From positions 1 through 64,000 of the forward strand of contig DATJQV010000024.1 of assembly GCA_035505375.1 (NCBI GenBank): DNA of 64,000 bases, in the 5' to 3' direction. The DNA comes from a bacterium. Its GTDB lineage: Bacteria; Hydrothermota; Tepidihabitantia; Tepidihabitantales; Tepidihabitantaceae. A model generated the notes under the pieces. That model was given only the letters and a program-made list of their open reading frames with translations. It had not been told where the DNA came from and did no database searches. Positions 1 to 64,000 of this stretch are shown here, one piece after another. Positions within the stretch are counted from its first letter, which is position 1, and each line of letters begins with the position of its first letter. The position numbers were made by a program, and so were the translations under genes.

Positions 1-247
1 TGAGTCGGCGGCTCCTTTTCGCTCGGTCGGCAGTTCAATCAGTCTCACCAGTGGGTTACCCCCACTTGCGGGCACTCGCTTCGCGCACAGGTACTTCCAG
101 AGCTCCCCAGAACAGGACTCAGTGCAGTGCTTCATTCAGAACGCGAGCCAGTGGGGCATCAATACTCACCAAGTCGCGGCCCCGCATCGAATTCGAGACG
201 GCCCGTAGGTCCTTAGTCCATGACTGTCCCACTGGCGAAAACCTATC
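1..247. other. Non-coding flank downstream of the IS110 transposase
   Basis: No gene is supported here. The stretch lies 3' of the minus-strand transposase and may hold the right end of the element. IS110 elements usually lack terminal inverted repeats, so no boundary can be read from one copy. Small open frames here have no start signals or recognisable product. Confidence 0.4.
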
Positions 248-1501
248 TCATGCCGCCTGAGTCTGCTGGTTGTTGCCCAGTGGCCGCGGACTGTAGCAGC
301 GGCCATCTCGGACCAACGCGTAGAGCAACCTTACCAGTCGGCAGCACAAGGCTACGAGCGCCACCGGCTTGGGCTTGCCGCGCCGCAACAACTCGGCATA
401 GTACGGGTACAGCGGCATGCCCGGGTGGGTGTGCTGCAGCACGGCCAGGTACAGCGCCTGGCGCAGTAACGGCCGGCCCATCTGCGAGATGTGTCGGTCA
501 CCGCAATACCGCCCCGAGCTGATCTGGTACAGATTCAGCCCGGCCAGTTTCAGCACCGCCGCCGCGCAACTGTACTGCTTGAGTCCGCCGGTCTCACCCA
601 GGATGATAGCCGTCGTCATCGGTCCGACCAGGCTGGTAAGGATCGGCGTCTCGTCTACCTGCGCCAACAGTCGGTTAATCTCCGCTTCCACCTGCTTCAC
701 CCGTGTATCGAGCGAATCCAGCTCCAACAGAGTGTCATTAAGGGCGTATTGCAGGCCGGTTGTCCATTCACGCGCACCAATGGACTGCCGGGCTAATGCC
801 TGCAACTCGGCGAGCTTGGTAACGCTCACCCGGACCCGGCCATCCTCCGCAAGCTGCCGGCGCATCTCATCCGGTGGGTGTACCAGAGCCGCGGCTGGCG
901 CAGGGAAGCGCCGCAGTACGCGTCGTGCGCCAGGACCGGTCACGTCCTTGAAGACAGTGGGAAATTCCGGGAAGAGCAGGTCCACCGACTGGTGCAGCAG
1001 GTTACACCTGGCAGCACGCTCCTGCACCAGCCGCTGACGTAACCCCACCAACTGGCGCAGGTCGGCCAGCACGCCGGCGGGTCGGACAAAACCCAGGTAC
1101 TTACCTTGGGCAACAAGGTCGGCAATCAGCAGGGCATCTTTACCATCACTCGTGCCACGGCTGTTGTCGGCCAGCTCCTTGGCACGGTGGACGTACAGGC
1201 CGCTGACCTGGACCACCTGGTAGCCCTGCTCGGCAAGCCAGCGGGCCAGGTTGATCCAGTAGACGCCGGTCGACTCCAGCCCGACGATGACGGCCGAGGC
1301 GGGTGTCGGCTTCCGAGCTTCGATCTCGGCCGACAGAGCGGCGAATCCTTCCCGGCTGTTGGCGAACTCAAGCGGCCGGCCAATCGCGCCGCCCGGCACC
1401 AGGGTGCGGGCGACATGGTTGAACTTAGCGACATCGATCCCGACGATGAGGGTATCGGGCTTGATTGCAGAGCGCCTCTGCATTAGGCTGTTTGCGGTCA
1501 T
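248..1501 (-). CDS. IS110-family transposase (DEDD recombinase)
   Basis: Predicted 417-residue transposase that moves the element by the IS110 mechanism, in which a RuvC-like DEDD domain and a C-terminal serine-containing domain act together with an RNA from the element. Seen: an N-terminal GIDVAKFNHV aspartate strand, ESTGVYWI, then DGKDALLIADL, which supplies the remaining acidic residues. The C-terminal Transposase_20 region reads LVGPMTTAIILGETGG, then SSGRYCGDR and ISQMGRPLLRQALY. The ATG at 1501 was chosen because AAAGGAG lies seven bases upstream; the frame stays open to 1723 but that part looks non-coding. Full family length with no frameshift, so it is probably intact. Confidence 0.93.
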   Translation of the reverse strand: MTANSLMQRRSAIKPDTLIVGIDVAKFNHVARTLVPGGAIGRPLEFANSREGFAALSAEIEARKPTPASAVIVGLESTGVYWINLARWLAEQGYQVVQVSGLYVHRAKELADNSRGTSDGKDALLIADLVAQGKYLGFVRPAGVLADLRQLVGLRQRLVQERAARCNLLHQSVDLLFPEFPTVFKDVTGPGARRVLRRFPAPAAALVHPPDEMRRQLAEDGRVRVSVTKLAELQALARQSIGAREWTTGLQYALNDTLLELDSLDTRVKQVEAEINRLLAQVDETPILTSLVGPMTTAIILGETGGLKQYSCAAAVLKLAGLNLYQISSGRYCGDRHISQMGRPLLRQALYLAVLQHTHPGMPLYPYYAELLRRGKPKPVALVALCCRLVRLLYALVRDGRCYSPRPLGNNQQTQAA

Positions 1502-1568
1502 GGCTGTCTCCTTTCGATGGTAGACCATTTCGGACACTTGCTTACTACCATCTGAAGGCGAGACAGCC
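1502..1568 (-). promoter_or_regulatory. Structured leader hairpin upstream of the IS110 transposase
   Basis: Two nested perfect stems are visible. The outer stem pairs GGCTGTCTC (1502-1510) with GAGACAGCC (1560-1568). The inner stem pairs GATGGTAG (1516-1523) with CTACCATC (1545-1552). The transposase ribosome binding site AAAGGAG lies between the two stems on the start-codon side, so folding would bury it. It could limit transposase translation or be part of the element's guide (bridge) RNA. The structure is seen; the role is inferred. Confidence 0.55.
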
Positions 1569-1739
1569 TTCTTGTCCAATAGATCGCTCAGCACAGGCTT
1601 AATCCTATAGCGCTCACAAAGGGGGTGAGGACGAAAGCCGATACGTTCTGCTGGGTGCTCTTGGTGTCTTTGTGGTTCAACATCGGGGTCTACCCGCCGG
1701 TTTGACAGGTCCGCCCGCGCCACCTAGAATCACAGCGCT

Positions 1740-2663
1740 ATTCTGCCAGCTAGAAACCGACACGAGTCGTCAGCGGCTTTCAGGAATTCCGCAATTGTCC
1801 TGGCCGGCATCCTGCTGCTGGCCGGCTGCTCGAACGCACCGCACAAGCAAACCGGCAAGCTTCGGGTTCTCACTACACTCCAGGTGCTCGCCGACTGGGT
1901 CAGGCAGGTCGGGGGAGACCGGGTCCAGGTCGCAAGCCTTCTGACCGGCAATGAGGAGCCGCACACCTATGAACTCAAGCCCGAAGACGTGAAGGCCGTT
2001 GCCGATGCCCGGATTCTGTTCCGAGTCGGTCTCGGGCTGGAGGACTGGCTTGACCCGGGCATAGAGAATTCAGGCAACAGGAAACTGGTTGTGGTTGATG
2101 CCGCCACAGGCATCTCTGACATCATCGGCGGCGGGGAGCATCAACCAAATCGCCAATCGCCGCTGGTGGGCAATCCGCATATCTGGCTCGACCCGGAACT
2201 GGCCAAGACGAGCATTGATAACCTCACGCAGGCGCTGGTGAAGGCCGACCCGGCCGGCGAGACCCTCTACCGCCGGCGCGAGGCTGTCTACTTTGTGCGG
2301 CTCGATAGCCTCAAGTCCGCCATCGCGGCCGAGCTATCCGGCCTGAGCGACAAAAGACTGATATCCTTCCACGATGCCTGGCCGTACTTCGCCCGCAGGT
2401 TCGGCCTCGACATCGTGGCGACGGTCGAGCCGATTCCCGGCCAGGAACCCTCGGCCAGGGAGATGGCACGGCTCGTTGACCTGATACGGCAGCAGCACGT
2501 CAAAGTGGTCACGAGCGAGCCGCAGATGCCTTCGTCCCTGCCGGACATGCTCGCGAAGGAAACGGGCGTGAAGGTCGTCGTCCTGAACCCGCTCGAAGCC
2601 GGAGGCGGGTACATTGAAACAATGCGTGCCGATGCCGATTCCATTGCCGCCGCTCTCAGATAG
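1740..2663 (+). CDS. ZnuA-like metal ABC transporter substrate-binding lipoprotein, start codon missing or non-standard
   Basis: Periplasmic metal-binding protein of the ZnuA/TroA family (PF01297), which delivers Zn or Mn to an ABC permease. Metal-ligand candidates are the His in EEPHTYELKPEDV, GNPHIWLDPELA and SFHDAWPYFARRFG, with the usual TSEPQMP near the end. A lipoprotein signal reads IVLAGILLLAGC (Cys codon at 1827), so the coding region must begin well before the first GTG at 1884. The frame opens after a TAG at 1725, yet it has no ATG, GTG or TTG before the lipobox, only ATT 1740 and CTG 1743. The original start may have been lost when the neighbouring IS element inserted. No znuB or znuC lies nearby. 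Family sure; start uncertain. Confidence 0.8.
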   Translation: MLPARNRHESSAAFRNSAIVLAGILLLAGCSNAPHKQTGKLRVLTTLQVLADWVRQVGGDRVQVASLLTGNEEPHTYELKPEDVKAVADARILFRVGLGLEDWLDPGIENSGNRKLVVVDAATGISDIIGGGEHQPNRQSPLVGNPHIWLDPELAKTSIDNLTQALVKADPAGETLYRRREAVYFVRLDSLKSAIAAELSGLSDKRLISFHDAWPYFARRFGLDIVATVEPIPGQEPSAREMARLVDLIRQQHVKVVTSEPQMPSSLPDMLAKETGVKVVVLNPLEAGGGYIETMRADADSIAAALR

Positions 2664-2726
2664 CAGGGCCTGCTTCCGTTGGCCTGTGGCGGAGACATCC
2701 TGCGGATGCCCCCAAACCCGGTATTG

Positions 2727-2810
2727 AACCACAAAGACAGGAACACCAAGCAGTCAGACATCCCTGGGCTTCTCATCCTCTTTGTGTTTTGGTGCCCTGG
2801 TGGTGAACTC
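2727..2810. repeat. Inverted pair of dispersed CCAAGACACAAAG-type repeats
   Basis: AACCACAAAGACAGGAACA begins at 2727 and the reverse form TTTGTGTTTTGGTGCCCTGG at 2781, giving an inverted arrangement with hairpin potential between the binding-protein gene and pyk. The same family recurs in at least nine other places in this window. Confidence 0.7.
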
Positions 2811-2840
2811 CTGCTTCGGATTCAGGGATTGCGGGTCTCT

Positions 2841-2868
2841 TTGACTCCACGCGCGATTAGGCCATAAT
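2841..2868 (+). promoter_or_regulatory. Promoter of pyk, leaderless layout
   Basis: TTGACT (2841-2846), a 16 bp spacer and CATAAT (2863-2868) match a sigma-70-type promoter. The pyk ATG follows only five bases later, so transcription should start at or next to the start codon. Confidence 0.7.
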
Positions 2869-2873
2869 CGACC

Positions 2874-4517
2874 ATGCCAAACGTGAGGACTTCGAACCGG
2901 AGAGCGTGCTCCCGCGCGCAGGACAAGTGCGTCGTCAAGCTGAGTGGGCCGGTGCGCGACCACCCGCTCGCTATCATCTGTACCGTCGGGCCGAGCGTTT
3001 CGCTCACGGCTCCACGCCGCGACGGAAAGTACTCCGACCCCCGCGCGCACACGGATATTGCCGTGCTTGTCGACAATGGCATGGCTGCAGCCCGCATCAA
3101 CTTCTCTCACGTGAAGAAGGCCGGGTTCGGCCGCGTGGAACGGCTGATCGCCGCCATCCGCGCGGTCGAGCGGCAGAAGCGCCGGCCGATACCAATCATC
3201 ATGGATCTGGAGGGCCCCAAGATCCGCATACGCCGGGTGTTCCTCCTCGAAGGCCGCAGACAGACTCAGGTCGACAGCGTCGATGTGGCACGTGGAGACC
3301 GGGTCGAGGTTTCGTCGGCTCCGCCCGGCCAGCCGATGACGGCCGGGGTCAAAGTCCGTCTGAATGTTTCTTATCCCAAGAACCTGCTGGCCGAAGTGAA
3401 CGTCGGCGACCCGGTTGTTGTCGGGGACAGCGACGTTTTCCTGCAGGTGGAGAGCAAGGCCGCAACGGCGGCGTTCAACTGCATAGCGCAGCACAAGGGC
3501 AAGCTGGCGGTCGGTAAAGGCGTGGACTTGCCCGATGCTCCCGGCGGCCGGCTTGCGGCCGGGCCGAAGGACGTTGCCGAGGACCGCGAGGCGTTGCGCC
3601 ACGGGTTTGACGTCGACCTGGTTGCGCAGTCGTTCGTCCAGGGCGGCGGCGATGTCGATGACCTCTGTGACATGATGACGGAGAACCCGCGCGGCCCGCG
3701 GCCGATAATCGCCAAGATCGAGTCCCGGCTCGGTTATGAGCGGGTGGACGAGATTCTGTCCCGGGATGCCGTGTTCGGACTGATGGTGGCGCGCGGCGAC
3801 CTAGGCAACATGGTCGCCTACGACGAGATACCGAAGGTGCAGAAGGGCCTCATCGACAAGGCCAACGTAGCCGGCAAACCGGTCATCGTCGCGACCCAGT
3901 TGCTGGAGTCGATGATGCGCCGGCCGCGCCCGCACCGGTCCGAGCCCCAGGATATCGCCACGGCCATCGAAGAGGGGGCGGACGCGCTCATGCTGTCCGG
4001 CGAGACCGCGGCCGGCGACTTCCCGCTTGAATCAGTGCAGGTCATGGCCCGAGTTATCGCCGCCAGCGTGCCCATTGACCGGCGGCGGTATCTTGAGAAG
4101 TTCGGCGGCACGTACAGCAAGGAGCCGACCGACCGGATCATCAACGTGCTGGGCTACCCTATCTGCGAACTGGCAGAGGTCGCCAACTCGCCCTTCATCA
4201 TGTCCTATGCCACGACCGGAATCAGCGCCACCATGATATCGCGGTTCCGGCCGAAGATGTCGATTCTGGCGCTGACGCCGAATGTCGAGACCGCGCGGCT
4301 GCTGCGCCTGCTCTACAACGTCTGCCCGGTGCTGGTGGATGCGGGCGGCGCCGACCTGCCGCGCCGTCCGGAGGATGCCGTACGGTTCTGCCGCGCGGTG
4401 GTCGAGGAACTGGGGCTGGTCGGGGAATTCGACCTGCCCGGCCGCCACATCGCGCTCACGCTACAGCCGCGCATCCCGAACGTCCGTTCCCGTTCAGTCA
4501 TCGTGTTCCGCTGGTAG
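2874..4517 (+). CDS. pyk: Pyruvate kinase
   Basis: Cytoplasmic enzyme that makes pyruvate and ATP from phosphoenolpyruvate and ADP in the last step of glycolysis. Motifs in order: AIICTVGPS, AARINFSHV, IIMDLEGPKIRIRRV, the catalytic-lysine region IIAKIESRLGYERVDEIL, GLMVARGDLGN and VIVATQLLESMMRRPRPHRS, ending MLSGETAAGDFPLE. At 547 residues it is longer than the usual 470 or so; extra residues lie at the N-terminus and just after ICTVGPS. The family's usual PTRAEVSDVA is replaced by PHRSEPQDIA, so this is a divergent member, but the active-site blocks are intact. It has its own leaderless promoter and probably forms a single-gene transcript ending at the hairpin at 4605. Confidence 0.95.
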   Translation: MPNVRTSNRRACSRAQDKCVVKLSGPVRDHPLAIICTVGPSVSLTAPRRDGKYSDPRAHTDIAVLVDNGMAAARINFSHVKKAGFGRVERLIAAIRAVERQKRRPIPIIMDLEGPKIRIRRVFLLEGRRQTQVDSVDVARGDRVEVSSAPPGQPMTAGVKVRLNVSYPKNLLAEVNVGDPVVVGDSDVFLQVESKAATAAFNCIAQHKGKLAVGKGVDLPDAPGGRLAAGPKDVAEDREALRHGFDVDLVAQSFVQGGGDVDDLCDMMTENPRGPRPIIAKIESRLGYERVDEILSRDAVFGLMVARGDLGNMVAYDEIPKVQKGLIDKANVAGKPVIVATQLLESMMRRPRPHRSEPQDIATAIEEGADALMLSGETAAGDFPLESVQVMARVIAASVPIDRRRYLEKFGGTYSKEPTDRIINVLGYPICELAEVANSPFIMSYATTGISATMISRFRPKMSILALTPNVETARLLRLLYNVCPVLVDAGGADLPRRPEDAVRFCRAVVEELGLVGEFDLPGRHIALTLQPRIPNVRSRSVIVFRW

Positions 4518-4604
4518 CCTGAGCGCCGGCATCCACCGTATTCCGCGACGACCCCAGGTGCCGGTTTTGGCTCGCAGACAAGCCGGCTGACTCATTAACA
4601 AGAG

Positions 4605-4630
4605 TGTGGGGCGGGAGTACCCGCCCCACA
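4605..4630. terminator. Bidirectional GC hairpin between convergent pyk and amt
   Basis: TGTGGGGCGGG, loop AGTA, CCCGCCCCACA: a perfect 11 bp stem between two convergent genes. There is no clear U-tract on the + side. It is probably a shared terminator or 3'-end stabiliser. Confidence 0.7.
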
Positions 4631-4655
4631 AAGCAAACCGTTGTCCCGGACTTAC

Positions 4656-5867
4656 CTAGAGATAGGCCGTCTCGCCGTGCAGGGATTCGTCCAGTCCGAT
4701 TTCCTCCTCATGCTGGGTGACCTGCACGCGGGTCACCTTGTTGATAAGCCAGAGCATGACGTATGTGAAGAGGAAGGCGTAGATGGCAGCGCCGACCACC
4801 GCGATCATCTCTTTGAAGAAGAAGGAAGGGTCGCCGTGGATTAGGCCGTTGGCACCGGCAGCGTTCATCCCTAGATTAGCGAAGATTCCCAGGCAGATGA
4901 CGCCGAGCACGCCGCCGACACCATGCACCCCCCAGACGTCGAGCGCGTCATCCCAACCGAGTCGGTTCTTCATGTTGACCGCGAAGTAGCAGATGACACT
5001 GGCCAGGATGCCGATGAGCACAGCGACCTTGGTGCTGACATAGCCCGCGGCCGGGGTGACCGCGGCCAGCCCGGCAATGGAACCGGTGAGGAGCCCGACG
5101 AACTTCGGCTTCTTCTCGATTCTCCAAGCCATTATCAACCAGACGATTGCTGCGAACGAGGCCGCTACGTCGGTGTTCAGGAACGCGAGTGCAGTGACCG
5201 CGTCCACGCGCAACTCACTGCCGGCATTGAACCCGTACCAGCCGAACCAGAGCAGGCCGGTGCCCAGCGCCACCAGCGGAATGCTGTGCGGCCCGGGGTC
5301 GTGGACTTTGCGCCGGCCGACAAACATGACTGAAGCCAGGGCCGCGAATCCGGCGATGCAGTGCACCACGATGCCCCCGGCGAAGTCGAGCACGCCCCAC
5401 TTGGCCAGCAGCCCGCCGCCCCAGATCATGTGCACCATCGGGAAGTATACGAAGAGCAGCCAGCCCACGAGGAATATCAGGTAGGCTTGGAAACGCACTC
5501 GGTTGGCAAACGCGCCCGTGATGAGCGCCGGGGTTATCTGGGCGAACATCATCTGGTACGCGACGAGCACGAACAGGGGAATCGTCCGTGACCCGACGAA
5601 GGCGTCCAGCGGGTGCATGCCGTGCAGGAATGCATTGCTGAGATTGCCGATGATCGCTCCCTGACCGCCGCTGAAACACAGGGAGTAGCCGCAGATGAAC
5701 CAGAGCACGGTCGTGACGCCCATCGAGACGAAACTCTGGATCATGATAGCGAGGACGTTCTTACGTCCTACCAGTCCGCCATAGAAGAACGCCAGCCCCG
5801 GCGTCATCAGCATGACGAGGCTTGTGGCTACCAGCATGAAACCGGTATTACCAGTATCGAACTGCAT
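4656..5867 (-). CDS. amt: Ammonium transporter (Amt family)
   Basis: Inner-membrane ammonium/ammonia channel of 403 residues, typical for Amt, with about eleven hydrophobic segments. Visible family blocks include TPGLAFFYGGLVGRKN, the conduction-pore region FAQITPALITGAFANR, a central DFAGGIVVHCIAGFAAL with the first of the twin pore His residues, LLWFGWYGFNAGSEL, and DALDVWGVHGVGGVLG with the second. The start has a strong ribosome site AAGGAGG nine bases upstream. No glnK/PII gene is adjacent, which is unusual for this family. A TTGACA box lies at 5984-5989 on the minus strand, but the matching -10 box is weak. The gene is convergent with pyk. Confidence 0.96.
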   Translation of the reverse strand: MQFDTGNTGFMLVATSLVMLMTPGLAFFYGGLVGRKNVLAIMIQSFVSMGVTTVLWFICGYSLCFSGGQGAIIGNLSNAFLHGMHPLDAFVGSRTIPLFVLVAYQMMFAQITPALITGAFANRVRFQAYLIFLVGWLLFVYFPMVHMIWGGGLLAKWGVLDFAGGIVVHCIAGFAALASVMFVGRRKVHDPGPHSIPLVALGTGLLWFGWYGFNAGSELRVDAVTALAFLNTDVAASFAAIVWLIMAWRIEKKPKFVGLLTGSIAGLAAVTPAAGYVSTKVAVLIGILASVICYFAVNMKNRLGWDDALDVWGVHGVGGVLGVICLGIFANLGMNAAGANGLIHGDPSFFFKEMIAVVGAAIYAFLFTYVMLWLINKVTRVQVTQHEEEIGLDESLHGETAYL

Positions 5868-6091
5868 CAGTGACCTCCTTTTCGTGCCTCAGACCGGACC
5901 GCCAAAAGATGAAAGCACCGCTGCCAGCCGATGGATACAGCGATGCTCCCGAGAAGTGTAGATTCTCGCGGGTAAGTTACGCTTGTCAAGAATCTCCGGC
6001 ACGAGGCGGCCGGGAGTAAGTCAGGTTCAGGCGGGACTCGCGTGCCGATTGTCGTGGCGCTGGCGGAATCTCCGGACTCCCGGTCGCGGCC

Positions 6092-6361
6092 CTATCCATC
6101 TCGGCCGGGTTTGTTCGCACCCCTCGTCCTCTTGCTCCTGAGGAGCCAGATTCCTGCACCGCCGGCCACGAGAATCACGGCCAAGTCTATTGCTGTCCAG
6201 TTCCGGTCAGTCCGCGTGAAGTCGTAGTTCTCATAGTGCTGACCATAGTCGTCGAGAACGTAGTGAGAACCCGAATGGTGGACCTTGTGCCCGCCGGTCA
6301 ACAGGAACGCAGCGGCAAGCAGCAGCGTCACGGCTGCGGCTATCTTCTGTACGAGGTTCAT
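6092..6361 (-). CDS. Small two-helix membrane protein, unknown function
   Basis: An 89-residue protein with two hydrophobic segments, near residues 8-22 (AAAVTLLLAAAFLLTGG) and 58-74 (AIDLAVILVAGGAGIWLL), separated by a polar His/Tyr-rich loop, and ending in a basic tail. Composition matches a real membrane protein, and the third-position GC bias is like its neighbours. No strong ribosome binding site is seen. I do not recognise the family. It lies upstream of amt on the same strand, with about 220 bases between. Confidence 0.6.
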   Translation of the reverse strand: MNLVQKIAAAVTLLLAAAFLLTGGHKVHHSGSHYVLDDYGQHYENYDFTRTDRNWTAIDLAVILVAGGAGIWLLRSKRTRGANKPGRDG

Positions 6362-6592
6362 GGTCGGTCGCTCAGGTCAGCACCTGCGGCACAGCGCGGC
6401 GAGGCGGGAGCGGTGTTCGAAATCGTCCGGGACGGCAGGTTCTTTCCTCTGCGGGATGTTGCAGAGCACAACGTCGATAGTACGGCAAGGCGATGTCCGC
6501 AGTACACGGAAGAAGTCAGGGCTGATAAGCGGCCAGCCGCGAGAGGAGAGCCACTCCGCGTTGTCTTCGGAATGTGCCCAGAAGGACTCGGC

Positions 6593-6823
6593 CTACTTGC
6601 TCAGGTCGCTCCTTAGTTGGTCAAACTGCTCTTTGGTAATCTCGCCGCGGGCGTAGCGCCGTTTGGCGATTTCGAGCGCGTCCGGCTCCGGCCCGCCGTC
6701 GTCCCGGTTCGTCCCTCTCGACCCGCGCACGATAATCACGATCACGGCTACGAGAACAGCGATCATGAACGCCCGCAAGAAGATGGCGATACCAAGCCAC
6801 CAGAATCCGCTACGCAACCACAC
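6593..6823 (-). CDS. SHOCT-domain small membrane protein
   Basis: A 76-residue protein with one N-terminal transmembrane helix (about residues 8-32, ending VAVIVIIVRG) and a C-terminal SHOCT domain, seen as ALEIAKRRYARGEITKEQF followed by DQLRSDL. SHOCT (short C-terminal) domains occur in many small membrane proteins and are thought to aid oligomerisation; the specific role is unknown. The length and the TM-plus-SHOCT order are typical of the family. It stands alone, about 230 bases from the next same-strand gene. Confidence 0.8.
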   Translation of the reverse strand: MWLRSGFWWLGIAIFLRAFMIAVLVAVIVIIVRGSRGTNRDDGGPEPDALEIAKRRYARGEITKEQFDQLRSDLSK

Positions 6824-6963
6824 GCTACGCTCCCTTCGCCTCGGGTCTGCACCCGGCCGACGCCGGAATCATGTTCAGCACGGTGAAATTCTAGAGACGG
6901 TGAGCGGGCGTGTCAATTCGCCGCCGCGCGAGCCGTCAGGCCGAGGGCAGGATAAGCGGTCGC

Positions 6964-8376
6964 CTAGAAACCCGCCTTGATGATAGTCTGCGTGACGTCT
7001 CGGCCCGGTCTGGCGCCGACCGGCGACATGAAGTACACACCGGGCCGCAGGCCTGCGCCGACCCGGTCGCCCCGGCAGACTCCCAGTCGTCTTCCGGAAG
7101 CGTCGTAGAGGTTGAACCGCTCGGCCTCGTGTCCGGCAATCCGGGCAGAGGCGGTGAAGGGGTTGGGCGTCGCTCTTAGGCTGCCCGCCGCCATCAGCCT
7201 GCCGCTTCTTGGTTCTTCCAGGCTCACGCTTCCGTTCGCATCCATCTTGACAAGGTAGGCGTCAGCACCGCCGGCACCGAAGGAACCAGTGAAGCCGGCT
7301 ATGATGCAGCCTCCATCAGAGGTCTCTTGAACGGATAGGCCGACATCGCGGGCCGTCCCTCCGTAGGTCCGGGTCCAGAGCGTATCTCCCGAGGCACTCG
7401 TCTTTATGGCGTAGACATCGGCGTTCCCTGCTCCGAATGAGGAAGTTAGCCCGGCAATGACGTAGCCTCCGTTCGAGGTCTGCCCGACGGAGTAGCCCCA
7501 ATCCGTGCCCGTCCCGCCGTAGGTTCTGGTCCAGAGGCTGTCCCCCGAAGCATTGGTCTTGACGAGGTAGACGTCATCGGAGTCAGCCCCTGAGGATGAT
7601 GTATACCCCGCGACGATGTAGCCTCGGTCCGAAGTCTGCCGTACGGAGTAGCCCAGGTCATCGGCAGTTGTTCCGCAGGTCCGGGTCCATGTCGTGTCGC
7701 CGGTGGCATTGGTTTTGATGAGGTAGACGTCGTTTCCGCCCGCTCCGAATGAGTTGGTGTAACCGGCGACGATGTACCCGCTGTCCGCTGTCTGCTCGAC
7801 CGAGTTGCCCAGGTCCGCGCCGGTCCCGCCGTAGGTTCTGGTCCAGAGCGTATCCCCTGACGCGTTGGTCTTGATGAGGTAGACATCGTAGCCTCCCGCC
7901 CCGAAAGAGGTAGTGTACCCTGCCACGATGAAGCCCCCATCCAACGTCTGCTGAACGTCGCAACCTTCTTCGTCAACCGCTCCGCCGAAGGTCCGCGTCC
8001 AGAGGGTCTCACCAGAGGAATCTGTCTTGATCAGCCACACATCATAGCCTCCTGCTCCGAAGGAGAGGGTGTATCCGGCGATGATGTACCCGTTGTCCGA
8101 GGTCTGCCGGACGGCTGCGCCAAAGTCACTGTGCGTTCCACCGTAGGTTCTGGTCCAGAGGGTATCCCCCGAGGCATTGGTTTTGATGAGCCACACGTCT
8201 AGATCCGGGAAGCCATGACCGTAGCTGGAGGTGCCCCCGACGATTATGTAACCCCCATCCGATGTCTGACGTGCGGAGTTGCCGACATCATAGCTTGCAC
8301 CGCCATAAGTCATGGTCCATCTCTGCTGGGCATTGGCGAAAGACACGAGGAGGAGAACGAAGAGAGCCGCAAACAT
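6964..8376 (-). CDS. Secreted delta-60-like repeat protein with C-terminal sorting domain
   Basis: About 470 residues. A signal peptide (FAALFVLLLVSFANAQQ) is followed by about eight repeats of some 48-50 residues. Each has the pattern W.RTYGG…D.G.SV.QT.DGGYI.AG.T.SFGAG..DVYLIKT.ASGDT and probably makes one blade of a beta-propeller. The C-terminal 80 residues (ATPNPF…YDASGRRLG…GLRPGVYF) form a sorting domain of the type A/Por-secretion kind, for surface delivery. The ATG at 8376 is preferred over a GTG at 8385 because GAGAAG precedes it. It is a tandem paralogue of the next gene, 27 bases away, so the pair is probably one operon. The true ligand or role is unknown. Confidence 0.85.
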   Translation of the reverse strand: MFAALFVLLLVSFANAQQRWTMTYGGASYDVGNSARQTSDGGYIIVGGTSSYGHGFPDLDVWLIKTNASGDTLWTRTYGGTHSDFGAAVRQTSDNGYIIAGYTLSFGAGGYDVWLIKTDSSGETLWTRTFGGAVDEEGCDVQQTLDGGFIVAGYTTSFGAGGYDVYLIKTNASGDTLWTRTYGGTGADLGNSVEQTADSGYIVAGYTNSFGAGGNDVYLIKTNATGDTTWTRTCGTTADDLGYSVRQTSDRGYIVAGYTSSSGADSDDVYLVKTNASGDSLWTRTYGGTGTDWGYSVGQTSNGGYVIAGLTSSFGAGNADVYAIKTSASGDTLWTRTYGGTARDVGLSVQETSDGGCIIAGFTGSFGAGGADAYLVKMDANGSVSLEEPRSGRLMAAGSLRATPNPFTASARIAGHEAERFNLYDASGRRLGVCRGDRVGAGLRPGVYFMSPVGARPGRDVTQTIIKAGF

Positions 8377-8403
8377 GCTTCTCACTTGAGGACTACCTTG
8401 TTG

Positions 8404-9819
8404 TTATCTCACCTTCACCATGCGCAGGGACACGCCATGTTCACCGCCGGGCCTGATGAAGTACACGGCCGGTGCGAGTCCTTCTCCGACTCGATTTCCC
8501 CGGTAGGTCCCGACCATCTTGCCGGAGATGTCGTAGAGGTCAAACCGCTCAGCCTCGTGCCCGGGAATGCGGGTAAAGGAGGTGAACGGGTTGGGTGTTG
8601 CACTCAGGCTGCCCGCTGCCAGCGGCCGACCGCTCACCGTTTCTTCGACGCCCGGATTCCCGCTCGCGTTCGTCTTGACGAGATAGACATCGTAGTCACC
8701 TGCCCCGAATGAGGAGCTGTACCCGGCGATGATGTAGCCGCCATCCGATGTCTGCTCGACGGAGTTGGCGATGTCGCGGTCGCCCCCGCCGATGGACCTT
8801 GTCCACATGCTGTCTCCGGCAGAATTAGTCTTGATGAGGTAGTAGTTGTAGGGGTCCAGATGGGGGCCGGGCGTGATCCCGGCGATGATGTAACCGCCAT
8901 CCGAGGTCTGCTGAACTGAGTTGCCGTCATCGTAGCCCGTGGTGCCGAATGTCCGCGTCCAGGCGGTATCGCCGGAGGCGTTCAACTTGAGGAGCCAGAC
9001 ATCATCGGCGCCTGACCCGAAGGACTGCGTGTACCCGGTGACGATGTAACCTCCGTCCTGTGTCTGCTGGACCGAGGTGGCCGCATCGTTACCGGTCCCG
9101 CCATAGGTCCGGGTCCAGACGGTATCACCGGAGCTGTTGGTCTTGACAAGATAGACGTCGTAGGCGCCCGCCCCGAAGGACTCCGTCTCTCCGGCGATGA
9201 TGTAGCCGCTGTCCGAGGTCTGCTGAACCGAACGGGCATCGTCGTAGTTGGTCCCGCCAAAGGTCTTGGTCCAAGTGACGCTGCCCGAGGAATTCGTCTT
9301 GATTAACCAGACGTCATCGGAGCCCGCCCCGTAGGCGTCGGTGTAGCCGGCGACGATGTAGCCGCCGTCCTTGGTCTGCTGGCAGGAGTACGCCGCGTTC
9401 CAGCCGGTCTGTCCTGCTCCGCCGAGGGTCGTGTCCTGCCACGCGAGGTTGCCCACGCTGTCCGTCTTGAGGAGGTAGACAAGGCTGTTCTGCGCTCCGA
9501 AGGAGGCGGTGTATCCGGCGATGATGTATCCTCCGTCTGCGGTCTGCCGGACGCAGCGGGCGTCATCCTCGAACCCGCCGCCGTAGGTCCGGGTCCAGGC
9601 AGTGTCACCGGAAGCATTCGTCTTGATGAGATAAACGTCGTACCCATTCGAGCCGAACGAACGACTTTCTCCTACGACGATGTAGCCACCGTCCTTTGTC
9701 TGCTCGACCGACCATGAGTAGTCGTTGGCCGTCCCTCCGTAGACCTTCGTCCACATCTGCTGGGCAGGGGCGTAGGACATCAGAACGAGACCGAAGAGCG
9801 CAGCGCTGATTGTCTTCAT
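8404..9819 (-). CDS. Secreted delta-60-like repeat protein with C-terminal sorting domain (tandem paralogue)
   Basis: About 471 residues with the same plan as its downstream neighbour: signal peptide (ISAALFGLVLMSYAPAQQ), about eight propeller-type repeats (for example TKDGGYIVVGESRSFGS and DVYLIKTNASGDT), then the sorting domain (SATPNPFTSFTRI…YDISGKMVG…GLAPAVYF). The ATG at 9819 is chosen because AAAGGA lies about eleven bases upstream and the signal peptide begins there; an in-frame ATG at 9840 would add seven residues. The two genes likely arose by tandem duplication, and a third relative is at 16908. Repeat counts are by eye. Confidence 0.85.
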   Translation of the reverse strand: MKTISAALFGLVLMSYAPAQQMWTKVYGGTANDYSWSVEQTKDGGYIVVGESRSFGSNGYDVYLIKTNASGDTAWTRTYGGGFEDDARCVRQTADGGYIIAGYTASFGAQNSLVYLLKTDSVGNLAWQDTTLGGAGQTGWNAAYSCQQTKDGGYIVAGYTDAYGAGSDDVWLIKTNSSGSVTWTKTFGGTNYDDARSVQQTSDSGYIIAGETESFGAGAYDVYLVKTNSSGDTVWTRTYGGTGNDAATSVQQTQDGGYIVTGYTQSFGSGADDVWLLKLNASGDTAWTRTFGTTGYDDGNSVQQTSDGGYIIAGITPGPHLDPYNYYLIKTNSAGDSMWTRSIGGGDRDIANSVEQTSDGGYIIAGYSSSFGAGDYDVYLVKTNASGNPGVEETVSGRPLAAGSLSATPNPFTSFTRIPGHEAERFDLYDISGKMVGTYRGNRVGEGLAPAVYFIRPGGEHGVSLRMVKVR

Positions 9820-9840
9820 CCGAGGACATTCCTTTCTCAT

Positions 9841-10210
9841 CTACTGCTGTTGTCTGTGGAATTACCTGTTCCCAGCTTCCGCCCGACCGACCTCGCCGGG
9901 GTGAAAACCTACTGAAAAGCACACTCCGTGTCAATTGTTCATGTCGTTACTGAGTCCGACACGGAAACTCGCCACGAAGACACGAAGAGGGTGAGGGCTG
10001 AAATGGGTCTTGTCTGCTTCGGGGCCAGCTATTTCGGATTCAGGGTCGCGGCGTCGGCTTGACATCGGGCGTCGAGAGCTATAGCATGACCCGTTCACGG
10101 GTTGCGTGTTGCTGTAACCGTGAGCGCCGGCCGCGGGGCAGCCGCGAAGCGGAGTTCTGTGCCTCGACGGTCGGAGGTTGTGGACTGCCAAGCTGTAAGA
10201 GGGAGGTTGT
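9841..10210. other. Intergenic region with promoter and one dispersed repeat
   Basis: About 370 bases between divergent genes. It holds a degenerate copy of the CCAAGACACAAAG repeat near 9970-9990 (GCCACGAAGACACGAAGAG) and the promoter listed at 10059. No gene is supported. Confidence 0.5.
10059..10085 (+). promoter_or_regulatory. Probable promoter for the 10211 gene
   Basis: TTGACA (10059-10064), a 15 bp spacer and TATAGC (10080-10085) lie about 125 bases upstream of the secreted-protein gene. The spacer is one base shorter than in other promoters of this window. Confidence 0.5.
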
Positions 10211-12487
10211 ATGAATCAGGCAGCACTTAGGACAGGGACCGTAGTGATCTTGGCTCTGGTATTCTCGGCCGGAATAGCAGCGGCTGCGACACCGAGAGCA
10301 CTTGTGACCTCGGGGGATATCCAACATGGCGGCCGGCAGACGCAGTCATCCCTTGAAAAGGCGAAGGCGGCGGCCTGCCCGCGACCGCTCGGGAAGGGCG
10401 GACCGGAACAGGGCCGGCGTGAATCGTCGGGCGGCCCGGACGACTACGGCTATGTCTTTCTGGATGAGACCGAGGTCGGCGGTCCGACCTACAACTGGAT
10501 TGACACCGTCGGTGCGACCGGCCTCAGTATCACCGGTGACGACACCTTCGAGATGGTCGCCTTGCCCTTCACGTTTACGTTCTACGGCACGGGTTACGAC
10601 TATTGTTACCCGTCCACGAACGGGCAGATGGGGCTCAGCTCCGGTATCCGGAACTATTCCAACTACGCGCTGCCGACCACGTATCTTCCGGCCAACCACC
10701 TGTGTCCGTACTGGGACGACCTGTACGTAGACACCAGCTCGAGCATCCTCTATAAGACCGTTGGCACGGCCCCGAACCGGAAGTTCGTCGTCATCTGGGA
10801 CAGCGTCCGCACGCTCAGCTACAGCTATCGACTCGTGTTCGAGGCCATACTGAGCGAGTCCGACAACAGCATCACCTACCAGTACCGATACCTGGATACG
10901 GGTGCGATGGGCCAGTCGGCCACGGTGGGCGAACAGCAGGCCCAAACCGGCAACAACTACCTGCAGTACTCATACAACACCAACTCCCTGATTGAGGGCC
11001 GGGCCATAAAGTTCTGGAGGCCGCAGTACACGGCCGATGTCGGCACGCGCCGGATTGTCGCGCCCCAGGGCTTCTACCTCGCGGACACGATTCACCCATC
11101 GGCCATTGTCAAGAACTACGGCACGGCCTCCCAGTCCAACTTCGGCGTCAAACTCGACATCGGTGCCGGCTATACCAGCACCGTGAACGTAGCCGGCCCG
11201 CTTGCGCCCGGGGACACCTTTGTCGTCAACACCTTCGCACCGTGGGTTCCGACCATAGCGGGGCAATACGCCGTGGCCTGCTCCACTCGGCTCGCCGGCG
11301 ACATGTTCACTCTCAATGATAGGGAGACCACTTCCACGACGATTGTCAGCCTCGTCGAACACTTCGACTCGAGCAACGGCGGCTATGTGCCGTACCCCGA
11401 CTCGGGCCACTGGGTGTGGCGCGCTCCGGCCTACCCGCGGCCCTCGCCGCCATCCCCGCCCAACGTGTGGACCATCCCTGACTCAAGCACCTATCAAACA
11501 TACGAATCCAGCTACGTGGCCTCCTGCGTGTACATCGCCACCCAGGACTCGCCGATGGTCATGTTCTACCACTGGCTCTACTGCGAATCGTATTACGACG
11601 GCGGTAACTTCTCCTACTCGACCGACAACGGTTCCACCTGGACCATCCTCGACCCGGACGGCACCCGGGCGTACTACGGTACGCTGCGCTCGGGAGAGCG
11701 GGGTTACTCCGGCACCATCCCGTGGGAGATGGCCGCGTTCCAGGTCCCGGTCCTGCACGACAGCGCGTTCATGCTGCGCTGGAAGTTCATGAGTGACGTG
11801 TCGATCCAGTATGAAGGCGGCTGGATGTTCGACGACTTCGCCGGCGTCGGGATTGCCAGACCGCCGGCCGACGTCGGCGCAGTGCAGATTGTCGCGCCGG
11901 GCGACACGGTCCAGTCGGGCAGCGCCGTGGCTCCACGGGCCGCGGTCCGGAACTTCGGCAGCGCGCAGCAGACCTTCGTGGTCAGGTTCTCGGTCAGCGA
12001 CGGCTATCAGGATACGTTCCGGCTTACGCTCGCCGCCGGCCGGACCGACACGATCCAGTTCAAGAACTGGTCCGCCGATTCGCTCGGGACCTTCAGCATT
12101 GCCTGCTCCACCGAGCTGGCCGGCGACGTCGACCATGCCAATGACGCGGTCCATGGTTCGGTCGTGGTTGTGCCGTCCCTTGCGGTGACAGAGAAGCCCG
12201 GCCTGCCCGGCGTATTCGCTTTGGACAATGCCCTGCCGAACCCGTTCACGGGCAGGACCGTCGTCCGATTCGGCGTCGCCCACTCGGGGCAGACGAACGT
12301 AAGTATCTACTCACCTGCCGGTACGCTGGTCCGGACTCTCTGCAGCTCAGTCCTGACCCCGGCACGCTACTCACTCGCCTGGGACGGCAAGGATGAGAGA
12401 GGCCGTGCCGTGCCCGCCGGCGTCTACTTCTGTCGACTGCAGGCTGGTGGCAGGTCTACGAGCAAACGAATCACCCTCGTGAGATAG
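10211..12487 (+). CDS. Large secreted protein with C-terminal FlgD-like/sorting domain
   Basis: 758 residues. An N-terminal signal peptide (VVILALVFSAGIAAAA) is followed by a low-complexity linker and a domain of about 200 residues (DDYGYVFLDETEVGGPTYNW…) of a kind common in sorted extracellular proteins. Two CARDB-like repeats are recognisable as ADVG…RIVAPQG…VKNYGT and ADVGAVQIVAPGDT…VRNFGS, with a jelly-roll-like region between them (FDSSNGGYVPYPDSGHW…). The C-terminus is a FlgD-like Ig domain: LPNPFTGRTVVRF…YSPAGTLVRTL…WDGKDERGRAVPAGVYF. GAGGGAGG lies just upstream of the start. It is followed after 15 bases by an FG-GAP protein, so the two are probably co-transcribed. Domain names are from motif reading only. 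Confidence 0.8.
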   Translation: MNQAALRTGTVVILALVFSAGIAAAATPRALVTSGDIQHGGRQTQSSLEKAKAAACPRPLGKGGPEQGRRESSGGPDDYGYVFLDETEVGGPTYNWIDTVGATGLSITGDDTFEMVALPFTFTFYGTGYDYCYPSTNGQMGLSSGIRNYSNYALPTTYLPANHLCPYWDDLYVDTSSSILYKTVGTAPNRKFVVIWDSVRTLSYSYRLVFEAILSESDNSITYQYRYLDTGAMGQSATVGEQQAQTGNNYLQYSYNTNSLIEGRAIKFWRPQYTADVGTRRIVAPQGFYLADTIHPSAIVKNYGTASQSNFGVKLDIGAGYTSTVNVAGPLAPGDTFVVNTFAPWVPTIAGQYAVACSTRLAGDMFTLNDRETTSTTIVSLVEHFDSSNGGYVPYPDSGHWVWRAPAYPRPSPPSPPNVWTIPDSSTYQTYESSYVASCVYIATQDSPMVMFYHWLYCESYYDGGNFSYSTDNGSTWTILDPDGTRAYYGTLRSGERGYSGTIPWEMAAFQVPVLHDSAFMLRWKFMSDVSIQYEGGWMFDDFAGVGIARPPADVGAVQIVAPGDTVQSGSAVAPRAAVRNFGSAQQTFVVRFSVSDGYQDTFRLTLAAGRTDTIQFKNWSADSLGTFSIACSTELAGDVDHANDAVHGSVVVVPSLAVTEKPGLPGVFALDNALPNPFTGRTVVRFGVAHSGQTNVSIYSPAGTLVRTLCSSVLTPARYSLAWDGKDERGRAVPAGVYFCRLQAGGRSTSKRITLVR

Positions 12488-12502
12488 ACAGGAGCCCCTT
12501 GT

Positions 12503-14299
12503 ATGACATTCTATCTAACAATCTTGTTGACGACAGTGGCGCCCCTGCAGCCAGCGTTGAACATGAGAAGGGTCGCAGATCTGCCGTTCGGTCCGCTCTA
12601 TTACCGCGTCGTTTGCTGCGATAGCGACCACGACAGCTTGCCTGAGATCATGTTCAACGGTCTCCTGGAGTCCGGCTATCCATGTCTTGAGTTCTGGGAA
12701 CATCAGGGCTGGAATCGCTTCAGACTCGTCTACGCTGACACCGGTACGTACCCACCGCCTAATGGCATCTCGACCTGGGCTGCGATTCCCTACGACGCTG
12801 GTGACCTCAACGGAGACGGGCTGACCAGTGTTGTGTGTACCAATGTCGCGTACTTCAACCCGGACAGCGTGCGCGACATCGTCATGACATTGGAGAGCCC
12901 GGACAGCTTCAGCTATCCTACCAGGCTTTCATGGTACTACCGAAGTCATAGCGCCTACTCGGGGGATTTTCCTGCGTACATCGTACGCGACCTCGACCAC
13001 GACGGGCACAACGAGATCGTCGGCTGGTTGGAAGACAAGGGCACGTGCATCTGGAAGAACTTCGGTCACGACCAGAATGAGCTGAAGTGGACCGGCGACC
13101 TCCAGGGCGTAATGCTCAACTTCCGCGACTTCGACGGTGACGGGAAGATGGATATCGCCGTTGGTCCGTCGGGTGATGTTTGGGAGGATACCGGCAATTG
13201 CCAGCCTGAGTTGATCTGGAACAACACGTTCGGGTGGCTCGATGGCAATGACGCTTGGTCAACTACGGATATTGATGGCGACAGCAGACCTGAGTTCTAC
13301 ATATCGTACTTCGACTACGCATTGCACAGAATGTACCTGTGCATGTACCAGAGCGACGGCAACGGCGGTTTCACTCACACGCTGGCGGATTCCCTGACTT
13401 ACATCGGCACCGACGACTGGGGCCGAGCCAGCGCCGGCGGCGACATTGACGGCGACGGCGTTGACGAGTGCATCTGGACCACGTACGACAGCGTACGGGT
13501 GTACAAGGCATTCGGCCACAACGACCTGCGTAAGGTCTGGGAATGGCAGAGCGACCACCATCCACCCGGGTACAACGCGCTCTACGCCACGGTTTACGAC
13601 GTGAACAACGACGGGTACAACGAATTGCTTCTCGCGGGCAACTCGAAGATATCGATATTCGAGGTCGATGCGATAGACCTGCTGTCGCCAAATGGCGGGT
13701 GGTATCACGTCGGCGACACCATGCACATACGCTGGAAGACAAATCTGCCGCCACAGTGCAGTACGGTATCGCTGTTTGCGCGACTCGATACTCTCGGGCA
13801 CATGAGACCGATAAGGGCTCTGCTCTCACCCACTGACTCGCTCTGCGACTGGATTATCCCGCAGGACATGCCCGAGAGCATACGCATCGTGGCCATGGCG
13901 TACGGTCCTGGCGGCAAGCGGCAGTTTGACATGTCGGACAGCGCCGTGTGGATCCTTGGCGGCTACGGCGTGGCGGAGGGAACTCACAAGGTGCCGCTGC
14001 AATGGTCGCTTTCAGTCAGTCCGAATCCAGCCCGAGGCGCGTTCTCGGTGCGCTACGAGGTACCGGACTTGGGACACAATCCCAATTCCCTGGCGGAATT
14101 GGGTTATGTCCCGCGTCCTGTGTCCCTCGGCGTGTACGACGCTGACGGCAGGCTGGTAAGGTCACTGCGTCAAGGCAACGCTACGCCGGGCCGGTACGAG
14201 GCCAAGCTGCCTTCGGGTGCTCTTCCTGCCGGAATCTACTTCCTTCGTCTCGACGCGCCGGGATTCCGAGTGGTGAAGAAGGCGGTTGTGACGAGGTGA
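12503..14299 (+). CDS. Secreted FG-GAP/VCBS-repeat protein with sorting domain
   Basis: 598 residues. A short N-terminal hydrophobic stretch precedes a series of Ca-binding-type loops: DSDHDSLPEI, DLNGDGLTSV, DLDHDGHNEI, DFDGDGKMDI, DIDGDSRPEF, DIDGDGVDEC and DVNNDGYNEL. These mark FG-GAP/VCBS repeats that form a seven-blade propeller. An Ig-like segment (DLLSPNGGWYHVGDT) and the common sorting domain (SVSPNPARGAFSVRYEVP…GIYFLRL) follow. Within the sorting domain a 16-residue insert starting DLGHNPN is encoded by a palindromic element (14068-14112); removing it restores the family-like VRYEVP-RPVSLGVYDADG. An AGGAG site precedes the ATG. Likely surface-exposed; function unknown. Confidence 0.85.
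   Translation: MTFYLTILLTTVAPLQPALNMRRVADLPFGPLYYRVVCCDSDHDSLPEIMFNGLLESGYPCLEFWEHQGWNRFRLVYADTGTYPPPNGISTWAAIPYDAGDLNGDGLTSVVCTNVAYFNPDSVRDIVMTLESPDSFSYPTRLSWYYRSHSAYSGDFPAYIVRDLDHDGHNEIVGWLEDKGTCIWKNFGHDQNELKWTGDLQGVMLNFRDFDGDGKMDIAVGPSGDVWEDTGNCQPELIWNNTFGWLDGNDAWSTTDIDGDSRPEFYISYFDYALHRMYLCMYQSDGNGGFTHTLADSLTYIGTDDWGRASAGGDIDGDGVDECIWTTYDSVRVYKAFGHNDLRKVWEWQSDHHPPGYNALYATVYDVNNDGYNELLLAGNSKISIFEVDAIDLLSPNGGWYHVGDTMHIRWKTNLPPQCSTVSLFARLDTLGHMRPIRALLSPTDSLCDWIIPQDMPESIRIVAMAYGPGGKRQFDMSDSAVWILGGYGVAEGTHKVPLQWSLSVSPNPARGAFSVRYEVPDLGHNPNSLAELGYVPRPVSLGVYDADGRLVRSLRQGNATPGRYEAKLPSGALPAGIYFLRLDAPGFRVVKKAVVTR
14068..14112 (+). repeat. In-frame palindromic element, copy A
   Basis: CTTGGGACACAATCCC at the start and GGGTTATGTCCC at the end form an inverted repeat. 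The inner stem CCCAATTCC pairs with GGAATTGGG around the loop CTGGC. It lies in the FG-GAP gene and adds 16 codons with no frameshift. Copies B (25456) and C (47983) share the frame and outer arms but have different, still paired, inner stems. Confidence 0.85.
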
Positions 14300-14357
14300 G
14301 AAGCAAGTAGGCAGCAGACAGTAGGTAGTAGACAGTAGACGGTAGACAGTAGACAGG

Positions 14358-14385
14358 TCAGGGGCGGGCGAAGGTTCGCCCCTGA
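14358..14385 (+). terminator. Hairpin terminator after the FG-GAP gene
   Basis: TCAGGGGCG pairs with CGCCCCTGA around a ten-base loop, followed by GCTTTCTG. Upstream (14300-14357) is a low-complexity run of GTAGACAGTAGAC-type repeats. Confidence 0.6.
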
Positions 14386-14732
14386 GCTTTCTGTGGAGGA
14401 GCTAGTGGGCTGGAGCTTCGGTGCGTCAATATCGAGCCCACTCGACCGTGTTAGCCTTCCATCGTACCGCACCTCTCACCGGGTCAGCGATTCTGTTCCT
14501 CTACTCGTACTGCCTGTTTCACACCATCGCATTCCTGCATCGGGACTCTGAACAACTCAGCGCTCAAGAGTTGGAGACTAATCTCCGACCAAGAACCGCG
14601 GTATTTCAGAGTTCTGAGCCGTTCATCCCGGACCGCACCTGACGTAATGTGAAGTGTGGCAGCGAGATGACGTAAGGTACTCAAATGTAAGACTATAGTC
14701 GATGTGACTCATGAATCAGGATAGCACCTACC

Positions 14733-15044
14733 GGGTCACTCCCCGAGTCACTCCCCCAGTCACTCCCCGAATGACTCCCCGAGTGACTCCCCGAGTGAGT
14801 CGGTGAGTGACTTACCCAGTGAACTGGTGGGTGAACCAGTGGGTCAGTCGGGGGATTAGTTACCGACTGAGCTGGGGATTCATCTACCGACTTACTTGCA
14901 GGATAACTTAGTGGTTGAGTCGGTAGGTGACCCTTGGGGTGAGTCTGGGGATGAATTGGTAGATGAGCCGCTGGGTGACCTGCCGATTTACTCGGCAGAT
15001 GAGTTGCCGGGTGAATTGCGGGGTGTACTATCGGGTGAGCTACC
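14733..15044. repeat. Array 1: 26 units of a degenerate 12-bp repeat in strict register
   Basis: Read in 12-base steps, units run GGGTCACTCCCC, GAGTCACTCCCC, CAGTCACTCCCC, GAATGACTCCCC, GAGTGACTCCCC, GAGTGAGTCGGT … GATTTACTCGGC, AGATGAGTTGCC, GGGTGAATTGCG. The approximate consensus is GRGTGAvTyrCC. Point changes are many but no insertion or deletion breaks the register over 312 bases. Stops occur in every forward frame, so it is not coding as it stands. It lies in the 1.17 kb gap 14300-15472, which holds no supported gene. Confidence 0.85.
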
Positions 15045-15472
15045 GGATGCTGGCGTATGTGCCATGCGGCGCAGCGTTCGGCGGTGCTTCAGTTGCGGTG
15101 AGAACAGATAGGTTGGACGATGCCTGCGCGACAGTGACACGAATCGCGAAGAACTGAGCAATGGCCTGAGCGGCGCAATATTGCCTTGCGGAGCCGAAAC
15201 GGGGATGGGGCCACAACGCGGGCGGGACGCGCAAGTCAGAAGCCAGGAGGCAAAAGTCAAAGGTCAAGATGCCGTGAGGAGGACGGAATCTCTGAATTCT
15301 CTCGGGAACTTGAGCCGAAGCGAGGACCGGTCCGCGGAGAACCTGAGAGGAACTGGGGCGGAGCTGTTCCCGGTTTGGCTTGCAGAGTTCCGTCGAGACT
15401 TTCCGTGGCTTCACATTCACAGGATTGGTTAGTCAGGGTTGACCCGCAGTGCAGGTATCGGGAGAATTAGAC

Positions 15473-16867
15473 ATGAGCTCAAGAGTATCGATGAGATTAT
15501 GTTTGCTTATTGGTTTGGCCGTGACCGCGGGCTTCGGCGCTTTCGTCAAGTTCCCCTACCTGCAGAACCTGACCGACAGCACCATTGTGGTGCGCTGGCA
15601 GATGCCGACGGCCCAGCCGGGAAAGGTGCAGTACGGCCTGACTCCGGGCTACGGGTCGGAAGTCACAGACGCGGGAGCGAGCGTGGACCACGAGTTGACT
15701 CTGACCGGGCTCGCGAAGGACACTGTTTACCACTACCGGGCGATTTGCGGGTCGGACACGAGCGCGGACGCGATGTTTCCATCCGTTGTTACTCCCGACC
15801 GGCCGTTTCGTTTCTTCGCCTATGGCGACCACCGCACCGACAGCGCCGACCACCAGAGCGTCGTGAACCAAATGCTCCTGCAGTCGCCGCTGCCCGGCTT
15901 CGCCATCGATAACGGCGACTTGACCTATGACGGTTCCGATGCCACGTACCAGACGTACTTCAACATTGAGCGCAATCTGTGGAGCCGGATGCCGGTGTTC
16001 CCGACGCTTGGCAACCACGACGTCAACAACATCACCAATTGGCAGCGCTACCTTGCTTTACCGAACAACGAGCGCTGGTACACGTTTCACTACGGCAACT
16101 CGGTTTTCCACTGCATTGACGTTTATTCCACCTACGCTCCGGGTAGCACGCAGTACAACTGGCTGGTGTCCGAGTTCCAGGCAGACAGCGCGAATCCCGC
16201 GATCCGGCACATTTTCGTGCTCTTCCACGAGCCGCCGTACACGACCAATACCGGCCATTCGAGCAACACGACCGTACAGCAGTACCTGTGCCCGTTGTTC
16301 GAGTGGTATCATGTCGCGATTGCGTTCCAGGGGCACGTGCACTGCTACGAGCATGCGCTGGTGAATGGGGTCCACTACATCATCACCGGCGGCGGCGGCG
16401 CACCGCTTTACACCGGCTGGAATGCGCCCCAGCCTTGGGACATCTATCGCGAGGCGACGCTGGAGTTCGTGCTCGTGGACGTGAATGGTGACACGATAAG
16501 AACACGGGGCATCCGGCCGGATGGGACCGAGTTCGACCCACTGGTTCTTGGACCATACGGCATCCAGGAAAGTCCGAACGCCGAGCGGCGAACGCCGAAC
16601 ACCGGAGTCCAAATCACGAACCTGGTCAGCCCGACCGACGGGCGCGTCCAGTTCACCCTTGCTCTGGCCAAACCGGCGCAGGTGAATGCGATGCTCTACG
16701 ACCCGAGTGGACGCAGGCTGGCGGTGCTGGCGCAGGGCCTCTTCAACGTCGGCGACCACCAAGTCTCCTGGAACGGGAGCGAACTTGCACCCGGCGCGTA
16801 TTCGCTGGTGGTCGAATCAGGCAACCGTACCCAGGTGGAGCGGATAGTCGTCGTCGGGAGGAAGTAG
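15473..16867 (+). CDS. Secreted purple-acid-phosphatase-like metallophosphoesterase with sorting domain
   Basis: 464 residues. A signal sequence (LCLLIGLAVTAGFGAF) is followed by a fibronectin/PAP N-terminal domain (VKFPYLQNLTDSTIVVRWQM…YRAICG) and a calcineurin-like phosphoesterase domain. Metal-binding motifs are in order: GDHR, GDLTYDG, GNHDVNN, HEPPY and GHVHCYEH. The C-terminal sorting-type domain reads FTLALAKPAQVNAMLYDPSGRRLAVL… but lacks APGVYFVR, ending instead in APGAYSLVV. Start at 15473 because GGGAG precedes it; an in-frame ATG at 15449 has no site. A repeat-derived insert (SPNAERRTPNTG) links the two halves. Probably releases phosphate from organic phosphates outside the cell; the substrate is unknown. 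Confidence 0.88.
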   Translation: MSSRVSMRLCLLIGLAVTAGFGAFVKFPYLQNLTDSTIVVRWQMPTAQPGKVQYGLTPGYGSEVTDAGASVDHELTLTGLAKDTVYHYRAICGSDTSADAMFPSVVTPDRPFRFFAYGDHRTDSADHQSVVNQMLLQSPLPGFAIDNGDLTYDGSDATYQTYFNIERNLWSRMPVFPTLGNHDVNNITNWQRYLALPNNERWYTFHYGNSVFHCIDVYSTYAPGSTQYNWLVSEFQADSANPAIRHIFVLFHEPPYTTNTGHSSNTTVQQYLCPLFEWYHVAIAFQGHVHCYEHALVNGVHYIITGGGGAPLYTGWNAPQPWDIYREATLEFVLVDVNGDTIRTRGIRPDGTEFDPLVLGPYGIQESPNAERRTPNTGVQITNLVSPTDGRVQFTLALAKPAQVNAMLYDPSGRRLAVLAQGLFNVGDHQVSWNGSELAPGAYSLVVESGNRTQVERIVVVGRK

Positions 16868-16907
16868 GGTGGGTTACTGCCGGACGAAGTCAGGCGCTGG
16901 AAGCCGG

Positions 16908-18113
16908 ATGCTGGAATTCAGAAGGGCTGGACGAACGGTTTGTGGTCTCGTGCTGATGCTCTGCGCTGCCGGGGCGCAGCCTCTCGGGTCAGCACCCGCA
17001 CAATCCACCTTCGAGCGCTGTTACGGCGGCAAAGCTGACGACTGCGGTTACTCGGTCGTGCCGACTTCGGACCGCGGGTGCATCGTCGCGGGCAGCACTT
17101 CTTCCTTCGGCGCAGGCAAGTCCGACATCTACCTTATGAAGACAGACGCCGCCGGCGACACGCTCTGGACCAGGACGTTCGGCGGAGCCGACTATGACAT
17201 CGGCTATTGGGTTCAGCAGACCCAAGACGGCGGCTACATCATCGCCGGGACGACTAGGTCCTTTGGCTCAGGCGGGTACGACGCCTGCCTCATCAAGACC
17301 GATGCACAGGGTCGCGCGGTCTGGATTAGATCCTATGGCGGTTCCGGCGACGACGGGGCGCGGTCGGTGGAGCAGACCGCTGACGGCGGCTACGTGTTCA
17401 CCGGGTGCACGGAGTCCCGTGGCTCGGGACAGGGAGACGTCTACCTGGTCAGGACCAACGCCAGGGGCGACACCACTTGGACAAAGACATTCGGCGGCGC
17501 CGGACGGGATGAGGCTTTCTCGGTCAGGCAAACCGCGGACAAAGGCTTCATCGTCGTCGGTCTTACCCAGAGCTTTGGCGTGGTCGGGGACGACGTGTAT
17601 CTCATCAAGACCGATGCCCAGGGCGACACTCAGTGGACGCGCACGTTCGGCGGCGACGACGATGAGTTCGGCTATTCGGTCCTCCAGACCGCTGATGGCG
17701 GCTACGTCGTCGCCGGGCTCACTGAGTCATTCAGTCCCAGCGAGGACGTCTACCTTATCCGGACGAATGCCCGCGGCGATACTCTGTGGACCGGGATGTA
17801 CGGCGGGGCCAATGCGGACGAGGCACATTCGGTCATCCAGACGGCAGACGGTGGATTCGTAGTCGCAGGCTCTACTCATTCTTTTGGCGCGGGCAGCTTC
17901 GACGCCTACCTGATTCGGACCAATGCCAGAGGCGACACGCTTTGGACCAGGACCTTCGGCGGTCCCGGCGGCGACGACGCATGGTCGGTCGCACCCGCGG
18001 GCGACGGCGGGTTCTTCGTTGCCGGCTGCAAGACTTCTGCTGGCGGCAGCAGGGACGTGCTCATAGTCAAGACCGATTCTGCCGGGAACGTGGTTTCCGG
18101 TCGTTCCCGGTAA
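16908..18113 (+). CDS. Secreted delta-60-like repeat protein without sorting domain
   Basis: About 401 residues with signal peptide TVCGLVLMLCAAGAQPLGSA and about seven repeats of the kind DGGYIIAGTTRSFGSGGYDA…LIKTDAQGR. It is the third relative of the 6964 and 8404 genes but ends right after the last repeat (DSAGNVVSGRSR), so it lacks the C-terminal sorting domain. It may stay periplasmic, or its 3' part may be lost. The start is ambiguous between GTG 16869 and ATG 16908; the latter starts closer to the signal peptide and follows GGAAG. It begins within 45 bases of the phosphoesterase stop, so co-transcription is likely. Confidence 0.8.
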   Translation: MLEFRRAGRTVCGLVLMLCAAGAQPLGSAPAQSTFERCYGGKADDCGYSVVPTSDRGCIVAGSTSSFGAGKSDIYLMKTDAAGDTLWTRTFGGADYDIGYWVQQTQDGGYIIAGTTRSFGSGGYDACLIKTDAQGRAVWIRSYGGSGDDGARSVEQTADGGYVFTGCTESRGSGQGDVYLVRTNARGDTTWTKTFGGAGRDEAFSVRQTADKGFIVVGLTQSFGVVGDDVYLIKTDAQGDTQWTRTFGGDDDEFGYSVLQTADGGYVVAGLTESFSPSEDVYLIRTNARGDTLWTGMYGGANADEAHSVIQTADGGFVVAGSTHSFGAGSFDAYLIRTNARGDTLWTRTFGGPGGDDAWSVAPAGDGGFFVAGCKTSAGGSRDVLIVKTDSAGNVVSGRSR

Positions 18114-18244
18114 GAGAGAGGACAACTCCTTACGAGGCCGGGAAACGAGGGACACTCCCTCAGAGCGGCTGCGTCGGACTCGCCGCGGTAGCGTCCCTGT
18201 TCTCCGGCACGCAGGCTTGGCGCGACCCGAGGGTCTAAGGAGTC

Positions 18245-19114
18245 ATGCAAATGATGAATCACGCCACAATGAAGTCGCGTCTGTCGGTCGTCATCGTGGC
18301 AGTTGCGGCCTTGGCGGCCGGCTGCTCCACCGCGTGGCTGGCAAGCGGCTGGGCGCCGAGCCCGATAGTTGCCAACGGCAGCGCCGACGATTGGGCCGGA
18401 AAGCAGGTCTTGAGCACCATGAACAACGGTCTGCAACTCTCCGTGGCCAACGATGCCGAGCGGCTGTACGTGATGGCGAAGTTCCGGGCCAACGACCCGC
18501 AGTGGTCGCGGGCCGCGGGCCGCGGCGGCCTGACCTTGCGCGTGGTCGGTCCGGGCAAGAGAACGATGAGCTTCCGTTTGCCCAAGGGACCGGAACGGGC
18601 ACAAGGCCAGCACCCCGGATGGTCGGCGGATTCGGCGCAGGCAGAGATGCCGCAGCGCATGAACCCGGCGTGGGCCGAGCTCGCGGGAAAGCTGGTCGTG
18701 ACGGATGTGGACAAGAACATCGTGCCGGTTGAACCGGATGGTTCCGCGGGTCCGGCCGCGGGCTTCTCCGACGACAACGGGATGTGCATGTACGAGTTCA
18801 GCGTGCCGCTTAAGGACACGGCCGTCGGCCACTATTCGCTCCGCGCGGGCGCCAAGGACGGGCTGAATCTGACGGTGACCGCGGGTCCTGACGCCGAGAC
18901 GCGCCAAGCCATGCAGGAAATGCGTTCACAGGACAAGTCCGAAGGCGGCGACTTCGGCGGCGGAGGCTACGGTGGCGGCGGGCGCGGCTTTGGTGGACAT
19001 GGCGGTTACGGCGGAGGCAGTGGCCACAGCGGTTCGCAGGGCGGCTGGCATGGCGGGGAGCAGGCGTCGAATCCCTCGGTGTCGGTCGCGGTTCGACTTG
19101 CCGTCGCGCCCTGA
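18245..19114 (+). CDS. Lipoprotein with glycine-rich C-terminus
   Basis: 289 residues. A lipobox (AVAALAAGCSTAW, Cys near residue 27) predicts a lipoprotein. The next domain (IVANGSADDWAGKQVLST…RLYVMAKFRANDPQWSR) looks like a DOMON/CBM9-type beta-sandwich, a common theme for cell-surface ligand-binding modules. Residues from about 235 to 275 are a Gly/His/Ser-rich tail (GGDFGGGGYGGGGRGFGGH). The family is not known with certainty. Another in-frame ATG lies at 18254. It sits just upstream of the BatD-like gene on the same strand (42 bases apart) and is probably in the same operon. Confidence 0.72.
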   Translation: MQMMNHATMKSRLSVVIVAVAALAAGCSTAWLASGWAPSPIVANGSADDWAGKQVLSTMNNGLQLSVANDAERLYVMAKFRANDPQWSRAAGRGGLTLRVVGPGKRTMSFRLPKGPERAQGQHPGWSADSAQAEMPQRMNPAWAELAGKLVVTDVDKNIVPVEPDGSAGPAAGFSDDNGMCMYEFSVPLKDTAVGHYSLRAGAKDGLNLTVTAGPDAETRQAMQEMRSQDKSEGGDFGGGGYGGGGRGFGGHGGYGGGSGHSGSQGGWHGGEQASNPSVSVAVRLAVAP

Positions 19115-19156
19115 GCCTGCGGCGCTGCTGATACCTTCGTCGCGAGCGGACGTGAC

Positions 19157-20887
19157 GTGACCAGCCCGGTCAGGATGGCCCTGCCGGTTCTTCTTTTTCT
19201 CCCTCTCTTTCTGGGTGCTGCCGAGCTCGAACTCTCGGCAGAGGCGGACCGCACGACGGTCGCGCTCGGCGACCGGGTGCTGCTAACCGTGACCGCGACC
19301 GGCACGAAGGTCGATGGGTTGCCCAGGCCGTCGCTGCCGTGGATGGCCGATTTCAAGCTGGTCAGTACCATCTGGAGCCGTTTCGGTAACGAGCCGGAGA
19401 CGGACAGTGGACCCGCGCGACAGACCGTCGGGTTCATCTACACTCTCGAACCGAGCCGAACCGGCGACCTGACGATTCCCGCCGCGACCCTGGTCTACAA
19501 CAAGGCAACGTACAAGACCGGGCCGATAGCGGTGAAAGTAGTCCCGGCCGGTGAATCGGTGCCGCCGGTTCAGTCGTGGGCGGAGGCGAATGGCGTCGAA
19601 CTTGTCGGCACAATTGACCGCTCTTCAGTCTTCGTCGGGGAGCAGGTGCAGGTGACTTACCGGCTGTTTTCGCGAACCCGCGTGGGTGGAGCGGTCATGA
19701 AGGACGTTCCGCCGTTTGAGGGCTTTTGGGCCGCGGAGGTCAACGATACCAATGACCTGACATGGGAACCGACGATGCACGGCGGCGAACCCTGCAGCGT
19801 AGCGGTGGTGAGGCGGGCAACACTTTTCCCGTTGCAGCCCGGCGGGCTCGTCGTCGGCCGGATGACCCTGGCCGGAGTCGTAGCGGTGGCCGGCGGCCTG
19901 TTCAGTGGCATGCAGACGCCGTTCACGGTGTCGTCGGCGCCGCTTATCATCACCGTGCGTCCGCTTCCGGATTCGGGAAGGCCCGCGGATTTCGCTGGCG
20001 GGGTCGGCAAATTCGACCTGAGCGCCGACCTCAGCGGGAACCAGACCCGGAATGGAGAGCCGCTGAATCTGGAAGTCAGGGTTTCCGGAACCGGGAACAT
20101 CGGGACCATCGGCGAGCCGCAGGTTCACGTCGCCAGCGGCGTGCAGTTGCTTGCGCCGGAGCCGGACCAACAGGTGAGCACTGTGAGCGGGCGCGTGCAG
20201 GGCGTCCGGACATACTCGTACTCCATGATACCGAGGGCCGACGGCCTGAACATCGTGCCCGCCACGAGCATGAGCTTCTTCGACCCGACAGGGGACACTT
20301 ACTATACGCGCAAGACCGGAAATGAGACTTTCGTCGCTACCGGAGTTCTGGGTGGCGGCGTTTCTCTAGAACATGGTCCGCAGGCCGAGCTTCGGGGCGC
20401 AGACATCCTCCGCATTAAGAGCTACTATTCGCGGGTTGCACCCGCAGCCGCAAATCCATACTGGTCGAGGCTGCTCTACTCACTGGGCGTGCTGGTGCTG
20501 TTCACCGGTGTATTTGTCGGCCGGCACCGGCGACGCCTCGAATCGGACCGGGGCTATGCCCTGCGCTCGCGGGCCGGACGGCTGCTACGGAAGCGGCTGA
20601 GAGAATCGGCCCGGCTGCTGGCCGCAGGCGACGAGGACGGCTGCTACGCAGCCCTGTCATTGGCTGTCGTCGGCTATGCGGGCGACCGGTTCAATGTGGA
20701 CGTGGCGGGTCTCACCGGCCCTGAGCTGTTCTCGGCCCTGTGCGGGCGAGGCGCAGAACCGGCAGTGGCCGAGCGGGTACGTGACTTCTCATCGCGCTGC
20801 GACCTTGCCCGCTTCTCGCCCGAGGCTGCCGGCTTTTCGCCCGAGGCGGCCCTGGACCGGGTTTACGACATCGTCCGCAGTTTGTAG
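19157..20887 (+). CDS. BatD-like (oxygen-tolerance family) membrane protein
   Basis: 576 residues. A signal peptide (ALPVLLFLPLFLGAAEL) is followed by BatD-type beta domains (LSAEADRTTVALGDRVLLTV…; GTIDRSSVFVGEQVQVTYRL…) and a single transmembrane helix near residue 440 (LYSLGVLVLFTGVFVG). A cytoplasmic helical region (RAGRLLRKRLRESARLLAAG…) closes the protein. This matches PF13584 BatD, normally encoded with batA, batB, batC and a MoxR ATPase, none of which is in this window. Start GTG 19157; an ATG at 19175 is possible. Role in stress tolerance or envelope assembly is known for the family only. Confidence 0.82.
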   Translation: MTSPVRMALPVLLFLPLFLGAAELELSAEADRTTVALGDRVLLTVTATGTKVDGLPRPSLPWMADFKLVSTIWSRFGNEPETDSGPARQTVGFIYTLEPSRTGDLTIPAATLVYNKATYKTGPIAVKVVPAGESVPPVQSWAEANGVELVGTIDRSSVFVGEQVQVTYRLFSRTRVGGAVMKDVPPFEGFWAAEVNDTNDLTWEPTMHGGEPCSVAVVRRATLFPLQPGGLVVGRMTLAGVVAVAGGLFSGMQTPFTVSSAPLIITVRPLPDSGRPADFAGGVGKFDLSADLSGNQTRNGEPLNLEVRVSGTGNIGTIGEPQVHVASGVQLLAPEPDQQVSTVSGRVQGVRTYSYSMIPRADGLNIVPATSMSFFDPTGDTYYTRKTGNETFVATGVLGGGVSLEHGPQAELRGADILRIKSYYSRVAPAAANPYWSRLLYSLGVLVLFTGVFVGRHRRRLESDRGYALRSRAGRLLRKRLRESARLLAAGDEDGCYAALSLAVVGYAGDRFNVDVAGLTGPELFSALCGRGAEPAVAERVRDFSSRCDLARFSPEAAGFSPEAALDRVYDIVRSL

Positions 20888-20915
20888 CGTCCTCGCTCGC
20901 GAATTCGTGCCGCTG

Positions 20916-20943
20916 TTGACTTCGCCGGGGAGGTGTCCATAAT
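20916..20943 (+). promoter_or_regulatory. Promoter for the SDR/GNAT pair
   Basis: TTGACT (20916-20921), a 16 bp spacer and CATAAT (20938-20943). The start codon is 70 bases further on, so this transcript has a leader, unlike many in this window. Confidence 0.6.
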
Positions 20944-21013
20944 CAGGTGTTGACAGCGTTTCCTACTAGTCAGCAAGCACCACACTTCCCACGGTGCTGA
21001 AGGGACTCTGAGC

Positions 21014-21841
21014 GTGAAATCATACCTCGGCAAGACCGTGTACATCACTGGCGGTTCAAGCGGCATCGGCCTGGCTGCCGCCAAGCAGTTCGCCGGCGCG
21101 GGCGCCAACGTCGCTATCTTCTCCCGCGACCGGAAGAAGCTCGACGCCGCCCTGTCGCTCATCCAGGCGTCAAAGGCCTCAGACGACCAGAAGTTCGTGG
21201 CCAAGCAACTCGATGTCGGAAATCACACCGACGTGGAGTCGACGCTCGGGACACTAGCTCGCGACTTCGGGCCTCCCGATATCCTCATCAACTGTGCCGG
21301 GTCCGTCTGGTGCAACTACCTTGAACAGACGCCGTTTGAGGCCTGCGAGGAGGAGATGCGGACGAACTTCTTCGGTGTCCGAAACATGGTCTCCGCCGCA
21401 GTGCCGTTCATGAAGGAAAAGGGCGGGCACATCGTGAATGTGGCATCGACCCTGGGGTTTATCGGCGTGTTCGGGTACGCAGCCTATGCGCCGTCCAAGT
21501 TCGCCATCGTTGGTTTCTCCGAGGTCATCAGGGCCGAGCTGAAGCAGCACAACATCCGGGTGTCGGTGCTCTGCCCGCCGGACACCGATACGCCCCAACT
21601 AGCCCACGAGAACAAGACCAAGCCGCCGGAGACCCGGCAGATCAGCGGCAACGCCGGGCTGATGCAGCCCGAACAGGTCGCCGCGGCCATGATCAAGGGC
21701 ATGGAAAAGAACCAGATGATGATTGTGCCGGGGTTCATGAATAAGGTCACGTGGGTTCTCAACCGGTTCGCGCCGGGGCTGGTTCGTTCCATCATGGACT
21801 CGGACGCGCGCAAGGCTCAGAAGCGGGCGGCGGGCAAGTAG
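21014..21841 (+). CDS. Short-chain dehydrogenase similar to 3-ketodihydrosphingosine reductase
   Basis: 275 residues. Rossmann SDR with the NAD(P)-binding TGGSSGIG near residue 13, NCAG near 94, catalytic Ser in NVASTLG and YAPSK (Tyr/Lys). The stretch CPPDTDTPQLAHENKTKP followed by PETRQIS closely resembles the family of eukaryotic KDSR, which reduces 3-ketosphinganine using NADPH. A short hydrophobic C-terminal region with basic end (DARKAQKRAAGK) could associate with membrane. Start GTG 21014. It is ten bases from a large GNAT protein and shares its promoter. The family match is seen; a role in sphingolipid synthesis is inferred and would need a serine palmitoyltransferase elsewhere. Confidence 0.82.
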   Translation: MKSYLGKTVYITGGSSGIGLAAAKQFAGAGANVAIFSRDRKKLDAALSLIQASKASDDQKFVAKQLDVGNHTDVESTLGTLARDFGPPDILINCAGSVWCNYLEQTPFEACEEEMRTNFFGVRNMVSAAVPFMKEKGGHIVNVASTLGFIGVFGYAAYAPSKFAIVGFSEVIRAELKQHNIRVSVLCPPDTDTPQLAHENKTKPPETRQISGNAGLMQPEQVAAAMIKGMEKNQMMIVPGFMNKVTWVLNRFAPGLVRSIMDSDARKAQKRAAGK

Positions 21842-21850
21842 CCGCGCCTG

Positions 21851-22969
21851 ATGCCGCTCGAAGTCGCTGAAATCCGCTCGCGCCGGGAGCTGCGTGATTT
21901 CATCTATCTCCCGGCCAAAGTCAACCGCACGAACCCGCTCTGGATTCCGCCTATCTACATGGACGACTGGAGATTCTTCGATCCGAAGAAGAACCGGGCG
22001 TTCCAGCACGCCGACACCGTGCTGGCGCTGGCACGACGCGACGGCAAGGTCGTGGGCCGCGTCATGGGCATCGTCAACCGTCGGCACAACGAGCTGCGGA
22101 AAGAAAGCACGGCGCGGTTCGGATTCATCGAGTGCTATGAAGAACAAGATGTCTTCAATGCCCTGATTACGTACGTCGAGGGCTGGGCGCGCCGGCTCGG
22201 CATGAAGAAGATGGTCGGGCCCATGGGTTTCTCCGACCAGGACCCGCAGGGCTTTCTCTTTGAAGGCTTCGACCACGAGCCGACGCTCGCCTCTCTTCAC
22301 AACTTCCCGTATATGGTTCGGTTCACGGAGGCGGCGGGCTACACCAAAGAGGTTGACTACGTCGACTATGTCATCAGGGTTCCGGACAAGCTGCCGGATT
22401 TCTATGAGAAGATCAGCACCCGCGTCATGCGGCAGGACGACCTCCGGCTGGTCGAGTTCGCGAAGAGGAAGGAACTGAAGCCGTACATTGCCAACGTGTT
22501 CGGCCTGATGAACGCCACGTACCAGAACATCTACGGTTACGTGCCGCTGAACCAGTCCGAGATAGATGCGCTGGTCAAGCAGTATCTCCCGGTCATCGAC
22601 CCCCGGTTCGTCAAAGTCGTGACACAGGAGGGGAGAGTCGTCGGCTTCGTCATCGGTATGCCCAACATGAACAAGGGACTCCGCCAATGCAAAGGCCAAC
22701 TCTTCCCGTTCGGCATCCTGCAGATCATGGCCGCGATGAAGAAGACGAAACAGCTCGACCTTTTCCTCGGCGCTATCCATGAGGAATGCCGTGGCCGCGG
22801 GATTGACGTCCTGCTCGGAGCGGCGATGCTGCGTTCGGCAATCGCAGCCGGGTTCGAGACGATGGACAGCCACCACGAACTGGAGAACAACCTCAAGATG
22901 CGGGCCGAGATGGAGCGCGTCGGCGGCCAGATAGCCAAGCGCTTCCGCATCTACCAGAAGCCGCTCTAG
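21851..22969 (+). CDS. Large GNAT-fold acyltransferase family protein (ceramide-synthase-like candidate)
   Basis: 372 residues, twice the usual GNAT length. The N-terminal signature VNRTNPLWIPPIYMDD, then FDPKKNRAFQHADTV, marks a family of long GNAT proteins. GRVMGIVNRRHNEL and EEQDVFNALITYVEGW follow, and the second half (VVGFVIGMPNMNKGLRQ … GRGIDVLLGAAMLRSAIAAG … HELENNLKMRAEMERVGG) has acyl-CoA-site-like spacing. As I recall, the bacterial ceramide synthase bCerS is also a long GNAT protein. Placement ten bases after a KDSR-like reductase supports lipid acylation. The start ATG at 21851 directly follows the reductase stop. Exact substrate unknown. Confidence 0.75.
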   Translation: MPLEVAEIRSRRELRDFIYLPAKVNRTNPLWIPPIYMDDWRFFDPKKNRAFQHADTVLALARRDGKVVGRVMGIVNRRHNELRKESTARFGFIECYEEQDVFNALITYVEGWARRLGMKKMVGPMGFSDQDPQGFLFEGFDHEPTLASLHNFPYMVRFTEAAGYTKEVDYVDYVIRVPDKLPDFYEKISTRVMRQDDLRLVEFAKRKELKPYIANVFGLMNATYQNIYGYVPLNQSEIDALVKQYLPVIDPRFVKVVTQEGRVVGFVIGMPNMNKGLRQCKGQLFPFGILQIMAAMKKTKQLDLFLGAIHEECRGRGIDVLLGAAMLRSAIAAGFETMDSHHELENNLKMRAEMERVGGQIAKRFRIYQKPL

Positions 22970-23110
22970 TCCTCACAATCTGGCCGGGTCTGCATGCGGT
23001 GGGACGGACACCCCGCGAGGCCGCGCCGACAAAAGCTCGTCTTACTCCGCGCGGCAAATGGACCGCGGGTTTTGTTGTCCCAGCCCTTTCGTGCCCGTAG
23101 GATATGAGCC

Positions 23111-24520
23111 TTGAACTCGGAAGTCGCCAACCGCAGGTACGCGCTGGTTACGACCACCATGGCTGCGTTCCTGACGCCGTTCATGAGCTCGTCGGTGAAC
23201 GTGGCCTTGCCGCGTATCGGCGGGGAGTTCAGGATGAACGCGATTGTGTTGGGCTGGGTCGCCACATCGTACCTGGTCGCGGCCGCAATCGGCCTCGTGC
23301 CGCTGGGTCGGCTGGCGGACATGCGCGGACGCAAGCGCGTGTTTACATGGGGCGTGGTAGTGTTCACGCTGGGGTCGATTGCATCCGCCTTGTCCGGTTC
23401 CGCCCAGAATCTGATCGCCGCGCGGGTTGTGCAGGGCCTCGGCGGCGCAATGATGTTCGGCACCGGGACCGCGATTCTCACCTCGGTGTACCCGCCGCAG
23501 ATGCGCGGCCACGCGCTCGGCATCAACGCGGCCATGGTCTATCTCGGCCTCTCGCTCGGGCCGACGCTCGGCGGCGTAATGACCCAGGCGCTCGGCTGGC
23601 GCTCGATATTCTGGGCTTGCGTGCCTTTGGGCGTCGCGGTGGTCGTGCTGGTCACGTGGAAGCTGGAAGGTGAGTGGTTCGGGGTAAGGGGAGAGCGATT
23701 CGACATCATCGGCACGGCGCTGTATGCGGTTGCGTTGTTCTGCCTGATGTACGGGTTCACGCTGCTCCCCGCATTCTCCGGTGGCGTGCTGGTCGTCGTC
23801 GGACTGGCGGGTCTGGTTGGATTCGCCCTGCTCGAACGCCGCAGCTCATGCCCGGTGCTCGACATCAGCTTGTTCAGCGCGAATCAGGTGTTCGCGCTGT
23901 CCTACGTCGCGGCGCTGGTGAACTACAGCGCAACCTACGCAGTGAGTTTCCTGCTGAGCCTGTATCTGCAGTACGCGCGCGGGCTTGACGCGGGTGCCAC
24001 CGGGCTTGTGCTGGTCGCCGGCCCCGCAGTGCAGGCCGCAGTGTCACCGCTCGCGGGTCGGCTCTCGGACAAGGTTGAGCCGCGCGTCGTTGCTTCCGTC
24101 GGGATGGGCTTTACGGTCGGCGGACTGGTTGCATTCGTGTTTCTGGGCAACTGGACGCCGTTCGTCCTGATAGTGGCGGGTCAGGTCCTGCTCGGTGCGG
24201 GGTTCGGGCTCTTCTCGTCGCCGAACACGAGCGCGATCATGGGCAGCGTCGAACGTCGCAGCTACGGTATTGCTGCGGGTACGCTCGCGACCATGCGCAT
24301 GGTCGGCCAGATGTTCTCCATGGGCATCGCGATGCTCTTGCTTGCATTGTTCGTCGGCCGGGTACAGATTACGCCGGCTAACTATGTCGGACTGCTCCCG
24401 GCGATGAGGGTCGCGTTCGTCGTGTTTGCCCTGCTCTGTCTCGGGGGAGTGTTCGCGTCGCTGGCCCGCGGGAAGCTGAACATGAAGCAAGAGGATGAAG
24501 GAGGAGGGACGAAGGCGTAA
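23111..24520 (+). CDS. MFS drug exporter, DHA2 (14-helix) type
   Basis: 469-residue inner-membrane transporter, probably a proton antiporter of drugs or metabolites. Motif A (GRLADMRGRKRVFTWG), motif C region (LGLSLGPTLGGVMTQALGW) and the early VNVALPRIGG match the EmrB/QacA group. About fourteen hydrophobic segments are seen. Start TTG 23111: a TAGGAT box at 23098-23103 and TTGTCC at 23075-23080 (17 bp spacer) would place the transcript start at about the TTG, so it may be leaderless. An ATG at 23104 is in another frame. The C-terminus is charged (MKQEDEGGGTKA). The substrate cannot be told from sequence. Confidence 0.9.
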   Translation: MNSEVANRRYALVTTTMAAFLTPFMSSSVNVALPRIGGEFRMNAIVLGWVATSYLVAAAIGLVPLGRLADMRGRKRVFTWGVVVFTLGSIASALSGSAQNLIAARVVQGLGGAMMFGTGTAILTSVYPPQMRGHALGINAAMVYLGLSLGPTLGGVMTQALGWRSIFWACVPLGVAVVVLVTWKLEGEWFGVRGERFDIIGTALYAVALFCLMYGFTLLPAFSGGVLVVVGLAGLVGFALLERRSSCPVLDISLFSANQVFALSYVAALVNYSATYAVSFLLSLYLQYARGLDAGATGLVLVAGPAVQAAVSPLAGRLSDKVEPRVVASVGMGFTVGGLVAFVFLGNWTPFVLIVAGQVLLGAGFGLFSSPNTSAIMGSVERRSYGIAAGTLATMRMVGQMFSMGIAMLLLALFVGRVQITPANYVGLLPAMRVAFVVFALLCLGGVFASLARGKLNMKQEDEGGGTKA

Positions 24521-24664
24521 GGGCAGGCGAGGCTAGATGCTAGAAGCTAGATCACAGAAGCTAGAGTGCAGGAACTGGAAGTCAGAACGACCGGACCAGT
24601 CCCTTAACTCTTGTCCCATTACGTCTTCGCTTTGTGTCTTGGTGTCTTTGTGGTAAACTCCCGC
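24521..24664. repeat. Word-like low-complexity repeats and one dispersed repeat
   Basis: The gap holds GCTAGAAGCTAGA-type degenerate tandem words (24535-24580) and a copy of the CTTTGTGGT family (24631-24657) that ends eight bases before the next start codon. No gene. Confidence 0.65.
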
Positions 24665-25147
24665 ATGCGTTTCCGATACGACCCGGCCAGGACGTTCGGC
24701 CAGAATTGGATTGGGGCGTTCATCGCCTACGCGGTCATGGACTTGCTGTGTGCTGGATTGGGCATGGGAGTGCCGCTTTTCTGTATCCTGCTTGGGTTCT
24801 CAGTCGGATGGTTCGGGGCAGTGCGGGCGTGGCACTTCGTCCCGGGGCACGTCGGCGCGATGAAGCGCAGCCTGCGCTATGCTCTGCTCACCTCTCTCGT
24901 GACTGTCGTAATAGAAGCCGTCATGTGGGGCCGGCTCGTGCCGCTGATGTTCAACCCGGTCATCGACCCGGGCAACATGGGTCTGCCGATGCTCCTCTAT
25001 GAGCCGAAGGCGAGCCTCATCGGCTGGTTGGTGTTGATGGTCTTCATATCGCCGTTCCTGCAGTTCCTGATGACCCTGTTCGGTTCTTTCGTCACCTTCC
25101 TGTTTGTGTTCAATCGCTGGCCGGAAGGACTGCCCCGAGTCCAGTAG
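24665..25147 (+). CDS. Four-helix membrane protein, unknown function
   Basis: 160 residues with four hydrophobic segments (for example GAFIAYAVMDLLCAGLGMGV and LLTSLVTVVIEAVMWG). ATG 24665 is chosen because the frame upstream is the dispersed repeat, which would add a repeat-encoded 18-residue N-terminus. No motif is recognised. The Pro- and Gly-rich loops and balanced GC bias make it look real. It lies alone between the exporter and the convergent ABC-ATPase gene. Confidence 0.65.
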   Translation: MRFRYDPARTFGQNWIGAFIAYAVMDLLCAGLGMGVPLFCILLGFSVGWFGAVRAWHFVPGHVGAMKRSLRYALLTSLVTVVIEAVMWGRLVPLMFNPVIDPGNMGLPMLLYEPKASLIGWLVLMVFISPFLQFLMTLFGSFVTFLFVFNRWPEGLPRVQ

Positions 25148-25257
25148 GGACTCGGGGAAGCTCGAAGTCCGAAGGTCGGATCAAGCCCGAATGTCGAATT
25201 GATGTCCGGTGCGATTGGTGTCTTGGTGGTGAGATTCCCGCCCGATACCCGACGGAA

Positions 25258-26394
25258 TCAGACTATGGTAAGCTCAGTCTGCGCGTCGAAGAGGTGAAGG
25301 TGGTCGGGCGTGAAGCCGACCGTCACAGAATCGCCGGGGCGCGGCGCGTCCTGTGGCGGAACGCGGGCGATGAGCGAGTTCTCGCCGGCCTTAAGGTAGA
25401 CAATAACCTCGTTACCCATCTGCTCAACCACGTCGACCACGGCATTCAGCACCGGCTTGGGACACGATCCGGAATCCTCAACCGGATTCCGGTCATGTCC
25501 CTGCGCAGTCCCCACTTCTCCGAGCACGAGTCCTTCGGGTCTGACACCAAGCACAACCGGCTTGCCTCTCGCCGGGGCCAAGCGATCGGTGAGCGTAGGG
25601 CCAAGTTCGAGGCGAAACGAGTTGTGGGAGAAGCTAAGCGGGGTCTGGTCGTCGATCCGGCCGAACAGGAAGTTCATCGGCGGTGAACCAATGAAGCCGG
25701 CAACGAACTTGTTCACCGGCCGGTTGTACAGCGTCATTGAGTCGGCGACCTGGAGGAGTCGGCCATCCTTCATTACACCGATGCGCTGGCCCAGTGTCAT
25801 CGCCTCGACCTGGTCGTGGGTTACGTAGAAGACCGTGGTTTCGAGTTGACGGTGGATGCGGGCGAGTTCGGTGCGCATGCCCACCCGAAGCTTGGCGTCG
25901 AGGTTGGATAGCGGCTCGTCGAACAGGAAAACCTTGGGGTGGCGCACGATTGCCCGGCCCAGTGCTACGCGCTGACGCTGGCCGCCGGACAGGGCCGCGG
26001 GCTTGCGGGAGAGCAGGTCGGTGATGCCGAGAATCCGCGCCGCCTCGTCGACCCGCGTGCGGATTTCCTCCTTCGGCACCTTGCGAAGCTTGAGCGCAAA
26101 AGCCATGTTCTCCTGCACCGACATGTGCGGGTACAGGGCGTAGTTCTGGAAGACCATGGCGATGTCGCGGTCACGCGGCTCGACGTCGTTGACCATCCGG
26201 TCGCCGATGTAGATTTCGCCTGAGGTCGGTTCCTCAAGCCCAGCGACGAGGCGAAGGGTAGTGGATTTGCCGCACCCGGACGGGCCAACCAACACGAAGA
26301 ACTCCTTGTCAGCGACCTCGAACGTGACGTGGTCGACTGCGACAACGCCCTTGTCATACAACTTGGTGAGGTCTTTGAAGCCGACTCTGCTCAT
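25258..26394 (-). CDS. MalK/UgpC-type sugar ABC transporter ATPase
   Basis: 378-residue cytoplasmic ATPase that powers sugar or glycerol-phosphate import. Walker A GPSGCGKSTTLRL, Q-loop MVFQNYALYPHMSVQEN, signature LSGGQRQRVALGRAIV, Walker B VFLFDEPLSNLDAKLR and the switch His in YVTHDQVEAM are intact. The C-terminal TOBE-type regulatory domain (VVLGVRPEGLVLG… VVDVVEQMG) is interrupted near residues 303-318 by QGHDRNPVEDSG…, encoded by palindromic element copy B; related proteins run from one side to the other without such an insert. No permease or binding-protein gene is next to it, which is typical for shared ATPases. Confidence 0.92.
   Translation of the reverse strand: MSRVGFKDLTKLYDKGVVAVDHVTFEVADKEFFVLVGPSGCGKSTTLRLVAGLEEPTSGEIYIGDRMVNDVEPRDRDIAMVFQNYALYPHMSVQENMAFALKLRKVPKEEIRTRVDEAARILGITDLLSRKPAALSGGQRQRVALGRAIVRHPKVFLFDEPLSNLDAKLRVGMRTELARIHRQLETTVFYVTHDQVEAMTLGQRIGVMKDGRLLQVADSMTLYNRPVNKFVAGFIGSPPMNFLFGRIDDQTPLSFSHNSFRLELGPTLTDRLAPARGKPVVLGVRPEGLVLGEVGTAQGHDRNPVEDSGSCPKPVLNAVVDVVEQMGNEVIVYLKAGENSLIARVPPQDAPRPGDSVTVGFTPDHLHLFDAQTELTIV
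25456..25501 (-). repeat. In-frame palindromic element, copy B
   Basis: On the plus strand CTTGGGACACGATCC at the start and GGTCATGTCCC at the end are the outer arms, and CCGGAATCC pairs with GGATTCCGG in the inner stem. It lies inside the ABC-ATPase gene, read from the opposite strand to copies A and C, yet still in frame. It keeps GH followed by D, as in copy C. Confidence 0.85.
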
Positions 26395-26530
26395 CGGCGC
26401 GGTCGGCTACAGGCGGTGTTCAGGGCAGTAATGACCAATTCCCAATTGCCAATTCCTAATCAATGAGGAAATGACTAATACCTGAATTGGGCATTGGGCC
26501 CTTGGGGTTTGCCTGGTCACTGGTAACTGG
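26395..26530. repeat. Word-like low-complexity repeats
   Basis: Runs of AATTCCCAATTGCC and GGTCACTGGTAACTGG types fill the gap between two minus-strand genes. No gene and no convincing promoter are seen. Confidence 0.6.
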
Positions 26531-27370
26531 TCACTGGACACTACGATTCTCCGGCGCTTGTCGCCAGAGAATCGACAGTATGCGTATCAGGGTCTCACGC
26601 AGGTCGCGCCGCGGCACGACCGCATCGAGCGTGCCGTGTTTCAGGCAGAACTCGGCGGTCTGGAAGCCTTCGGGCAGCTTCTCGCCGATGGTGCCCTCGA
26701 TGGTGCGCCTCCCAGCGAAGCCGATGAGGGCTCCGGGTTCGGACACGATGACATCTCCGAGCATGGCGAACGAGGCCGTGACGCCGCCGGTGCACGGGTC
26801 AACCGGGATGGCGATGTACGGCACCCGTTCCCTGCGCAGGAGCCCGAGCTCCGCCGAGGTCTTGGCCATCTGCATCAGGGAGAACGTGCCTTCCTGCATG
26901 CGCGCGCCACCGGACGTGGCGATGATGAGCAGGGGCCGGCGTTCGGAGCGTGCCAGCCGTATGGCGCGGGCGATCTTCTCGCCCACGACCGAGCCCATGC
27001 TGCCGCCGATGAAGTTGAAGTCCATCACGGCCAGGACGACCCCGATTCCGCCGAGGTTGCCGCGGCCATAGACGAGCCCTTCCTTGCGTCCGGTTCTCTC
27101 CTGCGACTTCTTGATTTGTTTCTCGTAGTCGGCAAACTCCAGCGGGTCGGCCGGAGACAGGTCGGCGTCTAGTTCTTCGAGCCGGCCGTCATCGAGCAGG
27201 ACCTGGACATACTTCTCCGGGTCGATGCGGAAGTGATAGCCGCAACGGGTACAGACGAAGAAGTTGGATTCGAGGGTCTTGCGGTACAGGATTTCACCGC
27301 AGCTCTTGCAGCGGAACCACATACCGTCCGGCGTCTGCGACTGGCCGACCGGTCGTGCAGGCGTGGGCAT
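26531..27370 (-). CDS. accD: Acetyl-CoA carboxylase carboxyltransferase subunit beta
   Basis: 279 residues. With AccA it transfers carboxyl from biotin to acetyl-CoA in the first step of fatty-acid synthesis. A four-Cys zinc ribbon (CKSCGEILY … FVCTRCGYHF) at residues 21-46 precedes the crotonase-like carboxyltransferase domain: NFIGGSMGSVVGEKI, TSGGARMQEGTFSLMQM, DPCTGGVTASFAMLGD and FAGRRTIEGTIGEKLPEG. Length and order match the family. It has its own leaderless promoter (27376-27403). accA is not in the window. The last residues before the stop (APENRSVQ) derive from GGTCACTGG-type repeat sequence. Confidence 0.96.
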   Translation of the reverse strand: MPTPARPVGQSQTPDGMWFRCKSCGEILYRKTLESNFFVCTRCGYHFRIDPEKYVQVLLDDGRLEELDADLSPADPLEFADYEKQIKKSQERTGRKEGLVYGRGNLGGIGVVLAVMDFNFIGGSMGSVVGEKIARAIRLARSERRPLLIIATSGGARMQEGTFSLMQMAKTSAELGLLRRERVPYIAIPVDPCTGGVTASFAMLGDVIVSEPGALIGFAGRRTIEGTIGEKLPEGFQTAEFCLKHGTLDAVVPRRDLRETLIRILSILWRQAPENRSVQ

Positions 27371-27375
27371 GGGCT

Positions 27376-27403
27376 AGTATAGAAGCGTACGCCGGTGAGT
27401 CAA
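27376..27403 (-). promoter_or_regulatory. Promoter of accD, leaderless layout
   Basis: On the minus strand TTGACT (27403-27398), a 16 bp spacer and TATACT (27381-27376), then five bases to the accD ATG. Confidence 0.75.
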
Positions 27404-27435
27404 GAACACGGGCCATGCGGCAGACCTTGAGCACC

Positions 27436-27463
27436 TTGACATAGGCGCTGGTTGGCATAGATT
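27436..27463 (+). promoter_or_regulatory. Promoter of the cold-shock-like gene
   Basis: TTGACA (27436-27441), a 16 bp spacer and TAGATT (27458-27463). The leader is about 38 bases long. Confidence 0.6.
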
Positions 27464-27507
27464 GGTACATCAAGCTTGAAAGCTGAAAGCTCCAGGAACG
27501 CAAGTAT

Positions 27508-27750
27508 ATGACCGGAAGAGTCCGGTGGTTCGAGTCGGAGAAAGGCTACGGATTCATCGAGCCCGATGACCGCTCGGGCGATGTCTACGTCCACTTCTGT
27601 TGTCTGGCTGCGGACGGGGGGACTGCTCTGCCGGGTGGCACTGCCGTCGTCCGGCCGCTGGAACCGGGCGACAAAGTCCAGTTCGAGGTGGTCGAGGCTC
27701 CATACGGCCGGCAGGCCACGCAGGTCAGGCGTGTCGGGGGAATTGGATAG
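27508..27750 (+). CDS. Cold-shock-domain protein
   Basis: 80 residues, slightly longer than the typical 66-70. A single OB-fold cold-shock domain for single-stranded RNA/DNA binding: RVRWFESEKGYGFIEPDD carries the RNP-1-like KGYGFIEP, and VYVHFCCLAADG carries the RNP-2-like VYVHF. The central loop (GGTALPGGTAVVRPLEPGD) is longer than in CspA. The end is basic (QATQVRRVGGIG). A real but divergent member; which targets it binds is unknown. It lies between divergent accD and folK promoters. Confidence 0.85.
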   Translation: MTGRVRWFESEKGYGFIEPDDRSGDVYVHFCCLAADGGTALPGGTAVVRPLEPGDKVQFEVVEAPYGRQATQVRRVGGIG

Positions 27751-27829
27751 TTCAGAGTCCAGAATCCAGAGTTCAGAGTTTCGGGAGCCAGGAACAGCGA
27801 GGCACGAAGAACTGACCGGGATGCAGCGT

Positions 27830-27857
27830 TTGACAGGCGAAAGGGGTTGTCTAGTCT
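27830..27857 (+). promoter_or_regulatory. Promoter of folK, leaderless layout
   Basis: TTGACA (27830-27835), a 16 bp spacer and TAGTCT (27852-27857), then six bases to the folK ATG. Confidence 0.75.
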
Positions 27858-27863
27858 TAGATA

Positions 27864-28334
27864 ATGTGTGAAGTGTTCCTCGGGCTCGGGTCGAATCTCG
27901 GCGACCGGGCCGGGACTCTGGACCGGGCGGTCGCGGCGCTGGCTTCGCTGGGAGAGGTGAGGCGGTCGCGCTGGTATGAGACCGCGGCGGTCGGGCTGCC
28001 CGGCGCGCTTGCGTTCCTGAACGGCGTGGTCCGGCTGGATACCGACCTCGAACCCGACGACCTGCTCCGGCAGACCAGAGACATCGAGCGTCAGCTCGGA
28101 CGTGACCCGCTCCGGCGTGCCGGGTCGAGGACCATCGATATCGACATCCTCATCTATGCCGGGCGAGTCGTCAGCCGGCCGGGACTTGAAATACCGCATC
28201 CTCGGCTCCACCAAAGGGCGTTCGTACTCGTTCCGCTGGCCGAACTGGCTCCGAATCTCGTCCACCCGGTGCTGGGCAGGACCGTCGCCGAGATGCTGGC
28301 CGAGGTCGGCAGCGCGGGAGTAAAGGCAGCGTGA
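27864..28334 (+). CDS. folK: 2-amino-4-hydroxy-6-hydroxymethyldihydropteridine pyrophosphokinase
   Basis: 156 residues. Transfers pyrophosphate from ATP to 6-hydroxymethyl-dihydropterin in folate synthesis. LGLGSNLGDRAGTLDRAV, RSRWYETAAVGLPGALAFLN and RTIDIDILIYAGRVVSRPG followed by PHPRLHQRAFVLVPLAELAP are all diagnostic; the two Asp of DIDIL bind Mg. First gene of a folK-deoxynucleoside kinase-panB-panC series that is common in bacteria. It has a leaderless promoter, with the repeat-rich gap to the next gene spanning 28335-28432. Confidence 0.95.
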   Translation: MCEVFLGLGSNLGDRAGTLDRAVAALASLGEVRRSRWYETAAVGLPGALAFLNGVVRLDTDLEPDDLLRQTRDIERQLGRDPLRRAGSRTIDIDILIYAGRVVSRPGLEIPHPRLHQRAFVLVPLAELAPNLVHPVLGRTVAEMLAEVGSAGVKAA

Positions 28335-28347
28335 GGGACCGGAATCA

Positions 28348-28413
28348 ACCACCAAGACACAAAGGCACAAAGTCCGGACCGGATTCCCCTTGGTGTCTTG
28401 GTGTCTTTGTGGT
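28348..28413. repeat. Inverted pair of dispersed repeats between folK and the kinase gene
   Basis: A forward copy (from 28348, CCACCAAGACACAAAGGCAC) faces a reverse copy (28389-28413, CTTGGTGTCTTGGTGTCTTT), separated by about 16 bases. Together they could form a long imperfect hairpin. Confidence 0.75.
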
Positions 28414-28432
28414 GAAGTCCGCTTCCTGACTC

Positions 28433-29068
28433 ATGAGATACATCTGCGTCGAGGGGCCGGTTGGCGTGGGCAAGACCGCACTGGCCGAGCGCCTGGCCCA
28501 GCGGCTGGACGCCAAGCTCGTGAAGGAAGCGGTGGAGGAGAACCCGTTCCTCGACAAGTTCTACGGCGACATGCGCAACTACGCGCTACAGACTCAGCTG
28601 TTCTTCCTGGTCGCGCGCCACAAGCAACAGCGTGAACTCGCCCAGCCCGACCTCTTTGATGAAAACGTGGTCTGCGATTACCTGTTTGACAAGGACAAGA
28701 TATTCGCCCACCTGAACCTGAGCGAGCACGAGCTGGCGTTGTACGACAGCATCTACAAGTTCATGGCCGGGGAGATACCAAAGCCCAGTATCGTCGTCTA
28801 TCTGCAGGCGCGGGTCGAGGTGCTGCTCGCCCGTATCAAACAGCGGGCGCGGGAATTCGAGGCCGCAATTGACCCGCAGTACCTTGAGGAGTTGGCCGAT
28901 GCCTACAACCACTACTTCATGCACTACGACGCCGCGCCGGTTCTCATCGTCAACACGGAGCGCCTCGACTTCGTGGCCAACCGCGAGGACTTCGAGGATC
29001 TGTTCCGGGCGATTGAGGATACGACGACCGGCCGGCGGTTCTACTCGCCGAGGGGCAAGGGTCGATAA
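28433..29068 (+). CDS. Deoxynucleoside kinase (dGK/dCK family)
   Basis: 211 residues. Phosphorylates deoxyribonucleosides with ATP for nucleotide salvage. P-loop GPVGVGKT at residues 8-15, EAVEENPFLDKFYGD with the acidic substrate residue, ENVVCDYLFDKDKIFA with the DR/DY-type motif and the LID Arg run RIKQRARE. Length and order are typical. Whether dAdo, dGuo or dCyd is preferred cannot be told. It sits in the folK-panB-panC series, a common neighbourhood. Confidence 0.93.
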   Translation: MRYICVEGPVGVGKTALAERLAQRLDAKLVKEAVEENPFLDKFYGDMRNYALQTQLFFLVARHKQQRELAQPDLFDENVVCDYLFDKDKIFAHLNLSEHELALYDSIYKFMAGEIPKPSIVVYLQARVEVLLARIKQRAREFEAAIDPQYLEELADAYNHYFMHYDAAPVLIVNTERLDFVANREDFEDLFRAIEDTTTGRRFYSPRGKGR

Positions 29069-29082
29069 CGCGGATGACAAGC

Positions 29083-29160
29083 CAAGTCAGAAGCCAGAAG
29101 CTAGAGGCTAGAATGCAGAAGTCCAGAGTCCGGAGTCAAGAGTCCACGGTCCAGGGTCAG
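29083..29160. repeat. Word-like low-complexity repeats before panB
   Basis: GCCAGAAGCTAGAGGCTAGA-type words and GAGTCCACGGTCCAGGGTC-type words fill the gap. No promoter signal is clear. Confidence 0.6.
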
Positions 29161-29168
29161 GTTCTCTG

Positions 29169-29996
29169 ATGTACACGGCCCCCATCCAACCTGACAAGCT
29201 GACCACGGTCCGGATAGTGCGCAAGAAGGCGAAGGCCGAGCGTATCGTCTGCCTGACCGCGTATGACTACCCCAGCGCGCTGATTCTCGACCAGGCCGGG
29301 GTCGACCTCATACTGGTCGGTGATTCGGCGGCTAACGTCATTTACGGGATGCCCACGACGCTGACCATCGGTATGGACGAGATGGTGTATCATACCCGCG
29401 CGGTAACAGCCGGGGTCAAACGTGCGCTCGTCGTATCAGACATGCCGTTTCTCTCCTATCAAGTCTCGATCGAGGAGGCCGTAGCCAATGCCGGCCGATT
29501 GCTCAAGGCCGGGGCCGAAGCGGTCAAGGTCGAGGGCGCAGGCCCGGTCGTGCCGGCCATCAAGCGTCTGGTCGAGCTCGGAATTCCGGTCATGGGCCAT
29601 CTCGGCCTCACCCCGCAGTCGGTCCACAGGCTTGGCGGCTACCGACTGCAGGCGCGTAAGGCCGTTGACCAGGAGCGGCTGCTGGCCGATGCCCGCGCGC
29701 TTGAGGAAGCCGGATGTTTCGCGATTGTGCTGGAAAAGATACCGGCCGAGGTCGCAGGCAGAGTGACCAAAGAACTCAGGATTCCAACCATCGGCATCGG
29801 CGCGGGGCCGAATTGCGACGGCCAGGTCCTCGTGCTGCACGACATGCTCGGGATGTTCGATACGCCGCCGCTGAAGTTCGTGAAGCAGTATGCACAACTT
29901 GCGGGTGAAATCCGTAAGGCAGTGGCGGCCTACGCCGAGGATATCCGCTCCGGCAAGTTCCCGGGCGAAGAACATACCTTCCACATCGAGAAGTGA
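29169..29996 (+). CDS. panB: 3-methyl-2-oxobutanoate hydroxymethyltransferase
   Basis: 275 residues. Adds a hydroxymethyl group from methylene-tetrahydrofolate to alpha-ketoisovalerate to make ketopantoate. Family blocks are CLTAYDYPSALILDQAGVD, LVGDSAANVIYGMPTTL, MPFLSYQVSIEEAVANA with AEAVKVEGAG (catalytic and Mg ligands) and GIGAGPNCDGQVLVLHDMLG. Full length. It is followed by panC after 69 bases of repeat-like sequence. The link to folK fits because it uses a folate cofactor. Confidence 0.96.
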   Translation: MYTAPIQPDKLTTVRIVRKKAKAERIVCLTAYDYPSALILDQAGVDLILVGDSAANVIYGMPTTLTIGMDEMVYHTRAVTAGVKRALVVSDMPFLSYQVSIEEAVANAGRLLKAGAEAVKVEGAGPVVPAIKRLVELGIPVMGHLGLTPQSVHRLGGYRLQARKAVDQERLLADARALEEAGCFAIVLEKIPAEVAGRVTKELRIPTIGIGAGPNCDGQVLVLHDMLGMFDTPPLKFVKQYAQLAGEIRKAVAAYAEDIRSGKFPGEEHTFHIEK

Positions 29997-30065
29997 CGAA
30001 TGACGATTGTCGAGTGTAGATTGCCCCGGATTCCCTAATCGCAAATCGTCAATTGTAAATCGGAA

Positions 30066-30914
30066 ATGCCGATGAGGGTCGTGAAGTCTGTGGCGGCGAT
30101 GCAGCGTATCGCCCGGGACCTGAAGCGGCGGGGCCGTATCGGGTTAGTCCCCACCATGGGCTATCTGCACGAAGGTCACCTGCGGCTGGTGCGGGCGGCG
30201 CGCCGGCAGTCGGACTTCGTCGTGGTGTCGATATTCGTGAACCCGATGCAATTCGGGCCGAAGGAAGATTACCGCCGCTACCCGCGTGACTTCGGTCGCG
30301 ACCGCAGACTGCTCCAGTCGGCAGGGGCCGACTTCATCTTCTGTCCGGGTGTTGAGGAGATGTACCCGGACGGTTTCGCCACCTTTGTCGAAGTCGAGCG
30401 GCTGGGCGAGGGCCTGTGCGGCAAGTCGCGGCCGGGCCACTTCCGGGGCGTGACGACGGTCGTGACGAAGCTGTTCAATACCGTTCTTCCGGACGTTGCC
30501 GTGTTCGGAGCCAAGGATGCGCAGCAGGCGTTCGTCATCCGTCGGATGACCCGGGACCTCGGGTTCCAGACGCGCATCGAAATCCTGCCGACCGCACGCG
30601 AAAGCGACGGGCTGGCGATGAGTTCCCGCAACGTCTACCTGACGCCTGTGCAGCGGGCCGAAGCGCCGGCGCTGCACCGGTCGCTGGTGCTGGCCCGACA
30701 CATGATCGAGCAGGGCGAGCGCGAGGCTGCGAAGGTTAAGGCCGCCATGCGCCGGCTGATAAAGCGTGAGTCAGATGGCCGGATTGACTACGTCGAAATT
30801 GTCGATACCGACGAGTTGAGGCAGGTCAGGACCATCGATGGAGAAGTGCTCGTGGCCCTGGCTGTTTTCTTCGACAAGACCCGGCTCATCGACAACGTCA
30901 TCGTCCGGGGCTGA
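30066..30914 (+). CDS. panC: Pantothenate synthetase
   Basis: 282 residues. Joins pantoate and beta-alanine with ATP in the last step of pantothenate synthesis. Nucleotidyltransferase HIGH-like motif in PTMGYLHEGHLRLVRAAR, FVNPMQFGPKEDYRRYPRD, KSRPGHFRGVTTVVTKLFN, FGAKDAQQAFVIRRM and GLAMSSRNVYLT (KMSKS-like) are all present. Start ATG 30066; an internal ATG at 30072 is possible. It is the end of the plus-strand cluster and faces the convergent MFS gene. Confidence 0.96.
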   Translation: MPMRVVKSVAAMQRIARDLKRRGRIGLVPTMGYLHEGHLRLVRAARRQSDFVVVSIFVNPMQFGPKEDYRRYPRDFGRDRRLLQSAGADFIFCPGVEEMYPDGFATFVEVERLGEGLCGKSRPGHFRGVTTVVTKLFNTVLPDVAVFGAKDAQQAFVIRRMTRDLGFQTRIEILPTARESDGLAMSSRNVYLTPVQRAEAPALHRSLVLARHMIEQGEREAAKVKAAMRRLIKRESDGRIDYVEIVDTDELRQVRTIDGEVLVALAVFFDKTRLIDNVIVRG

Positions 30915-30967
30915 CCCAAGGTTGAGGTCGAGGTTGAGAACCGGAAGCGCGCGTTGCCGGTCTTAAC

Positions 30968-32329
30968 CTAGACCTTAGCCTTAGCCTGTTCCTGCATCCC
31001 CCGCACGAAAACCCACCCCACCACCGCCAGCACGCTGAGCACCGCGCCGAACGCCACCAGCACCATCCGGTAGGACGTCAGGTCCCCGAGCGCGCCTACG
31101 AGAACGGTGGTCAGGAGGAAAGTAGCGTTGGTAATGAATTCGCGGGTCGAGAATATCCGGCCGCGGATGCTGTCCGGCACCTCCTCCTGCAGCATCGTGT
31201 TCTGGACTACTCCGAGCCACGAGAAGGCGACGCCTGCAACGAGTGCAATCACGACCATGAACCAGATGGTGATGAGCCAGGGACTGGCCAGGAACAGCAG
31301 ACCGAAGAGCAAGACCACGCCGACCACGACCATCGGCTGGTTGATCCTCCGCCGGATGAGGCCGATGCTGGCCCCGCCGCCAACCATGCCGACTGCCAGA
31401 ACTCCGGCAAAGATACCGACCCCGCCAGTGCCTAGCTTCAGCACCTGCTGCACTATGTAAATCAGCACAGTGTAGGAGACTGAAGAGATGAACATCGTGA
31501 CCACGAACGAGGCCATCACGAACGCCACCAGTTTGTCCCTGCCGACAACGCGGATGACCTCGCCGAGGTCGTGGTAGAGTTGCCTGAATGCCTGAGCAAT
31601 GAGTCCCGACGGGCTGCGGAAATGGGGGCTGTACCTCGCGTCCTCGCGCTCGGTGGGACTGTCCCCACTTCCGCCACGGCGAGACGCGCCGGGCGCTGAA
31701 CGTTGCGCGACGTACACCCCGGCGATTGCCAGCACAAACAGGCCGGAAATAAGGTGAGTCGAGGCATTGATGAACAGGCCGTATTTCCAGCCTGCCCACT
31801 TAATGAGGAAACCTCCCGCTACCATCCCGATGATAGTCGCAATGCGGCAGAGGGTCATGTTGACGGAATTGGCCATCAGCAGCTTGCGCGGCGCAACGAG
31901 CCGGGGTATCAAAGCCGGGACCGAGGTATTGTTGAACACGTCCAGGCCGAAGAAGACGAACAGGGCGACCCAGAAAGGAGCGAAGCTCTTGAGGGCGATG
32001 ATGAGAAAGGCTGCCGCCACCCACAGCACTGCCTGAAGGATGTGCACGTACGCCAGAACCTTCCGTTTGTCCCAGCGGTCTACGAGCACGCCAGCGATGG
32101 GAGCGATGATAATTGTCGGGAGGACGAACGCGAGCGAACCGGCTGAGTAGGCCATGAGCTTGCCCGGCTCGGAGGCGGCAATCACGGTAATCAACAGCAT
32201 GTGCGTGAGCCGGTCTCCGAGTTGGGCCACGCTGCAGGACGTGGTCAGCAGGGCGAAGTTACGAATGCGGAGCACCGAGGCAAAACCGCGCGACCCGTTC
32301 GACTCGTGGGACTCGCTCAGGGCAGGCAT
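30968..32329 (-). CDS. MFS transporter (MFS_3/EntS-like group)
   Basis: 453 residues with about twelve hydrophobic segments; the early IRNFALLTTSCSVAQLGDRL and GVLVDRWDKRKVLAYVHILQ (motif A) are typical of EntS/MefA-like exporters. The loop between helices 6 and 7 contains an insert (SRRGGSGDSPTEREDARY…) encoded by a hairpin repeat (31618-31672); outside it the protein reads continuously. It has a leaderless promoter (32336-32363). The substrate is unknown. Convergent with panC. Confidence 0.9.
   Translation of the reverse strand: MPALSESHESNGSRGFASVLRIRNFALLTTSCSVAQLGDRLTHMLLITVIAASEPGKLMAYSAGSLAFVLPTIIIAPIAGVLVDRWDKRKVLAYVHILQAVLWVAAAFLIIALKSFAPFWVALFVFFGLDVFNNTSVPALIPRLVAPRKLLMANSVNMTLCRIATIIGMVAGGFLIKWAGWKYGLFINASTHLISGLFVLAIAGVYVAQRSAPGASRRGGSGDSPTEREDARYSPHFRSPSGLIAQAFRQLYHDLGEVIRVVGRDKLVAFVMASFVVTMFISSVSYTVLIYIVQQVLKLGTGGVGIFAGVLAVGMVGGGASIGLIRRRINQPMVVVGVVLLFGLLFLASPWLITIWFMVVIALVAGVAFSWLGVVQNTMLQEEVPDSIRGRIFSTREFITNATFLLTTVLVGALGDLTSYRMVLVAFGAVLSVLAVVGWVFVRGMQEQAKAKV
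31618..31672 (-). repeat. Hairpin repeat in frame within the MFS gene (GGGGACTGT type)
   Basis: The plus strand reads GGAAATGGGGGCTGTACC … GGGACTGTCCCCACTTCC, an inverted repeat around a GCGTCCTCGCG core. Related sequence forms the big hairpin at 40001-40113 and part of mtnA. It encodes an in-frame peptide in a cytoplasmic loop, where it would be tolerated. Confidence 0.7.
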
Positions 32330-32335
32330 CGGTGC

Positions 32336-32363
32336 ATCGTAGCGGCCAACCGCCTGGAGTCAA
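32336..32363 (-). promoter_or_regulatory. Promoter of the MFS gene, leaderless layout
   Basis: On the minus strand TTGACT (32363-32358), a 16 bp spacer and TACGAT (32341-32336), then six bases to the ATG at 32329. Confidence 0.7.
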
Positions 32364-32432
32364 GGCGGGTTGCACACGGACCGCCGGGTGTCTGCGCGAC
32401 CGCCTAAGCGGCCGGCGTATCGCCGTCGAGCC

Positions 32433-32460
32433 TTGACATCCCGGGCGTCGAATCTATAAT
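32433..32460 (+). promoter_or_regulatory. Strong consensus promoter
   Basis: TTGACA (32433-32438), a 16 bp spacer and a perfect TATAAT (32455-32460). It drives the outer-membrane protein gene at 32631 and possibly the small open frame at 32469. The closest to consensus of any promoter seen here. Confidence 0.85.
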
Positions 32461-32468
32461 CCGTCACG

Positions 32469-32552
32469 ATGACCGAGGTTGGTTCCTCCAGAATAGCTGC
32501 ACAGCAGCACCACAGGAGTATCGCCCCAAAGACAATCACCGTCCTGCCCTGA
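32469..32552 (+). CDS. Possible leaderless leader peptide
   Basis: An ATG eight bases after the consensus -10 box opens a 27-residue frame (MTEVGSSRIAAQQHHRSIAP…LP). Its distance from the promoter is like that of real leaderless genes here. It may be a leader peptide or chance; nothing else supports it. It ends 78 bases before the outer-membrane protein start. Confidence 0.25.
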   Translation: MTEVGSSRIAAQQHHRSIAPKTITVLP

Positions 32553-32630
32553 CCGCGCCCGGATAACCGGGTCCTATTCGTTCAGTCTGGCGGTTCAGGC
32601 GAGTCCGCTAAGTCCTGATAGGAGGTATCA

Positions 32631-33260
32631 GTGACCGCAGCAAGGACCGCAGGAGTCTGTCTGGTTTTGGCCGGCATCGCGCTGGCCGGACCGTCATTCC
32701 GCATTGGCACCAAAGTCACCTGGCACGGCGGCGAATCATGGTCGGATTTGTACGATTCCAGTGGAGCGCCAGACGCCCGAGTCGTATACGAACGGTTCTC
32801 CGTCGGTCCGGCAATCGAAGCGTCATACGGGCCGGTATTGGGAGTCCTGACCGGCAAGATCGACCTGGCTCAGTTGAGCTTCTCCACATCTGGCAGAGGC
32901 GGAATCGGATTCAGCCTGTTCCCGATGGTGGGCCTGGACCTGATGGCCGAGCCGCCGACCCGATGGCGGGTGAAACCCTATGCCTGGGTCGGAGTGCGGA
33001 CAGCCGGCTACACGCAGTCGTCATCCGTGTACGAGTTTCACCCCGATGCCGTGACTAACTGGCGCGGCGGCCTCGGCGTCAAGTACAGGCTAACCGACAG
33101 GATTGACCTCTTCGCCGAGACGCAGTGGTACGAGAACAACACCTGGTGGGATGGCGTCGACTACGGACCCGAAGGGGCGTGGATGGTGGGGTGGTCAACG
33201 GTAGAAGGGATCGGACTGGTCAACGCAGGCATCGGCGCCCGCTTCGCGCTCGGGAAGTAG
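32631..33260 (+). CDS. Predicted outer-membrane beta-barrel protein
   Basis: 209 residues. Start GTG 32631 with a strong AGGAGG site. Signal peptide AGVCLVLAGIALAG, then alternating hydrophobic/polar strands rich in aromatic residues (AIEASYGPVLGVLTGKIDL; VKPYAWVGVRTAGYT; GGLGVKYRLTDRIDLFAETQ) and a last strand VNAGIGARFALGK. This is the pattern of a small eight-strand barrel; function unknown. Behind the strongest promoter in the window, so likely well expressed. Next gene starts 33 bases later. Confidence 0.75.
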   Translation: MTAARTAGVCLVLAGIALAGPSFRIGTKVTWHGGESWSDLYDSSGAPDARVVYERFSVGPAIEASYGPVLGVLTGKIDLAQLSFSTSGRGGIGFSLFPMVGLDLMAEPPTRWRVKPYAWVGVRTAGYTQSSSVYEFHPDAVTNWRGGLGVKYRLTDRIDLFAETQWYENNTWWDGVDYGPEGAWMVGWSTVEGIGLVNAGIGARFALGK

Positions 33261-33293
33261 CATTTTCAGATGAGCAGAAAGGGAACGATACAG

Positions 33294-34241
33294 ATGAAAC
33301 CCGGATACCTGGCCCTGGCCTTGCTCGGACTGATAGCCGTCGGCTGCGACGACTTCACGCCACGGACGGCCACACAATTCCAGACCAGCTCAAATACAGT
33401 GGACGTGTTCGCCCGCAATGACACGCTGCTGGTTGCGACAAGCGATAGTGGCCTGCTCGCCTTCGATATCTCGAAGCCGAAAGAACCGCGCCAGTTGTGG
33501 CGTGCCAATCTGGGCCGCGACTGCCGATGCCTGATTACCGTCGGCGCAGCCGCGTACGTCGGCACTGATTCCGGCATCGTCATCTACCACATACCCACCG
33601 GTGACAGGACTCGGCAATACGCCGGCGGCACGAGCCAGGTCGTAACGGGCCTGGTTGCTGACTCCACTCGGCTGTATGCCGCCACCGCCGATGGCATCAC
33701 GGCATTTGACCTGGCCTCAAGCGTCGCCGTGAAGTACATCCCGTTGGCCGGTGAGCCGACCGGCGTGGCCCGACATGATACGCGCCTTTTCGTTTCCCTG
33801 CGCGACTGGGGCGTGCGCATGCTCAGCATCCTGCCCGGCGATTCGTTCGTCCTCGATACACTGCAGTTGGGGCAGCACAGCGGTGCCGAGGGCGTGATTG
33901 TAACGGCCAACGGATTCTGCGTCGCCTTGCAGGGAAACGCGGGCGCCAACTTCGAGTGCACGCCGGCTCCCGACTCGATCGTCTGGGGAGGTGGAGGAAG
34001 CGGAGGCAACAATTCCGCCTATGGCGCGGCCGCGACCGACGGTACAGAGGAAGTGTCCGTCTACGTCGCGGACTCGACCAGGGTAGAGTTTACCACCATC
34101 ACCAACAAACCAGGAGAAAGCTCCATCTCAACCGAGGAGGGTTCCGACTTGAACGGCTTCACCCGACGCATCTGCCTTGGCGGCAACGGCTACGTCTACA
34201 CGGCATCCGGCGACGCCGGCATCTACATCTTCCGCGAGTAG
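33294..34241 (+). CDS. Lipoprotein with LVIVD-like/beta-propeller repeats
   Basis: About 315 residues. Lipobox ALLGLIAVGCDDF. The body has repeats of the type TLLVATSDSGLLAFDISKPKEPRQL and AYVGTDSGIVIYHIPTG, which match LVIVD-like propeller blades. A Gly-rich loop (VWGGGGSGGNNSAYG) lies near residue 240 and the end returns to VYTASGDAGIYIFRE. ATG 33294 is preferred because AAAGGGA precedes it and the signal peptide begins there; an in-frame ATG at 33270 has no site. Probably one operon with the barrel protein and anchored at the outer membrane. Confidence 0.75.
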   Translation: MKPGYLALALLGLIAVGCDDFTPRTATQFQTSSNTVDVFARNDTLLVATSDSGLLAFDISKPKEPRQLWRANLGRDCRCLITVGAAAYVGTDSGIVIYHIPTGDRTRQYAGGTSQVVTGLVADSTRLYAATADGITAFDLASSVAVKYIPLAGEPTGVARHDTRLFVSLRDWGVRMLSILPGDSFVLDTLQLGQHSGAEGVIVTANGFCVALQGNAGANFECTPAPDSIVWGGGGSGGNNSAYGAAATDGTEEVSVYVADSTRVEFTTITNKPGESSISTEEGSDLNGFTRRICLGGNGYVYTASGDAGIYIFRE

Positions 34242-34329
34242 TTGAGATGAACAGGACAGAGCGAGCTTCAGGACAAGTGTGGGTAGACTTGTAACAGAAG
34301 GAATACAATGAGAACAATAGCTCTCGCGA

Positions 34330-34351
34330 GGGGCGGGCGAAAGCCCGCCCC
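34330..34351. terminator. GC hairpin at the start of duplication unit 1
   Basis: GGGGCGGGC, loop GAAA, GCCCGCCCC, followed by TTACGCGG. The same hairpin at 36668 marks unit 2, so it lies at the border of a tandem duplication. Confidence 0.65.
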
Positions 34352-34375
34352 TTACGCGGCGGAGTATCGGTAGAC

Positions 34376-34483
34376 CTATGGCGTTGGTGCCGAGGCGTCG
34401 AAGACCTCGGTGCGGATTCGGGCGAGGACGGCGGTGTCCAGCAGAACGCTGCTGTCTATGAGCAGGCGTGTTTCTTCCGCCAT
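34376..34483 (-). pseudogene. Deleted vapC toxin remnant
   Basis: The first 15 codons (MAEETRLLIDSSVLL) equal those of the intact vapC at 37287, then the frame jumps to DTAVLARIRTEVFDASA…, which matches DNA downstream of the intact vapC (36716-36780). About 470 bases of the PIN domain are missing, including all later catalytic acids, so no toxin can be made. The remnant still overlaps the antitoxin stop in the normal way. Confidence 0.85.
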
Positions 34484-34683
34484 GCCGCTATCGCGTGCTG
34501 CAGCTCAACCGATGTGAATTCGTCACGCATGTCACTCAATGCACCCCGCCAGTCGAGCTTCATCTTTCCAGCAGGTCGGGGGACACGCGTATCCCTGACG
34601 AATCGCGCAAAGTCCCTGACCTCTGTCTGCAATTCCTCCGGAAGTCCCTTTGTTACTTCGACCACTTCATCAAGCGTCTTCAT
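34456..34683 (-). CDS. VapB-like (DUF2281) antitoxin, orphaned copy
   Basis: 75 residues, nearly identical to the copy at 37260-37487 (MKTLDEVVEVTKGLPEELQ … DWRGALSDMRDEFTSVELQ). DUF2281 proteins are antitoxins of PIN-domain toxins. The partner toxin is destroyed, yet the antitoxin frame is intact; retention could protect against the second VapC. The start follows a run with no strong ribosome site. Confidence 0.8.
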   Translation of the reverse strand: MKTLDEVVEVTKGLPEELQTEVRDFARFVRDTRVPRPAGKMKLDWRGALSDMRDEFTSVELQHAIAAWRKKHACS

Positions 34684-35023
34684 ATCTTACTTCACGATCT
34701 TCAGAGTCAATATACCCGCTCGTCGCCGTAGGGTCAAGGCCGCGGGCGCACCCCTGAACCGAAATAGGACCTCACCACCAAGGCACGAAGACACAAAGCA
34801 GAAGGGATGAATCGGGAAGGGATGAAACAGGATTAAGGATGAAACCGGAAAGGCTGAATCAGGAAAGCCGGAGCCAGCATTCATCCTTCATCCATCCCTC
34901 CGCCTGCGCACGAGATCCCTGTGCCGTTTGACTAGTGGCAAATTGCCACTGTGCTCTAAGTTAATATGACAGGTTACCCCCTCCATGAAATCGCGACCAA
35001 GCTGGCGCGTGCCCTGCGCGTTA
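34684..35023. repeat. Repeat-rich gap with CCAAGACACAAAG and GGATGAA words
   Basis: It holds a dispersed repeat (34771-34800) and a run of GGATGAA-type words (34800-34895), almost identical to 37488-37710 in the second duplication unit. No gene. Confidence 0.65.
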
Positions 35024-35052
35024 TTGACATGAAGGGCGTCGTGGGTCATAAT
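35024..35052 (+). promoter_or_regulatory. Promoter of the small ORF and propeller gene (unit 1)
   Basis: TTGACA (35024-35029), a 17 bp spacer and CATAAT (35047-35052). Repeated almost unchanged at 37766-37794. Confidence 0.75.
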
Positions 35053-35074
35053 CAGGCGCATTTAGAAGGACAAC

Positions 35075-35191
35075 GTGACGGCTGTCGTTGACCGACCTCA
35101 GACCGAGCCAGACACGAGGGGGATTACTGCGCCGATTCGGGTGCACCCGCCGGAGACTTCGCCCAAGATTCACGACTGGAGGACCACATGA
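35075..35191 (+). CDS. Small 38-residue ORF coupled to the secreted-protein gene (copy 1)
   Basis: GTG start with AAGGA five bases upstream; the product begins MTAVVDRPQTEPDTRG and ends KIHDWRTT. Its TGA overlaps the ATG of the 35188 gene (ATGA), the classic arrangement for translational coupling. The second duplication unit keeps the same start, length and overlap. The differences between copies are mostly amino-acid-changing, so coding constraint is not proven. No signal peptide and no family recognised. Confidence 0.45.
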   Translation: MTAVVDRPQTEPDTRGITAPIRVHPPETSPKIHDWRTT

Positions 35192-36627
35192 ACAGAAGCT
35201 TGCTGTGGCTGACCGCAGCCATCCTCGTGCCCGTTGCCGTCTTCGGCTCAGCCTGGGTCGGACAGGACCGGGTCAACCGCCCGGATGGCGACACGTGCGA
35301 ACTCGCCCCGTTCATCGCTTGTGACGGCTCCGGTCGCCCTTGGGTTTGCTGGATGAGGAAGCCTTCTGATAGCTGTGTTCGCTGGACTCGGTGGACCGAT
35401 GGCAAGTGGGACCAGGAGCAAGGAGTTGTGCCCAACCCGCCGAACCTGGCCTACTCATATCCTCACTCGATATGTTTCGACCGCGAAGGTGTGCCATGGA
35501 TCGGACTGGGGAACTGGTACGAGAACAACACGTCCGACATGTTCTCCAGCCGCTGGAACGGCAGTACGTGGGGCTCGGAGATCCAAATAAACCCACCGGA
35601 TTCCACCTTGTTAGAGTTCGCTCCGGTTATCAGTTGCGGTGGGGATCAGATGTGGTCTGTCTGGTACGGCGGCCCGAGCAGTACTGCGCCATACTCAGTA
35701 TACGCCAGCCGCTGGAATGCTGTGAAGGGCGTCTGGGACTCGGTAATGCAGGTCAGTCCGCCGAATGGAAACAACCACTGGTGGTGCGACATGGCGGTCG
35801 ATTCGATGGGAAGGCCTCACGTGGTGTGGACAGAAACCGAGCATCTTGCCGTCTACTACAGCTTCTACGATGGCACGCAATGGTCGGAGCCTCTGCTGTT
35901 GAATGACAGCAGTCGCGAGAAAGCTGCGGCCTGGACAGACCCGCACATCGCCATAGACCGCGACGGCATCCTGCACGTGGACTACACCGGCGTCCTCAAT
36001 GGCGCTCCAGCCCGAGACGTATTCTACACACGAAACGACGGCTCAGGTTGGACACCCTCAGTCCGCGTCACGCAGGACACTGTCGTCAACTATGACGAGT
36101 GGTATTCTGACATAGCGGCTTCGAGTAGCGACAACGTCTGGATAGTGTTCATGAGACAGGGAGAAGGCTCGGACGAGTTCCGCCTCTACGCGGTTCACTT
36201 CGACGGTCAGTCGTGGTCGGAGGAGCAGCGACTGGACAACGGCTCGTCACTCGAAGACTGTGACCCAGCAGTCTGTCTGGACGCGTCTGGTTGTCCGTGG
36301 GTCATCTGGGACGGCGTGACCCCGGGCGCCAGTACTGACATCTTCTACAATCGTATCGCCGCTCCGTCAGCCATTCACGAGACCACGTCCGGGGCCGCGG
36401 TCCGCTTCCCGTCAGTTGTGTGCGGCGTGCTGCGCGTTCCGGCGTCGAGCGTGATGCGTGGAGCGTCCTGCGCCCTGCTCGACATCAGCGGCAGGGAGGT
36501 CCTGCAGTTGCACGCCGGCGCGAATGACGTGCGGGCGCTGGCTCCGGGGGTGTACTTTGTCAGAGGGGGGCTCGGGACTGGGGGCGAGGGGCTAGGGAAG
36601 ACGCGCAAGGTCGTGGTGACGAGGTGA
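35188..36627 (+). CDS. Secreted exo-sialidase-like propeller protein with sorting domain (copy 1)
   Basis: 479 residues. Signal peptide LLWLTAAILVPVAVFGSAW. The body has repeated blocks with DREGVPWIGLGNW, DSMGRPHVVWTETEHLA, DRDGILHVDYTGVLNG and DASGCPWVIWDGVT, which resemble BNR/sialidase-like blades. The C-terminus is the sorting domain (ALLDISGREVLQL…ALAPGVYFVR), extended by a repeat-derived GGLGTGGEGLGKTRK. It is a close paralogue of the 37930 gene, produced by tandem duplication, and coupled to the small ORF upstream. Enzymatic activity is doubtful because no Asp-box catalytic set is visible. Confidence 0.82.
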   Translation: MNRSLLWLTAAILVPVAVFGSAWVGQDRVNRPDGDTCELAPFIACDGSGRPWVCWMRKPSDSCVRWTRWTDGKWDQEQGVVPNPPNLAYSYPHSICFDREGVPWIGLGNWYENNTSDMFSSRWNGSTWGSEIQINPPDSTLLEFAPVISCGGDQMWSVWYGGPSSTAPYSVYASRWNAVKGVWDSVMQVSPPNGNNHWWCDMAVDSMGRPHVVWTETEHLAVYYSFYDGTQWSEPLLLNDSSREKAAAWTDPHIAIDRDGILHVDYTGVLNGAPARDVFYTRNDGSGWTPSVRVTQDTVVNYDEWYSDIAASSSDNVWIVFMRQGEGSDEFRLYAVHFDGQSWSEEQRLDNGSSLEDCDPAVCLDASGCPWVIWDGVTPGASTDIFYNRIAAPSAIHETTSGAAVRFPSVVCGVLRVPASSVMRGASCALLDISGREVLQLHAGANDVRALAPGVYFVRGGLGTGGEGLGKTRKVVVTR

Positions 36628-36667
36628 GCGGTAAGTAGGCAGTAGACGGTAGACAGAATGCAGGGAA

Positions 36668-36689
36668 GGGGCGGGCGCAAGCCCGCCCC
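36668..36689. terminator. GC hairpin at the start of duplication unit 2
   Basis: GGGGCGGGC, loop GCAA, GCCCGCCCC, then TTACGCGG. Same sequence as at 34330. It lies 40 bases after the 35188 gene and probably ends it. A GTAGACGGTAGACAG-type word lies just upstream. Confidence 0.65.
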
Positions 36690-36810
36690 TTACGCGGCGG
36701 AGAATCGGAGGACCTCAGGCGTTGGGGTAGAGGCGTCGAAGACATCGGTGCGGATTCGGGCGAGGACCGCGGAATCCAGACCGTGGTCGGGATGGGACGC
36801 GAAAGCGAGG

Positions 36811-37287
36811 CTAAGGCTCGCGTCTGCGCGGGCGGCGAGGCTTCGTGGCAGGCCGGTCGCGGGCAACGGGCGGTTCACCAAGCACTTCCGCCGGCGTGAT
36901 TCTGCCCCGCTTGGTCCGGTCGAAGTCGGCGTCGAGGCTGACCAGGGTCAGGTCGTGTTTCTCCGCCGCCACATACTGATAGGCATCGTCGAAGTCCAGC
37001 CCCAGCTCCCCTGTTCTCACTGCGAGCGATACGACCTCGTCGGGGGTCAACCTGAGTAATGTCACCCCGCGGACAACGAGCAGGTCTTTCACGAACCGGG
37101 CGAGCGCTTCGCCCCGCTTGCGACTTACCAGAATTAGAGCGACCGAATGGAATGCGAAATCCGTGACATAGAGTGCGGCGTGAGGCGTCCGCTCGAAGAA
37201 TTGTGCCACCTCATCGGCGCGCTCCTGGTTCAGGAGGAGTTCAAGCAGAACGCTGCTGTCTATGAGCAGGCGTGTTTCTTCCGCCAT
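36811..37287 (-). CDS. vapC: VapC-like PIN-domain toxin
   Basis: 158 residues. PIN-domain ribonuclease toxin that cleaves RNA when free of its antitoxin. Acid residues are in LIDSSVLLELLL (Asp10), near the middle (RADEVAQFFE) and GLDFDDAYQYVAAEKHDLTLVS followed by LDADFDRT. A proline- and arginine-rich tail (PATKPRRPRRREP) is longer than usual. The start overlaps the antitoxin stop by 28 bases, typical for toxin genes. This is the intact copy; the copy at 34376 is deleted. Confidence 0.9.
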   Translation of the reverse strand: MAEETRLLIDSSVLLELLLNQERADEVAQFFERTPHAALYVTDFAFHSVALILVSRKRGEALARFVKDLLVVRGVTLLRLTPDEVVSLAVRTGELGLDFDDAYQYVAAEKHDLTLVSLDADFDRTKRGRITPAEVLGEPPVARDRPATKPRRPRRREP

Positions 37288-37487
37288 GCCGATATCGCGT
37301 GCTGCAGCTCAACCGATGTGAATTCGTCACGCATGTCACTCAATGCACCCCGCCAGTCGAGCTTCATCTTTCCAGCAGGTCGGGGGAGACGCGTATCCCT
37401 GACGAATCGCGCAAAGTCTCTGACCTCTGTCTGCAATTCCTCTGGAAGTTCCTTTGTTACTTCGACCACTTCATCAAGCGTCTTCAT
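37260..37487 (-). CDS. vapB: VapB-like (DUF2281) antitoxin
   Basis: 75 residues, near-identical to the one at 34456 (a few changes, for example KELPEELQ versus KGLPEELQ). Antitoxin for the PIN toxin encoded just downstream, with overlapping ends. It presumably binds VapC and its own promoter, as VapB antitoxins do. No promoter was identified with confidence. Confidence 0.88.
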   Translation of the reverse strand: MKTLDEVVEVTKELPEELQTEVRDFARFVRDTRLPRPAGKMKLDWRGALSDMRDEFTSVELQHAISAWRKKHACS

Positions 37488-37765
37488 GTCTTACCTCACG
37501 ATTTTCAGAGTCAATATACCCGCTCGTCGCCGTAGGGTCAAGGCCGCGGGCGCACCCCTGAACCTGGATAGGAACTCACGACCAAGGCACAAAGACACAA
37601 AGCAGAAGGGATGAATCGGGAAGGGATGAAATAGGATAAGGATGAAACCGGAAAGGCTGAATCAGGAAAGCCGAAGCCGGCATTCATCCTTCATCCCTCC
37701 GCCTTCATCTTTGGTGGACTGACGTCTTAGTGGTTCAATGTCGGAATCAGGGCATGGGCTGCGTC

Positions 37766-37794
37766 TTGACATGAAGGGCGTCGTGGGTCATAAT
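37766..37794 (+). promoter_or_regulatory. Promoter of the small ORF and propeller gene (unit 2)
   Basis: TTGACA (37766-37771), a 17 bp spacer and CATAAT (37789-37794). Same as the promoter at 35024 apart from flanking bases. Confidence 0.75.
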
Positions 37795-37816
37795 GAGGCG
37801 CATTTAGAAGGACAAC

Positions 37817-37933
37817 GTGACGGCTGTCGTTGACCGACCTCAGACCGAGCCAGACACGAAGGGGACTGCTGCGCCGATTCGGGCGCACCCGCCAGATACT
37901 TCACCCAAGGCCTACAACTGGAGGACCGTATGA
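37817..37933 (+). CDS. Small 38-residue ORF coupled to the secreted-protein gene (copy 2)
   Basis: GTG start with AAGGA; product MTAVVDRPQTEPDTKG … AYNWRTV. The TGA at 37931 overlaps the ATG at 37930. Length, start and overlap are the same as in copy 1, with about nine residue changes out of 38. Confidence 0.45.
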   Translation: MTAVVDRPQTEPDTKGTAAPIRAHPPDTSPKAYNWRTV

Positions 37934-39375
37934 AGAGAAACTTGCTGTGGCTGACCGCAGCCATGCTCTTGCCCGCTGCCGCACTCGGTCAGGGCTGGGT
38001 CGGGCAGCAAATGATCAATCGGCCCGACGGCGACACGTGCGAGCTAATGCCGGCCATTGCGTTCGACGCGGCAGGAGTCCCGTGGGTCGTCTGGGGTAGG
38101 AACTTGTCAGATACGACGTTGTTGTACTCCCGATGGGACGGCAGGCACTGGGCGCCCCAGAGTGGCGTCTGCGCCAACGCGCCCGGTGTTCACTGCGGGG
38201 TCGGCCCTTCGCTTTGCTTTGACAGTCGTGGCCGCGCCCGGGCGGCGTGGAGCAGCCAGAACAATGACAACTCCCTTGATGTGGGTTCCTCTTACTGGAC
38301 TGGCTCAGCATGGAGTCCGGAAGTACAGGTTGACACGCCCGACGCCGACTCAATGGACGTCACGCCCAAGATTGCCTCAGGCGGCGGACAGGTTTGGTGC
38401 GTCTGGAACCACGCCGAGACACAGGTGTCTCCGTATTCCGTCTACGCGAGTCGCTGGGACGACAGTACCGACCGCTGGGAAGGCGAGTACTGTGTCAACC
38501 CGCCAAACGGCAACAACAACTGGTGGTGCGATGTTGCGGTGGATTCCGGAGGAAAGCCACACGTGGTCTGGACAGAAACCGAGCATCTTGCCATCTACTA
38601 CAGCTTCTACGATGGTGCGCAATGGTCGGCGCCTTCGCTGGTGAACGACAGTAGTCGTGTGAGGGCTGTGGTTTGGCCGGCCCCGCGCATCGTCATAGAC
38701 CGCGAAGGCATCCTGCACGTGAGCTACACCGGCGTCCTCAACGGAGACTCTGCCAGCGACGAGTTCTACACTCGAAATGATGGCTCAGGATGGACTCCCT
38801 CGGTACGCGTCACCCAGGATCCGGTCAATAACTGCGAGGACGAGTATTCTGACATCGCGGCTGACAGGAGTGACAACGTGTGGATAGCCTTCGAGAGAGA
38901 TGGCGGCGGTTCGTACGCGGGCATCTACGCGGTTCACTTCGACGGCAAGTCGTGGTCAGGGGAACAGCGGCTGGACGATGACAGCGCGCACGGCGACGGC
39001 AGCGTGACGGTCGCGTTGGACCCGGCGGGGCTTCCGTGGGTCGCCTGGTGTGGGGTGACTTACAGCCAAGGTAACGACGATATCTACTGCAACCACTACT
39101 CGACTCCGCCAGCCATACACGAGACCAAGCACGGCGCGGCGACCCGCCTCCAGTCAGTTATCCGTGGGGTGCTGTGCGTTCCGGCATCGAGCGTGATGCG
39201 TGGAGCGTCTTGCGCCCTGCTCGACATCAGCGGCCGCCGTGTCCTCGACCTCCATCACGGCACGAATGACGTGCGGGCGCTGGCGCCCGGCGTGTACTTC
39301 GTCAGAGAGGGGCTAGGGACTAGGGGCGAGGGGCTAGGGAAGACGCGGAAGGTCGTGCTGACCGGTGGGCGGTAG
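37930..39375 (+). CDS. Secreted exo-sialidase-like propeller protein with sorting domain (copy 2)
   Basis: 481 residues with signal peptide LLWLTAAMLLPAAALGQGW and the same blade-like blocks (DSGGKPHVVWTETEHLA, DREGILHVSYTGVLNG, DPAGLPWVAWCGVT). The sorting domain reads ALLDISGRRVLDLH…ALAPGVYFVREGLG, followed by the same repeat-derived tail. It is more diverged from copy 1 in the N-terminal third (FDAAGVPWVVWGRN) than near the C-terminus, where long stretches are the same. Probably surface-exposed; the ligand is unknown. Confidence 0.82.
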   Translation: MKRNLLWLTAAMLLPAAALGQGWVGQQMINRPDGDTCELMPAIAFDAAGVPWVVWGRNLSDTTLLYSRWDGRHWAPQSGVCANAPGVHCGVGPSLCFDSRGRARAAWSSQNNDNSLDVGSSYWTGSAWSPEVQVDTPDADSMDVTPKIASGGGQVWCVWNHAETQVSPYSVYASRWDDSTDRWEGEYCVNPPNGNNNWWCDVAVDSGGKPHVVWTETEHLAIYYSFYDGAQWSAPSLVNDSSRVRAVVWPAPRIVIDREGILHVSYTGVLNGDSASDEFYTRNDGSGWTPSVRVTQDPVNNCEDEYSDIAADRSDNVWIAFERDGGGSYAGIYAVHFDGKSWSGEQRLDDDSAHGDGSVTVALDPAGLPWVAWCGVTYSQGNDDIYCNHYSTPPAIHETKHGAATRLQSVIRGVLCVPASSVMRGASCALLDISGRRVLDLHHGTNDVRALAPGVYFVREGLGTRGEGLGKTRKVVLTGGR

Positions 39376-39409
39376 AGAAGACAGTTTGCGGTAGACAGTA
39401 GACCAGGCG

Positions 39410-39429
39410 GGGCGGCCTTCGGGCCGCCC
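39410..39429 (+). terminator. Hairpin with UUCG loop after copy 2
   Basis: GGGCGGCC, loop TTCG, GGCCGCCC, 34 bases after the stop. Very stable UUCG tetraloop; no U-tract follows. Confidence 0.7.
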
Positions 39430-39479
39430 GCATCACTGTCGGGCGCGTCTCTTCGCATGAGTCCAATAAGACTCACGCG

Positions 39480-39863
39480 GGTTGATGGCCAAGAGATGGG
39501 ATAAGTCCTTGGATTAGCGGCGGTTTGAGATGCTGGGCGAGTCGCCTTGGGGGTCGCCCCGGGAACGGTTCCCAGGGTGGTTCCGATGGCGGTTCGGCAC
39601 ATTACTTGGAGGGGGACTCTCGGAGAGACTTGGCGGGCGATGTTCAGGGTGACCTGTGCTGCGGTTTGGAGTGCGACCTGCACCATGACTCGGCTCGTGA
39701 TTGTCGCCATCTCCCGGACGGTGATTCGCGTCGTGACCCTCGGCGTCACTCGCGAGATGACCTGCACTGCTACTCGTGGGGTGATTCGCAGGGCGACTTG
39801 CAAGGCGATTCTCAGGGCCATTCGCGGGGCAAACCTCCGGGTGTCTGCTGTGGTTCGCGCGCT
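39480..39863. repeat. Array 2: about 32 units of a degenerate 12-bp repeat in strict register
   Basis: Units such as GGTGATTCGCGT, CGTGACCCTCGG, CGTCACTCGCGA, GATGACCTGCAC, GGTGATTCGCAG, GGCGACTTGCAA and GGCGATTCTCAG repeat every 12 bases, consensus about GGYGAYTYGSRG. No insertion or deletion breaks the register from 39540 to 39863; the first five units (39480-39539) are weaker. Both strands are open across it, giving four-residue periodic peptides, but no start signals, so it is probably not coding. Reverse-complement units resemble array 1 (CGAGTGACGCCG versus CGAGTGACTCCC). Confidence 0.85.
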
Positions 39864-40000
39864 GAATCGTGACCGATTTGCGCGGCGAGTCTCAGAGCTC
39901 GGTTCCAACGCAGGCGGCCAGGTAGCTTCTTTCCGTGACGCCCGGCGAGGAAAAGCGGGAGCTAAGCTCCCGCAGTCCACGGGCAGCGGGACGCGATCAC

Positions 40001-40113
40001 GCGCGAAAGCAGGGGACAGTCCAGAGGGGACACGTCCACGAAGCGACGCGAGGAGCGCGTCGCGGATGTGTCCCCGGCGCGAGGACGCGCGGTACAGTCC
40101 CCGTTTTCGCGAG
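40001..40113. terminator. Large nested hairpin abutting the baeRF stop codon
   Basis: Outer arms GCGCGAAAGCAGGGGACAGT and ACAGTCCCCGTTTTCGCG pair imperfectly. Inside lie GGGGACAC with GTGTCCCC, and CGACGCG with CGCGTCG. It immediately follows the minus-strand gene and could end its transcript. It shares the GCGAGGACGCG and GGGGACTGT words with the hairpin inside the MFS gene. Confidence 0.65.
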
Positions 40114-41253
40114 CTAGAACCTGAGGAAGGCTCCGACTCCACCGCTGCGTGTCAGCTCTTTGGCGGCATCGCCCTTTACGACCTCGATGGGCAGGCCGTG
40201 GTCGATCACGAGGCGCGGCAGAACCGCGGCCAGGCTGACCTTCGTCATGTCCGCGGCGCTGCATTTTCCACAGTGGCTGTTGGTGCTCGCGCTGATAGTC
40301 TTGCACTGGGCGCACCGGCTGACCTCGGCATCGAAGTCCTTGGCCACGATCAGTCGTGAGGCCCGGCCGTCCTGCACGAATTTGAGGACCGGGTCGACGC
40401 CGACCGCTGCCTTTTTGCTGATGCCCGCGGCCCCGAACAGCTCGGCGACAAGAGCATGCTCGCGCTGCTGTTCCCAGGCGGCGATGGCCGGCAGCACTTT
40501 GTGAACGGCGTCCGTCGGGTTGGTGAACGTCTCCATGTTCATCTGGGTGACGACGAGGTTGCCGATGTCGGGGGGCAGGGACTTGGCGAAATCAGGCAGC
40601 ACCGATTTGGTCCCGGCGAGGACCAGCCGGCGAATCCGGTAGCGTTCGACAAGCTCGGCCAGCGGTTTGTGGAGCGTCTTCCAGAAGCGCCTGACCTGCT
40701 CCATGTATCGCTGGTCGAAGGCTTCGACGCTCCGCCCGCCCTTCTGGACCGAGTCGCCCCCGCCCTTTGACCCGACGACCTGTTTGCGCCACTGGCTGGT
40801 GTCGATATCGGCGCGGAACTCTTTGAATACCTCGAACTCGTTCAGCCGAACCGAGAGGAAGCGGACGTGCTCAATGCCGGCGACCAGCACACCATACGGC
40901 CGGTATTCCTCGATGAGCCACAGCAATTGGGCAGTGTTGGGTAGCCCCCAGCTTGCCTCGTCGCGAACCGGGATTCGGGAGGGGAACTCATCCCACGACT
41001 TGGGGCCGGCGAAAACAAGGAGTGAGTTGCCCGCGGGTTGGTACTGGCTGACGAAGTTCATGAGCTTGGCTGCGGCCTGGTCGTAGAGCTTCCGGTCTTC
41101 AGCCGGGACCGCCGCCTCGATACCGTGCAGGAGGCTGCGAAGCCGAGCCGGATAGGCGGAGCGCTGCTGGTCGGACCGCGTGTTGAAGTAAAGGGTCAGT
41201 ATGTGACGGTCGGTGCTCTCGGTCAGACGTTTTACATCACTGGGTGATACCAT
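40114..41253 (-). CDS. Bacterial eRF1-like release-factor family (baeRF) protein
   Basis: 379 residues. The order is that of bacterial relatives of archaeo-eukaryotic release factors. An N-terminal domain has LTLYFNTRSDQQRSAYPARL and SLLVFAGPKSW. A central part reads YGVLVAGIEHVRFLSVRLNE and later RYRIRRLVLAGTKSVLPDF. The C-terminal domain holds a zinc ribbon (CAQCKTISASTNSHCGKC) and ends ELTRSGGVGAFLRF, like the last strand of eRF1 domain 3 (GGIGAILRY). No GGQ motif is visible, so classic peptide release is unlikely. The family is proposed to act in ribosome rescue or quality control; this role is inference. It has its own promoter at 41292-41319. Confidence 0.75.
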   Translation of the reverse strand: MVSPSDVKRLTESTDRHILTLYFNTRSDQQRSAYPARLRSLLHGIEAAVPAEDRKLYDQAAAKLMNFVSQYQPAGNSLLVFAGPKSWDEFPSRIPVRDEASWGLPNTAQLLWLIEEYRPYGVLVAGIEHVRFLSVRLNEFEVFKEFRADIDTSQWRKQVVGSKGGGDSVQKGGRSVEAFDQRYMEQVRRFWKTLHKPLAELVERYRIRRLVLAGTKSVLPDFAKSLPPDIGNLVVTQMNMETFTNPTDAVHKVLPAIAAWEQQREHALVAELFGAAGISKKAAVGVDPVLKFVQDGRASRLIVAKDFDAEVSRCAQCKTISASTNSHCGKCSAADMTKVSLAAVLPRLVIDHGLPIEVVKGDAAKELTRSGGVGAFLRF

Positions 41254-41291
41254 GGGTAGCTCCTCGTTCTTCTCAGGTGTGCCAACAACTC

Positions 41292-41319
41292 AGACTATTA
41301 GACTCGGTCTGCTTGTCAA
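41292..41319 (-). promoter_or_regulatory. Promoter of the baeRF gene
   Basis: On the minus strand TTGACA (41319-41314), a 16 bp spacer and TAGTCT (41297-41292). The start codon is 38 bases further, so a short leader is expected. Confidence 0.5.
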
Positions 41320-41337
41320 GCGTTCCGGATAAGTTCC

Positions 41338-41365
41338 TTGCTCCAGCGAGGTCGCCCACTAGAAT
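41338..41365 (+). promoter_or_regulatory. Promoter of the DUF72 gene, leaderless layout
   Basis: TTGCTC (41338-41343), a 16 bp spacer and TAGAAT (41360-41365), then six bases to the GTG start. Confidence 0.6.
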
Positions 41366-41371
41366 GGGAGC

Positions 41372-42274
41372 GTGCCCTTGAAAACGGACGCCACGCAGTC
41401 GAACTCGGCGCTGCCGGCCGGACGGTTCAGAGTCGGCACCAGCGGCTTCTCGTTCGACGATTGGCTGGGCAGGGCCTACCCGGCCGGGTTGTCCAAGACG
41501 AAGATGCTCGAATACTACGAGAACGTGCTCGGGTTCGACACAGTCGAGCTGAATTTCACTTACTACGCGATGCCGGCGCCGAAGACTCTCGCATCCATGG
41601 TGAGCCGGACCGGTAGCGGCTTCTGCTTCGTGGTCCGTTCGCACAAGGACATGACCCACGACATCTGGCAGGACGAGGACCGGCGAATCCTCAAGGATAC
41701 AAGCGAGGTATTCAAGTCGTTCCGTGAGGGCATCAGCCCTTTGGTCGACTCGGGCCGGCTCGGGTGCGTGCTGGTCCAGTTCCCGGTCTTCTTCTATCCA
41801 GCGCCGCAGAACTTCGACTACATGCGCAGGATGCCGGAGTTGATGCCGGACGTCTCCATCGTGGTCGAGTTCCGCAACCGGGCCTGGCTGAGGCCCGACG
41901 CATTCCGGGCGCTGGAGCAGAGCAAGATGGGCTTCTGCGTCGTGGACGAGCCGAAGATACCGCGACTGATGCCGTTCGAGCCGCGACGCACATCGGATAT
42001 CGCCTATTTCCGCTTCCATGGCCGGAACCAGAACTGGTTCAATGCTTCACGCGAGGAACGGTACAATTACCTGTATTCGGGCGTGGAGCTGGGCGAGTTC
42101 ATGCAGCCCCTGCGTGACGTGAGCGCGGGGGCGAAGATGACCTACACTTTCTTCAACAACTGCCACGCCGGAGCCGCGGCGCGGAACGCCCTGATGATGA
42201 AGCAGATGCTGGGGCTGATAGACAATCTCACGCCCATCCAGACCCGCATCGTAGCGGGTCTACCGCAATCCTGA
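41372..42274 (+). CDS. DUF72 family protein (YecE-like)
   Basis: 300 residues. TIM-barrel-like DUF72 protein: RVGTSGFSFDDWLGRAYPAG, then LGFDTVELNFTYYAMPAPKT, LVQFPVFFYPAPQNFDYM, VVEFRNRAWLRPDAF and a closing TYTFFNNCHAGAAARNA, all diagnostic of the family. The molecular function is unknown for the family as a whole. Start GTG 41372 with a leaderless promoter directly in front; the frame could begin at no earlier ATG. It is divergent from the baeRF gene and ends before repeat-rich DNA. Confidence 0.9.
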   Translation: MPLKTDATQSNSALPAGRFRVGTSGFSFDDWLGRAYPAGLSKTKMLEYYENVLGFDTVELNFTYYAMPAPKTLASMVSRTGSGFCFVVRSHKDMTHDIWQDEDRRILKDTSEVFKSFREGISPLVDSGRLGCVLVQFPVFFYPAPQNFDYMRRMPELMPDVSIVVEFRNRAWLRPDAFRALEQSKMGFCVVDEPKIPRLMPFEPRRTSDIAYFRFHGRNQNWFNASREERYNYLYSGVELGEFMQPLRDVSAGAKMTYTFFNNCHAGAAARNALMMKQMLGLIDNLTPIQTRIVAGLPQS

Positions 42275-42294
42275 GGCCGAGACAGACGGGGAAT

Positions 42295-42410
42295 TCTCAA
42301 GTCTCAATTGCCAATGCCCAATCAAGCCCCAAGCCCCAATGTGCGGAAGTTCGGGCTTTGTGATTGAATGGTCATTGACGCTTGGTCATTCGGATCTTGT
42401 CGGTAGCACT
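42295..42410. repeat. Word-like low-complexity repeats
   Basis: CTCAATTGCCAATGCCCAAT, CCCCAAGCCCCAAT and GGTCATTGACGCTTGGTCATT-like words. The same vocabulary occurs at 26395-26530. Confidence 0.6.
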
Positions 42411-42416
42411 GTCTGC

Positions 42417-42444
42417 TTGACTTTCGATAGCGGTAGAATATCCT
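42417..42444 (+). promoter_or_regulatory. Promoter of thyX, leaderless layout
   Basis: TTGACT (42417-42422), a 16 bp spacer and TATCCT (42439-42444), then seven bases to the ATG. Confidence 0.55.
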
Positions 42445-42451
42445 CAGCAAG

Positions 42452-44140
42452 ATGAAAGTAGCTCTCGCCGGATTCAACCTCGAGTACGAGCTGATGCAGA
42501 CGCTCGCCAGGAACCACCGCGTAGTCCTTACCCCGGAGCTGATTTCCGCCGCCTATGCGCGGATCAGCCGCAGTTCCAAGCCGGTCGAGGAGCTGCGGCA
42601 GGATGCGCGCCGGGAGATAGAGAAGGCGCGCAAGTCCAACGTCACCATCGTCTTCGAGATGGGGCATCATTCGATTGCCGAGCATGCGGTCTTCAACTTC
42701 GATGTCACCGGCGTGTCGCGGCTCGCGGTTGAGGCGCTTGAGCGCCACCGACTGAACTCGTATACCGAGAAATCGCAGCGCTACGTCACGCTGAGCGACG
42801 ACTTCGTGGTACCGGAGGAGCTGAAGGACACCGAGGTGCTGGACGAGTTTGTGACGACCGTGAGACTCCAGAATCACTACTACCACGAGCTCTACTACAA
42901 GCTGGTGCCGCACTTCACGGCCAAGCATCCGGAGTGGAGGGACGAACCGCTCCGGGCGGAGAACGCGGCCAAAGAAGACGCCCGCTATATCACCGGGCTT
43001 GCCATCCAGACCCAGCTTGGGATGACCGCCAACGCGCGGAACCTGGAGTTGATGCTGAAGAGCCTGAGCGCGAGCGAGCTGGCCGAGGTGCGGGCCCTGT
43101 CGGCGCGGCTCTACGAGCAGACGGTCGCGGTCGCCCCGTCGCTGATTGTATTCCCGGAGCCGACCGACTACGAGAAGAACACTTACGCGCGGGTCCGCGA
43201 GTACTCCCAGACTTTCATGACTCCGGCGTTTAACCGCCGGCCCCGCAACTTCATCGCGCTGGCCGCGTCCGACGTCGCGCTGGTGGACTATACCCAGAAC
43301 GCCGACAACAAGCTGCTGGCCGCAATCCTGCACTCGGTTTCACGCGCGTCTCACGCCGAGTGCATGAACCGGGTCGAGCGGCAGACGCTCGCCCGCAAGA
43401 AGGAGATATTCAAGCTGGCGTGCCAGGACATGCAGGCGTACGACGCGGTCCTGCGCGAGTTCGAGCACCTCAGCCTGACGTTCGAGCTGGTGATATCGGC
43501 ATCGGGCTTCGCGCAACTGAAGCGGCACCGGCTGATGACGATAACCGCTCAGCCGTACGACCCGAAGAACGGCTGGACCATCCCGACCTCGATTGCCGAA
43601 ATCAAGGAGCACAAGTCGTTCAAGGAGATGCTGGCGAGAACTGAGGAAGTCTTCGACCGGGTTGCCGCGTTCAACCCGGCCGTCGCGCAGTACGTGCTCA
43701 CCAACTCCCACCAGCGGCGGGTGCTAGTAACGGTCGACGCCCGCGAGCTGTACCACATCTCGCGGCTGCGCGAGGACCCGGAGGCGCAGTGGGACATCCG
43801 CGACATCGCGGGCCGGATGATGGAGCAGGCCCGGCACGTGATGCCGTTGACGCTCGCCCTGGCCTGCGGCAAGGACAACTATCCCCGGGTCTACGAAGAG
43901 CTGTTCGGCAGGCCGCCGGCAGTCACCGAACTGAAGCTGCCCGAGGCGCGGCCGCTGCCGGTCCAGACTGAGAAAGCACCGCGCAAGAGGCCCAAGAACC
44001 GGGACAGGAATTCACCACCAAGACACAAAGACACAAAGATGGGTCCCGACGTGAACGTTCCGGATTCGACTGGCGCTGTTGGCGGTTCTGTTCCGGCTTC
44101 GGGGAAGAAGTTACGGCCGAAGAAGAGCGAAAAGGAGTAG
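42452..44140 (+). CDS. thyX: Two-domain flavin-dependent thymidylate synthase
   Basis: 562 residues, more than twice the usual 220-250 of ThyX. The enzyme makes dTMP from dUMP with methylene-tetrahydrofolate, FAD and NADPH. The first half carries the ThyX motif RHRLNSYTEKSQRYV (RHRx7-8S family), with FEMGHHSIAEHAVFNFD before it. The second half repeats the fold but its motif reads RHRLMTITAQPYDPK, while it carries the typical C-terminal block NSHQRRVLVTVDARELYHIS plus EAQWDIRDIA, which is poor in the first half. So the two halves seem to supply different parts of the active site. The tail after about residue 505 is low-complexity and includes the dispersed repeat as DRNSPPRHKDTKM. The next gene starts three bases later. 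Confidence 0.88.
   Translation: MKVALAGFNLEYELMQTLARNHRVVLTPELISAAYARISRSSKPVEELRQDARREIEKARKSNVTIVFEMGHHSIAEHAVFNFDVTGVSRLAVEALERHRLNSYTEKSQRYVTLSDDFVVPEELKDTEVLDEFVTTVRLQNHYYHELYYKLVPHFTAKHPEWRDEPLRAENAAKEDARYITGLAIQTQLGMTANARNLELMLKSLSASELAEVRALSARLYEQTVAVAPSLIVFPEPTDYEKNTYARVREYSQTFMTPAFNRRPRNFIALAASDVALVDYTQNADNKLLAAILHSVSRASHAECMNRVERQTLARKKEIFKLACQDMQAYDAVLREFEHLSLTFELVISASGFAQLKRHRLMTITAQPYDPKNGWTIPTSIAEIKEHKSFKEMLARTEEVFDRVAAFNPAVAQYVLTNSHQRRVLVTVDARELYHISRLREDPEAQWDIRDIAGRMMEQARHVMPLTLALACGKDNYPRVYEELFGRPPAVTELKLPEARPLPVQTEKAPRKRPKNRDRNSPPRHKDTKMGPDVNVPDSTGAVGGSVPASGKKLRPKKSEKE
44012..44039 (+). repeat. Dispersed CCAAGACACAAAG repeat within the thyX tail
   Basis: CACCACCAAGACACAAAGAC begins here, read in frame as PPRHKDTK. 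It extends the enzyme after its last conserved block, where extra residues are harmless. Confidence 0.8.
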
Positions 44141-44143
44141 CCG

Positions 44144-44494
44144 ATGCAGGTAGCCAGCCTCGACGAATTGAAGAAAGCGGTGAAGGCACTGGAGCCCGAG
44201 ATTGTCGTCACCGACGAAGCTCTTGTGAAGAAAGTGCTATTCTGGAACACCCTGCGCGCCATCGCCAACGTTGTCGTCATCGTCATTCTCGCTGTCGGCA
44301 TTGCGGCCTGGGCCAACCCGCTACGGATTCCCGAGTTGGAGCAGACCTGGGCATTGCTGGCGCGGCGTATCATACTCGGCGTGGGCGTGCTGATGCTCTT
44401 CGCCGAATACGTCATACCGGTCGTCCGCCTGTACAAGCCGGCCGGCAAGGATTCACTCGGACTCAAGCTGGTTCCGCGTAAGAGCAGCAAGTAG
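44144..44494 (+). CDS. Two-helix membrane protein co-transcribed with thyX
   Basis: 116 residues. A cytoplasmic N-terminal helix (SLDELKKAVKALEPEI) precedes two transmembrane segments (IANVVVIVILAVGIAAWA and ARRIILGVGVLMLFAEYVIPVV) and a basic end. A strong AAAGGAG site lies inside the end of thyX, so the two are co-translated. No family is recognised. It is followed by about 350 bases without a plus-strand gene, up to the fusA fragment. Confidence 0.65.
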   Translation: MQVASLDELKKAVKALEPEIVVTDEALVKKVLFWNTLRAIANVVVIVILAVGIAAWANPLRIPELEQTWALLARRIILGVGVLMLFAEYVIPVVRLYKPAGKDSLGLKLVPRKSSK

Positions 44495-44694
44495 CCGCAG
44501 GCCTCAAGCGACAAGCTACAGGCTGGCGACACAAGCGCAAGCCCGAGTTCGGGTCGAGTCTCCTAACTTCTGACCCTGTGGCGGAACGCATCGAGTTGGA
44601 AATTGTCCCGGCACGAAGTCCAGAATCCCAGGAAATGTCCAAGGCTCGCGGCGCCTGAGCCAGGCTTCGACTCGATCTTGTGCTTGAGCGGGCT

Positions 44695-44821
44695 CTACTG
44701 CGGGTGGCCGGCGAAGAGAGGGTAGAGGCGCTCGCGGGTGGACTGGTCGACCGCGCTGAAGTGGGAGAACTGCATGGAGTTCGAGGCGCGGCCCTGGCTG
44801 AGCGAACGGAGCGCGGTTGCG
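44695..44821 (-). pseudogene. Duplicated 3' end of fusA (fragment)
   Basis: 126 bases (44696-44821) match 45531-45656, the last 42 codons of fusA, with about six mismatches. It reads [20 protein letters not shown] … LFAGHPQ and then stops. Upstream of 44821 it is joined to unrelated sequence, so it is a fragment. With the true fusA end it flanks the toxin-antitoxin pair as direct repeats. Confidence 0.9.
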
Positions 44822-44848
44822 GACACGATGTCGCCGATGGTCGTTGGG

Positions 44849-45073
44849 CTAGGCGTACTCATACAGCGGCACTTCACGCGCCGGGCGGTCGGCGCTGAGC
44901 AGAAGCCGCTCAATGTGACGCACCGTCTCCGGGCTGAGGAGCACGTCTCCGCACACCGAGCACACTTCCGCCGGTACGTGGTCAATCACAACGACCTGGC
45001 CGTGATAGCGCACCGTGTGAGTGATCTCGCGTGTCTGACATTCGCCGCTGCAATCCCTGATGCTACACTTCAT
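44849..45073 (-). CDS. YgiT-type (MqsA N-terminal-like) zinc-finger antitoxin
   Basis: 74 residues. A zinc-binding module with CSIRDCSGECQTREI and EVCSVCGDVLLSPET: paired Cys positions fit a YgiT-type finger. It lacks the DNA-binding helix-turn-helix of full MqsA, as is usual for short YgiT proteins paired with DUF4258. ATG 45073 has a strong GGAGGAAACC in front and overlaps the DUF4258 stop by four bases (ATGA). It is the second gene of the cassette. Confidence 0.82.
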   Translation of the reverse strand: MKCSIRDCSGECQTREITHTVRYHGQVVVIDHVPAEVCSVCGDVLLSPETVRHIERLLLSADRPAREVPLYEYA

Positions 45074-45402
45074 GGTTTCCTCCTGACTGCGGGCTCCGGC
45101 CACTTTGGCGGCCGGGGTTCGTACACGGTGATGATGACAAGCATCTCCAGCGACGTCGTGCAGACGACGTGCAGGTGACGGCCGCTGGCGGTGACCCCAT
45201 GCAGCAGACAGCACGGCCCGCGTCGGTGCTCGGGGTAGTACTCGATGACGTCGCCGGAACCCGCCGCCTGCAGCAGTTCGTCCATCGTGACCTCTTCTTC
45301 AACCATTTCCTGATTCGCGTGGACGGTGATTCGTACCTGCTCGGCACGTGCTTGCGCCCGGATTCGTGCCAGAACGGCATCGCCGGCAGGCATGTTTGGC
45401 AT
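45070..45402 (-). CDS. DUF4258 protein, probable toxin
   Basis: 110 residues with the DUF4258 pattern: RITVHANQEMVEEEVTMDEL near residue 25, then VIEYYPEHRRGPCCLLHG and RHLHVVCTTSLEMLVIITVYEP. The family often pairs with YgiT-type antitoxins and has a RelE-like fold, so it is probably an mRNA-targeting toxin. Start ATG 45402 sits six bases after a TAACAT box, hence leaderless; an ATG at 45393 is also possible. Gene order toxin-antitoxin, as in mqsRA. Confidence 0.82.
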   Translation of the reverse strand: MPNMPAGDAVLARIRAQARAEQVRITVHANQEMVEEEVTMDELLQAAGSGDVIEYYPEHRRGPCCLLHGVTASGRHLHVVCTTSLEMLVIITVYEPRPPKWPEPAVRRKP

Positions 45403-45408
45403 CAGAGC

Positions 45409-45436
45409 ATGTTACCTCGGTCGGGTCAGGAGTCAA
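45409..45436 (-). promoter_or_regulatory. Promoter of the DUF4258/YgiT pair, leaderless layout
   Basis: On the minus strand TTGACT (45436-45431), a 16 bp spacer and TAACAT (45414-45409), then six bases to the ATG. Confidence 0.7.
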
Positions 45437-45526
45437 TGCTCCGCGAGTGGCGGGTTGCGAGTCAGGTAGGCAGCCACCGAACATCTGCGGTCGGCGGCGG
45501 TGCTTGAGCTTGGGCTTGCGCCCTGT

Positions 45527-47608
45527 CTAATACTGCGGGTGGCCGGCGAAGAGAGGGTAGAGGCGTTCGCGGGTGGACTGGTCGACCGCGCTGAAGTGCG
45601 AGAACTGCATGGAGTTCGAGGCGCGGCCCTGGCTGAGCGAGCGGAGCGTGGTCGCGTAACCGAAGGTCTTGACCAACGGCAGTTCGGCCTTGATTATCTG
45701 GTGGCCCTTGACCGCTTCGAGGTGCAGGACTTTGCCGTCGCGGGATGTGATGTCACCGAGCACGTTGCCGAGGTACTGGTCCGGCGTCACGACTTCGAGC
45801 TCCATTATCGGTTCGAGGAAGGTCGGTTCGGCGGCCATGAACGCCTCGCGGAACGCGGTGTTCGCCGCGACCTTGAAATCCACATCCGCGGAATCCTGCT
45901 CGTGCCACTGGCCGTCGACGACGTGCACTTTTACGTTCACCACGGCGTAGCCGGCCAGCACGCCCGACTCCAGGCTGTCGTGAATCGCCTGGGTGACGGC
46001 AGCGGCAAACTCGCGGGGCAGGGTGCCGGGTTTGAGCTCATCCACAACGGCGTTGCCTTCCGGTGACGGTTCGAGCATGACCTTGACGACGGCGTAGTGG
46101 CCCTTGCCGCCGGCCTGACGGATGAAGCGGCCTTCGGCGGTCGCACGCGCCGTGACCGTCTCGCGGTAGGAGACCTGCGGCTTGCCGGAGTGGACCGCGA
46201 CCCGGTAGTCTCGCGCCAGGCGGTCGATGAGTATCTCCAGATGCAACTCGCCCATGCCGGATAGAATGAGTTGGCCGGTTTCCTCGTCGGTGCGGACCTT
46301 GAAGGTCGGGTCCTCGAGCGCCAGCGTCGCGAGCGAGTCGTGGAGCTTGTCCTCGTCGGCCTTGGTCTTGGGCTCGATGGCGAGGAACACGACCGGCTCC
46401 GGGTACTTGATGGCCTCGAAAGCAATCGGGTGGGACAGGTCAGTCAGGGTCTGGCCGGTGCGCGGTTCCTTGAGTCCGATGACGACACCGATTTCTCCCG
46501 CCGACAGAGCCTCGACCTCCTGCTGCCGGTTGGCGTGCATGATGGCGAGTTTCTGGATGCGCACGCGCTTCATCTCCGGTACGCACATTACCACCTCGCC
46601 CTGCGCCACGCTGCCCGAGTAGACGCGCAGGTAGGCGAGCATGCCGCGCTGCTGGTCGGCGGTGAGCTTGAATATCAGGGCGGAGAACGGCGCCTTGCGG
46701 TCGGACGGCCGCGATTCCACCTTGCCGTTCTTCGGGTTGACGCCGTGCGCGGGCGGCACGTCGAGCGGCGACGGCAGGTAGTGGACGATGCCGTCGAGCA
46801 GCTTCTGGATGCCCTTGTTCTTGAAAGCGCTGCCGCAGAAGACCGGTACGATGCGCAGCGAGACGCAGCCTTTGCGCAGGGCGTGGTGCAGGTCCTCTTC
46901 GCCGATGGGCGTGCCGGTCATGTACTTCTCCAGCAGTTGCTCGTCGAACGTGGTCAGCGTGTCTATCATCCGGTGCCGGTAGTCTTCGACCTCCGGTTTG
47001 CGTTCCTCCGGGATCGGCACTTCTTCAAAAGTCGCGCCCAGGTCGTCGGTGTGCCAGACAAAGGCCTTTTCCGCCACCAGGTCAATCAGTCCCTTGTACT
47101 CGTCCTCGGCGCCGATGGGCAGTTGGACCGCGACCGGCGTCTGCGCGAACTTCTCGGCCATCGTCTTGAGCACGCGGTAGAAGTCGGAGCCGGTGCGGTC
47201 GAGCTTGTTGATGAAGGCGATGCGCGGAACCTGGTAGCGGTCGGCCTGGCGCCAGACGGTCTCGGTCTGGGGCTCGACGCCGCCCACACCGCACAGGACG
47301 ATGACCGCGCCGTCGAGGACCTTGAGCGAGCGTTCGACCTCGACCGTGAAGTCCACGTGGCCGGGCGTGTCGATGATGTTGATGCGATGGTCCAGCCAGT
47401 GGACGGTCGTGGCCGCGGCGGTGATGGTGATGCCGCGCTCGCGCTCCTGGGCCATCCAGTCCATCTGGGTATTGCCGTCGTCGATGTCGCCCATACGGTG
47501 GATGCGGCCCGAATAGTAGAGGACGCGCTCGGTCGTCGTTGTCTTGCCGGCGTCTATGTGCGCGGCAATGCCGATATTCCGAATTCGCGTCAGGTCGGCG
47601 CTTTCCAT
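45527..47608 (-). CDS. fusA: Elongation factor G
   Basis: 693 residues. GTPase that moves tRNA and mRNA through the ribosome. G1 [19 protein letters not shown], switch [15 protein letters not shown]3 [16 protein letters not shown] and G4 [10 protein letters not shown] are all intact. Domain IV and V blocks follow ([15 protein letters not shown]…; [24 protein letters not shown]-like). No insertion is seen within. It is not next to rpsL/rpsG/tuf here, so it may be an EF-G-2-like copy or part of a scattered operon. It has a near-leaderless promoter at 47617-47645. The 3' end is duplicated at 44696-44821. Confidence 0.95.
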
Positions 47609-47616
47609 GAATGAGT

Positions 47617-47645
47617 ATGGTATTGGCTGGATCGGGTATAGTCAA
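47617..47645 (-). promoter_or_regulatory. Promoter of fusA, near-leaderless layout
   Basis: On the minus strand TTGACT (47645-47640), a 17 bp spacer and TACCAT (47622-47617), then eight bases to the ATG. Confidence 0.65.
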
Positions 47646-47743
47646 GCGGGGAGGGGCGGGGAGAGGCGGAACGTGGCCCAGTGATCTGGTGGTCAAGTGG
47701 TCCAGCGGCCCGGTGTTCGGTCATTCGACAATTCCTGTGGTTG

Positions 47744-47771
47744 TTGCGGCGCGCGCTGCATCTGGTATGAT
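47744..47771 (+). promoter_or_regulatory. Promoter of the methyltransferase gene, leaderless layout
   Basis: TTGCGG (47744-47749), a 16 bp spacer and TATGAT (47766-47771), then five bases to the GTG start. Confidence 0.55.
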
Positions 47772-47776
47772 ATCGC

Positions 47777-48775
47777 GTGCAGTCTCAGCTCAGTCAAGAC
47801 GGCGCCGACTTCCGCGCGGACGTGAAGCGGATATGGGACGAGTTCCGGCGCAGCGAGGGCTCGGCCGGCGACCGCTCCGCGTTCGGCAACTCCGAGGGCG
47901 GCAGCGTCGAGCAGCAGCGCGACCGGAGGCTTCAGCTCCATCACTGCGCCAACTATGCGGCGGTGCTGGCGGTGCTAAAGAGCTTGGGACACGATCCGAA
48001 AACCGAGGAGGATTTCGGTCATGTCCCTTCGCTTCGGCTGCTCGAACTTGGCTGCGGCAGCGGCGTGCTCACGAGCGCCCTCGCCCGCGTGATGCCGGAG
48101 GGCTGGACCATCGAGGCGACCGACTACTCCGAGCACCTGCTCGCCGGCGCAAGGCAGCGCTTCGAGTGCGACGGCCTGAGCTTCAGCCTTCTCGACGCGC
48201 GCACTCTGCGGCCGGAGCGGCTCGAAGGAATAGACGCCGTGCTCCTGCTGGAAGTGGTTGAGCACCTTCCAGCGGACGAAGCCGAAAGGCTTCTGCGACA
48301 GGTCTACGACGCGCTGCCCGGCGGCGGCATGATGGTGCTGACCACTCTCGACCGCGCCGCCTTCCCGCGTCCGTTCTCCGGGTACGCGCCGCACCACGTC
48401 GAGTACACCTACAGCTCGCTCGACCGGTTCCTGGCGGACCGGAGGCGCAGCCCGTTCGAAGAGTACAGCCTGTTCCGACTGACATCCGAGCGCATCGTAT
48501 CCGAGTCGGTCAGGAACGAGCAACGTGGCGGCTACCTGCTGAACCGGCTGCAACGGGCGATGCATGGCCTGGGTCGCCGCCATCCCAGGTTCGGTGTGCT
48601 CCGTGGCTGGGTGGAGTCGCGGCTCTTCCAGCTCTATTCGCTGCTGCCCGACCACGACGGGTTCGACTTCGACGGATACCTTGCCACGCTCGACTTCGTT
48701 CAGTCCGAGCCGGAGCTGCACGACCACGATTCGTTCGGCCTTGTCGCGGTCCTGCGCAAGACCGGCCGTGAGTGA
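47777..48775 (+). CDS. SAM-dependent class I methyltransferase
   Basis: 332 residues. SAM-binding motif I LELGCGSGVLTSAL and a following motif II Asp in IEATDYSEHLL; LLLEVVEHLPADEAERLLRQ fits the UbiG-like Methyltransf_11/23 group. The C-terminal region (HHVEYTYSSLDRFL … LFQLYSLLPDHDGFDFDG) is not diagnostic. Directly before motif I, residues 70-85 (LGHDPKTEEDFGHVPS) are a 16-codon insert from palindromic element copy C; without it the text runs AVLAVLKS-LRLLELGCGSG as in typical proteins. Start GTG 47777. mtnA begins one base after its stop. Confidence 0.85.
   Translation: MQSQLSQDGADFRADVKRIWDEFRRSEGSAGDRSAFGNSEGGSVEQQRDRRLQLHHCANYAAVLAVLKSLGHDPKTEEDFGHVPSLRLLELGCGSGVLTSALARVMPEGWTIEATDYSEHLLAGARQRFECDGLSFSLLDARTLRPERLEGIDAVLLLEVVEHLPADEAERLLRQVYDALPGGGMMVLTTLDRAAFPRPFSGYAPHHVEYTYSSLDRFLADRRRSPFEEYSLFRLTSERIVSESVRNEQRGGYLLNRLQRAMHGLGRRHPRFGVLRGWVESRLFQLYSLLPDHDGFDFDGYLATLDFVQSEPELHDHDSFGLVAVLRKTGRE
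47983..48027 (+). repeat. In-frame palindromic element, copy C
   Basis: CTTGGGACACGATCC and GGTCATGTCCC are the outer arms. The inner stem CCGAAAACC pairs with GGATTTCGG with one mismatch around the loop GAGGA. The inserted unit reads 48 bases (47984-48031), 16 codons. Confidence 0.85.
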
Positions 48776-48776
48776 T

Positions 48777-49886
48777 ATGACCGCGAAAATGGGGACTGCC
48801 CCGTCCCTCACCCTCGCCCTCTCCCAGAGGGAGAGGGAAGGGGTGAGGGAGAAGCTCCCCGCTTTCCTCTTCCGCGCGGTCGAATTCGACGGTTCGCGAC
48901 TTCGCATTCTGGACCAGACCGCCTTGCCTTGTCGCACCCGGTATCTCCATCCAACAAGCGCGGTCGAGGTCGCCGGTATCATCAAGCGGCTGGCTGTGCG
49001 CGGCGCGCCGGCCATCGGCGTCGCTGCCGCCTACGGCCTTGCGGTCGAAGCCAAACGGCTGCCGGACAGCAGGCTGGTGTCGGGACTCAGACGAGCGGCA
49101 GAACTGCTGATTGCCTCGCGGCCGACCGCAGTCAACCTGAAGTGGGCCGTCGTCCGTGTTATGCAGTCTGTGCTCGTCCGTGGTTTTTCCCCCGACGCCG
49201 CCCGCAGCGCAGTGCTCGCTGAAGCGAGAAAGATCGAGGCTGAGGAATTCGAACGCTCCCTCGCAATGGCGCAGCACGGTGCGAAACTGCTCAGGAAGAA
49301 CGCCGTCGTGCTCACAATCTGCAACACCGGTGCGCTGGCCGCGCCGGGAATGGGCACAGCCCTCGGCGTCGTGTTCCAGGCGCATCTGGACGGCAAGAAA
49401 CCGACCGTGTACGCCTGTGAGACCAGGCCGCTGCTACAGGGCAGCAGGCTGACAACACTCGAACTGCTGCGGGCCAAGATACCAGTCACGCTGATTGCCG
49501 ACAGTGCTGCGGCGAGCGTCATAGACCGGTGCGACATAGTGCTGGCCGGCGCGGATCGCATCGCCGCCAATGGCGACACCGCCAACAAGGTCGGTACGAA
49601 GATGCTCGCGACGCTGGCGCGGGCGGCACACAAGCCCTTCTACATCGTCGCGCCGATTTCGACCTTCGACCTCGCGACCCCGAACGGCGGTAAGATTGTT
49701 GTTGAGGAGAGGGATGGGGAAGAGGTTCGTGCGTTCGCCGGGTGCCGTGCCGCGCCTGAGGGTGTGCCGGTCTTCAACCCGGCCTTTGACGTGACTCCGG
49801 CCCGCCTCATCACCGGTTTCGTTACGGACCGCGGCATCATCAAGCCACCTTACATTCGCGCGGTTCAGCGCCTTCTAGCCCGCTAG
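48777..49886 (+). CDS. mtnA: S-methyl-5-thioribose-1-phosphate isomerase
   Basis: 369 residues. Isomerises methylthioribose-1-phosphate to methylthioribulose-1-phosphate in methionine salvage. RGAPAIGVAAAYGLAV, the catalytic Cys in ICNTGALAAPGMGTALG, ETRPLLQGSRLTT, and the catalytic Asp in GADRIAANGDTANKVGT are intact; the end is ITGFVTDRGIIKPPYIRA. The N-terminal 26 residues include SLTLALSQREREGVREK, encoded by a perfect-palindrome repeat (48804-48850), so the gene's original start may be further downstream. ATG 48777 directly follows the methyltransferase stop, so translation is probably coupled. Confidence 0.93.
   Translation: MTAKMGTAPSLTLALSQREREGVREKLPAFLFRAVEFDGSRLRILDQTALPCRTRYLHPTSAVEVAGIIKRLAVRGAPAIGVAAAYGLAVEAKRLPDSRLVSGLRRAAELLIASRPTAVNLKWAVVRVMQSVLVRGFSPDAARSAVLAEARKIEAEEFERSLAMAQHGAKLLRKNAVVLTICNTGALAAPGMGTALGVVFQAHLDGKKPTVYACETRPLLQGSRLTTLELLRAKIPVTLIADSAAASVIDRCDIVLAGADRIAANGDTANKVGTKMLATLARAAHKPFYIVAPISTFDLATPNGGKIVVEERDGEEVRAFAGCRAAPEGVPVFNPAFDVTPARLITGFVTDRGIIKPPYIRAVQRLLAR
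48804..48850 (+). repeat. Palindromic repeat at the 5' end of mtnA
   Basis: TCCCTCACCCTCGCCCTCTC, AGAGGG, then GAGAGGGAAGGGGTGAGGGA form a long near-perfect hairpin. The GGGGACTGCCCC word just upstream links it to the hairpins at 31618 and 40001. It adds in-frame codons to the enzyme's N-terminus. Confidence 0.7.
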
Positions 49887-50114
49887 CCCGACTGCTCCAG
49901 CTTCGTTTCTAGGGCTGCCGCGCACCGCGGCCTGACCATTGGAACGACCCAGAATCAAGCTCAAGTGAGACAGTTAGTGGCCGAGATCCGCGTCTTGGCT
50001 GCAATGGCGATAAAAGAACTGTGTCTAGTGCACAACGAGTCAGGCCTAAGTACTGCATAATAGGCATAATACGAAGCTGGGCGCAGCGTTCGTGTTAGCG
50101 TCTGGGAGATAATA

Positions 50115-50330
50115 GGGGAGACCGTCCCGGGGACGGTCCAGGGGACGGTCTGGTAGACCGTCCCAGCGTGGGTCTTGGATATGGTCTATCGGGTGGTATC
50201 AGTGGTCGTTTGTGGGGCGAGCCGACAGATGGTCACGTAGGTTGTCTACGCGACCATGGCCGCAGTCGTCTGCGGGATAGTTCGGACGATTGTGAGGCAG
50301 TTCGTCTGCGGGTAGGTCTCACGGGTGGTG
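50115..50330. repeat. Array 3: 18 units of a degenerate 12-bp repeat in strict register
   Basis: Units include GGGGAGACCGTC, CCGGGGACGGTC, CAGGGGACGGTC, TGGTAGACCGTC, CCAGCGTGGGTC, TTGGATATGGTC … CGACAGATGGTC, ACGTAGGTTGTC, GCCGCAGTCGTC, TGCGGGTAGGTC. Most end in GTC. No insertion or deletion breaks the register. It lies in the 758-base gap 49887-50644, which otherwise holds no supported gene. Confidence 0.8.
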
Positions 50331-50598
50331 TGCAGGCTCATTCCCCATACCTTCTCCTGATTCGTTAGCTGAGTGAACTGGCAGTTGGTCGCGGCGATGG
50401 TATGCCAGATGGACACAGGGATGCTGGCGCGTGCACCTGTTCCCGGGAAAGCTCAGGGACCGGCCTTGGATGAATGCCGCCTACCGGCTGAGTTCCGGAC
50501 AGAAGGGCAATCCGCGGCTGTGACACGAAGGTATTGGCCAAGATTCGCTCGGACGTCTTCGACCTCGCCGCGCCGAGGCATTGGTGGCTCAGAAGTGA

Positions 50599-50620
50599 CT
50601 GCCCGCGGAGACGCGGGCAG
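50599..50620 (-). terminator. Hairpin after the propeller gene
   Basis: CTGCCCGCG, loop GAGA, CGCGGGCAG: a 9 bp stem with a tetraloop 25 bases beyond the minus-strand stop. Confidence 0.65.
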
Positions 50621-50644
50621 CCGATAGGAAGTGGCCGGAGCGGC

Positions 50645-53098
50645 CTATTCGGTCAGAACGACCTTGGTGACGCTAGACGCTTGATGCCTCACGCTCGACG
50701 CCTGACGCACAAAGTACACGCCCGGTGCTAGCGCCCGCACGTCATTCGCCCCGGGCCTCAGGTCCATCACCTTCCGCCCACTGATGTCGAGCAGGCTTGC
50801 CGCTCGAGGCTTACGGCTTGTGGCTGCCGGAAGGAGCAGTACGCCGCGAACGACCGTGGCCATGTGCTCAGGGCTTGGCACTTTCAGACCCAGGCGTTCC
50901 TCAATTCCAGGTGGCGCCGTGCAGATGATCGAGATGCTCGAACTCGATGAGTTTGCCACATAGACGCGGTGCTGCTCCGGATTGAGGCAGAACGCACGTG
51001 GTCCCACTCCCACTCTAACGGTCGCGACGATCAAGTCAGTTGCACCGTCAACTACGGTCACGGTTGAAGGGAGGTCTGAAGGAGATCCGTTCGCGACGTA
51101 GACTTTGTCATACACTGCATCGTAGCAGAGGACCAGCGGGTTTGTTGAGTCAGGAACTGTCGTAATGACAGAGTCTCCTTCTCCATCTATCACGCTGACG
51201 CTGTTACCTGCTGCGTTAGCGCAATAGACCTTGTTGTCCGTCGCATTGTAGCAGAGGGCCTGAGGGTAGTGCCCGACCCTGATAGTGCCGAGAACCGCGT
51301 CCGCCGCCCCGTCTATTACGGTCACGGTCCCACCCGTGTTCGCGCAGTAGACCTTGTCGTTCCTGGAGTTGTAGCAGAGGGCAGTCGGGAGGCTGTCGGC
51401 TACGAGCCTTGCGATGACCGAGTTCGTAGCGCCGCTTATCACGGTAACGCTGCTGTCGTTCTGGCCCGCGCAGTAGACCTTGTCGTTCTGCGGGTTGTAA
51501 CACAGGGCGCAGGCGTTGAGTCCGGCCGCTACCGTGGCGAGGACTGAGTTGGTAGCGCCGTCGATGACTGTCACGGTTGAATCGCGGAACCCAACCATCC
51601 CGGCGTTCGCGCAGTAGACCTTGTTGCCCTGCGGATTGTAGCAGAGGGCGGACGGTCCGTTTCCGACCCCGACCGTGGCGATGACCGTATTCGCCGCACC
51701 GTCGATCACGCTGACGTTGTTGGTGACGTTGTTCCCGCAATAGACCTTGTCGTTCTGCGCGTTGTAGCAGAGAGATGTAGGCTCCCGCCCGGTCGCGACC
51801 GTCGCGGCAAGCGTCTCCGCGTTTCCGTCAATGATCGTGACGTTGTCGCTGTACCAATTCGCGCCGTACACCTTGTCGTTCTGCGGGTTATAGCAGAGGG
51901 CAGTCGGCAAATCTTTGACGTTGACCGTGGCGAGAACCGTGTCCGCCGCGCCGTCTATCACCGACACGTCGTAGTTACCTTCGTTCGCGCTGTAAACTCT
52001 GTTATTCTGCGGGTTGTAGATCAGAGCGAAAGGGAAGGAGCCCACACTCACGGTAGCCACGACCGCGTTACTGTGACCGTCAATGACCGATACGGTCGTG
52101 TCCGAGTACGACATGTCTGGGGCGTTCGCGCAGTAGACTTCGTCGTTCTCCGGATTGTAGCAGAGGGCGTGAGGGCCAAACTGAACCCCGACCGTGGCGA
52201 TGGCCGAATCACCCTCACCATCTATCACCGTCACAGTACTGCTGTAGTAGTTTGCGCAGTAGACCTTGTTGTCCGCGGGATTGTGGCAGAGGGCGCTTGG
52301 CCCTGTTCCAACTGGCACTGTGGCGAGGACCGAATCTGTCGATCCGTCGATTACAGTGACACTGTTGTCCTCGTAGCCGACCGCGCAGTATATCTTGTTG
52401 TTCCTGGCGTTGTAGCAAAGGGCCAATGCACCAACCCCCGTGGGCACTGTGTCGATGATTGAATCCGCGGCACCGTCGATGACCACCACGCCTCCGCCTC
52501 CGCTCGCGCAGTAGACCCTGTTGTTTTGCGAGTTGTAGCACAAGCATTGAGGAAAGTATACGCCGCCAACGACGGCTACGACCGCGTTCGTGGCTCCGTC
52601 TATCACCGTCACATTGTCCCCGTCCGCGCTCGCGCAGTAGACCCTGTTGTTCTGCGGGTTGTAGCAGAGCGCGTACGGCGTTTGCCCGACCCCTATCGTA
52701 GCGACAATAGAATCCGTCGCACCCCCAATCACAACCACCTTGCCCTGCGCTTCGTCCGCGCTGTAGACCTTGTTGTTCTGGGGATTGTAGCAGAAAGCAA
52801 ACATCCGACCGCCGGTCTTGATGCAAGCCAGGCGCCGGCTCGTGGCGCCATCTATCGCCAGAATACCCGAGTCGCATCCGACATAGACTCTATTGTTCAA
52901 GGTGTCATAGCCGAGCGACCACGGGTGATCCAGCCACCCGAGCGTGTCGGGCAGCATGACAGTCTTTTCCAAGTATTGGGCTGAGCCAACCGACACAAGC
53001 AACGTCGCCAGCGCCATCGCGCACAGGCGTAGCTTCAGGTTCTTGGCCCGCTTGTTGGAAGACGTAGGATGGCGGTCCGGACGACAATCACTGCCCAT
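50645..53098 (-). CDS. Secreted YVTN/YncE-type beta-propeller protein with sorting domain
   Basis: 817 residues. A signal peptide (LCAMALATLLVSVGSAQ) is followed by about fifteen repeats of some 42-48 residues of the type VTVIDGATNSVLATV.VG..P.ALCYNPQNDKVYCAN; each should form one propeller blade, so there may be two propellers. The sorting domain reads RAASLLDISGRKVMDLRPGAN then ALAPGVYFVR, with a repeat-derived QASSVRHQASSV before VTKVVLTE. An upstream consensus promoter is at 53193-53222. The first 27 residues before the signal are unusual; a later start is possible. The family binds ligands or acts in surface adhesion, but its job here is unknown. Confidence 0.85.
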   Translation of the reverse strand: MGSDCRPDRHPTSSNKRAKNLKLRLCAMALATLLVSVGSAQYLEKTVMLPDTLGWLDHPWSLGYDTLNNRVYVGCDSGILAIDGATSRRLACIKTGGRMFAFCYNPQNNKVYSADEAQGKVVVIGGATDSIVATIGVGQTPYALCYNPQNNRVYCASADGDNVTVIDGATNAVVAVVGGVYFPQCLCYNSQNNRVYCASGGGGVVVIDGAADSIIDTVPTGVGALALCYNARNNKIYCAVGYEDNSVTVIDGSTDSVLATVPVGTGPSALCHNPADNKVYCANYYSSTVTVIDGEGDSAIATVGVQFGPHALCYNPENDEVYCANAPDMSYSDTTVSVIDGHSNAVVATVSVGSFPFALIYNPQNNRVYSANEGNYDVSVIDGAADTVLATVNVKDLPTALCYNPQNDKVYGANWYSDNVTIIDGNAETLAATVATGREPTSLCYNAQNDKVYCGNNVTNNVSVIDGAANTVIATVGVGNGPSALCYNPQGNKVYCANAGMVGFRDSTVTVIDGATNSVLATVAAGLNACALCYNPQNDKVYCAGQNDSSVTVISGATNSVIARLVADSLPTALCYNSRNDKVYCANTGGTVTVIDGAADAVLGTIRVGHYPQALCYNATDNKVYCANAAGNSVSVIDGEGDSVITTVPDSTNPLVLCYDAVYDKVYVANGSPSDLPSTVTVVDGATDLIVATVRVGVGPRAFCLNPEQHRVYVANSSSSSISIICTAPPGIEERLGLKVPSPEHMATVVRGVLLLPAATSRKPRAASLLDISGRKVMDLRPGANDVRALAPGVYFVRQASSVRHQASSVTKVVLTE

Positions 53099-53192
53099 TC
53101 AGAACTCCCAGTGTGCTCTCACCTACACTGTCAGTCGGTTCCGCTTCAAGTCTGGCAGCCAGCGCCATTCCCAGCACCGGCGCACGTGAGTC

Positions 53193-53222
53193 ATTATAGG
53201 TCTGACTCCCGTCTCATGTCAA
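53193..53222 (-). promoter_or_regulatory. Consensus promoter of the propeller gene
   Basis: On the minus strand TTGACA (53222-53217), an 18 bp spacer and a perfect TATAAT (53198-53193). The leader is about 90 bases. Confidence 0.75.
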
Positions 53223-53416
53223 GCCGAATTGCGGTTGGAGCCTTCCTGCCCCGCGCACGTCGGACAGCGGACAACGACCATGCAGCAGAAGAACGCGGCC
53301 CGGGCAATGATGGCCGACGTCTGGAGGTCGCCGTGAAGGAGCAACTTGGTCGTGCCCCGGACGTGGTTCATGGCTACCGGCGCTCGCGGTGAATTCCAGT
53401 TCCGGTCGGGCGTCCT

Positions 53417-53716
53417 TCAGGTGTCCGTGAGCCGGTCTATCCAGTACCGGGGCTCGCGGTGCAAGTGGGCAACGGCCACGACGACGATGGTGTCGGGTTC
53501 TTGTGCGTAGATGAGGCCGTAGGGGAAGCGATTTAGGAGCGCGCGTCTCAATCCGGGCGTCAGTTCCTGGCAGGAGTCAGGGTAGGATCTGACGCGATGG
53601 ACGGCGCGGTCCAGCTCATCGAGGAACCGGCGACCCAGTCCCTCGGACTGGTTGTCGTACCATTCAACCGCGTCGTCGAGTTACCGCCTCGCGATGGCGA
53701 GGAAGCGGATCTTCAC
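53417..53716 (-). pseudogene. ParE/RelE-family toxin gene with a premature stop
   Basis: GTG 53716 overlaps the antitoxin stop. The frame reads KIRFLAIARR, then TAA (53683-53681) at codon 12, then LDDAVEWYDNQSEGLGRRF…TPGLRRALLNRFPYGLIYAQ… and ends with TGA at 53417. Apart from this stop the 99-codon gene is intact and matches the ParE toxin layout. TAA is one base from GAA, the Glu expected there. The toxin is therefore probably inactive. Confidence 0.85.
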
Positions 53717-53934
53717 TTGCGTCGATGTTTGGCCATCACTTCGGCATAGGAAAGGTGGGCCGTGCGGCCTTCGCGGTAGGCCTGCAATCTCGCCCTGGCC
53801 TCATCCGCCCAGACGCGGTCGATTTCGGGGTCGGGCCGGTCCAGTTCCAGCAGAATGCTGTCGACGACCTCCAACTTCTCGGTGTCGGGCAGTGCCCTAA
53901 TCTCTTTTACTACGTCCTTAGTGCTCTTCGTCAT
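53713..53934 (-). CDS. Addiction-module antitoxin (PF09720-like)
   Basis: 73 residues: KSTKDVVKEIRALPDTEKLE, then VDSILLELDRPDPEIDRVWADE, RLQAYREGRT and AEVMAKHRRK fit the putative addiction-module component family that pairs with ParE/RelE toxins. ATG 53934 is chosen because GGAG lies seven bases upstream; an in-frame start at 53967 would add eleven residues. The stop overlaps the toxin start by GTGA. The promoter is at 54008-54036. With the toxin broken it is probably a free antitoxin. Confidence 0.82.
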   Translation of the reverse strand: MTKSTKDVVKEIRALPDTEKLEVVDSILLELDRPDPEIDRVWADEARARLQAYREGRTAHLSYAEVMAKHRRK

Positions 53935-54007
53935 GGCGTGCTCCGATCCAGTAAGTCCTGCTGACATTCAAGTCCGTATCGTTCATGGTTCTTCTTTTCT
54001 GTATGTA

Positions 54008-54036
54008 GATTAGGTTATCCGGGCATGGGTGTCAAG
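54008..54036 (-). promoter_or_regulatory. Promoter of the addiction module
   Basis: On the minus strand TTGACA (54036-54031), a 17 bp spacer and TAATCT (54013-54008). The antitoxin likely represses it, as is usual in the family. Confidence 0.65.
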
Positions 54037-54081
54037 GAGATTGGCGCGGCCGGCGGCGGGTGGTGGTCGGCAATAGAAACG

Positions 54082-54107
54082 CGGCCCGGGCAGTTATGCC
54101 CGGGCCG
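54082..54107 (-). terminator. Hairpin after the cyclophilin gene
   Basis: CGGCCCGGGCA, loop GTTA, TGCCCGGGCCG: an 11 bp perfect stem, 17 bases after the minus-strand stop at 54125. Confidence 0.75.
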
Positions 54108-54124
54108 TGAAGGTTGTCGCTACC

Positions 54125-54820
54125 CTACTGGTTCGTGACCCAGACCTGTTCCATGACAACCGGGGTGAGCGGTTTGTCCATGGGGCCGGTTTTGACCTGC
54201 TCGAGCTTCGCGAGCACGTCGTCACCCGCAACGAGCTGGCCGATGACCGTGTACTGGCCGTCAAGCTGCGGCGTGGGCTGGAAGCAGATGTAGAACTGGC
54301 TGCCGGATGAGCGCTTGCCCGGGTTCACGTTGTCGCCGGTGCGAGCCATCGCCATAGCGCCCTTGGTGTGCGGCTTCTTGATTTCCGCCGCAACGGTGTA
54401 GCCCGGACCGCCGGTGCCGTTGCCGGACGGGTCGCCGCCCTGAATCATGAAGCCCGGAATCAGGCGGTGGAACGTCAGGCCGTTGTAGAACCCTTTGATG
54501 CCGAGGTTCGCGACGTTGGTGACATTCAGCGGCGCGTCCTTGGTGTACATCTGGATCTTCATCGTCCCGAAGTCCTTGACCTTGATGTTGAAGAAGAGGC
54601 TGTCGGGGAGCTTGGTTGCGACGAGTGTATCTTTGAGCATTCCTGCCACCTGGGGCTGAGTTGCGGACTTAGCTGCGGTTGTGTCGGCCGGCGCGGCTGC
54701 CGGAGTCGGTTGGGCCGCCTGAGCCGGCGGTGTCGGCGGCTTGGCCGCCGGTTGCGCGGGCTTGGACGTGCCGCAGCCGATGACCAGCATCGCGACGGCG
54801 ATTGTGAGGAACCACTTCAT
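54125..54820 (-). CDS. Cyclophilin-type peptidyl-prolyl isomerase lipoprotein
   Basis: 231 residues. Lipobox MLVIGCGTSK (Cys16), then a Pro/Ala-rich linker (about residues 20-55), then a cyclophilin domain. It has VANLGIKGFYNGLTFHRLIP, GFMIQGGDPSGNGTGGPGYT and SQFYICFQPTPQLDGQYTVIG, which hold the catalytic Arg and substrate-binding residues. It folds proteins in the periplasm by proline isomerisation. ATG 54820 has AGGAGG in front. It stands alone, with a hairpin terminator. Confidence 0.94.
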   Translation of the reverse strand: MKWFLTIAVAMLVIGCGTSKPAQPAAKPPTPPAQAAQPTPAAAPADTTAAKSATQPQVAGMLKDTLVATKLPDSLFFNIKVKDFGTMKIQMYTKDAPLNVTNVANLGIKGFYNGLTFHRLIPGFMIQGGDPSGNGTGGPGYTVAAEIKKPHTKGAMAMARTGDNVNPGKRSSGSQFYICFQPTPQLDGQYTVIGQLVAGDDVLAKLEQVKTGPMDKPLTPVVMEQVWVTNQ

Positions 54821-54922
54821 CTTGACGGACCTCCTTTAGAGAATTACGAATGACGATTTACGAACGACGAATGTCGGGACATTCGGCATTCGGACGGCAC
54901 AGTTACTTGCCTTAGCTTCTGT

Positions 54923-56986
54923 CTACGGCCGGGCGACGACGAATTTGCGCTGCCACGTTCCGGTCGCTGTCTCAAGCCGGGCCATATAAATGCCGGGCCT
55001 GAGTCCGATGTTCTTCAGGTCAACCCTGAATCGGCTCGGGTAGGCGGCAGCCTTGCTGCCGTAATCCAGCGCCGTCTGCTCCGTGCCGAACGGGTAACAT
55101 TTTACCAAGCGGCCCGTAATGTCAATGATTTCCAGCCGGCGGCAGGCAGGGGGGAGAGTGACGTAGAGGACCTGGCGAGCTGGGCTGGGGTAGACGCAGG
55201 CGAGGGACGAGGGGCGCGGGGCGATGGGCGAATTGATGCCGGCGGGGGAGGTGCGGTAGGAAACGGCGTCGAGGTCGAGGCCGGCTTTCGGGTCCGAAAC
55301 CGAGGCGGTCGAGTCGCAGACGATGCGGAGATAGCGGGCCGAGTCGAGTCCGGCCACGCCGATGTCGAATGTATGGGTGCCGTTGGCATGGCCGAGGCTG
55401 GTCCACGGGCCGGTCCAGTCGTTCCCGGCGTAAAGCCAGTATCCGTCCGCCACGGTGTCGCCGTCATAGACCCTGACGTCCCATCCCTGTACGTTCCTGA
55501 TTGTCCGGCCGCGCCCGGCGCTCAGGCAGACATCGCCTTCTCGTCCCAGCGAGAAGTAGCGACCGTCGGGAGCGCCCAGCGCGAAGATGGACGTCGTGGG
55601 CATGACCTTTGTCACGCCCGGTTCGGCGTTGTTGATCCACACCATCTCTTCCACGTAGACGTTGCCGGAAGTGTCCGGGACAAGGTTGAAGTTGGCGTTT
55701 GCCGCTACGCCTGTCGTGACGACGACACCGGTGACGGTCTGGGGCAGATACCCCTGGGCATGCGCGGTCAGTGTGTACTCACCCGGGGGCAGCGGTTTGT
55801 GGTAGTAGCCGAGGCCTGTATTCGCATAGCAGTCCCAGCGGAGCGGGCTGTCAACTGAGATACGGGCGAAGAGCGGGGTCCCGGTCGCAGAGTCGCGGAC
55901 CAGGCCGGAGATGCCGTGGTCGGCGGCTTGTATCATTCCAAGCAGTGCCCGGCGGTTGGCAACGCAGATGGAGTCAATCTGGGCTTGCGCCGTCGGTTGC
56001 TTGGTTTCAATGGTGTAGGCGAGATTGCCGAACAGGCCAAAGCTCGCGTCCTGGCAGGAACCGTCGACCTCGTACCAGGAGTAACCGTTGATGGGGGTGA
56101 GCCGGGTCGTGCCGGACCCGTAGGTCGAGTCGGCGTACTGCTGGGCGAGTGCCTGGATGAGGCCGGAGTCGGGCGGGTCGGCCGGGTGGTTGTCCCAGAG
56201 GTAGTTGACGTAGGACGCGGCCGAGTGGTAGGCGAATTCCATGCTGATGTTGTTGTCGAGGTCGTGCTGCCGGATGAGGCGCGTCTCCGGCTGGGAGAAC
56301 GGGCTCGGGCTGTTGCCCATTCCGCTCCAGCGATAGCCGTAGTCACGGTTCAGGTCAATGCCGTTGGCGTTTTCACGCTGGTTCAGCACGAAGCCATCGA
56401 CGTTGACTATCGGAACGACCCAGAGCTCGGTTGAAACCAAGAGGTTGTGGATAGGCGGGCTGGTGTCGTAGCTGGACAGGACGTACTGCAGGAACGAGAG
56501 CGTGATTTCCGTACCGATCTTCTCGTCACCGTGGTGCGGGCCAAGGATGCGGAACTCGGGTTCGGCTTTCTCGGTCTGCGGGCTGTGGGTCACTCGCATC
56601 ATCAGGATGGCGCGGTTCTGCACGGAGAAACCGAGCGTTTCGAGACGGCAGATTAGGGGGTAGGCTGAGGCGAGTGCGGTCATGGTCGAGCAGACCTGTT
56701 CGTAGGTGTGATACCCGAGCAGGCTGGCCTCGAGCCGGGCCTGGTAGTCATCAACGGTAATTCTGGGTGAGTAACCGAGCGCGCGAAGCTGCGCCAGTTC
56801 CTGGTCGGTAGCCACGATAGTCGCCGAATTCTCGGTGACGTCGGTAATGTCGAGCCAGCGCGGCAGGTCGTAGACGGCGGAGTGGCTCGGCAGCGGTATC
56901 ACGGCCAAGTGCTTCGGGGTCTGCGCGAAGGTGCCCTGAATGCAGAAGAGCAGGAACGCAGCCACGACCGTGCTCGAATTCACCAT
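54923..56986 (-). CDS. Secreted zinc carboxypeptidase (M14) with sorting domain
   Basis: 687 residues. Signal peptide AAFLLFCIQGTFAQT, then a propeptide-like region and the M14 domain: zinc ligands in GPHHGDEKIGTE (HxxE), substrate-binding NANGIDLNRDYGYRW, the third ligand His in FAYHSAASYVNYLWDN and the catalytic Glu in YTIETKQPTA. A CarboxypepD_reg-like domain (GISGLVRDSATGTPLFARIS…) and a jelly-roll region come next, and the sorting domain (IIDITGRLVKCYPF…LRPGIYMARL) ends the protein. It likely trims peptides at the cell surface. Upstream of 56986 lies a short gap with GGTCACTGG words. Confidence 0.9.
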   Translation of the reverse strand: MVNSSTVVAAFLLFCIQGTFAQTPKHLAVIPLPSHSAVYDLPRWLDITDVTENSATIVATDQELAQLRALGYSPRITVDDYQARLEASLLGYHTYEQVCSTMTALASAYPLICRLETLGFSVQNRAILMMRVTHSPQTEKAEPEFRILGPHHGDEKIGTEITLSFLQYVLSSYDTSPPIHNLLVSTELWVVPIVNVDGFVLNQRENANGIDLNRDYGYRWSGMGNSPSPFSQPETRLIRQHDLDNNISMEFAYHSAASYVNYLWDNHPADPPDSGLIQALAQQYADSTYGSGTTRLTPINGYSWYEVDGSCQDASFGLFGNLAYTIETKQPTAQAQIDSICVANRRALLGMIQAADHGISGLVRDSATGTPLFARISVDSPLRWDCYANTGLGYYHKPLPPGEYTLTAHAQGYLPQTVTGVVVTTGVAANANFNLVPDTSGNVYVEEMVWINNAEPGVTKVMPTTSIFALGAPDGRYFSLGREGDVCLSAGRGRTIRNVQGWDVRVYDGDTVADGYWLYAGNDWTGPWTSLGHANGTHTFDIGVAGLDSARYLRIVCDSTASVSDPKAGLDLDAVSYRTSPAGINSPIAPRPSSLACVYPSPARQVLYVTLPPACRRLEIIDITGRLVKCYPFGTEQTALDYGSKAAAYPSRFRVDLKNIGLRPGIYMARLETATGTWQRKFVVARP

Positions 56987-57086
56987 AGTGGTCTAGTGGC
57001 GGAGTCGTAGTCCGGAGTCCTGCACTGGGTCACTGGAGCGCTAGAACACTTGGTCACTCGTCGAGGGTCTTGGCAGCGAGGTCGAG

Positions 57087-58301
57087 CTAGTAGCCCCAGC
57101 GGCGAGTCCGCTTGGTCCAGGCTTCGGAGTAGGACAGAGTGACCATCAGGCGTCCAGCGACCTCGTCCAGAAGCGGAGAGTGGCGCAGCAAGACTTCGCC
57201 TGATATATCCAGCGACCCGACCTTGGGTATCGGCACGCTCGTGCCGACGTGGATTCCGTTCTCGCTGATGGGAGTCGGGATAAGCTGCGGTGAATAGGCC
57301 GCGTTGTAGTACCATGTCTGTCGGGAATAGCCGAGGCGTACCGGATGAACCGAATCGAGGTCGTATTCAGCGCCGACGGAGCCACGCCAGACGTTCTTGT
57401 ATCCCAGGGAGGACACGGTGTCGTTGGCCGTGATGGTGGCATTCTGCCAGGGATAGAGCGAAAGTCCGATGTCAATCCCGACTCGGTCCCACGGATTCGC
57501 CGCCGCGGCAAGAGAGAATGACTGGGGCAGGGAGATGGTGAAGACACGTTCGGTGTCCTGAATGACGCCGTGGACGTGCTTGTATCGTTCTGCCTCAAGC
57601 CGGAGCGGTGGTTCGTAGTACGCGGCCAGCGAGAACAGGCGGCTCTGGTACGAGCCACCGAACTTGAACGTGTTGCCCACGTAGTCCACTTCGATGGTGT
57701 CGGTAGAAGTGCCGCCGCCCTGTTCCATTTCGAATCCCCAGTTTTCGCGCGAGCCGCCCATGATGTGGTCATACTCGGCCCCGACAGCTAACTTGCCGAA
57801 GAGTGATTTGGCAAGCCCGGCCCCGAGCGCGTAGACTCCGCCCCGGCCGATGATGTGGCGGCGGTAGGCGGTGTCAACCAACGAGTCTGACCAGACGTTG
57901 AAGTCCTGGCTGAACTTCTGGCTTATTCCTCCAAACAGGCGAGTCCCGAATGGCAGCGGCGTCGCGACATTGAATGCCGCCGGCCTGGCGTCAGGGAGGA
58001 GGCGGCTGTTTCCGCGCTGCGTGCCCACGGTTGCTGTGCCTATCGCGGAGACGTGGAACGACGTCTGGTTGAGGCCGACGAGTATTCCGGGGTTGAGAGT
58101 GGAGAGAGCAGAAGGCTCGGCCAGCCCCGCGATGCGCGCGTCGCCGGCCGGCGTGATTTCGCCAAGGCCGCGAGAGTTGAAGAAAGACTGAGCAAACGAG
58201 GGCGCGCACATTCCAAAAGCCAGGAGCCAAAGGCCGAAAGCCAAGGCGATCGGACTCCGGACAATCGACAATCGACAATCGGAAATCGAAAGTGCCCTCA
58301 T
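57087..58301 (-). CDS. Outer-membrane protein with repeat-derived signal peptide
   Basis: 404 residues. After the signal the pattern GLGEITPAGDARIAGLAEPS … LNPGILVGLNQTSFHVSA resembles FadL/PorV-like outer-membrane barrels, with later strands such as LAVGAEYDHIMGG and HPVRLGYSRQTWYYNAAY and the end RLMVTLSYSEAWTKRTRRWGY. ATG 58301 overlaps the upstream gene stop (ATGA), so coupling is expected. The signal peptide (SISDCRLSIVRSPIALAFGL … FGMCAPSFAQ) is encoded by GATTGTCGATTG-type repeat DNA. Transport cargo unknown. Confidence 0.75.
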   Translation of the reverse strand: MRALSISDCRLSIVRSPIALAFGLWLLAFGMCAPSFAQSFFNSRGLGEITPAGDARIAGLAEPSALSTLNPGILVGLNQTSFHVSAIGTATVGTQRGNSRLLPDARPAAFNVATPLPFGTRLFGGISQKFSQDFNVWSDSLVDTAYRRHIIGRGGVYALGAGLAKSLFGKLAVGAEYDHIMGGSRENWGFEMEQGGGTSTDTIEVDYVGNTFKFGGSYQSRLFSLAAYYEPPLRLEAERYKHVHGVIQDTERVFTISLPQSFSLAAAANPWDRVGIDIGLSLYPWQNATITANDTVSSLGYKNVWRGSVGAEYDLDSVHPVRLGYSRQTWYYNAAYSPQLIPTPISENGIHVGTSVPIPKVGSLDISGEVLLRHSPLLDEVAGRLMVTLSYSEAWTKRTRRWGY

Positions 58302-59485
58302 TTGAATCTGTCTTCCGGCGGCAGCACGTACTTGATGTCGAGATGGGGCGCATCGGCGCCGCGGTCGGGTATCTGGAATCGGAAGAGCGCCGACCATTCC
58401 GGTGCGGCCGTCAGCACCAGCCCGAAGTTGTGGAGGGTGTCGGAATGGCTGGTCCAGATTTGTACCATCGAGCGTATGTCAATAGTGACCGTTGAGTCGC
58501 TGTCCGCCGGCACGATGTACGAGGAGGCGGCGCTCGGCACGCTCTCGTACCTCGCGCCTGCTCCCCACTGGCCGAATGACTGGGTCAGGCGCGAAGCGCC
58601 GAGGATAATGGTGTCGGTGCGGCGATACAGGGTCATCGGGCGAAACTTCAGTTCGGCACTGGCAATTGTGGCCTGGGGAGGGATGGAGTCGATGTTGAAC
58701 GTCAGCCAGGTGCGGTACGCTACTCCCGAGCCGACCAGCAGGTCGCCGGGCTCCGACTGTGTGGCGATGGTGTCAATCAGGCTGGCGTCGCCGACGTCGT
58801 TGACGATGCGCTGCGTCTGCTTGCCGTTGCTGGTATAGGTGATGCGCAGCCGCGGCGAGGTGGCACTGGTAGTGCTCACGCCGGCGTGGATGGCCACGAT
58901 GCCCGTGTCTTCCGGGAAAAGAATGACGCCGCAGGTGCGGATGGTGGCGCGGCGAGCCGAGTCCAGCCCCGCGTATTTCATGTCGATCATGGCGCTGTCC
59001 CCGGTTATCGTGCCGCTCGCCAGCGTATCAGGCAGGAAGCTGCCGCCCGGGTTCAGCCAATGGTCGCTCGAATCGGCCATCTGCCACGAGACGCCGGATT
59101 CCAGCCACGCCAGGGAGCAGGGCCGGCAGATGAAGTTCATCCGGGCCAGCGTGTCGACCGGATGCAGAACGAGCTGACAGGAAGTGATTGAGTCGAGATT
59201 CATCGTATCCGGTATCGAGAAGAGCATCACGATCCGCGACTGGTAGGAGGCATCGCGGCCGAGGTAGAGCAGGCTGGAGCCGCCGAGCGGGACGTAGCGC
59301 ATGTAGCTGGCGGTCGAATCCGGAAGCAGCGTCGTGTCCGAGGCACCGCTTACGCGGTTACTGAGCTGGTCGTAGCCGACCGGTCGGGTATTGCAGCCGA
59401 TGAGTGCAAGGGTCAAGATGCAAAGCGCGACGTGCAAGACAGGGACCTTTAGGGTATCTTGAATCTTGCATCTTGAAACGTGCAT
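58298..59485 (-). CDS. Lipoprotein with DNRLRE-like domain
   Basis: 395 residues. Lipobox LALIGCNTR. The body (SRIVMLFSIPDTMNLDSITS … CQLVLHPVDTL; WLTFNIDSIPPQATIASAEL … KFRPMTLYRR) resembles DNRLRE-type beta-sandwich domains. The N-terminus before the lipobox (HVSRCKIQDTLKVPVLHVAL) is translated from GATGCAAGATTCAAGAT repeat DNA. It overlaps the following outer-membrane gene by four bases, so both are one operon; they may work together at the outer membrane. The exact role is unknown. Confidence 0.75.
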   Translation of the reverse strand: MHVSRCKIQDTLKVPVLHVALCILTLALIGCNTRPVGYDQLSNRVSGASDTTLLPDSTASYMRYVPLGGSSLLYLGRDASYQSRIVMLFSIPDTMNLDSITSCQLVLHPVDTLARMNFICRPCSLAWLESGVSWQMADSSDHWLNPGGSFLPDTLASGTITGDSAMIDMKYAGLDSARRATIRTCGVILFPEDTGIVAIHAGVSTTSATSPRLRITYTSNGKQTQRIVNDVGDASLIDTIATQSEPGDLLVGSGVAYRTWLTFNIDSIPPQATIASAELKFRPMTLYRRTDTIILGASRLTQSFGQWGAGARYESVPSAASSYIVPADSDSTVTIDIRSMVQIWTSHSDTLHNFGLVLTAAPEWSALFRFQIPDRGADAPHLDIKYVLPPEDRFK

Positions 59486-59495
59486 CTTGAATCTC

Positions 59496-60503
59496 CTATG
59501 CGGGCTGGACGGTCTGGTCGAAGCGGCGACGGATGTGCTCGACCAGATTATCCTCGGCCCCTTTGGCGGCGGAGCGGAGCGCGTTCATTATGGCGCGGGG
59601 CGAAGAACGGCCGTGGCCGACCACGACCGAGCCAAGCACCCCGAGCATCAACCCGCCGCCGTGCTCCTGGTAGTCCATCCGCTCAATGAACTCGCGGAGC
59701 ACAGGCTTGGACAGCCAGCGACGCCAGCGGCGTGTGCGGTGCTCGGAGTCGGGTTCCAGGTACTGCTCCAGCAGGCCGGTGAGGACTTCAGCCAGGCCCT
59801 CGGCGTACTTCAGCAGCGCGTTGCCGACGAACCCGTCGCAGACGACCACGTCGACGTCTCCCTTGAGAATGGAGTTGCCCTCGACGTTACCGACGAAGTT
59901 CAGGTCGTGCTGCTTGAAGAGTTTGTAGGCTTCGAATGCTAACTCGTTGCCCTTGGAGTCCTCCTGGCCGATGTTCAGGAGTCCGACCGAGGGATTGGCT
60001 TTCTTAAACAGGTAGCTGGCCGCGGTCGTGCCCATAATCCCGAACTGGAGCAGTTGCAGTGGCTTGCAGTCAACGTTGGCTCCGATGTCGAGCACAAGGG
60101 TGCTGCCATTGAGTGTTGGGAAGAGGCCTGCCAGGGAGGGACGATAGACGCCCGGCACCACGCCCAGCGTCGTCACCGCGAAGGCCATGATCGCGCCGGT
60201 GTTGCCGGCGCTGACGACGCCCGAAACCTTGCCTTGTTTCAGCAGGTCCATGCAAACCGCTATCGAGCAGTTGCGCTTGCGCTTGACCACCTCGATGGGC
60301 GACTCATGCATGCCGACGACTTCCTCGGCGGGGAGCAGTTCCAGCCGTCCTGAGTAGCCTTTGATGGTCTCGGCGTCGATTATGCCCGGTCTGCCGACTA
60401 GCACGACCTCCAGGTCTTTCCACTCATCAAGCGCGAGCGCGACCCCTTCGAGTTCGGGGGCAGGCGCGTTGTCCGTGCCCATGGCGTCGAGGGCGATCTT
60501 CAT
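59496..60503 (-). CDS. plsX: Phosphate acyltransferase
   Basis: 335 residues. Makes acyl-phosphate from acyl-ACP and phosphate, the first step of the PlsX/PlsY route to phospholipids. Family blocks are IALDAMGTDNAPAPELEGV, VGMHESPIEVVKRKRNCSI, VSAGNTGAIMAFAVTTLG, LDIGANVDCKPLQLLQFG, VDVVVCDGFVGNALLKYAEG and HGGGLMLGVLGSVVVGHGRS. Full length. It follows rpmF by about 70 bases, the usual rpmF-plsX order; fabH is not next. The end lies just upstream of repeat DNA. Confidence 0.96.
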   Translation of the reverse strand: MKIALDAMGTDNAPAPELEGVALALDEWKDLEVVLVGRPGIIDAETIKGYSGRLELLPAEEVVGMHESPIEVVKRKRNCSIAVCMDLLKQGKVSGVVSAGNTGAIMAFAVTTLGVVPGVYRPSLAGLFPTLNGSTLVLDIGANVDCKPLQLLQFGIMGTTAASYLFKKANPSVGLLNIGQEDSKGNELAFEAYKLFKQHDLNFVGNVEGNSILKGDVDVVVCDGFVGNALLKYAEGLAEVLTGLLEQYLEPDSEHRTRRWRRWLSKPVLREFIERMDYQEHGGGLMLGVLGSVVVGHGRSSPRAIMNALRSAAKGAEDNLVEHIRRRFDQTVQPA

Positions 60504-60572
60504 CGGGTCAGTCGGGCAGTTCAGTCGCGGTCCGAAACTTAGAGATCCGGACTTCGGACTGGGAGCAGATCG

Positions 60573-60764
60573 CTATTTCCGCTCTTCCTTCTCAACGAAG
60601 ATGACCTCTTTGCCCGCGTAGTACCCGCAATGGGGGCAGACGCGGTGCGGCAGCTTCGGTTCGTGGCAGTGCGGGCAGTCCACGATGGTCGGAGCGGCCA
60701 GCTTCCAGCCGGTGCGACGTTTGCGTCCACGGGTGTGGGAATGTCGTCTCTTAGGTAGTGGCAT
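60573..60764 (-). CDS. rpmF: Ribosomal protein L32
   Basis: 63 residues, typical size. [20 protein letters not shown] is the basic N-terminus, and [20 protein letters not shown] is the zinc-binding four-Cys type. GGAGG stands seven bases before the start. Leader and promoter (60800-60827) are clear. Co-transcribed with plsX. Confidence 0.97.
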
Positions 60765-60799
60765 TTGTCCTCCAGGAATTCATGTTACAGGCGGAGGGG

Positions 60800-60827
60800 A
60801 TTCTAGCGGCTCAGCCACAGGAGTCAA
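60800..60827 (-). promoter_or_regulatory. Promoter of rpmF-plsX
   Basis: On the minus strand TTGACT (60827-60822), a 16 bp spacer and TAGAAT (60805-60800). The leader is about 30 bases with a strong ribosome site. Confidence 0.75.
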
Positions 60828-60849
60828 GACGAGGACGGCCGAGGCGTCA

Positions 60850-60905
60850 GATGTGAGATGTAAGAAGTAAGATGCAAGATGAAAGATGTAAGATGGAATG
60901 TAATA
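60850..60905. repeat. AAGATG-type word repeats downstream of argS
   Basis: GTGAGATGTAAGAAGTAAGA, GCAAGATGAAAGATGTAAGA-type words. They fill the gap between rpmF and argS. Confidence 0.6.
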
Positions 60906-60964
60906 CGTAAAGATGTTAGAGGAGGCAAGGTGCGAGGGGCGGCCTGCGTTCCGGTCCGTGCGAA

Positions 60965-62731
60965 CTACATCCGGTCAGTGACTTCGATGCCGAGCAGGGC
61001 GAGGCCGGTCGCAATGACCTTGCCCGTCATCTCTACAAGGTACAGCCGCGCGCCGCGGAGCTCGGGAGTTTCGGCCTTGAGCACCGGCGCCTTGTCATAG
61101 AAGGCCGAGAAGTCGCGGGCGAGACGGTAGATGCGTCCGGCAATGCGATGCGGCTCATACGACTCGGCCGCAGCGACGATGGCATCCGGAAACCGGGCGA
61201 TGGATTTCAAGAGGGCCAGTTCTTCAGGCAGGGCAAAGGATGAAGGATGAGGGATGAAGGATGAAGCGGAGAAATCCGGAGCCTTACGGAGGATTGAGCG
61301 CGTGCGGGTGTACGCGTACTGGAGATAGGGAGCGGAGTCGCCGTCGAGCGCGAGCATCCGGTTCCAGTCGAATACCACCTCTTTGATGCGGCTCTGGGAA
61401 AGGTCGGCGTACTTGATGGCACCGATGCCGACGATGCGGCTGATTCGCGCCTTCTCTTCCGGCGGAATGTCGCGGTCCTGCAGCACGGCCTCGGCCCGGC
61501 GTACTGCCTCCGCAATCACGTCTTCAAGGAATACTACCCGGCCCTCGCGCGTTGACATCCTGCCTTCGGGCAGCCGGACCAGTCCGAACGTGACGTGGAT
61601 GCAGGGGACAGTGATGCCCAGCTTCGTGAGCGCCGCGCTGAACTGGCGGAAGTAGAGCTCCTGCTCCTTACCGACGACGTAGAGCATCTTCTCCGGGTGC
61701 CAGCGTTCGAGACGGTATTCGGCGGTGGCAATCTCCCGCGTCGCGTAGAGGCTGGTGCCGTCCGATTTCTGGAGGATGAGCGGTACCTCGATCCCGGCGT
61801 CGTCGAGGGGCAGGATGACCACGGTTTCGTCCGGGCCGACTTCTTCCCCGCCCGTAGCCATGGCGGTCGCAGGCTTCTCGCGCCGGGCCACGCCCGAATC
61901 GAGAGCGCGGCTGATGACGCCGCTCAGGCGGTCCTCGTACGAGCTCTCTCCGCGCAGCGAGTCGAACTTCACCCCCAGCAGGTCGTAGATCCGGCCGAAC
62001 TCGGCGGTGCTGAAGTTGACGAAGCGCTGCCAGAGCGACCGGGCCTGCTCGTCCCCGGTTTCGAGCCGGCGGAACCAGTCCCGCGCTTCGAGTTCGAGGT
62101 CTGCGTTCTTCTTTGCCTCGTCGTGGAACCGGACGTAGAGGGCAAGCAGGTGCGCGGTCGGATTGCGTTCCAGTTCCGCTTCGCTGCCCCAGCGATTGAA
62201 CGCGCACAGCAGCTTGCCGAACTGGGTTCCCCAATCGCCCAAGTGGTTGTCGCCGACGACCTGATACCCGAGGTAGCTCAGAATGTTGTGCAGGGCCTGG
62301 CCGATGATGGTCGAGCGGAGATGGCCGACGGAAAACGGCTTGGCTATGTTCGGGGATGAGTAGTCGATGACGATCGAGCGGCCCGCGCCGGCATCGGAAC
62401 TGCCGTACCGGATCGGGTCACGGCTGAAGTCGGCGATGACTTCCCGCGCGAATCTCGCCCGGTCGAAGGTCATGTTCAGGTAACCCTTGAGCGCCGCTGC
62501 CGACGTGAATCGTGTTCCTTCGAGCCGGACCGACGCGGCCAGTCGTTCAGCCAGGGCCTGCGAATTCTCACCGCGCTCTTTGGCGATACGGAAGAGAGGA
62601 ACTGCCAGGTCGGCGCCGATGCCACCTTCGACGTCGCGTATCTCGGTCGGGCTGATAGCTACGCCCTGTGCCGCCAGAATGCCGACCAATTCGTCGCGGC
62701 AGCGGGTCAGGAAGTAGCTGCTGTCAGGCAT
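60965..62731 (-). CDS. argS: Arginyl-tRNA synthetase
   Basis: 588 residues. Charges tRNA-Arg with arginine. HIGH-like motif SSPNIAKPFSVGHLRSTIIG, then VVGDNHLGDWGTQFGKLL, the class I ILQKSDGTSLYATREIATA and the DALR C-terminal domain (YRLARDFSAFYDKAPVL … ending GIEVTDRM). The N-terminal Add-1 domain is present. Between the catalytic core and the C-terminal domain the text SASSFIPHPSSFALP is encoded by an AAGGATGAAGGATGA-type repeat (61234-61265). The start ATG 62731 overlaps the macro-domain stop, so coupling is likely. Confidence 0.96.
   Translation of the reverse strand: MPDSSYFLTRCRDELVGILAAQGVAISPTEIRDVEGGIGADLAVPLFRIAKERGENSQALAERLAASVRLEGTRFTSAAALKGYLNMTFDRARFAREVIADFSRDPIRYGSSDAGAGRSIVIDYSSPNIAKPFSVGHLRSTIIGQALHNILSYLGYQVVGDNHLGDWGTQFGKLLCAFNRWGSEAELERNPTAHLLALYVRFHDEAKKNADLELEARDWFRRLETGDEQARSLWQRFVNFSTAEFGRIYDLLGVKFDSLRGESSYEDRLSGVISRALDSGVARREKPATAMATGGEEVGPDETVVILPLDDAGIEVPLILQKSDGTSLYATREIATAEYRLERWHPEKMLYVVGKEQELYFRQFSAALTKLGITVPCIHVTFGLVRLPEGRMSTREGRVVFLEDVIAEAVRRAEAVLQDRDIPPEEKARISRIVGIGAIKYADLSQSRIKEVVFDWNRMLALDGDSAPYLQYAYTRTRSILRKAPDFSASSFIPHPSSFALPEELALLKSIARFPDAIVAAAESYEPHRIAGRIYRLARDFSAFYDKAPVLKAETPELRGARLYLVEMTGKVIATGLALLGIEVTDRM
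61234..61265 (-). repeat. Word repeat in frame within argS
   Basis: The plus strand reads GATGAAGGATGAGGGATGAA; on the coding strand this gives SSFIPHPSSF. Similar words lie between genes at 34800-34895 and 37603-37700. Confidence 0.75.
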
Positions 62732-63275
62732 CCGGCGTCGGCGCTGACTTCAGGATTTCATGAAAGGACCGGTACGTCGGCTCGTCGCGCAGCACGAAGG
62801 TGACCGAACCAGGCTTCACGTTCTGGCGGGCGTGCCCGAGCGCGGCGGCAATCATCAGCCGCGCGCAGGCGTCAGCCGGAAAGCCGCCGACGCCGGTGCC
62901 GAGCGCCGGGAATGCAACGGAGTCGATGTCCAGCCGCGCCGCCTCAGTCAGCGTGCTCCGCGTTGCCTTTGTAATGAGGTCCGGGCTGGTGGCCAGGTCT
63001 TGCCCCATGGCAGCGGCATGGATGCAGTACCGAGCCTTGAGCCTGCCGGCAGTGGTCGTCACTGCCTGCCCCGGTTCAATCGGGCCGAGCTGCATCGCCT
63101 CGCGTTCGATTTCCTCACCGCCTTTGGATTTGATGGCGCCGGCAACGCCGGAGCCCATCCAGAGGTGATTGTTGGCGGCGTTGACGACCGCGTCGGTCGC
63201 CTGCTCAGTGATGTCGCCCAGCACCACGGCCAGTTGCAGTCGGCCGAGTTTCCGTGAGTACGGGCTAGGACTCAT
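62724..63275 (-). CDS. Macro-domain protein (ADP-ribose binding, MacroD-like)
   Basis: 183 residues. GDITEQATDAVVNAANNHLW with GSGVAGAIKSKGG and later FPALGTGVGGFPADACARLM are signature blocks of MacroD-type hydrolases, which remove ADP-ribose from proteins or deacetylate O-acetyl-ADP-ribose. Size is typical. It overlaps argS (downstream) by eight bases and the PTS gene (upstream) by eleven, so it is part of a tightly coupled operon. The link to translation or stress is inferred from neighbours only. Confidence 0.92.
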   Translation of the reverse strand: MSPSPYSRKLGRLQLAVVLGDITEQATDAVVNAANNHLWMGSGVAGAIKSKGGEEIEREAMQLGPIEPGQAVTTTAGRLKARYCIHAAAMGQDLATSPDLITKATRSTLTEAARLDIDSVAFPALGTGVGGFPADACARLMIAAALGHARQNVKPGSVTFVLRDEPTYRSFHEILKSAPTPDA

Positions 63276-63726
63276 GCTGCATGATCACGCCGACCACGTC
63301 GTCGGGTGAGCCGGCCTTGTTCAGGCCGATGCGCACTTCGTCCTTACGCAGCAGCTTGGAGAGCCGCGCCAGGGTCATGATATACTCGGTTTTCTGTTCC
63401 TCCGGCGCAGCAATCAGAAAGATGAGATGGGACGGTTTGCCGTCGAGGCTGTTGAAGTCAACGCCCGAGTCGGACCGGCCGAATGCGAGCACGATGCTGG
63501 AGACCGCCGGGGTCCGGGCATGGGGAATCGCGACGCCGAGTCCGATGCCGGTGCTCTCCATGTTCTCGCGCCGGACAATCGCGGACACGAAGTCCGCTTC
63601 GCTGGTGATAGCGCCGGTTTCCACCAGCGGTCGCACCAGCTCGTTGATGACCTCGAACTTCTCCTTCGATTGCAGGTTGAGCACAATCGCCGAGCGGGGC
63701 AGAAGCTCGGATATCTTCGCCATCAT
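63265..63726 (-). CDS. PTS EIIA (fructose/nitrogen type) domain protein
   Basis: 153 residues. PTS EIIA type-2 domain with the phosphorylated His in GLGVAIPHARTPAVS and a closing LARLSKLLRKDEVRIGL. Members act in sugar phosphorelay or as nitrogen-PTS regulators; no EIIBC permease or PtsN partner is nearby, so a regulatory role is likely. ATG 63726 is chosen because GGGAGG lies just upstream; ATG 63723 and 63735 are alternatives. Confidence 0.85.
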   Translation of the reverse strand: MMAKISELLPRSAIVLNLQSKEKFEVINELVRPLVETGAITSEADFVSAIVRRENMESTGIGLGVAIPHARTPAVSSIVLAFGRSDSGVDFNSLDGKPSHLIFLIAAPEEQKTEYIMTLARLSKLLRKDEVRIGLNKAGSPDDVVGVIMQHES

Positions 63727-63737
63727 GCCTCCCATGG

Positions 63738-64000
63738 TTATTTCACGAACACGACCGGCCGGTTGCTCTGGCGTACGACTTCGGCCGCCATCAGCCGGCA
63801 ATCGGCGCTTACGACTATCAGTTCAGCGTCGTAGCTCGTGCTCAGGCTGATGAGCCGGGACAGTGGTTCGCCCGGCTCCAGCAGCAGCGAGATGCGGACG
63901 TTCTGCTGGAACGCGTCGTCCTCGATTTCGTACAGCATGCTCCACGCGCGCTCCTCGGCGTCGGACTTCTGGTTATCTCGATGGCGGTGGATGTCAGGGT
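63738..64000 (-). CDS. Universal-stress-protein-like C-terminus (partial, cut by window edge)
   Basis: The frame is open to the end of the window, so the N-terminus is missing. The visible 86 residues end with SYDAELIVVSADCRLMAAEV followed by VRQSNRPVVFVK, the last strand and helix of a UspA-type fold; the usual nucleotide-binding GxxG-type motif is poorly kept. It may be a domain at the end of a larger protein, such as a transporter or antiporter with a C-terminal Usp domain. It lies directly upstream of the EIIA gene. Confidence 0.65.
   Translation of the reverse strand, partial: PDIHRHRDNQKSDAEERAWSMLYEIEDDAFQQNVRISLLLEPGEPLSRLISLSTSYDAELIVVSADCRLMAAEVVRQSNRPVVFVK

Follow-up and report, generated by a model that had tools for sequence, protein, structure and literature searches.

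The window, by which we mean the whole 64,000-nucleotide stretch analysed here, contains three arrays of 12-bp units together with remnants of genes that encode a small coat-like protein (Table 1). Array 1 is the strongest period-12 signal within it. A sliding scan gave a z of 40.7 at this position, compared to a mean of 4.1 and an SD of 3.0 over the 5257 other positions, and the period-12 G statistic reached 368, whereas 2000 mononucleotide shuffles averaged 34.7 and never exceeded 74. The original prediction of 26 consecutive 12-bp units with no insertion or deletion proved exact for the core of the array. Realignment by a period-12 HMM that permits slips placed 0 slips across it, both in a pooled fit (14726 to 15049, 27 units) and when the model was fitted to this locus alone (14711 to 15049, 28.25 units).

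The units of array 1 vary strongly, as had been noticed before, and agree on average at 6.3 of 12 letters; the most similar units lie on the gene side (low coordinates), where they are nearly identical. Absent from the earlier description is an invariant T, found in 26 of 26 units, followed two bases further by an A in 25 of 26. This T-S-A motif is held in phase, and the consensus of the array is palindromic about one base. Array 1 is not a decaying satellite. Nor is it likely to be an assembly artefact, because two other full-length copies exist in the genome and arrays recur in other genomes. All sequences used are draft assemblies split into many contigs, and those that are named derive from metagenomes.

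Table 1. Period-12 arrays and coat-like gene remnants of the window
Feature	Position	Strand	Description
Array 1	14711..15049, core 14733-15044	.	26 core units, 0 phase slips
Spacer between array 1 and gene remnant	14492..14732	-	Reads away from array 1
Coat-like gene, N-terminus remnant	14450..14491	-	tblastn weak, E 0.008
Coat-like gene, C-terminal fragment	34379..34498	-	HMM E 1.8e-4; tblastn E 1.6e-9
Coat-like gene, C-terminal fragment	36717..36788	-	HMM E 1.6e-4; tblastn E 2.3e-8
Array 2	39541..39846	.	25.5 in-phase 12-bp units; symmetry not significant (p 0.41)
Array 3	50099..50423	.	27.1 in-phase 12-bp units; GAC-S-GTC-like palindromic motif
Coat-like gene, C-terminus remnant	50498..50578	+	HMM E 5e-6; tblastn E 8e-9

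Array 1 has lost its own gene, of which a truncated remnant without an intact start is left, and intact copies of the gene are present elsewhere in the genome. The DNA similarity of this remnant to the C81 copy extends to 14437. Within the spacer, the place of the -35 box (14653-14648) lies 84 bp from the first dyad at 14737, as in relatives; read off the sequence, the -35 box-like element is weak and the -10 box degraded. From the same dyad to 14491, the site of the lost start codon, is 246 bp, which is 6 mod 12 and thus the register of relatives. The closest copy that keeps a gene of full length is L010, where the distances used to place the -35 box are 84 bp and 162 bp. The C-terminus remnant on the forward strand is directly downstream of array 3, in the usual order of array, then gene.

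The window also has tandem arrays of 7-bp units, with unrelated unit sequences, at 14306-14356, 39308-39339, 59456-59494, 60849-60895 and 61236-61266, one of which shares the intergenic region of array 1.

The array family in the genome and its relatives

A blastn search of the genome with array 1 gave 25 matches, including two of almost full length (85% and 83%). The slip-permitting HMM found arrays with 0 slips at 15/15 loci of the genome, where 14 arrays have 19-29 units and the remaining one is truncated at 7.4 units; across the genome and its relatives, the typical size is mostly 20-30 units. When each locus was fitted separately, 0 slips were required in 38 of 39 fits, which represent 36 distinct loci (L087, L089 and L115 duplicate L074, L012 and L075). 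The pooled array consensus, CCGAGTGACTCG, is self-complementary about two centres. Arrays with T-S-A every 12 bases occur in all six genomes of the genus, their unit sequences being otherwise unrelated. A backwards control pattern also matches in five of the six (104/133 in the window's own genome and 0/42 in one relative), in part because the arrays are palindromic.

Upstream of gene copies that fall outside the TSA class, the same position is taken by arrays with different motifs. By column permutation (p 0.05 or less), palindromic symmetry is present in the GAC-S-GTC-like arrays of L122, L123 and window array 3, and also in L120 and L093; the test gave no significant dyad symmetry in a class of six arrays (L117-119, L128, L129 and L135; p 0.21-0.87). 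Different array motifs seem to accompany different branches of the protein family encoded downstream. Array copies differ from each other in unit number by whole units; a copying mechanism with a 12-base template had been suggested for array 1, but ordinary unit duplication explains this mode of growth. Array and gene are duplicated together, and the copied segment frequently ends near the stop codon of the gene.

Solo arrays are found at an orthologous locus in two species (L020 1500-1836 and L054 1406-1706), with no detectable coat-like gene nearby. L070, L071 and L121 possess a second period-12 array of different motif, ~700-740 bp upstream of the gene, as if two addresses were combined in one control region. 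In L070, an IS200-like (Y1) transposase gene (378-1061, Y1_Tnp), of the type that adjoins palindromic repeats in REP/RAYT elements, lies near one array. In the pairs L021/L028 and L012/L076, arrays that are themselves unalignable adjoin common flanking DNA across genera or species.

The neighbouring coat-like protein family

Across families and species, the flanks of the arrays are alike on one side, and this similar flank encodes a protein of ~123 residues that is read away from the array. A flank gene on the strand on which the arrays are listed was also considered and rejected, as those ORFs are antisense. The protein family is present in 28 of 61 related genomes searched, comprising 28/28 of the same order and 0/33 outside it, with 2-42 copies each; its named hosts are bacteria of the candidate division WOR-3. 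Five of the six genomes of the genus carry 29-42 copies, and the remaining one carries 12. When 147 genomes of the phylum were searched with a profile, 29 had the family, namely the same 28 and G093. The latter, from outside the order, has a single family member (E 5e-10), perhaps owing to transfer or a binning error.

Loci collected by array search are biased towards having arrays, a bias avoided by counting 20 loci fetched by the gene alone. Ten of these have an upstream period-12 array, and the other ten (L124-L127, L130-L134 and L136) are without exception members of a single subfamily. In other genera, the best copies mostly lack an array upstream. We scanned seven ORFs upstream of the gene at five array-less loci: five of them, one per locus, match sigma-70 region 2 or 4 and are of the ECF type, one match being weak (E 0.0017), and the two others, both short, gave no match. 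At L102, L110, L113, L134 and L136, the coat-like genes stand in adjacent pairs.

A profile built from 43 family members, compared with all PDB sequences, gave seven matches at E<=1, and all seven are coat proteins of archaeal filamentous viruses, the best E values being 8.2e-6 and 1.2e-5 in a range extending to 0.28. Sulf_coat_C (PF12193), described in Pfam as a coat-protein family of Sulfolobus viruses, was the top match, below the cut-off, of two single queries. It matches 33 of the 43 members at E<=0.1; one copy in the window's genome exceeds the Pfam cut-off, compared to 0 of 14 control genomes. Scans of PHROGs and NCBIfam with the protein returned no credible match, two protein queries against viral contigs found no relative, and a search for DNA similarity to phages found none.

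The AlphaFold2 model of the protein (pLDDT 93.8) is all-helical with long helices. Foldseek ranked coat proteins of archaeal filamentous viruses at positions 1-10 for this model, with a best E of 0.0028, none below 0.001, and a probability of 1.00. In VIA, seven coat proteins had Z values of 14.1, 13.2, 12.4, 12.1, 10.8, 9.5 and 9.3, compared to 7.0 for the first unrelated chain, a clear gap in a measure that gives high values by chance in helical folds; among the families listed, no other stood above the coat proteins. A fold search of BFVD gave E values of 0.05 or worse, with the SIRV coat protein first. The model of the array-less subfamily is weaker (pLDDT 74), and the same coat proteins occupy ranks 1-9. 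Sequence profile and predicted fold together place the family with the SIRV2-type coat proteins (Adnaviria MCP). As a virus, the family does not belong to Adnaviria: two queries recovered no viral-contig relative, all 28 genomes of the order have dispersed copies, and array-less copies follow ECF sigma-factor genes.

Constraint on the arrays and register to the start codon

We compared substitution rates along the unit in 15 homologous array pairs. The rates are lowest at p6 and p8, the T and the A (0.057 and 0.056), which change about 3 to 4 times slower than the mean of the other unit positions, these spanning 0.13-0.32. About p7 the rates are mirror-like, with 0.128/0.143 at p4/p10, 0.205/0.193 at p2/p12 and 0.315/0.262 at p3/p11; p5/p9 are less symmetric (0.14/0.27).

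Nine pairs of upstream regions were readable (460-1040 bp, 10-35% substitutions), and 10 of their 14 gap events, some of them common to several pairs, are 12, 24, 36 or 48 bp long. Of the remaining four, three (1, 1 and 7 bp) lie in a single pair, towards its promoter end, and the fourth, of 1 bp, is in another pair. In the spacers of 14 pairs, there are three gaps in 3332 sites with 1004 substitutions, and all three are multiples of 12. The arrays of 14 pairs have 15 gaps, nine of which are multiples of 12 and the other six mostly at array ends; as the counts from the 15-pair array set include some terminal gaps, the nine-pair upstream count is preferred. Two L121 pairs, 50% divergent and unreliably aligned, have 20 gaps and no multiple of 12. 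In the solo array L020/L054, the T-S-A columns have changed at 11 of 85 sites, compared to 85 of 252 in the other columns; its sole gap inside the array is 12 bp, and those outside are 1, 12, 1 and 14 bp. Selection on spacing, which had been suggested from the fixed period of array 1, is well supported by the indels of the readable pairs, mostly multiples of 12, and by the dyad-symmetric substitution rates.

The spacer of most TSA-class loci has a predicted sigma-70-like promoter, whose call exceeds all 60 shuffles in only part of the loci (e.g. L074, L031 and L090, and not L010, L012, L014, L018, L083 and L091). In 14 of 18 distinct TSA rows, 84 or 96 bp separate the last dyad from the -35 box, the distances in the other four being 1, 16, 253 and 82. 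Thirteen distinct TSA loci from four genomes have a dyad-to-start-codon distance of 6 mod 12, with spacers of 115-273 bp; in L031, L083 and L091 it is 4 mod 12, and L017, L080, L118 and others differ. Most TSA-class elements thus keep the 12-bp register across the promoter as far as the start codon. Part of this shared register is accounted for by common ancestry and the small number of indels since.

Readings of the arrays and comparison with known systems

Taken from sequence comparison and a modelled fold, the reading we favour as probable makes the array a DNA lattice that acts in cis and serves a bacterial relative of the coats of archaeal filamentous viruses. The original suggestion of a protein bound every 12 bases is well supported to the extent that the neighbouring family resembles a coat holding 12 bp per dimer. 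Each 12-bp unit would be occupied by a coat-like homodimer whose two-fold axis passes through the base at the centre of T-S-A, and about 25 dimers would stand side by side on an array. The filament might then extend 12 bp at a time across the promoter and thereby control the gene, most simply by repression when the protein is abundant. With array and promoter coated, the gene would be self-limiting. As the paralogues seem to differ in array motif, each may have its own address; array 1, its own gene lost, would be bound by paralogues in trans if it is still used. For the sigma-linked copies, a protective role is possible by analogy with the spore proteins that hold A-form DNA. Counted against the array-coat reading are the ten array-less copies among the 20 gene-fetched loci, the arrays that occur with no gene nearby and the six-array class with no significant dyad symmetry.

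We advance more tentatively, at somewhat less than even chances, a wider proposal: the coat-like family may be a sequence-addressed chromatin, with paralogue-specific palindromic lattices, spreading in 12-bp steps, a virus-like A-form filament over hundreds of base pairs of chromosome with the promoter among them and, across the whole region, non-12 indels forbidden. If true, it would be a cellular counterpart of the viral nucleocapsid with many orthogonal addresses per cell. The lattice reading itself would tie a puzzling repeat to a bacterial family with the coat fold of archaeal filamentous viruses, and it predicts footprints that recur every 12 bp, each centred on the base that separates T from A. 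Were the arrays bound as proposed, bacterial chromosomes would have a sequence-specific, register-locked DNA coating, and the relation of the viral coat fold to cellular DNA-binding proteins, as well as the origin of the coat, would become testable.

The main rival keeps the contact of a dimer with 12 bp unchanged and makes the benefit the element's own: the arrays would be signals for addressing or packaging a minimal selfish element, virus-like and made up of an array plus a coat gene, that spreads and decays. The joint duplication of array and gene, often ending near the stop codon, is in its favour, as are the copy numbers in the genus, 29-42 in five of six genomes and 12 in the other, many copies being truncated, those of the window included. 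We nevertheless regard it as unlikely, since occurrence in each of the 28 genomes examined from the order suggests a resident function, ECF sigma-factor genes precede the array-less copies, and a solo array is constrained at an orthologous site. Moreover, the two queries of viral contigs returned no relatives, and an unsystematic search found no replication or transposition gene common to the elements.

It is still less likely that another DNA-binding protein, such as a nucleoid protein or a repressor, reads the 12-bp lattice instead of the coat-like neighbour. Such a protein would account for solo arrays with no nearby family gene, as in L020/L054, and for the missing array at half of the gene-fetched copies. 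However, the arrays stand at set distances upstream of this one coat-like family, their motifs seem to differ with the family branch, and the footprint of the coat fold equals the 12-bp period.

A neutral minisatellite, gaining and losing entire units and young enough to be free of indels, would fit the whole-unit differences between copies, and the near identity of the gene-side units looks like recent growth. We consider this very improbable: a unit agreement as low as that of array 1 marks an old array, the T and the A evolve at a fraction of the rate of their neighbours, and spacers with 30% substitutions hold only three gaps, all multiples of 12. Both substitutions and indels are constrained, in the solo array as well.

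That the palindromic arrays act by folding back on themselves, as RNA or single-stranded DNA, has scant plausibility in spite of their self-complementary consensus. The real unit order beat all 40 permutations in only one of 12 tests (six arrays, both strands), an Rfam scan gave no match at E<=1, and the promoter calls put the arrays upstream of transcription. The decayed coding of a four-residue repeat, raised in the original prediction, was not borne out and deserves almost no credence: one frame is open over many units in most arrays and reads like P-S-D-L/S, but in each of the three copies of the window's family the frame that is most open is interrupted by stops, both within the array and immediately ahead of it, six-frame translation of all arrays and 15 spacers left no frame open throughout, the readable pairs show indels of 12, 24, 36 and 48 bp and none of 3, 6 or 9, and the relevant frames make the slowest position, p6, a third codon position, or have the second position p9 changing faster than the third, p10.

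Among known systems, the fixed-length tandem units resemble bacterial short tandem repeats and minisatellites, the difference being the constraint that acts here on spacing and on two bases of each unit. Operator or iteron arrays to which the product of a neighbouring gene binds, such as parC/ParR and tubC/TubR, combine short direct repeats near the gene of a small DNA-binding protein with a cooperative filament on the DNA; here too, many short direct repeats lie near a small-protein gene. Unlike in these systems, there are 20-30 units in strict register to the promoter and start codon (TSA class), the predicted fold is that of a viral coat, and the elements exist as dozens of paralogues. ParR has a ribbon-helix-helix fold, and a partition site of the ParR/parC type was rejected, the predicted fold being all-helical and coat-like, not ribbon-helix-helix.

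SspC-type spore proteins protect DNA and hold it in A-form (PMC5867849). As cellular proteins holding A-form DNA, they offer a possible functional parallel. To our knowledge, they are not known to need repeat arrays.

The closest likeness is to the Adnaviria coats. In two structural studies, each coat dimer of SIRV2, AFV1 and SFV1 holds 12 bp of A-form DNA (PMC5517147, PMC6105669): AFV1 and SIRV2 are fitted best with 12 bp per repeat, and the two-fold axis of the SIRV2 dimer passes through that of the DNA (PMC5517147), and SFV1 has 12 bp per asymmetric unit (PMC6105669). A search of open-licence literature found no paper on bacterial relatives of this fold. The family resembles the coats of SIRV2, SSRV1, AFV1 and SFV1 in profile and predicted fold over the whole ~120 residues, and the array period equals their 12 bp per dimer. 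The adjacent coat-like gene pairs recall the coats of AFV1 and SFV1, which are heterodimers. A rudivirus genome that we checked has no period-12 arrays; therefore, viral coats need no such sequence. Unlike the viral coats, the family has 2-42 dispersed copies in WOR-3 bacteria, many with a sequence-specific 12-bp lattice upstream. A 12-bp period with dyad symmetry is what a coat dimer would need if it read sequence.

Follow-up and report, generated by a model that had tools for sequence, protein, structure and literature searches.

A dispersed palindromic hairpin lying in frame in bacterial genes is probably a REP-like element mobilised by RAYT transposases

A short palindromic element interrupts three unrelated genes of a 64-kb stretch of bacterial DNA (hereafter the window) without breaking their reading frames. 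We infer, with a probability of roughly 0.7, that it is a REP-like, non-autonomous single-strand DNA hairpin mobilised by HuH/Y1 transposases of the RAYT (TIRYT) group. We favour this REP-like reading because the element shares a terminal motif with these transposons, lies beside RAYT genes in several genomes and co-occurs with them across genomes.

A preliminary description of the window, made from sequence alone, had reported three copies of the element, each in frame in an unrelated gene. All three copies were found, and the host reading frames run open through them over 598 (FG-GAP), 378 (ABC) and 332 residues (methyltransferase). The copies and their hosts are as follows.

14068..14112, + strand: element copy 1, CTT followed by the core GGGACACAATCC-CAATTCC..GGAATTG-GGTTATGTCCC; core at 14071-14112 (42 nt), with the A/T version of the R/Y pair; peptide in the FG-GAP protein LGHNPNSLAELGYVP
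25456..25501, + strand: element copy 2, CTT followed by the core GGGACACGATCC-GGAATCC..GGATTCC-GGTCATGTCCC; core at 25459-25501 (43 nt); peptide in the ABC ATPase QGHDRNPVEDSGSCPK, read from the opposite strand
47983..48027, + strand: element copy 3, CTT followed by the core GGGACACGATCC-GAAAACC..GGATTTC-GGTCATGTCCC; core at 47986-48027 (42 nt); peptide in the methyltransferase SLGHDPKTEEDFGHVP
12503..14299, + strand: FG-GAP repeat protein, host of copy 1 (Pfam FG-GAP_3)
25258..26394, - strand: ABC transporter ATPase with MalK-type OB fold and TOBE, host of copy 2 (Pfam ABC_tran, OB_MalK, TOBE_2)
47777..48775, + strand: class I SAM methyltransferase, host of copy 3 (Pfam Methyltransf_25 and others, residues 85-203; start codon provisional)

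Copy 1 sits in the C-terminal part of the FG-GAP protein, for which in-frame residence is read from the open frame; a related gene on contig C84 (L045) has the same A/T version and similar flanks. Copy 2 lies inside the C-terminal TOBE region of the ABC ATPase, which has 15 additional residues at this site compared with three relatives (L186, L187, L189), and copy 3 lies directly ahead of the methyltransferase domain, where the protein is ∼12-13 residues longer than its element-free relatives; both length differences are approximate at the level of the junctions. The same loops are occupied in other ways in related genomes: in G059 the ABC gene carries one copy nested inside another and the methyltransferase copy is read in a different frame than in G000 (the window's genome), while in G058 the methyltransferase holds a nested copy, partly resolved. 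Such loops are repeatedly hit or tolerant.

The two motifs originally proposed as common to the copies are present, but the shared part is longer than these. The invariant core is GGGACAC-R-ATCC ... GGT-Y-ATGTCCC, read as a 5′ motif, a variable arm, a loop, the complementary arm and a 3′ motif. As a hairpin it comprises six pairs, a C·A mismatch, two pairs of which the first is the R-Y pair, a bulged T, two C-G pairs and a variable inner stem. Folded as single-stranded DNA, all three window copies form the hairpin (z = -4.6, -5.5 and -5.6 against dinucleotide shuffles), with mismatches in the inner stem of copy 3. In an alignment of 41 distinct copies, 98.2% of the pair cells are standard, compared with 83.7% in shuffles, and 91 cells are changed on both sides, compared with 30 ± 4 in shuffles, which bears out the earlier claim of covarying stems; pairing is destroyed once one strand is slid by a base. 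Since just two cells of this alignment are G·U pairs, pairing seems, from the sequences, to be held at the DNA level. The R/Y position was read in 131 distinct copies, 112 with G-C, 18 with A-T and one mispaired, and the A-T version is found in several phyla. The C·A mismatch and the bulged T are invariant in the 41 aligned copies, both being within the search pattern and so partly selected for, and are constant across phyla, while the inner stem is hypervariable yet paired. Bases outside the core vary by genome: WOR-3 copies have CTT..GCG flanks, and copies elsewhere have other bases, which often lengthen the palindrome, with pairing of 47-87% at every one of the first nine positions.

The 3.6 Mb genome contains 41 occurrences of the 15-base motif CTTGGGACACRATCC and 0 of the reversed pattern, and the covariance search that the preliminary description had suggested, using a model built from 41 distinct copies, recovers 62 copies at E ≤ 0.001 with cores mostly of 39-43 nt. 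Inverted-pair neighbours are rare, with 2 of the 62 copies having a neighbour within 250 bp. Across 65 genomes of the window's class the element is found solely in 12 of the 18 genomes that make up the window's own family, and all six genomes of the window's genus carry it, at 13-62 copies each. The preliminary description knew of no such sequence in other phyla, but MAGs from at least eight phyla contain exact matches, with one genome scanned per species; the labels among the matches listed include WOR-3, Aminicenantes, Acidobacteriota, Armatimonadetes, Deltaproteobacteria/Thermodesulfobacteriota, Bipolaricaulota, Alphaproteobacteria, Actinomycetes and Clostridiales. Twenty-nine genomes from the matches listed hold 1-95 copies each, and contamination may account for those with a single copy; every genome is a MAG or was handled as one. 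With just 7 matching stretches in viral contigs, phages seem unlikely to be the main vehicle. One 37.6 kb IMG/VR contig classed as viral, IMGVR_UViG_3300033144_003540 (L359, L362), carries three copies. No published description of the element sequence was found in the literature searched.

The window's own genome has five Y1_Tnp genes. Partner RAYT clades were surveyed within the window's family, whose RAYTs lie between terminal repeats that begin with GGGAC, each clade having its own type (GGGACACTTCCC, GGGACAG.., GGGGACGCTACCC or GGGGACA[CT]AATA). The clade with the last of these types (clade D, support 99/96) unites L058, from the window's genome, with the RAYTs of L079, L112 and L167, and in these three alphaproteobacterial genomes the element lies 0-70 bp from the RAYT genes. 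Clade D termini match the two ends of the element over 9-10 bases: in L252, L255 and L259, for example, GGGACACAAT on the left and GGGACATAAT on the right correspond to GGGACACRAT and (reverse complement) GGGACATRA in the element. At these three loci and at L310 the two termini differ, as C/T, at the base that forms the element's C·A mismatch, an asymmetry present in four of the eight transposons with both ends read, the other four being symmetric. RAYT presence equals element presence in 17 of 18 family genomes (Fisher p = 3.8 × 10⁻⁴, uncorrected for kinship); every RAYT-bearing genome of this family (f1) has elements, and six of its seven RAYT-free genomes are without them. Y1_Tnp is also found in 26 of 29 element-bearing genomes of other phyla, a figure we left out as evidence because Y1_Tnp is common regardless, being present in 48 of the 65 genomes of the window's class. 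L058, a protein of 226 aa with HVH and Y...NP motifs, has a single PDB match, TnpArep 4er8 (E = 0.002), and Pfam finds Y1_Tnp alone in L058, L112 and L252, with Bac_DnaA_C only in L218, a member of another clade.

Some observations would sit well with a palindromic repeat family moved by another enzyme (a DDE transposase, an integrase or an IS200-type TnpA), as supposed for MITEs, with convergence on GGGACA producing the likeness to RAYT ends. No readable RAYT in the window's genus or family is directly flanked by the palindrome, the TIRs there sharing just the first 9-10 bases with it, and G085, a MAG, has 11 elements and a single short IS200-like Y1 protein. Such an origin is nevertheless unlikely given the RAYT adjacency in three genomes, the co-occurrence of element and RAYT within the family, the common 9-10 base ends with their C/T difference, and the lack of visible target-site duplication at the aligned alaS and C73 insertion sites described below, where local divergence limits the view. 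Also counting against RAYT mobilisation, no Y1_Tnp was found in the element-bearing MAGs G071, G079 and G082, other kinds of RAYT are common in class genomes that have no element, the C/T asymmetry is confined to half of the transposons with both ends read, and a GTAG foot is absent. Among further RAYT loci, L059 (G000:C6) is a pseudogene resembling L058, with an in-frame TAG and flanked by a duplicated GGGGACACAATACTT end, and in the Aminicenantes loci L307 and L311 a RAYT is flanked by a longer palindromic terminal repeat, GGAGACACAATACCTATTTCCC..., which may be a related hairpin type.

Reading frames at individual loci were assessed from codon usage in the 300 bp on each side of 57 copies. 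Where both sides are clearly coding on one strand, the frame is kept in 16 of 20 distinct copies (binomial p = 2.5 × 10⁻⁵ against 1/3); the window copies fall below the strict coding threshold, although their best frames still agree on both sides. Of the 16 in-frame copies, seven are translated from one element strand and nine from the opposite one, with five frames in use across both strands. The constant parts are stop-free in five of six frames, and the frame that holds a TGA is seen only in copies where the host frame changes. Hosts of in-frame copies include alaS, RtcB, a molybdopterin subunit of NADH-quinone oxidoreductase type, a metallo-beta-lactamase fold protein, a TldD-like protein and an HpcH-type aldolase; other copies lie outside genes, at gene edges, or are unclassed. 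Because copies also lie between genes, in-frame residence is likely to be what survives rather than a targeting rule.

Empty sites in relatives give the size of the insertions. The alaS gene holds three copies, all in frame, of which two (cores 42 and 40 nt) are absent from congeners at ∼80% DNA identity, with a net of exactly 45 bp each. The third is common to L326 (G059) and amounts to 51 bp net against L325, while in the alaS of G058 (L324) its site is occupied by a different, GGGACAG-type palindrome. At a C73 site the net is 54 bp against L337 and L339. All four nets are multiples of three; they come from alaS and this one C73 site, with junctions good to a few bases, the second C73 site having aligned too poorly. 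Together with the ABC and methyltransferase genes, these loci agree with the earlier expectation that the additional residues would be missing from element-free relatives. At the C73 site, L338 carries a copy in the opposite orientation and with a different inner stem relative to L335:525-564, which reflects either independent insertions at one site or an inversion. A second palindrome family, GGGACAGTCCC...GGGACAG (L324, L018, L202), occupies the same sites as, or is nested inside, element copies. The genome also contains an unrelated dispersed repeat of ∼100 bp (G000:C75:44880, 45614 and 40577; C40:15592; C81:258736 and others; query L029, reverse strand 2783-2882).

These loci also bear on two other accounts of why the element persists. 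If it were an insertion of the Rickettsia palindromic type, spread and kept for its encoded peptide, in-frame copies in essential genes and the occupation of the same loop in congeners would be expected, and both are seen. However, the peptide varies with frame and strand, even between the orthologous methyltransferases of G000 and G059, and many copies lie outside genes or at gene edges. Since five frames and both strands are used, no peptide is selected, and we reject a peptide-level role as extremely unlikely. A functional structured element, whether an RNA hairpin, a regulatory site or a protein-binding site kept by selection, would suit the core that is invariant across phyla and the strong covariation, but the in-frame copies are found on either host strand, in five frames and in unrelated genes, and are missing in close relatives. 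With almost no G·U pairs and no Rfam match in the window, function at the RNA level is disfavoured, and we regard this account in general as very improbable.

According to the RAYT/TIRYT reading, the fixed part of the element (GGGACAC-R-ATCC, GGT-Y-ATGTCCC, the C·A mismatch and the bulged T) would be the recognition foot of the transposases, with its two strands corresponding to the left and right transposon ends. The transposase would bind the folded single strand, with the mismatch and bulge telling the strands apart, cleave next to the foot and join the hairpin to DNA elsewhere, while the inner stem, unread by the enzyme, could drift yet stay paired. Gene insertions would survive if they add a net length divisible by three, are read in a stop-free frame and fall in a tolerant loop, and copies in essential genes would be in frame because only such insertions survive. 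Recognition, cutting, joining and the upkeep of paired stems are steps that we infer; copies nested within copies were also counted for this reading.

REPs and their TnpAREP/RAYT transposases are known in E. coli and Stenotrophomonas (PMC8266576, PMC2817692), and E. coli TnpAREP requires a bulged REP hairpin (PMC8266576). Like REPs, the element is a short, imperfect hairpin dispersed in many copies; it carries a conserved mismatch and bulge, a trait of group 2 REPs, and is associated with a Y1 HuH transposase. Its 62 copies with cores mostly of 39-43 nt are in keeping with 20-40 bp palindromes present in many copies. It differs in that its flanks have no constant GTAG/GTGG or CGTC tetranucleotide, that it is mostly single, without the frequent inverted pairs of BIMEs and REPINs, and that a 21-base invariant core is common to at least eight phyla. 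For the flanking of a RAYT gene that marks a REPtron the picture is mixed: the element flanks RAYT in L079, L112 and L167, but it is not seen at the readable RAYTs of the window's family, and in the window's genus it usually does not lie beside one. Because the GTAG foot and the paired arrangement are absent, we have not filed it as a REP. REPs that keep the frame of a gene have been described before, in R. conorii and within tnpAREP genes among other places; certain REPs reside in genes, those of subclass 2.4 inside the transposase gene with the frame intact (PMC6006769).

TIRYTs and the TIRtron, with GGGGWSAS ends, were described by Di Nocera 2013 (PMC3733652), and in a later survey no REP-like hairpin was seen to accompany the matching subclass 2.1 (PMC6006769). 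The terminal motif GGGGACAC is common to TIRYTs and the element, such TIRs also border the RAYTs of the window's family, with a distinct TIR for each subtype, and some TIR repeats are, like the element, self-complementary and dispersed. The element is instead a free-standing hairpin that joins a left-end-like and a right-end-like foot. With respect to the whole GGGGWSAS motif the agreement varies: GGGACAC is present by search definition, and outside the window's genome 53 of 90 copies have a fourth G directly before it; in the window's genome this base is T. The C-terminal helix-turn-helix of subclass 2.1 is absent from the element-linked RAYTs (Pfam on L058, L112 and L252).

The preliminary description had likened the element to the Rickettsia palindromic elements (RPE-1 and others, cited in PMC3733652). 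The likeness is sound for residence, these too being palindromes in frame in functional, even essential, genes, and the comparison is one of residence, not of sequence. As closest relatives they are not supported: the element differs in its transposase link and wide taxonomic spread, and the terminal motif, RAYT adjacency and co-occurrence point to REP-like elements. We know of no mobilising enzyme for RPEs.

The novelty lies in a REP-like variant that is without a GTAG/CGTC foot, occurs mostly as single copies and is linked to a kind of transposase for which REPs are reportedly absent. As a tentative and rather doubtful extension, a single recognition foot may have carried one and the same hairpin family across eight or more phyla, with the inner stem (and in most phyla the outer arms) rewritten yet paired, which would imply stem regeneration by templated synthesis during movement; the family, repeatedly adding ∼15 residues to loops of essential proteins, would then be a natural generator of in-frame protein insertions. 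An abundant hairpin family is here tied to a RAYT/TIRYT group whose relatives reportedly have no REP-like hairpins, and it offers a natural, cross-phylum data set on what such enzymes recognise, namely a constant foot and a free stem. Small mobile hairpins can repeatedly lengthen essential proteins such as alanyl-tRNA synthetase without loss of frame, and ∼15 unexplained residues in proteins of uncultured bacteria can be a mobile element.
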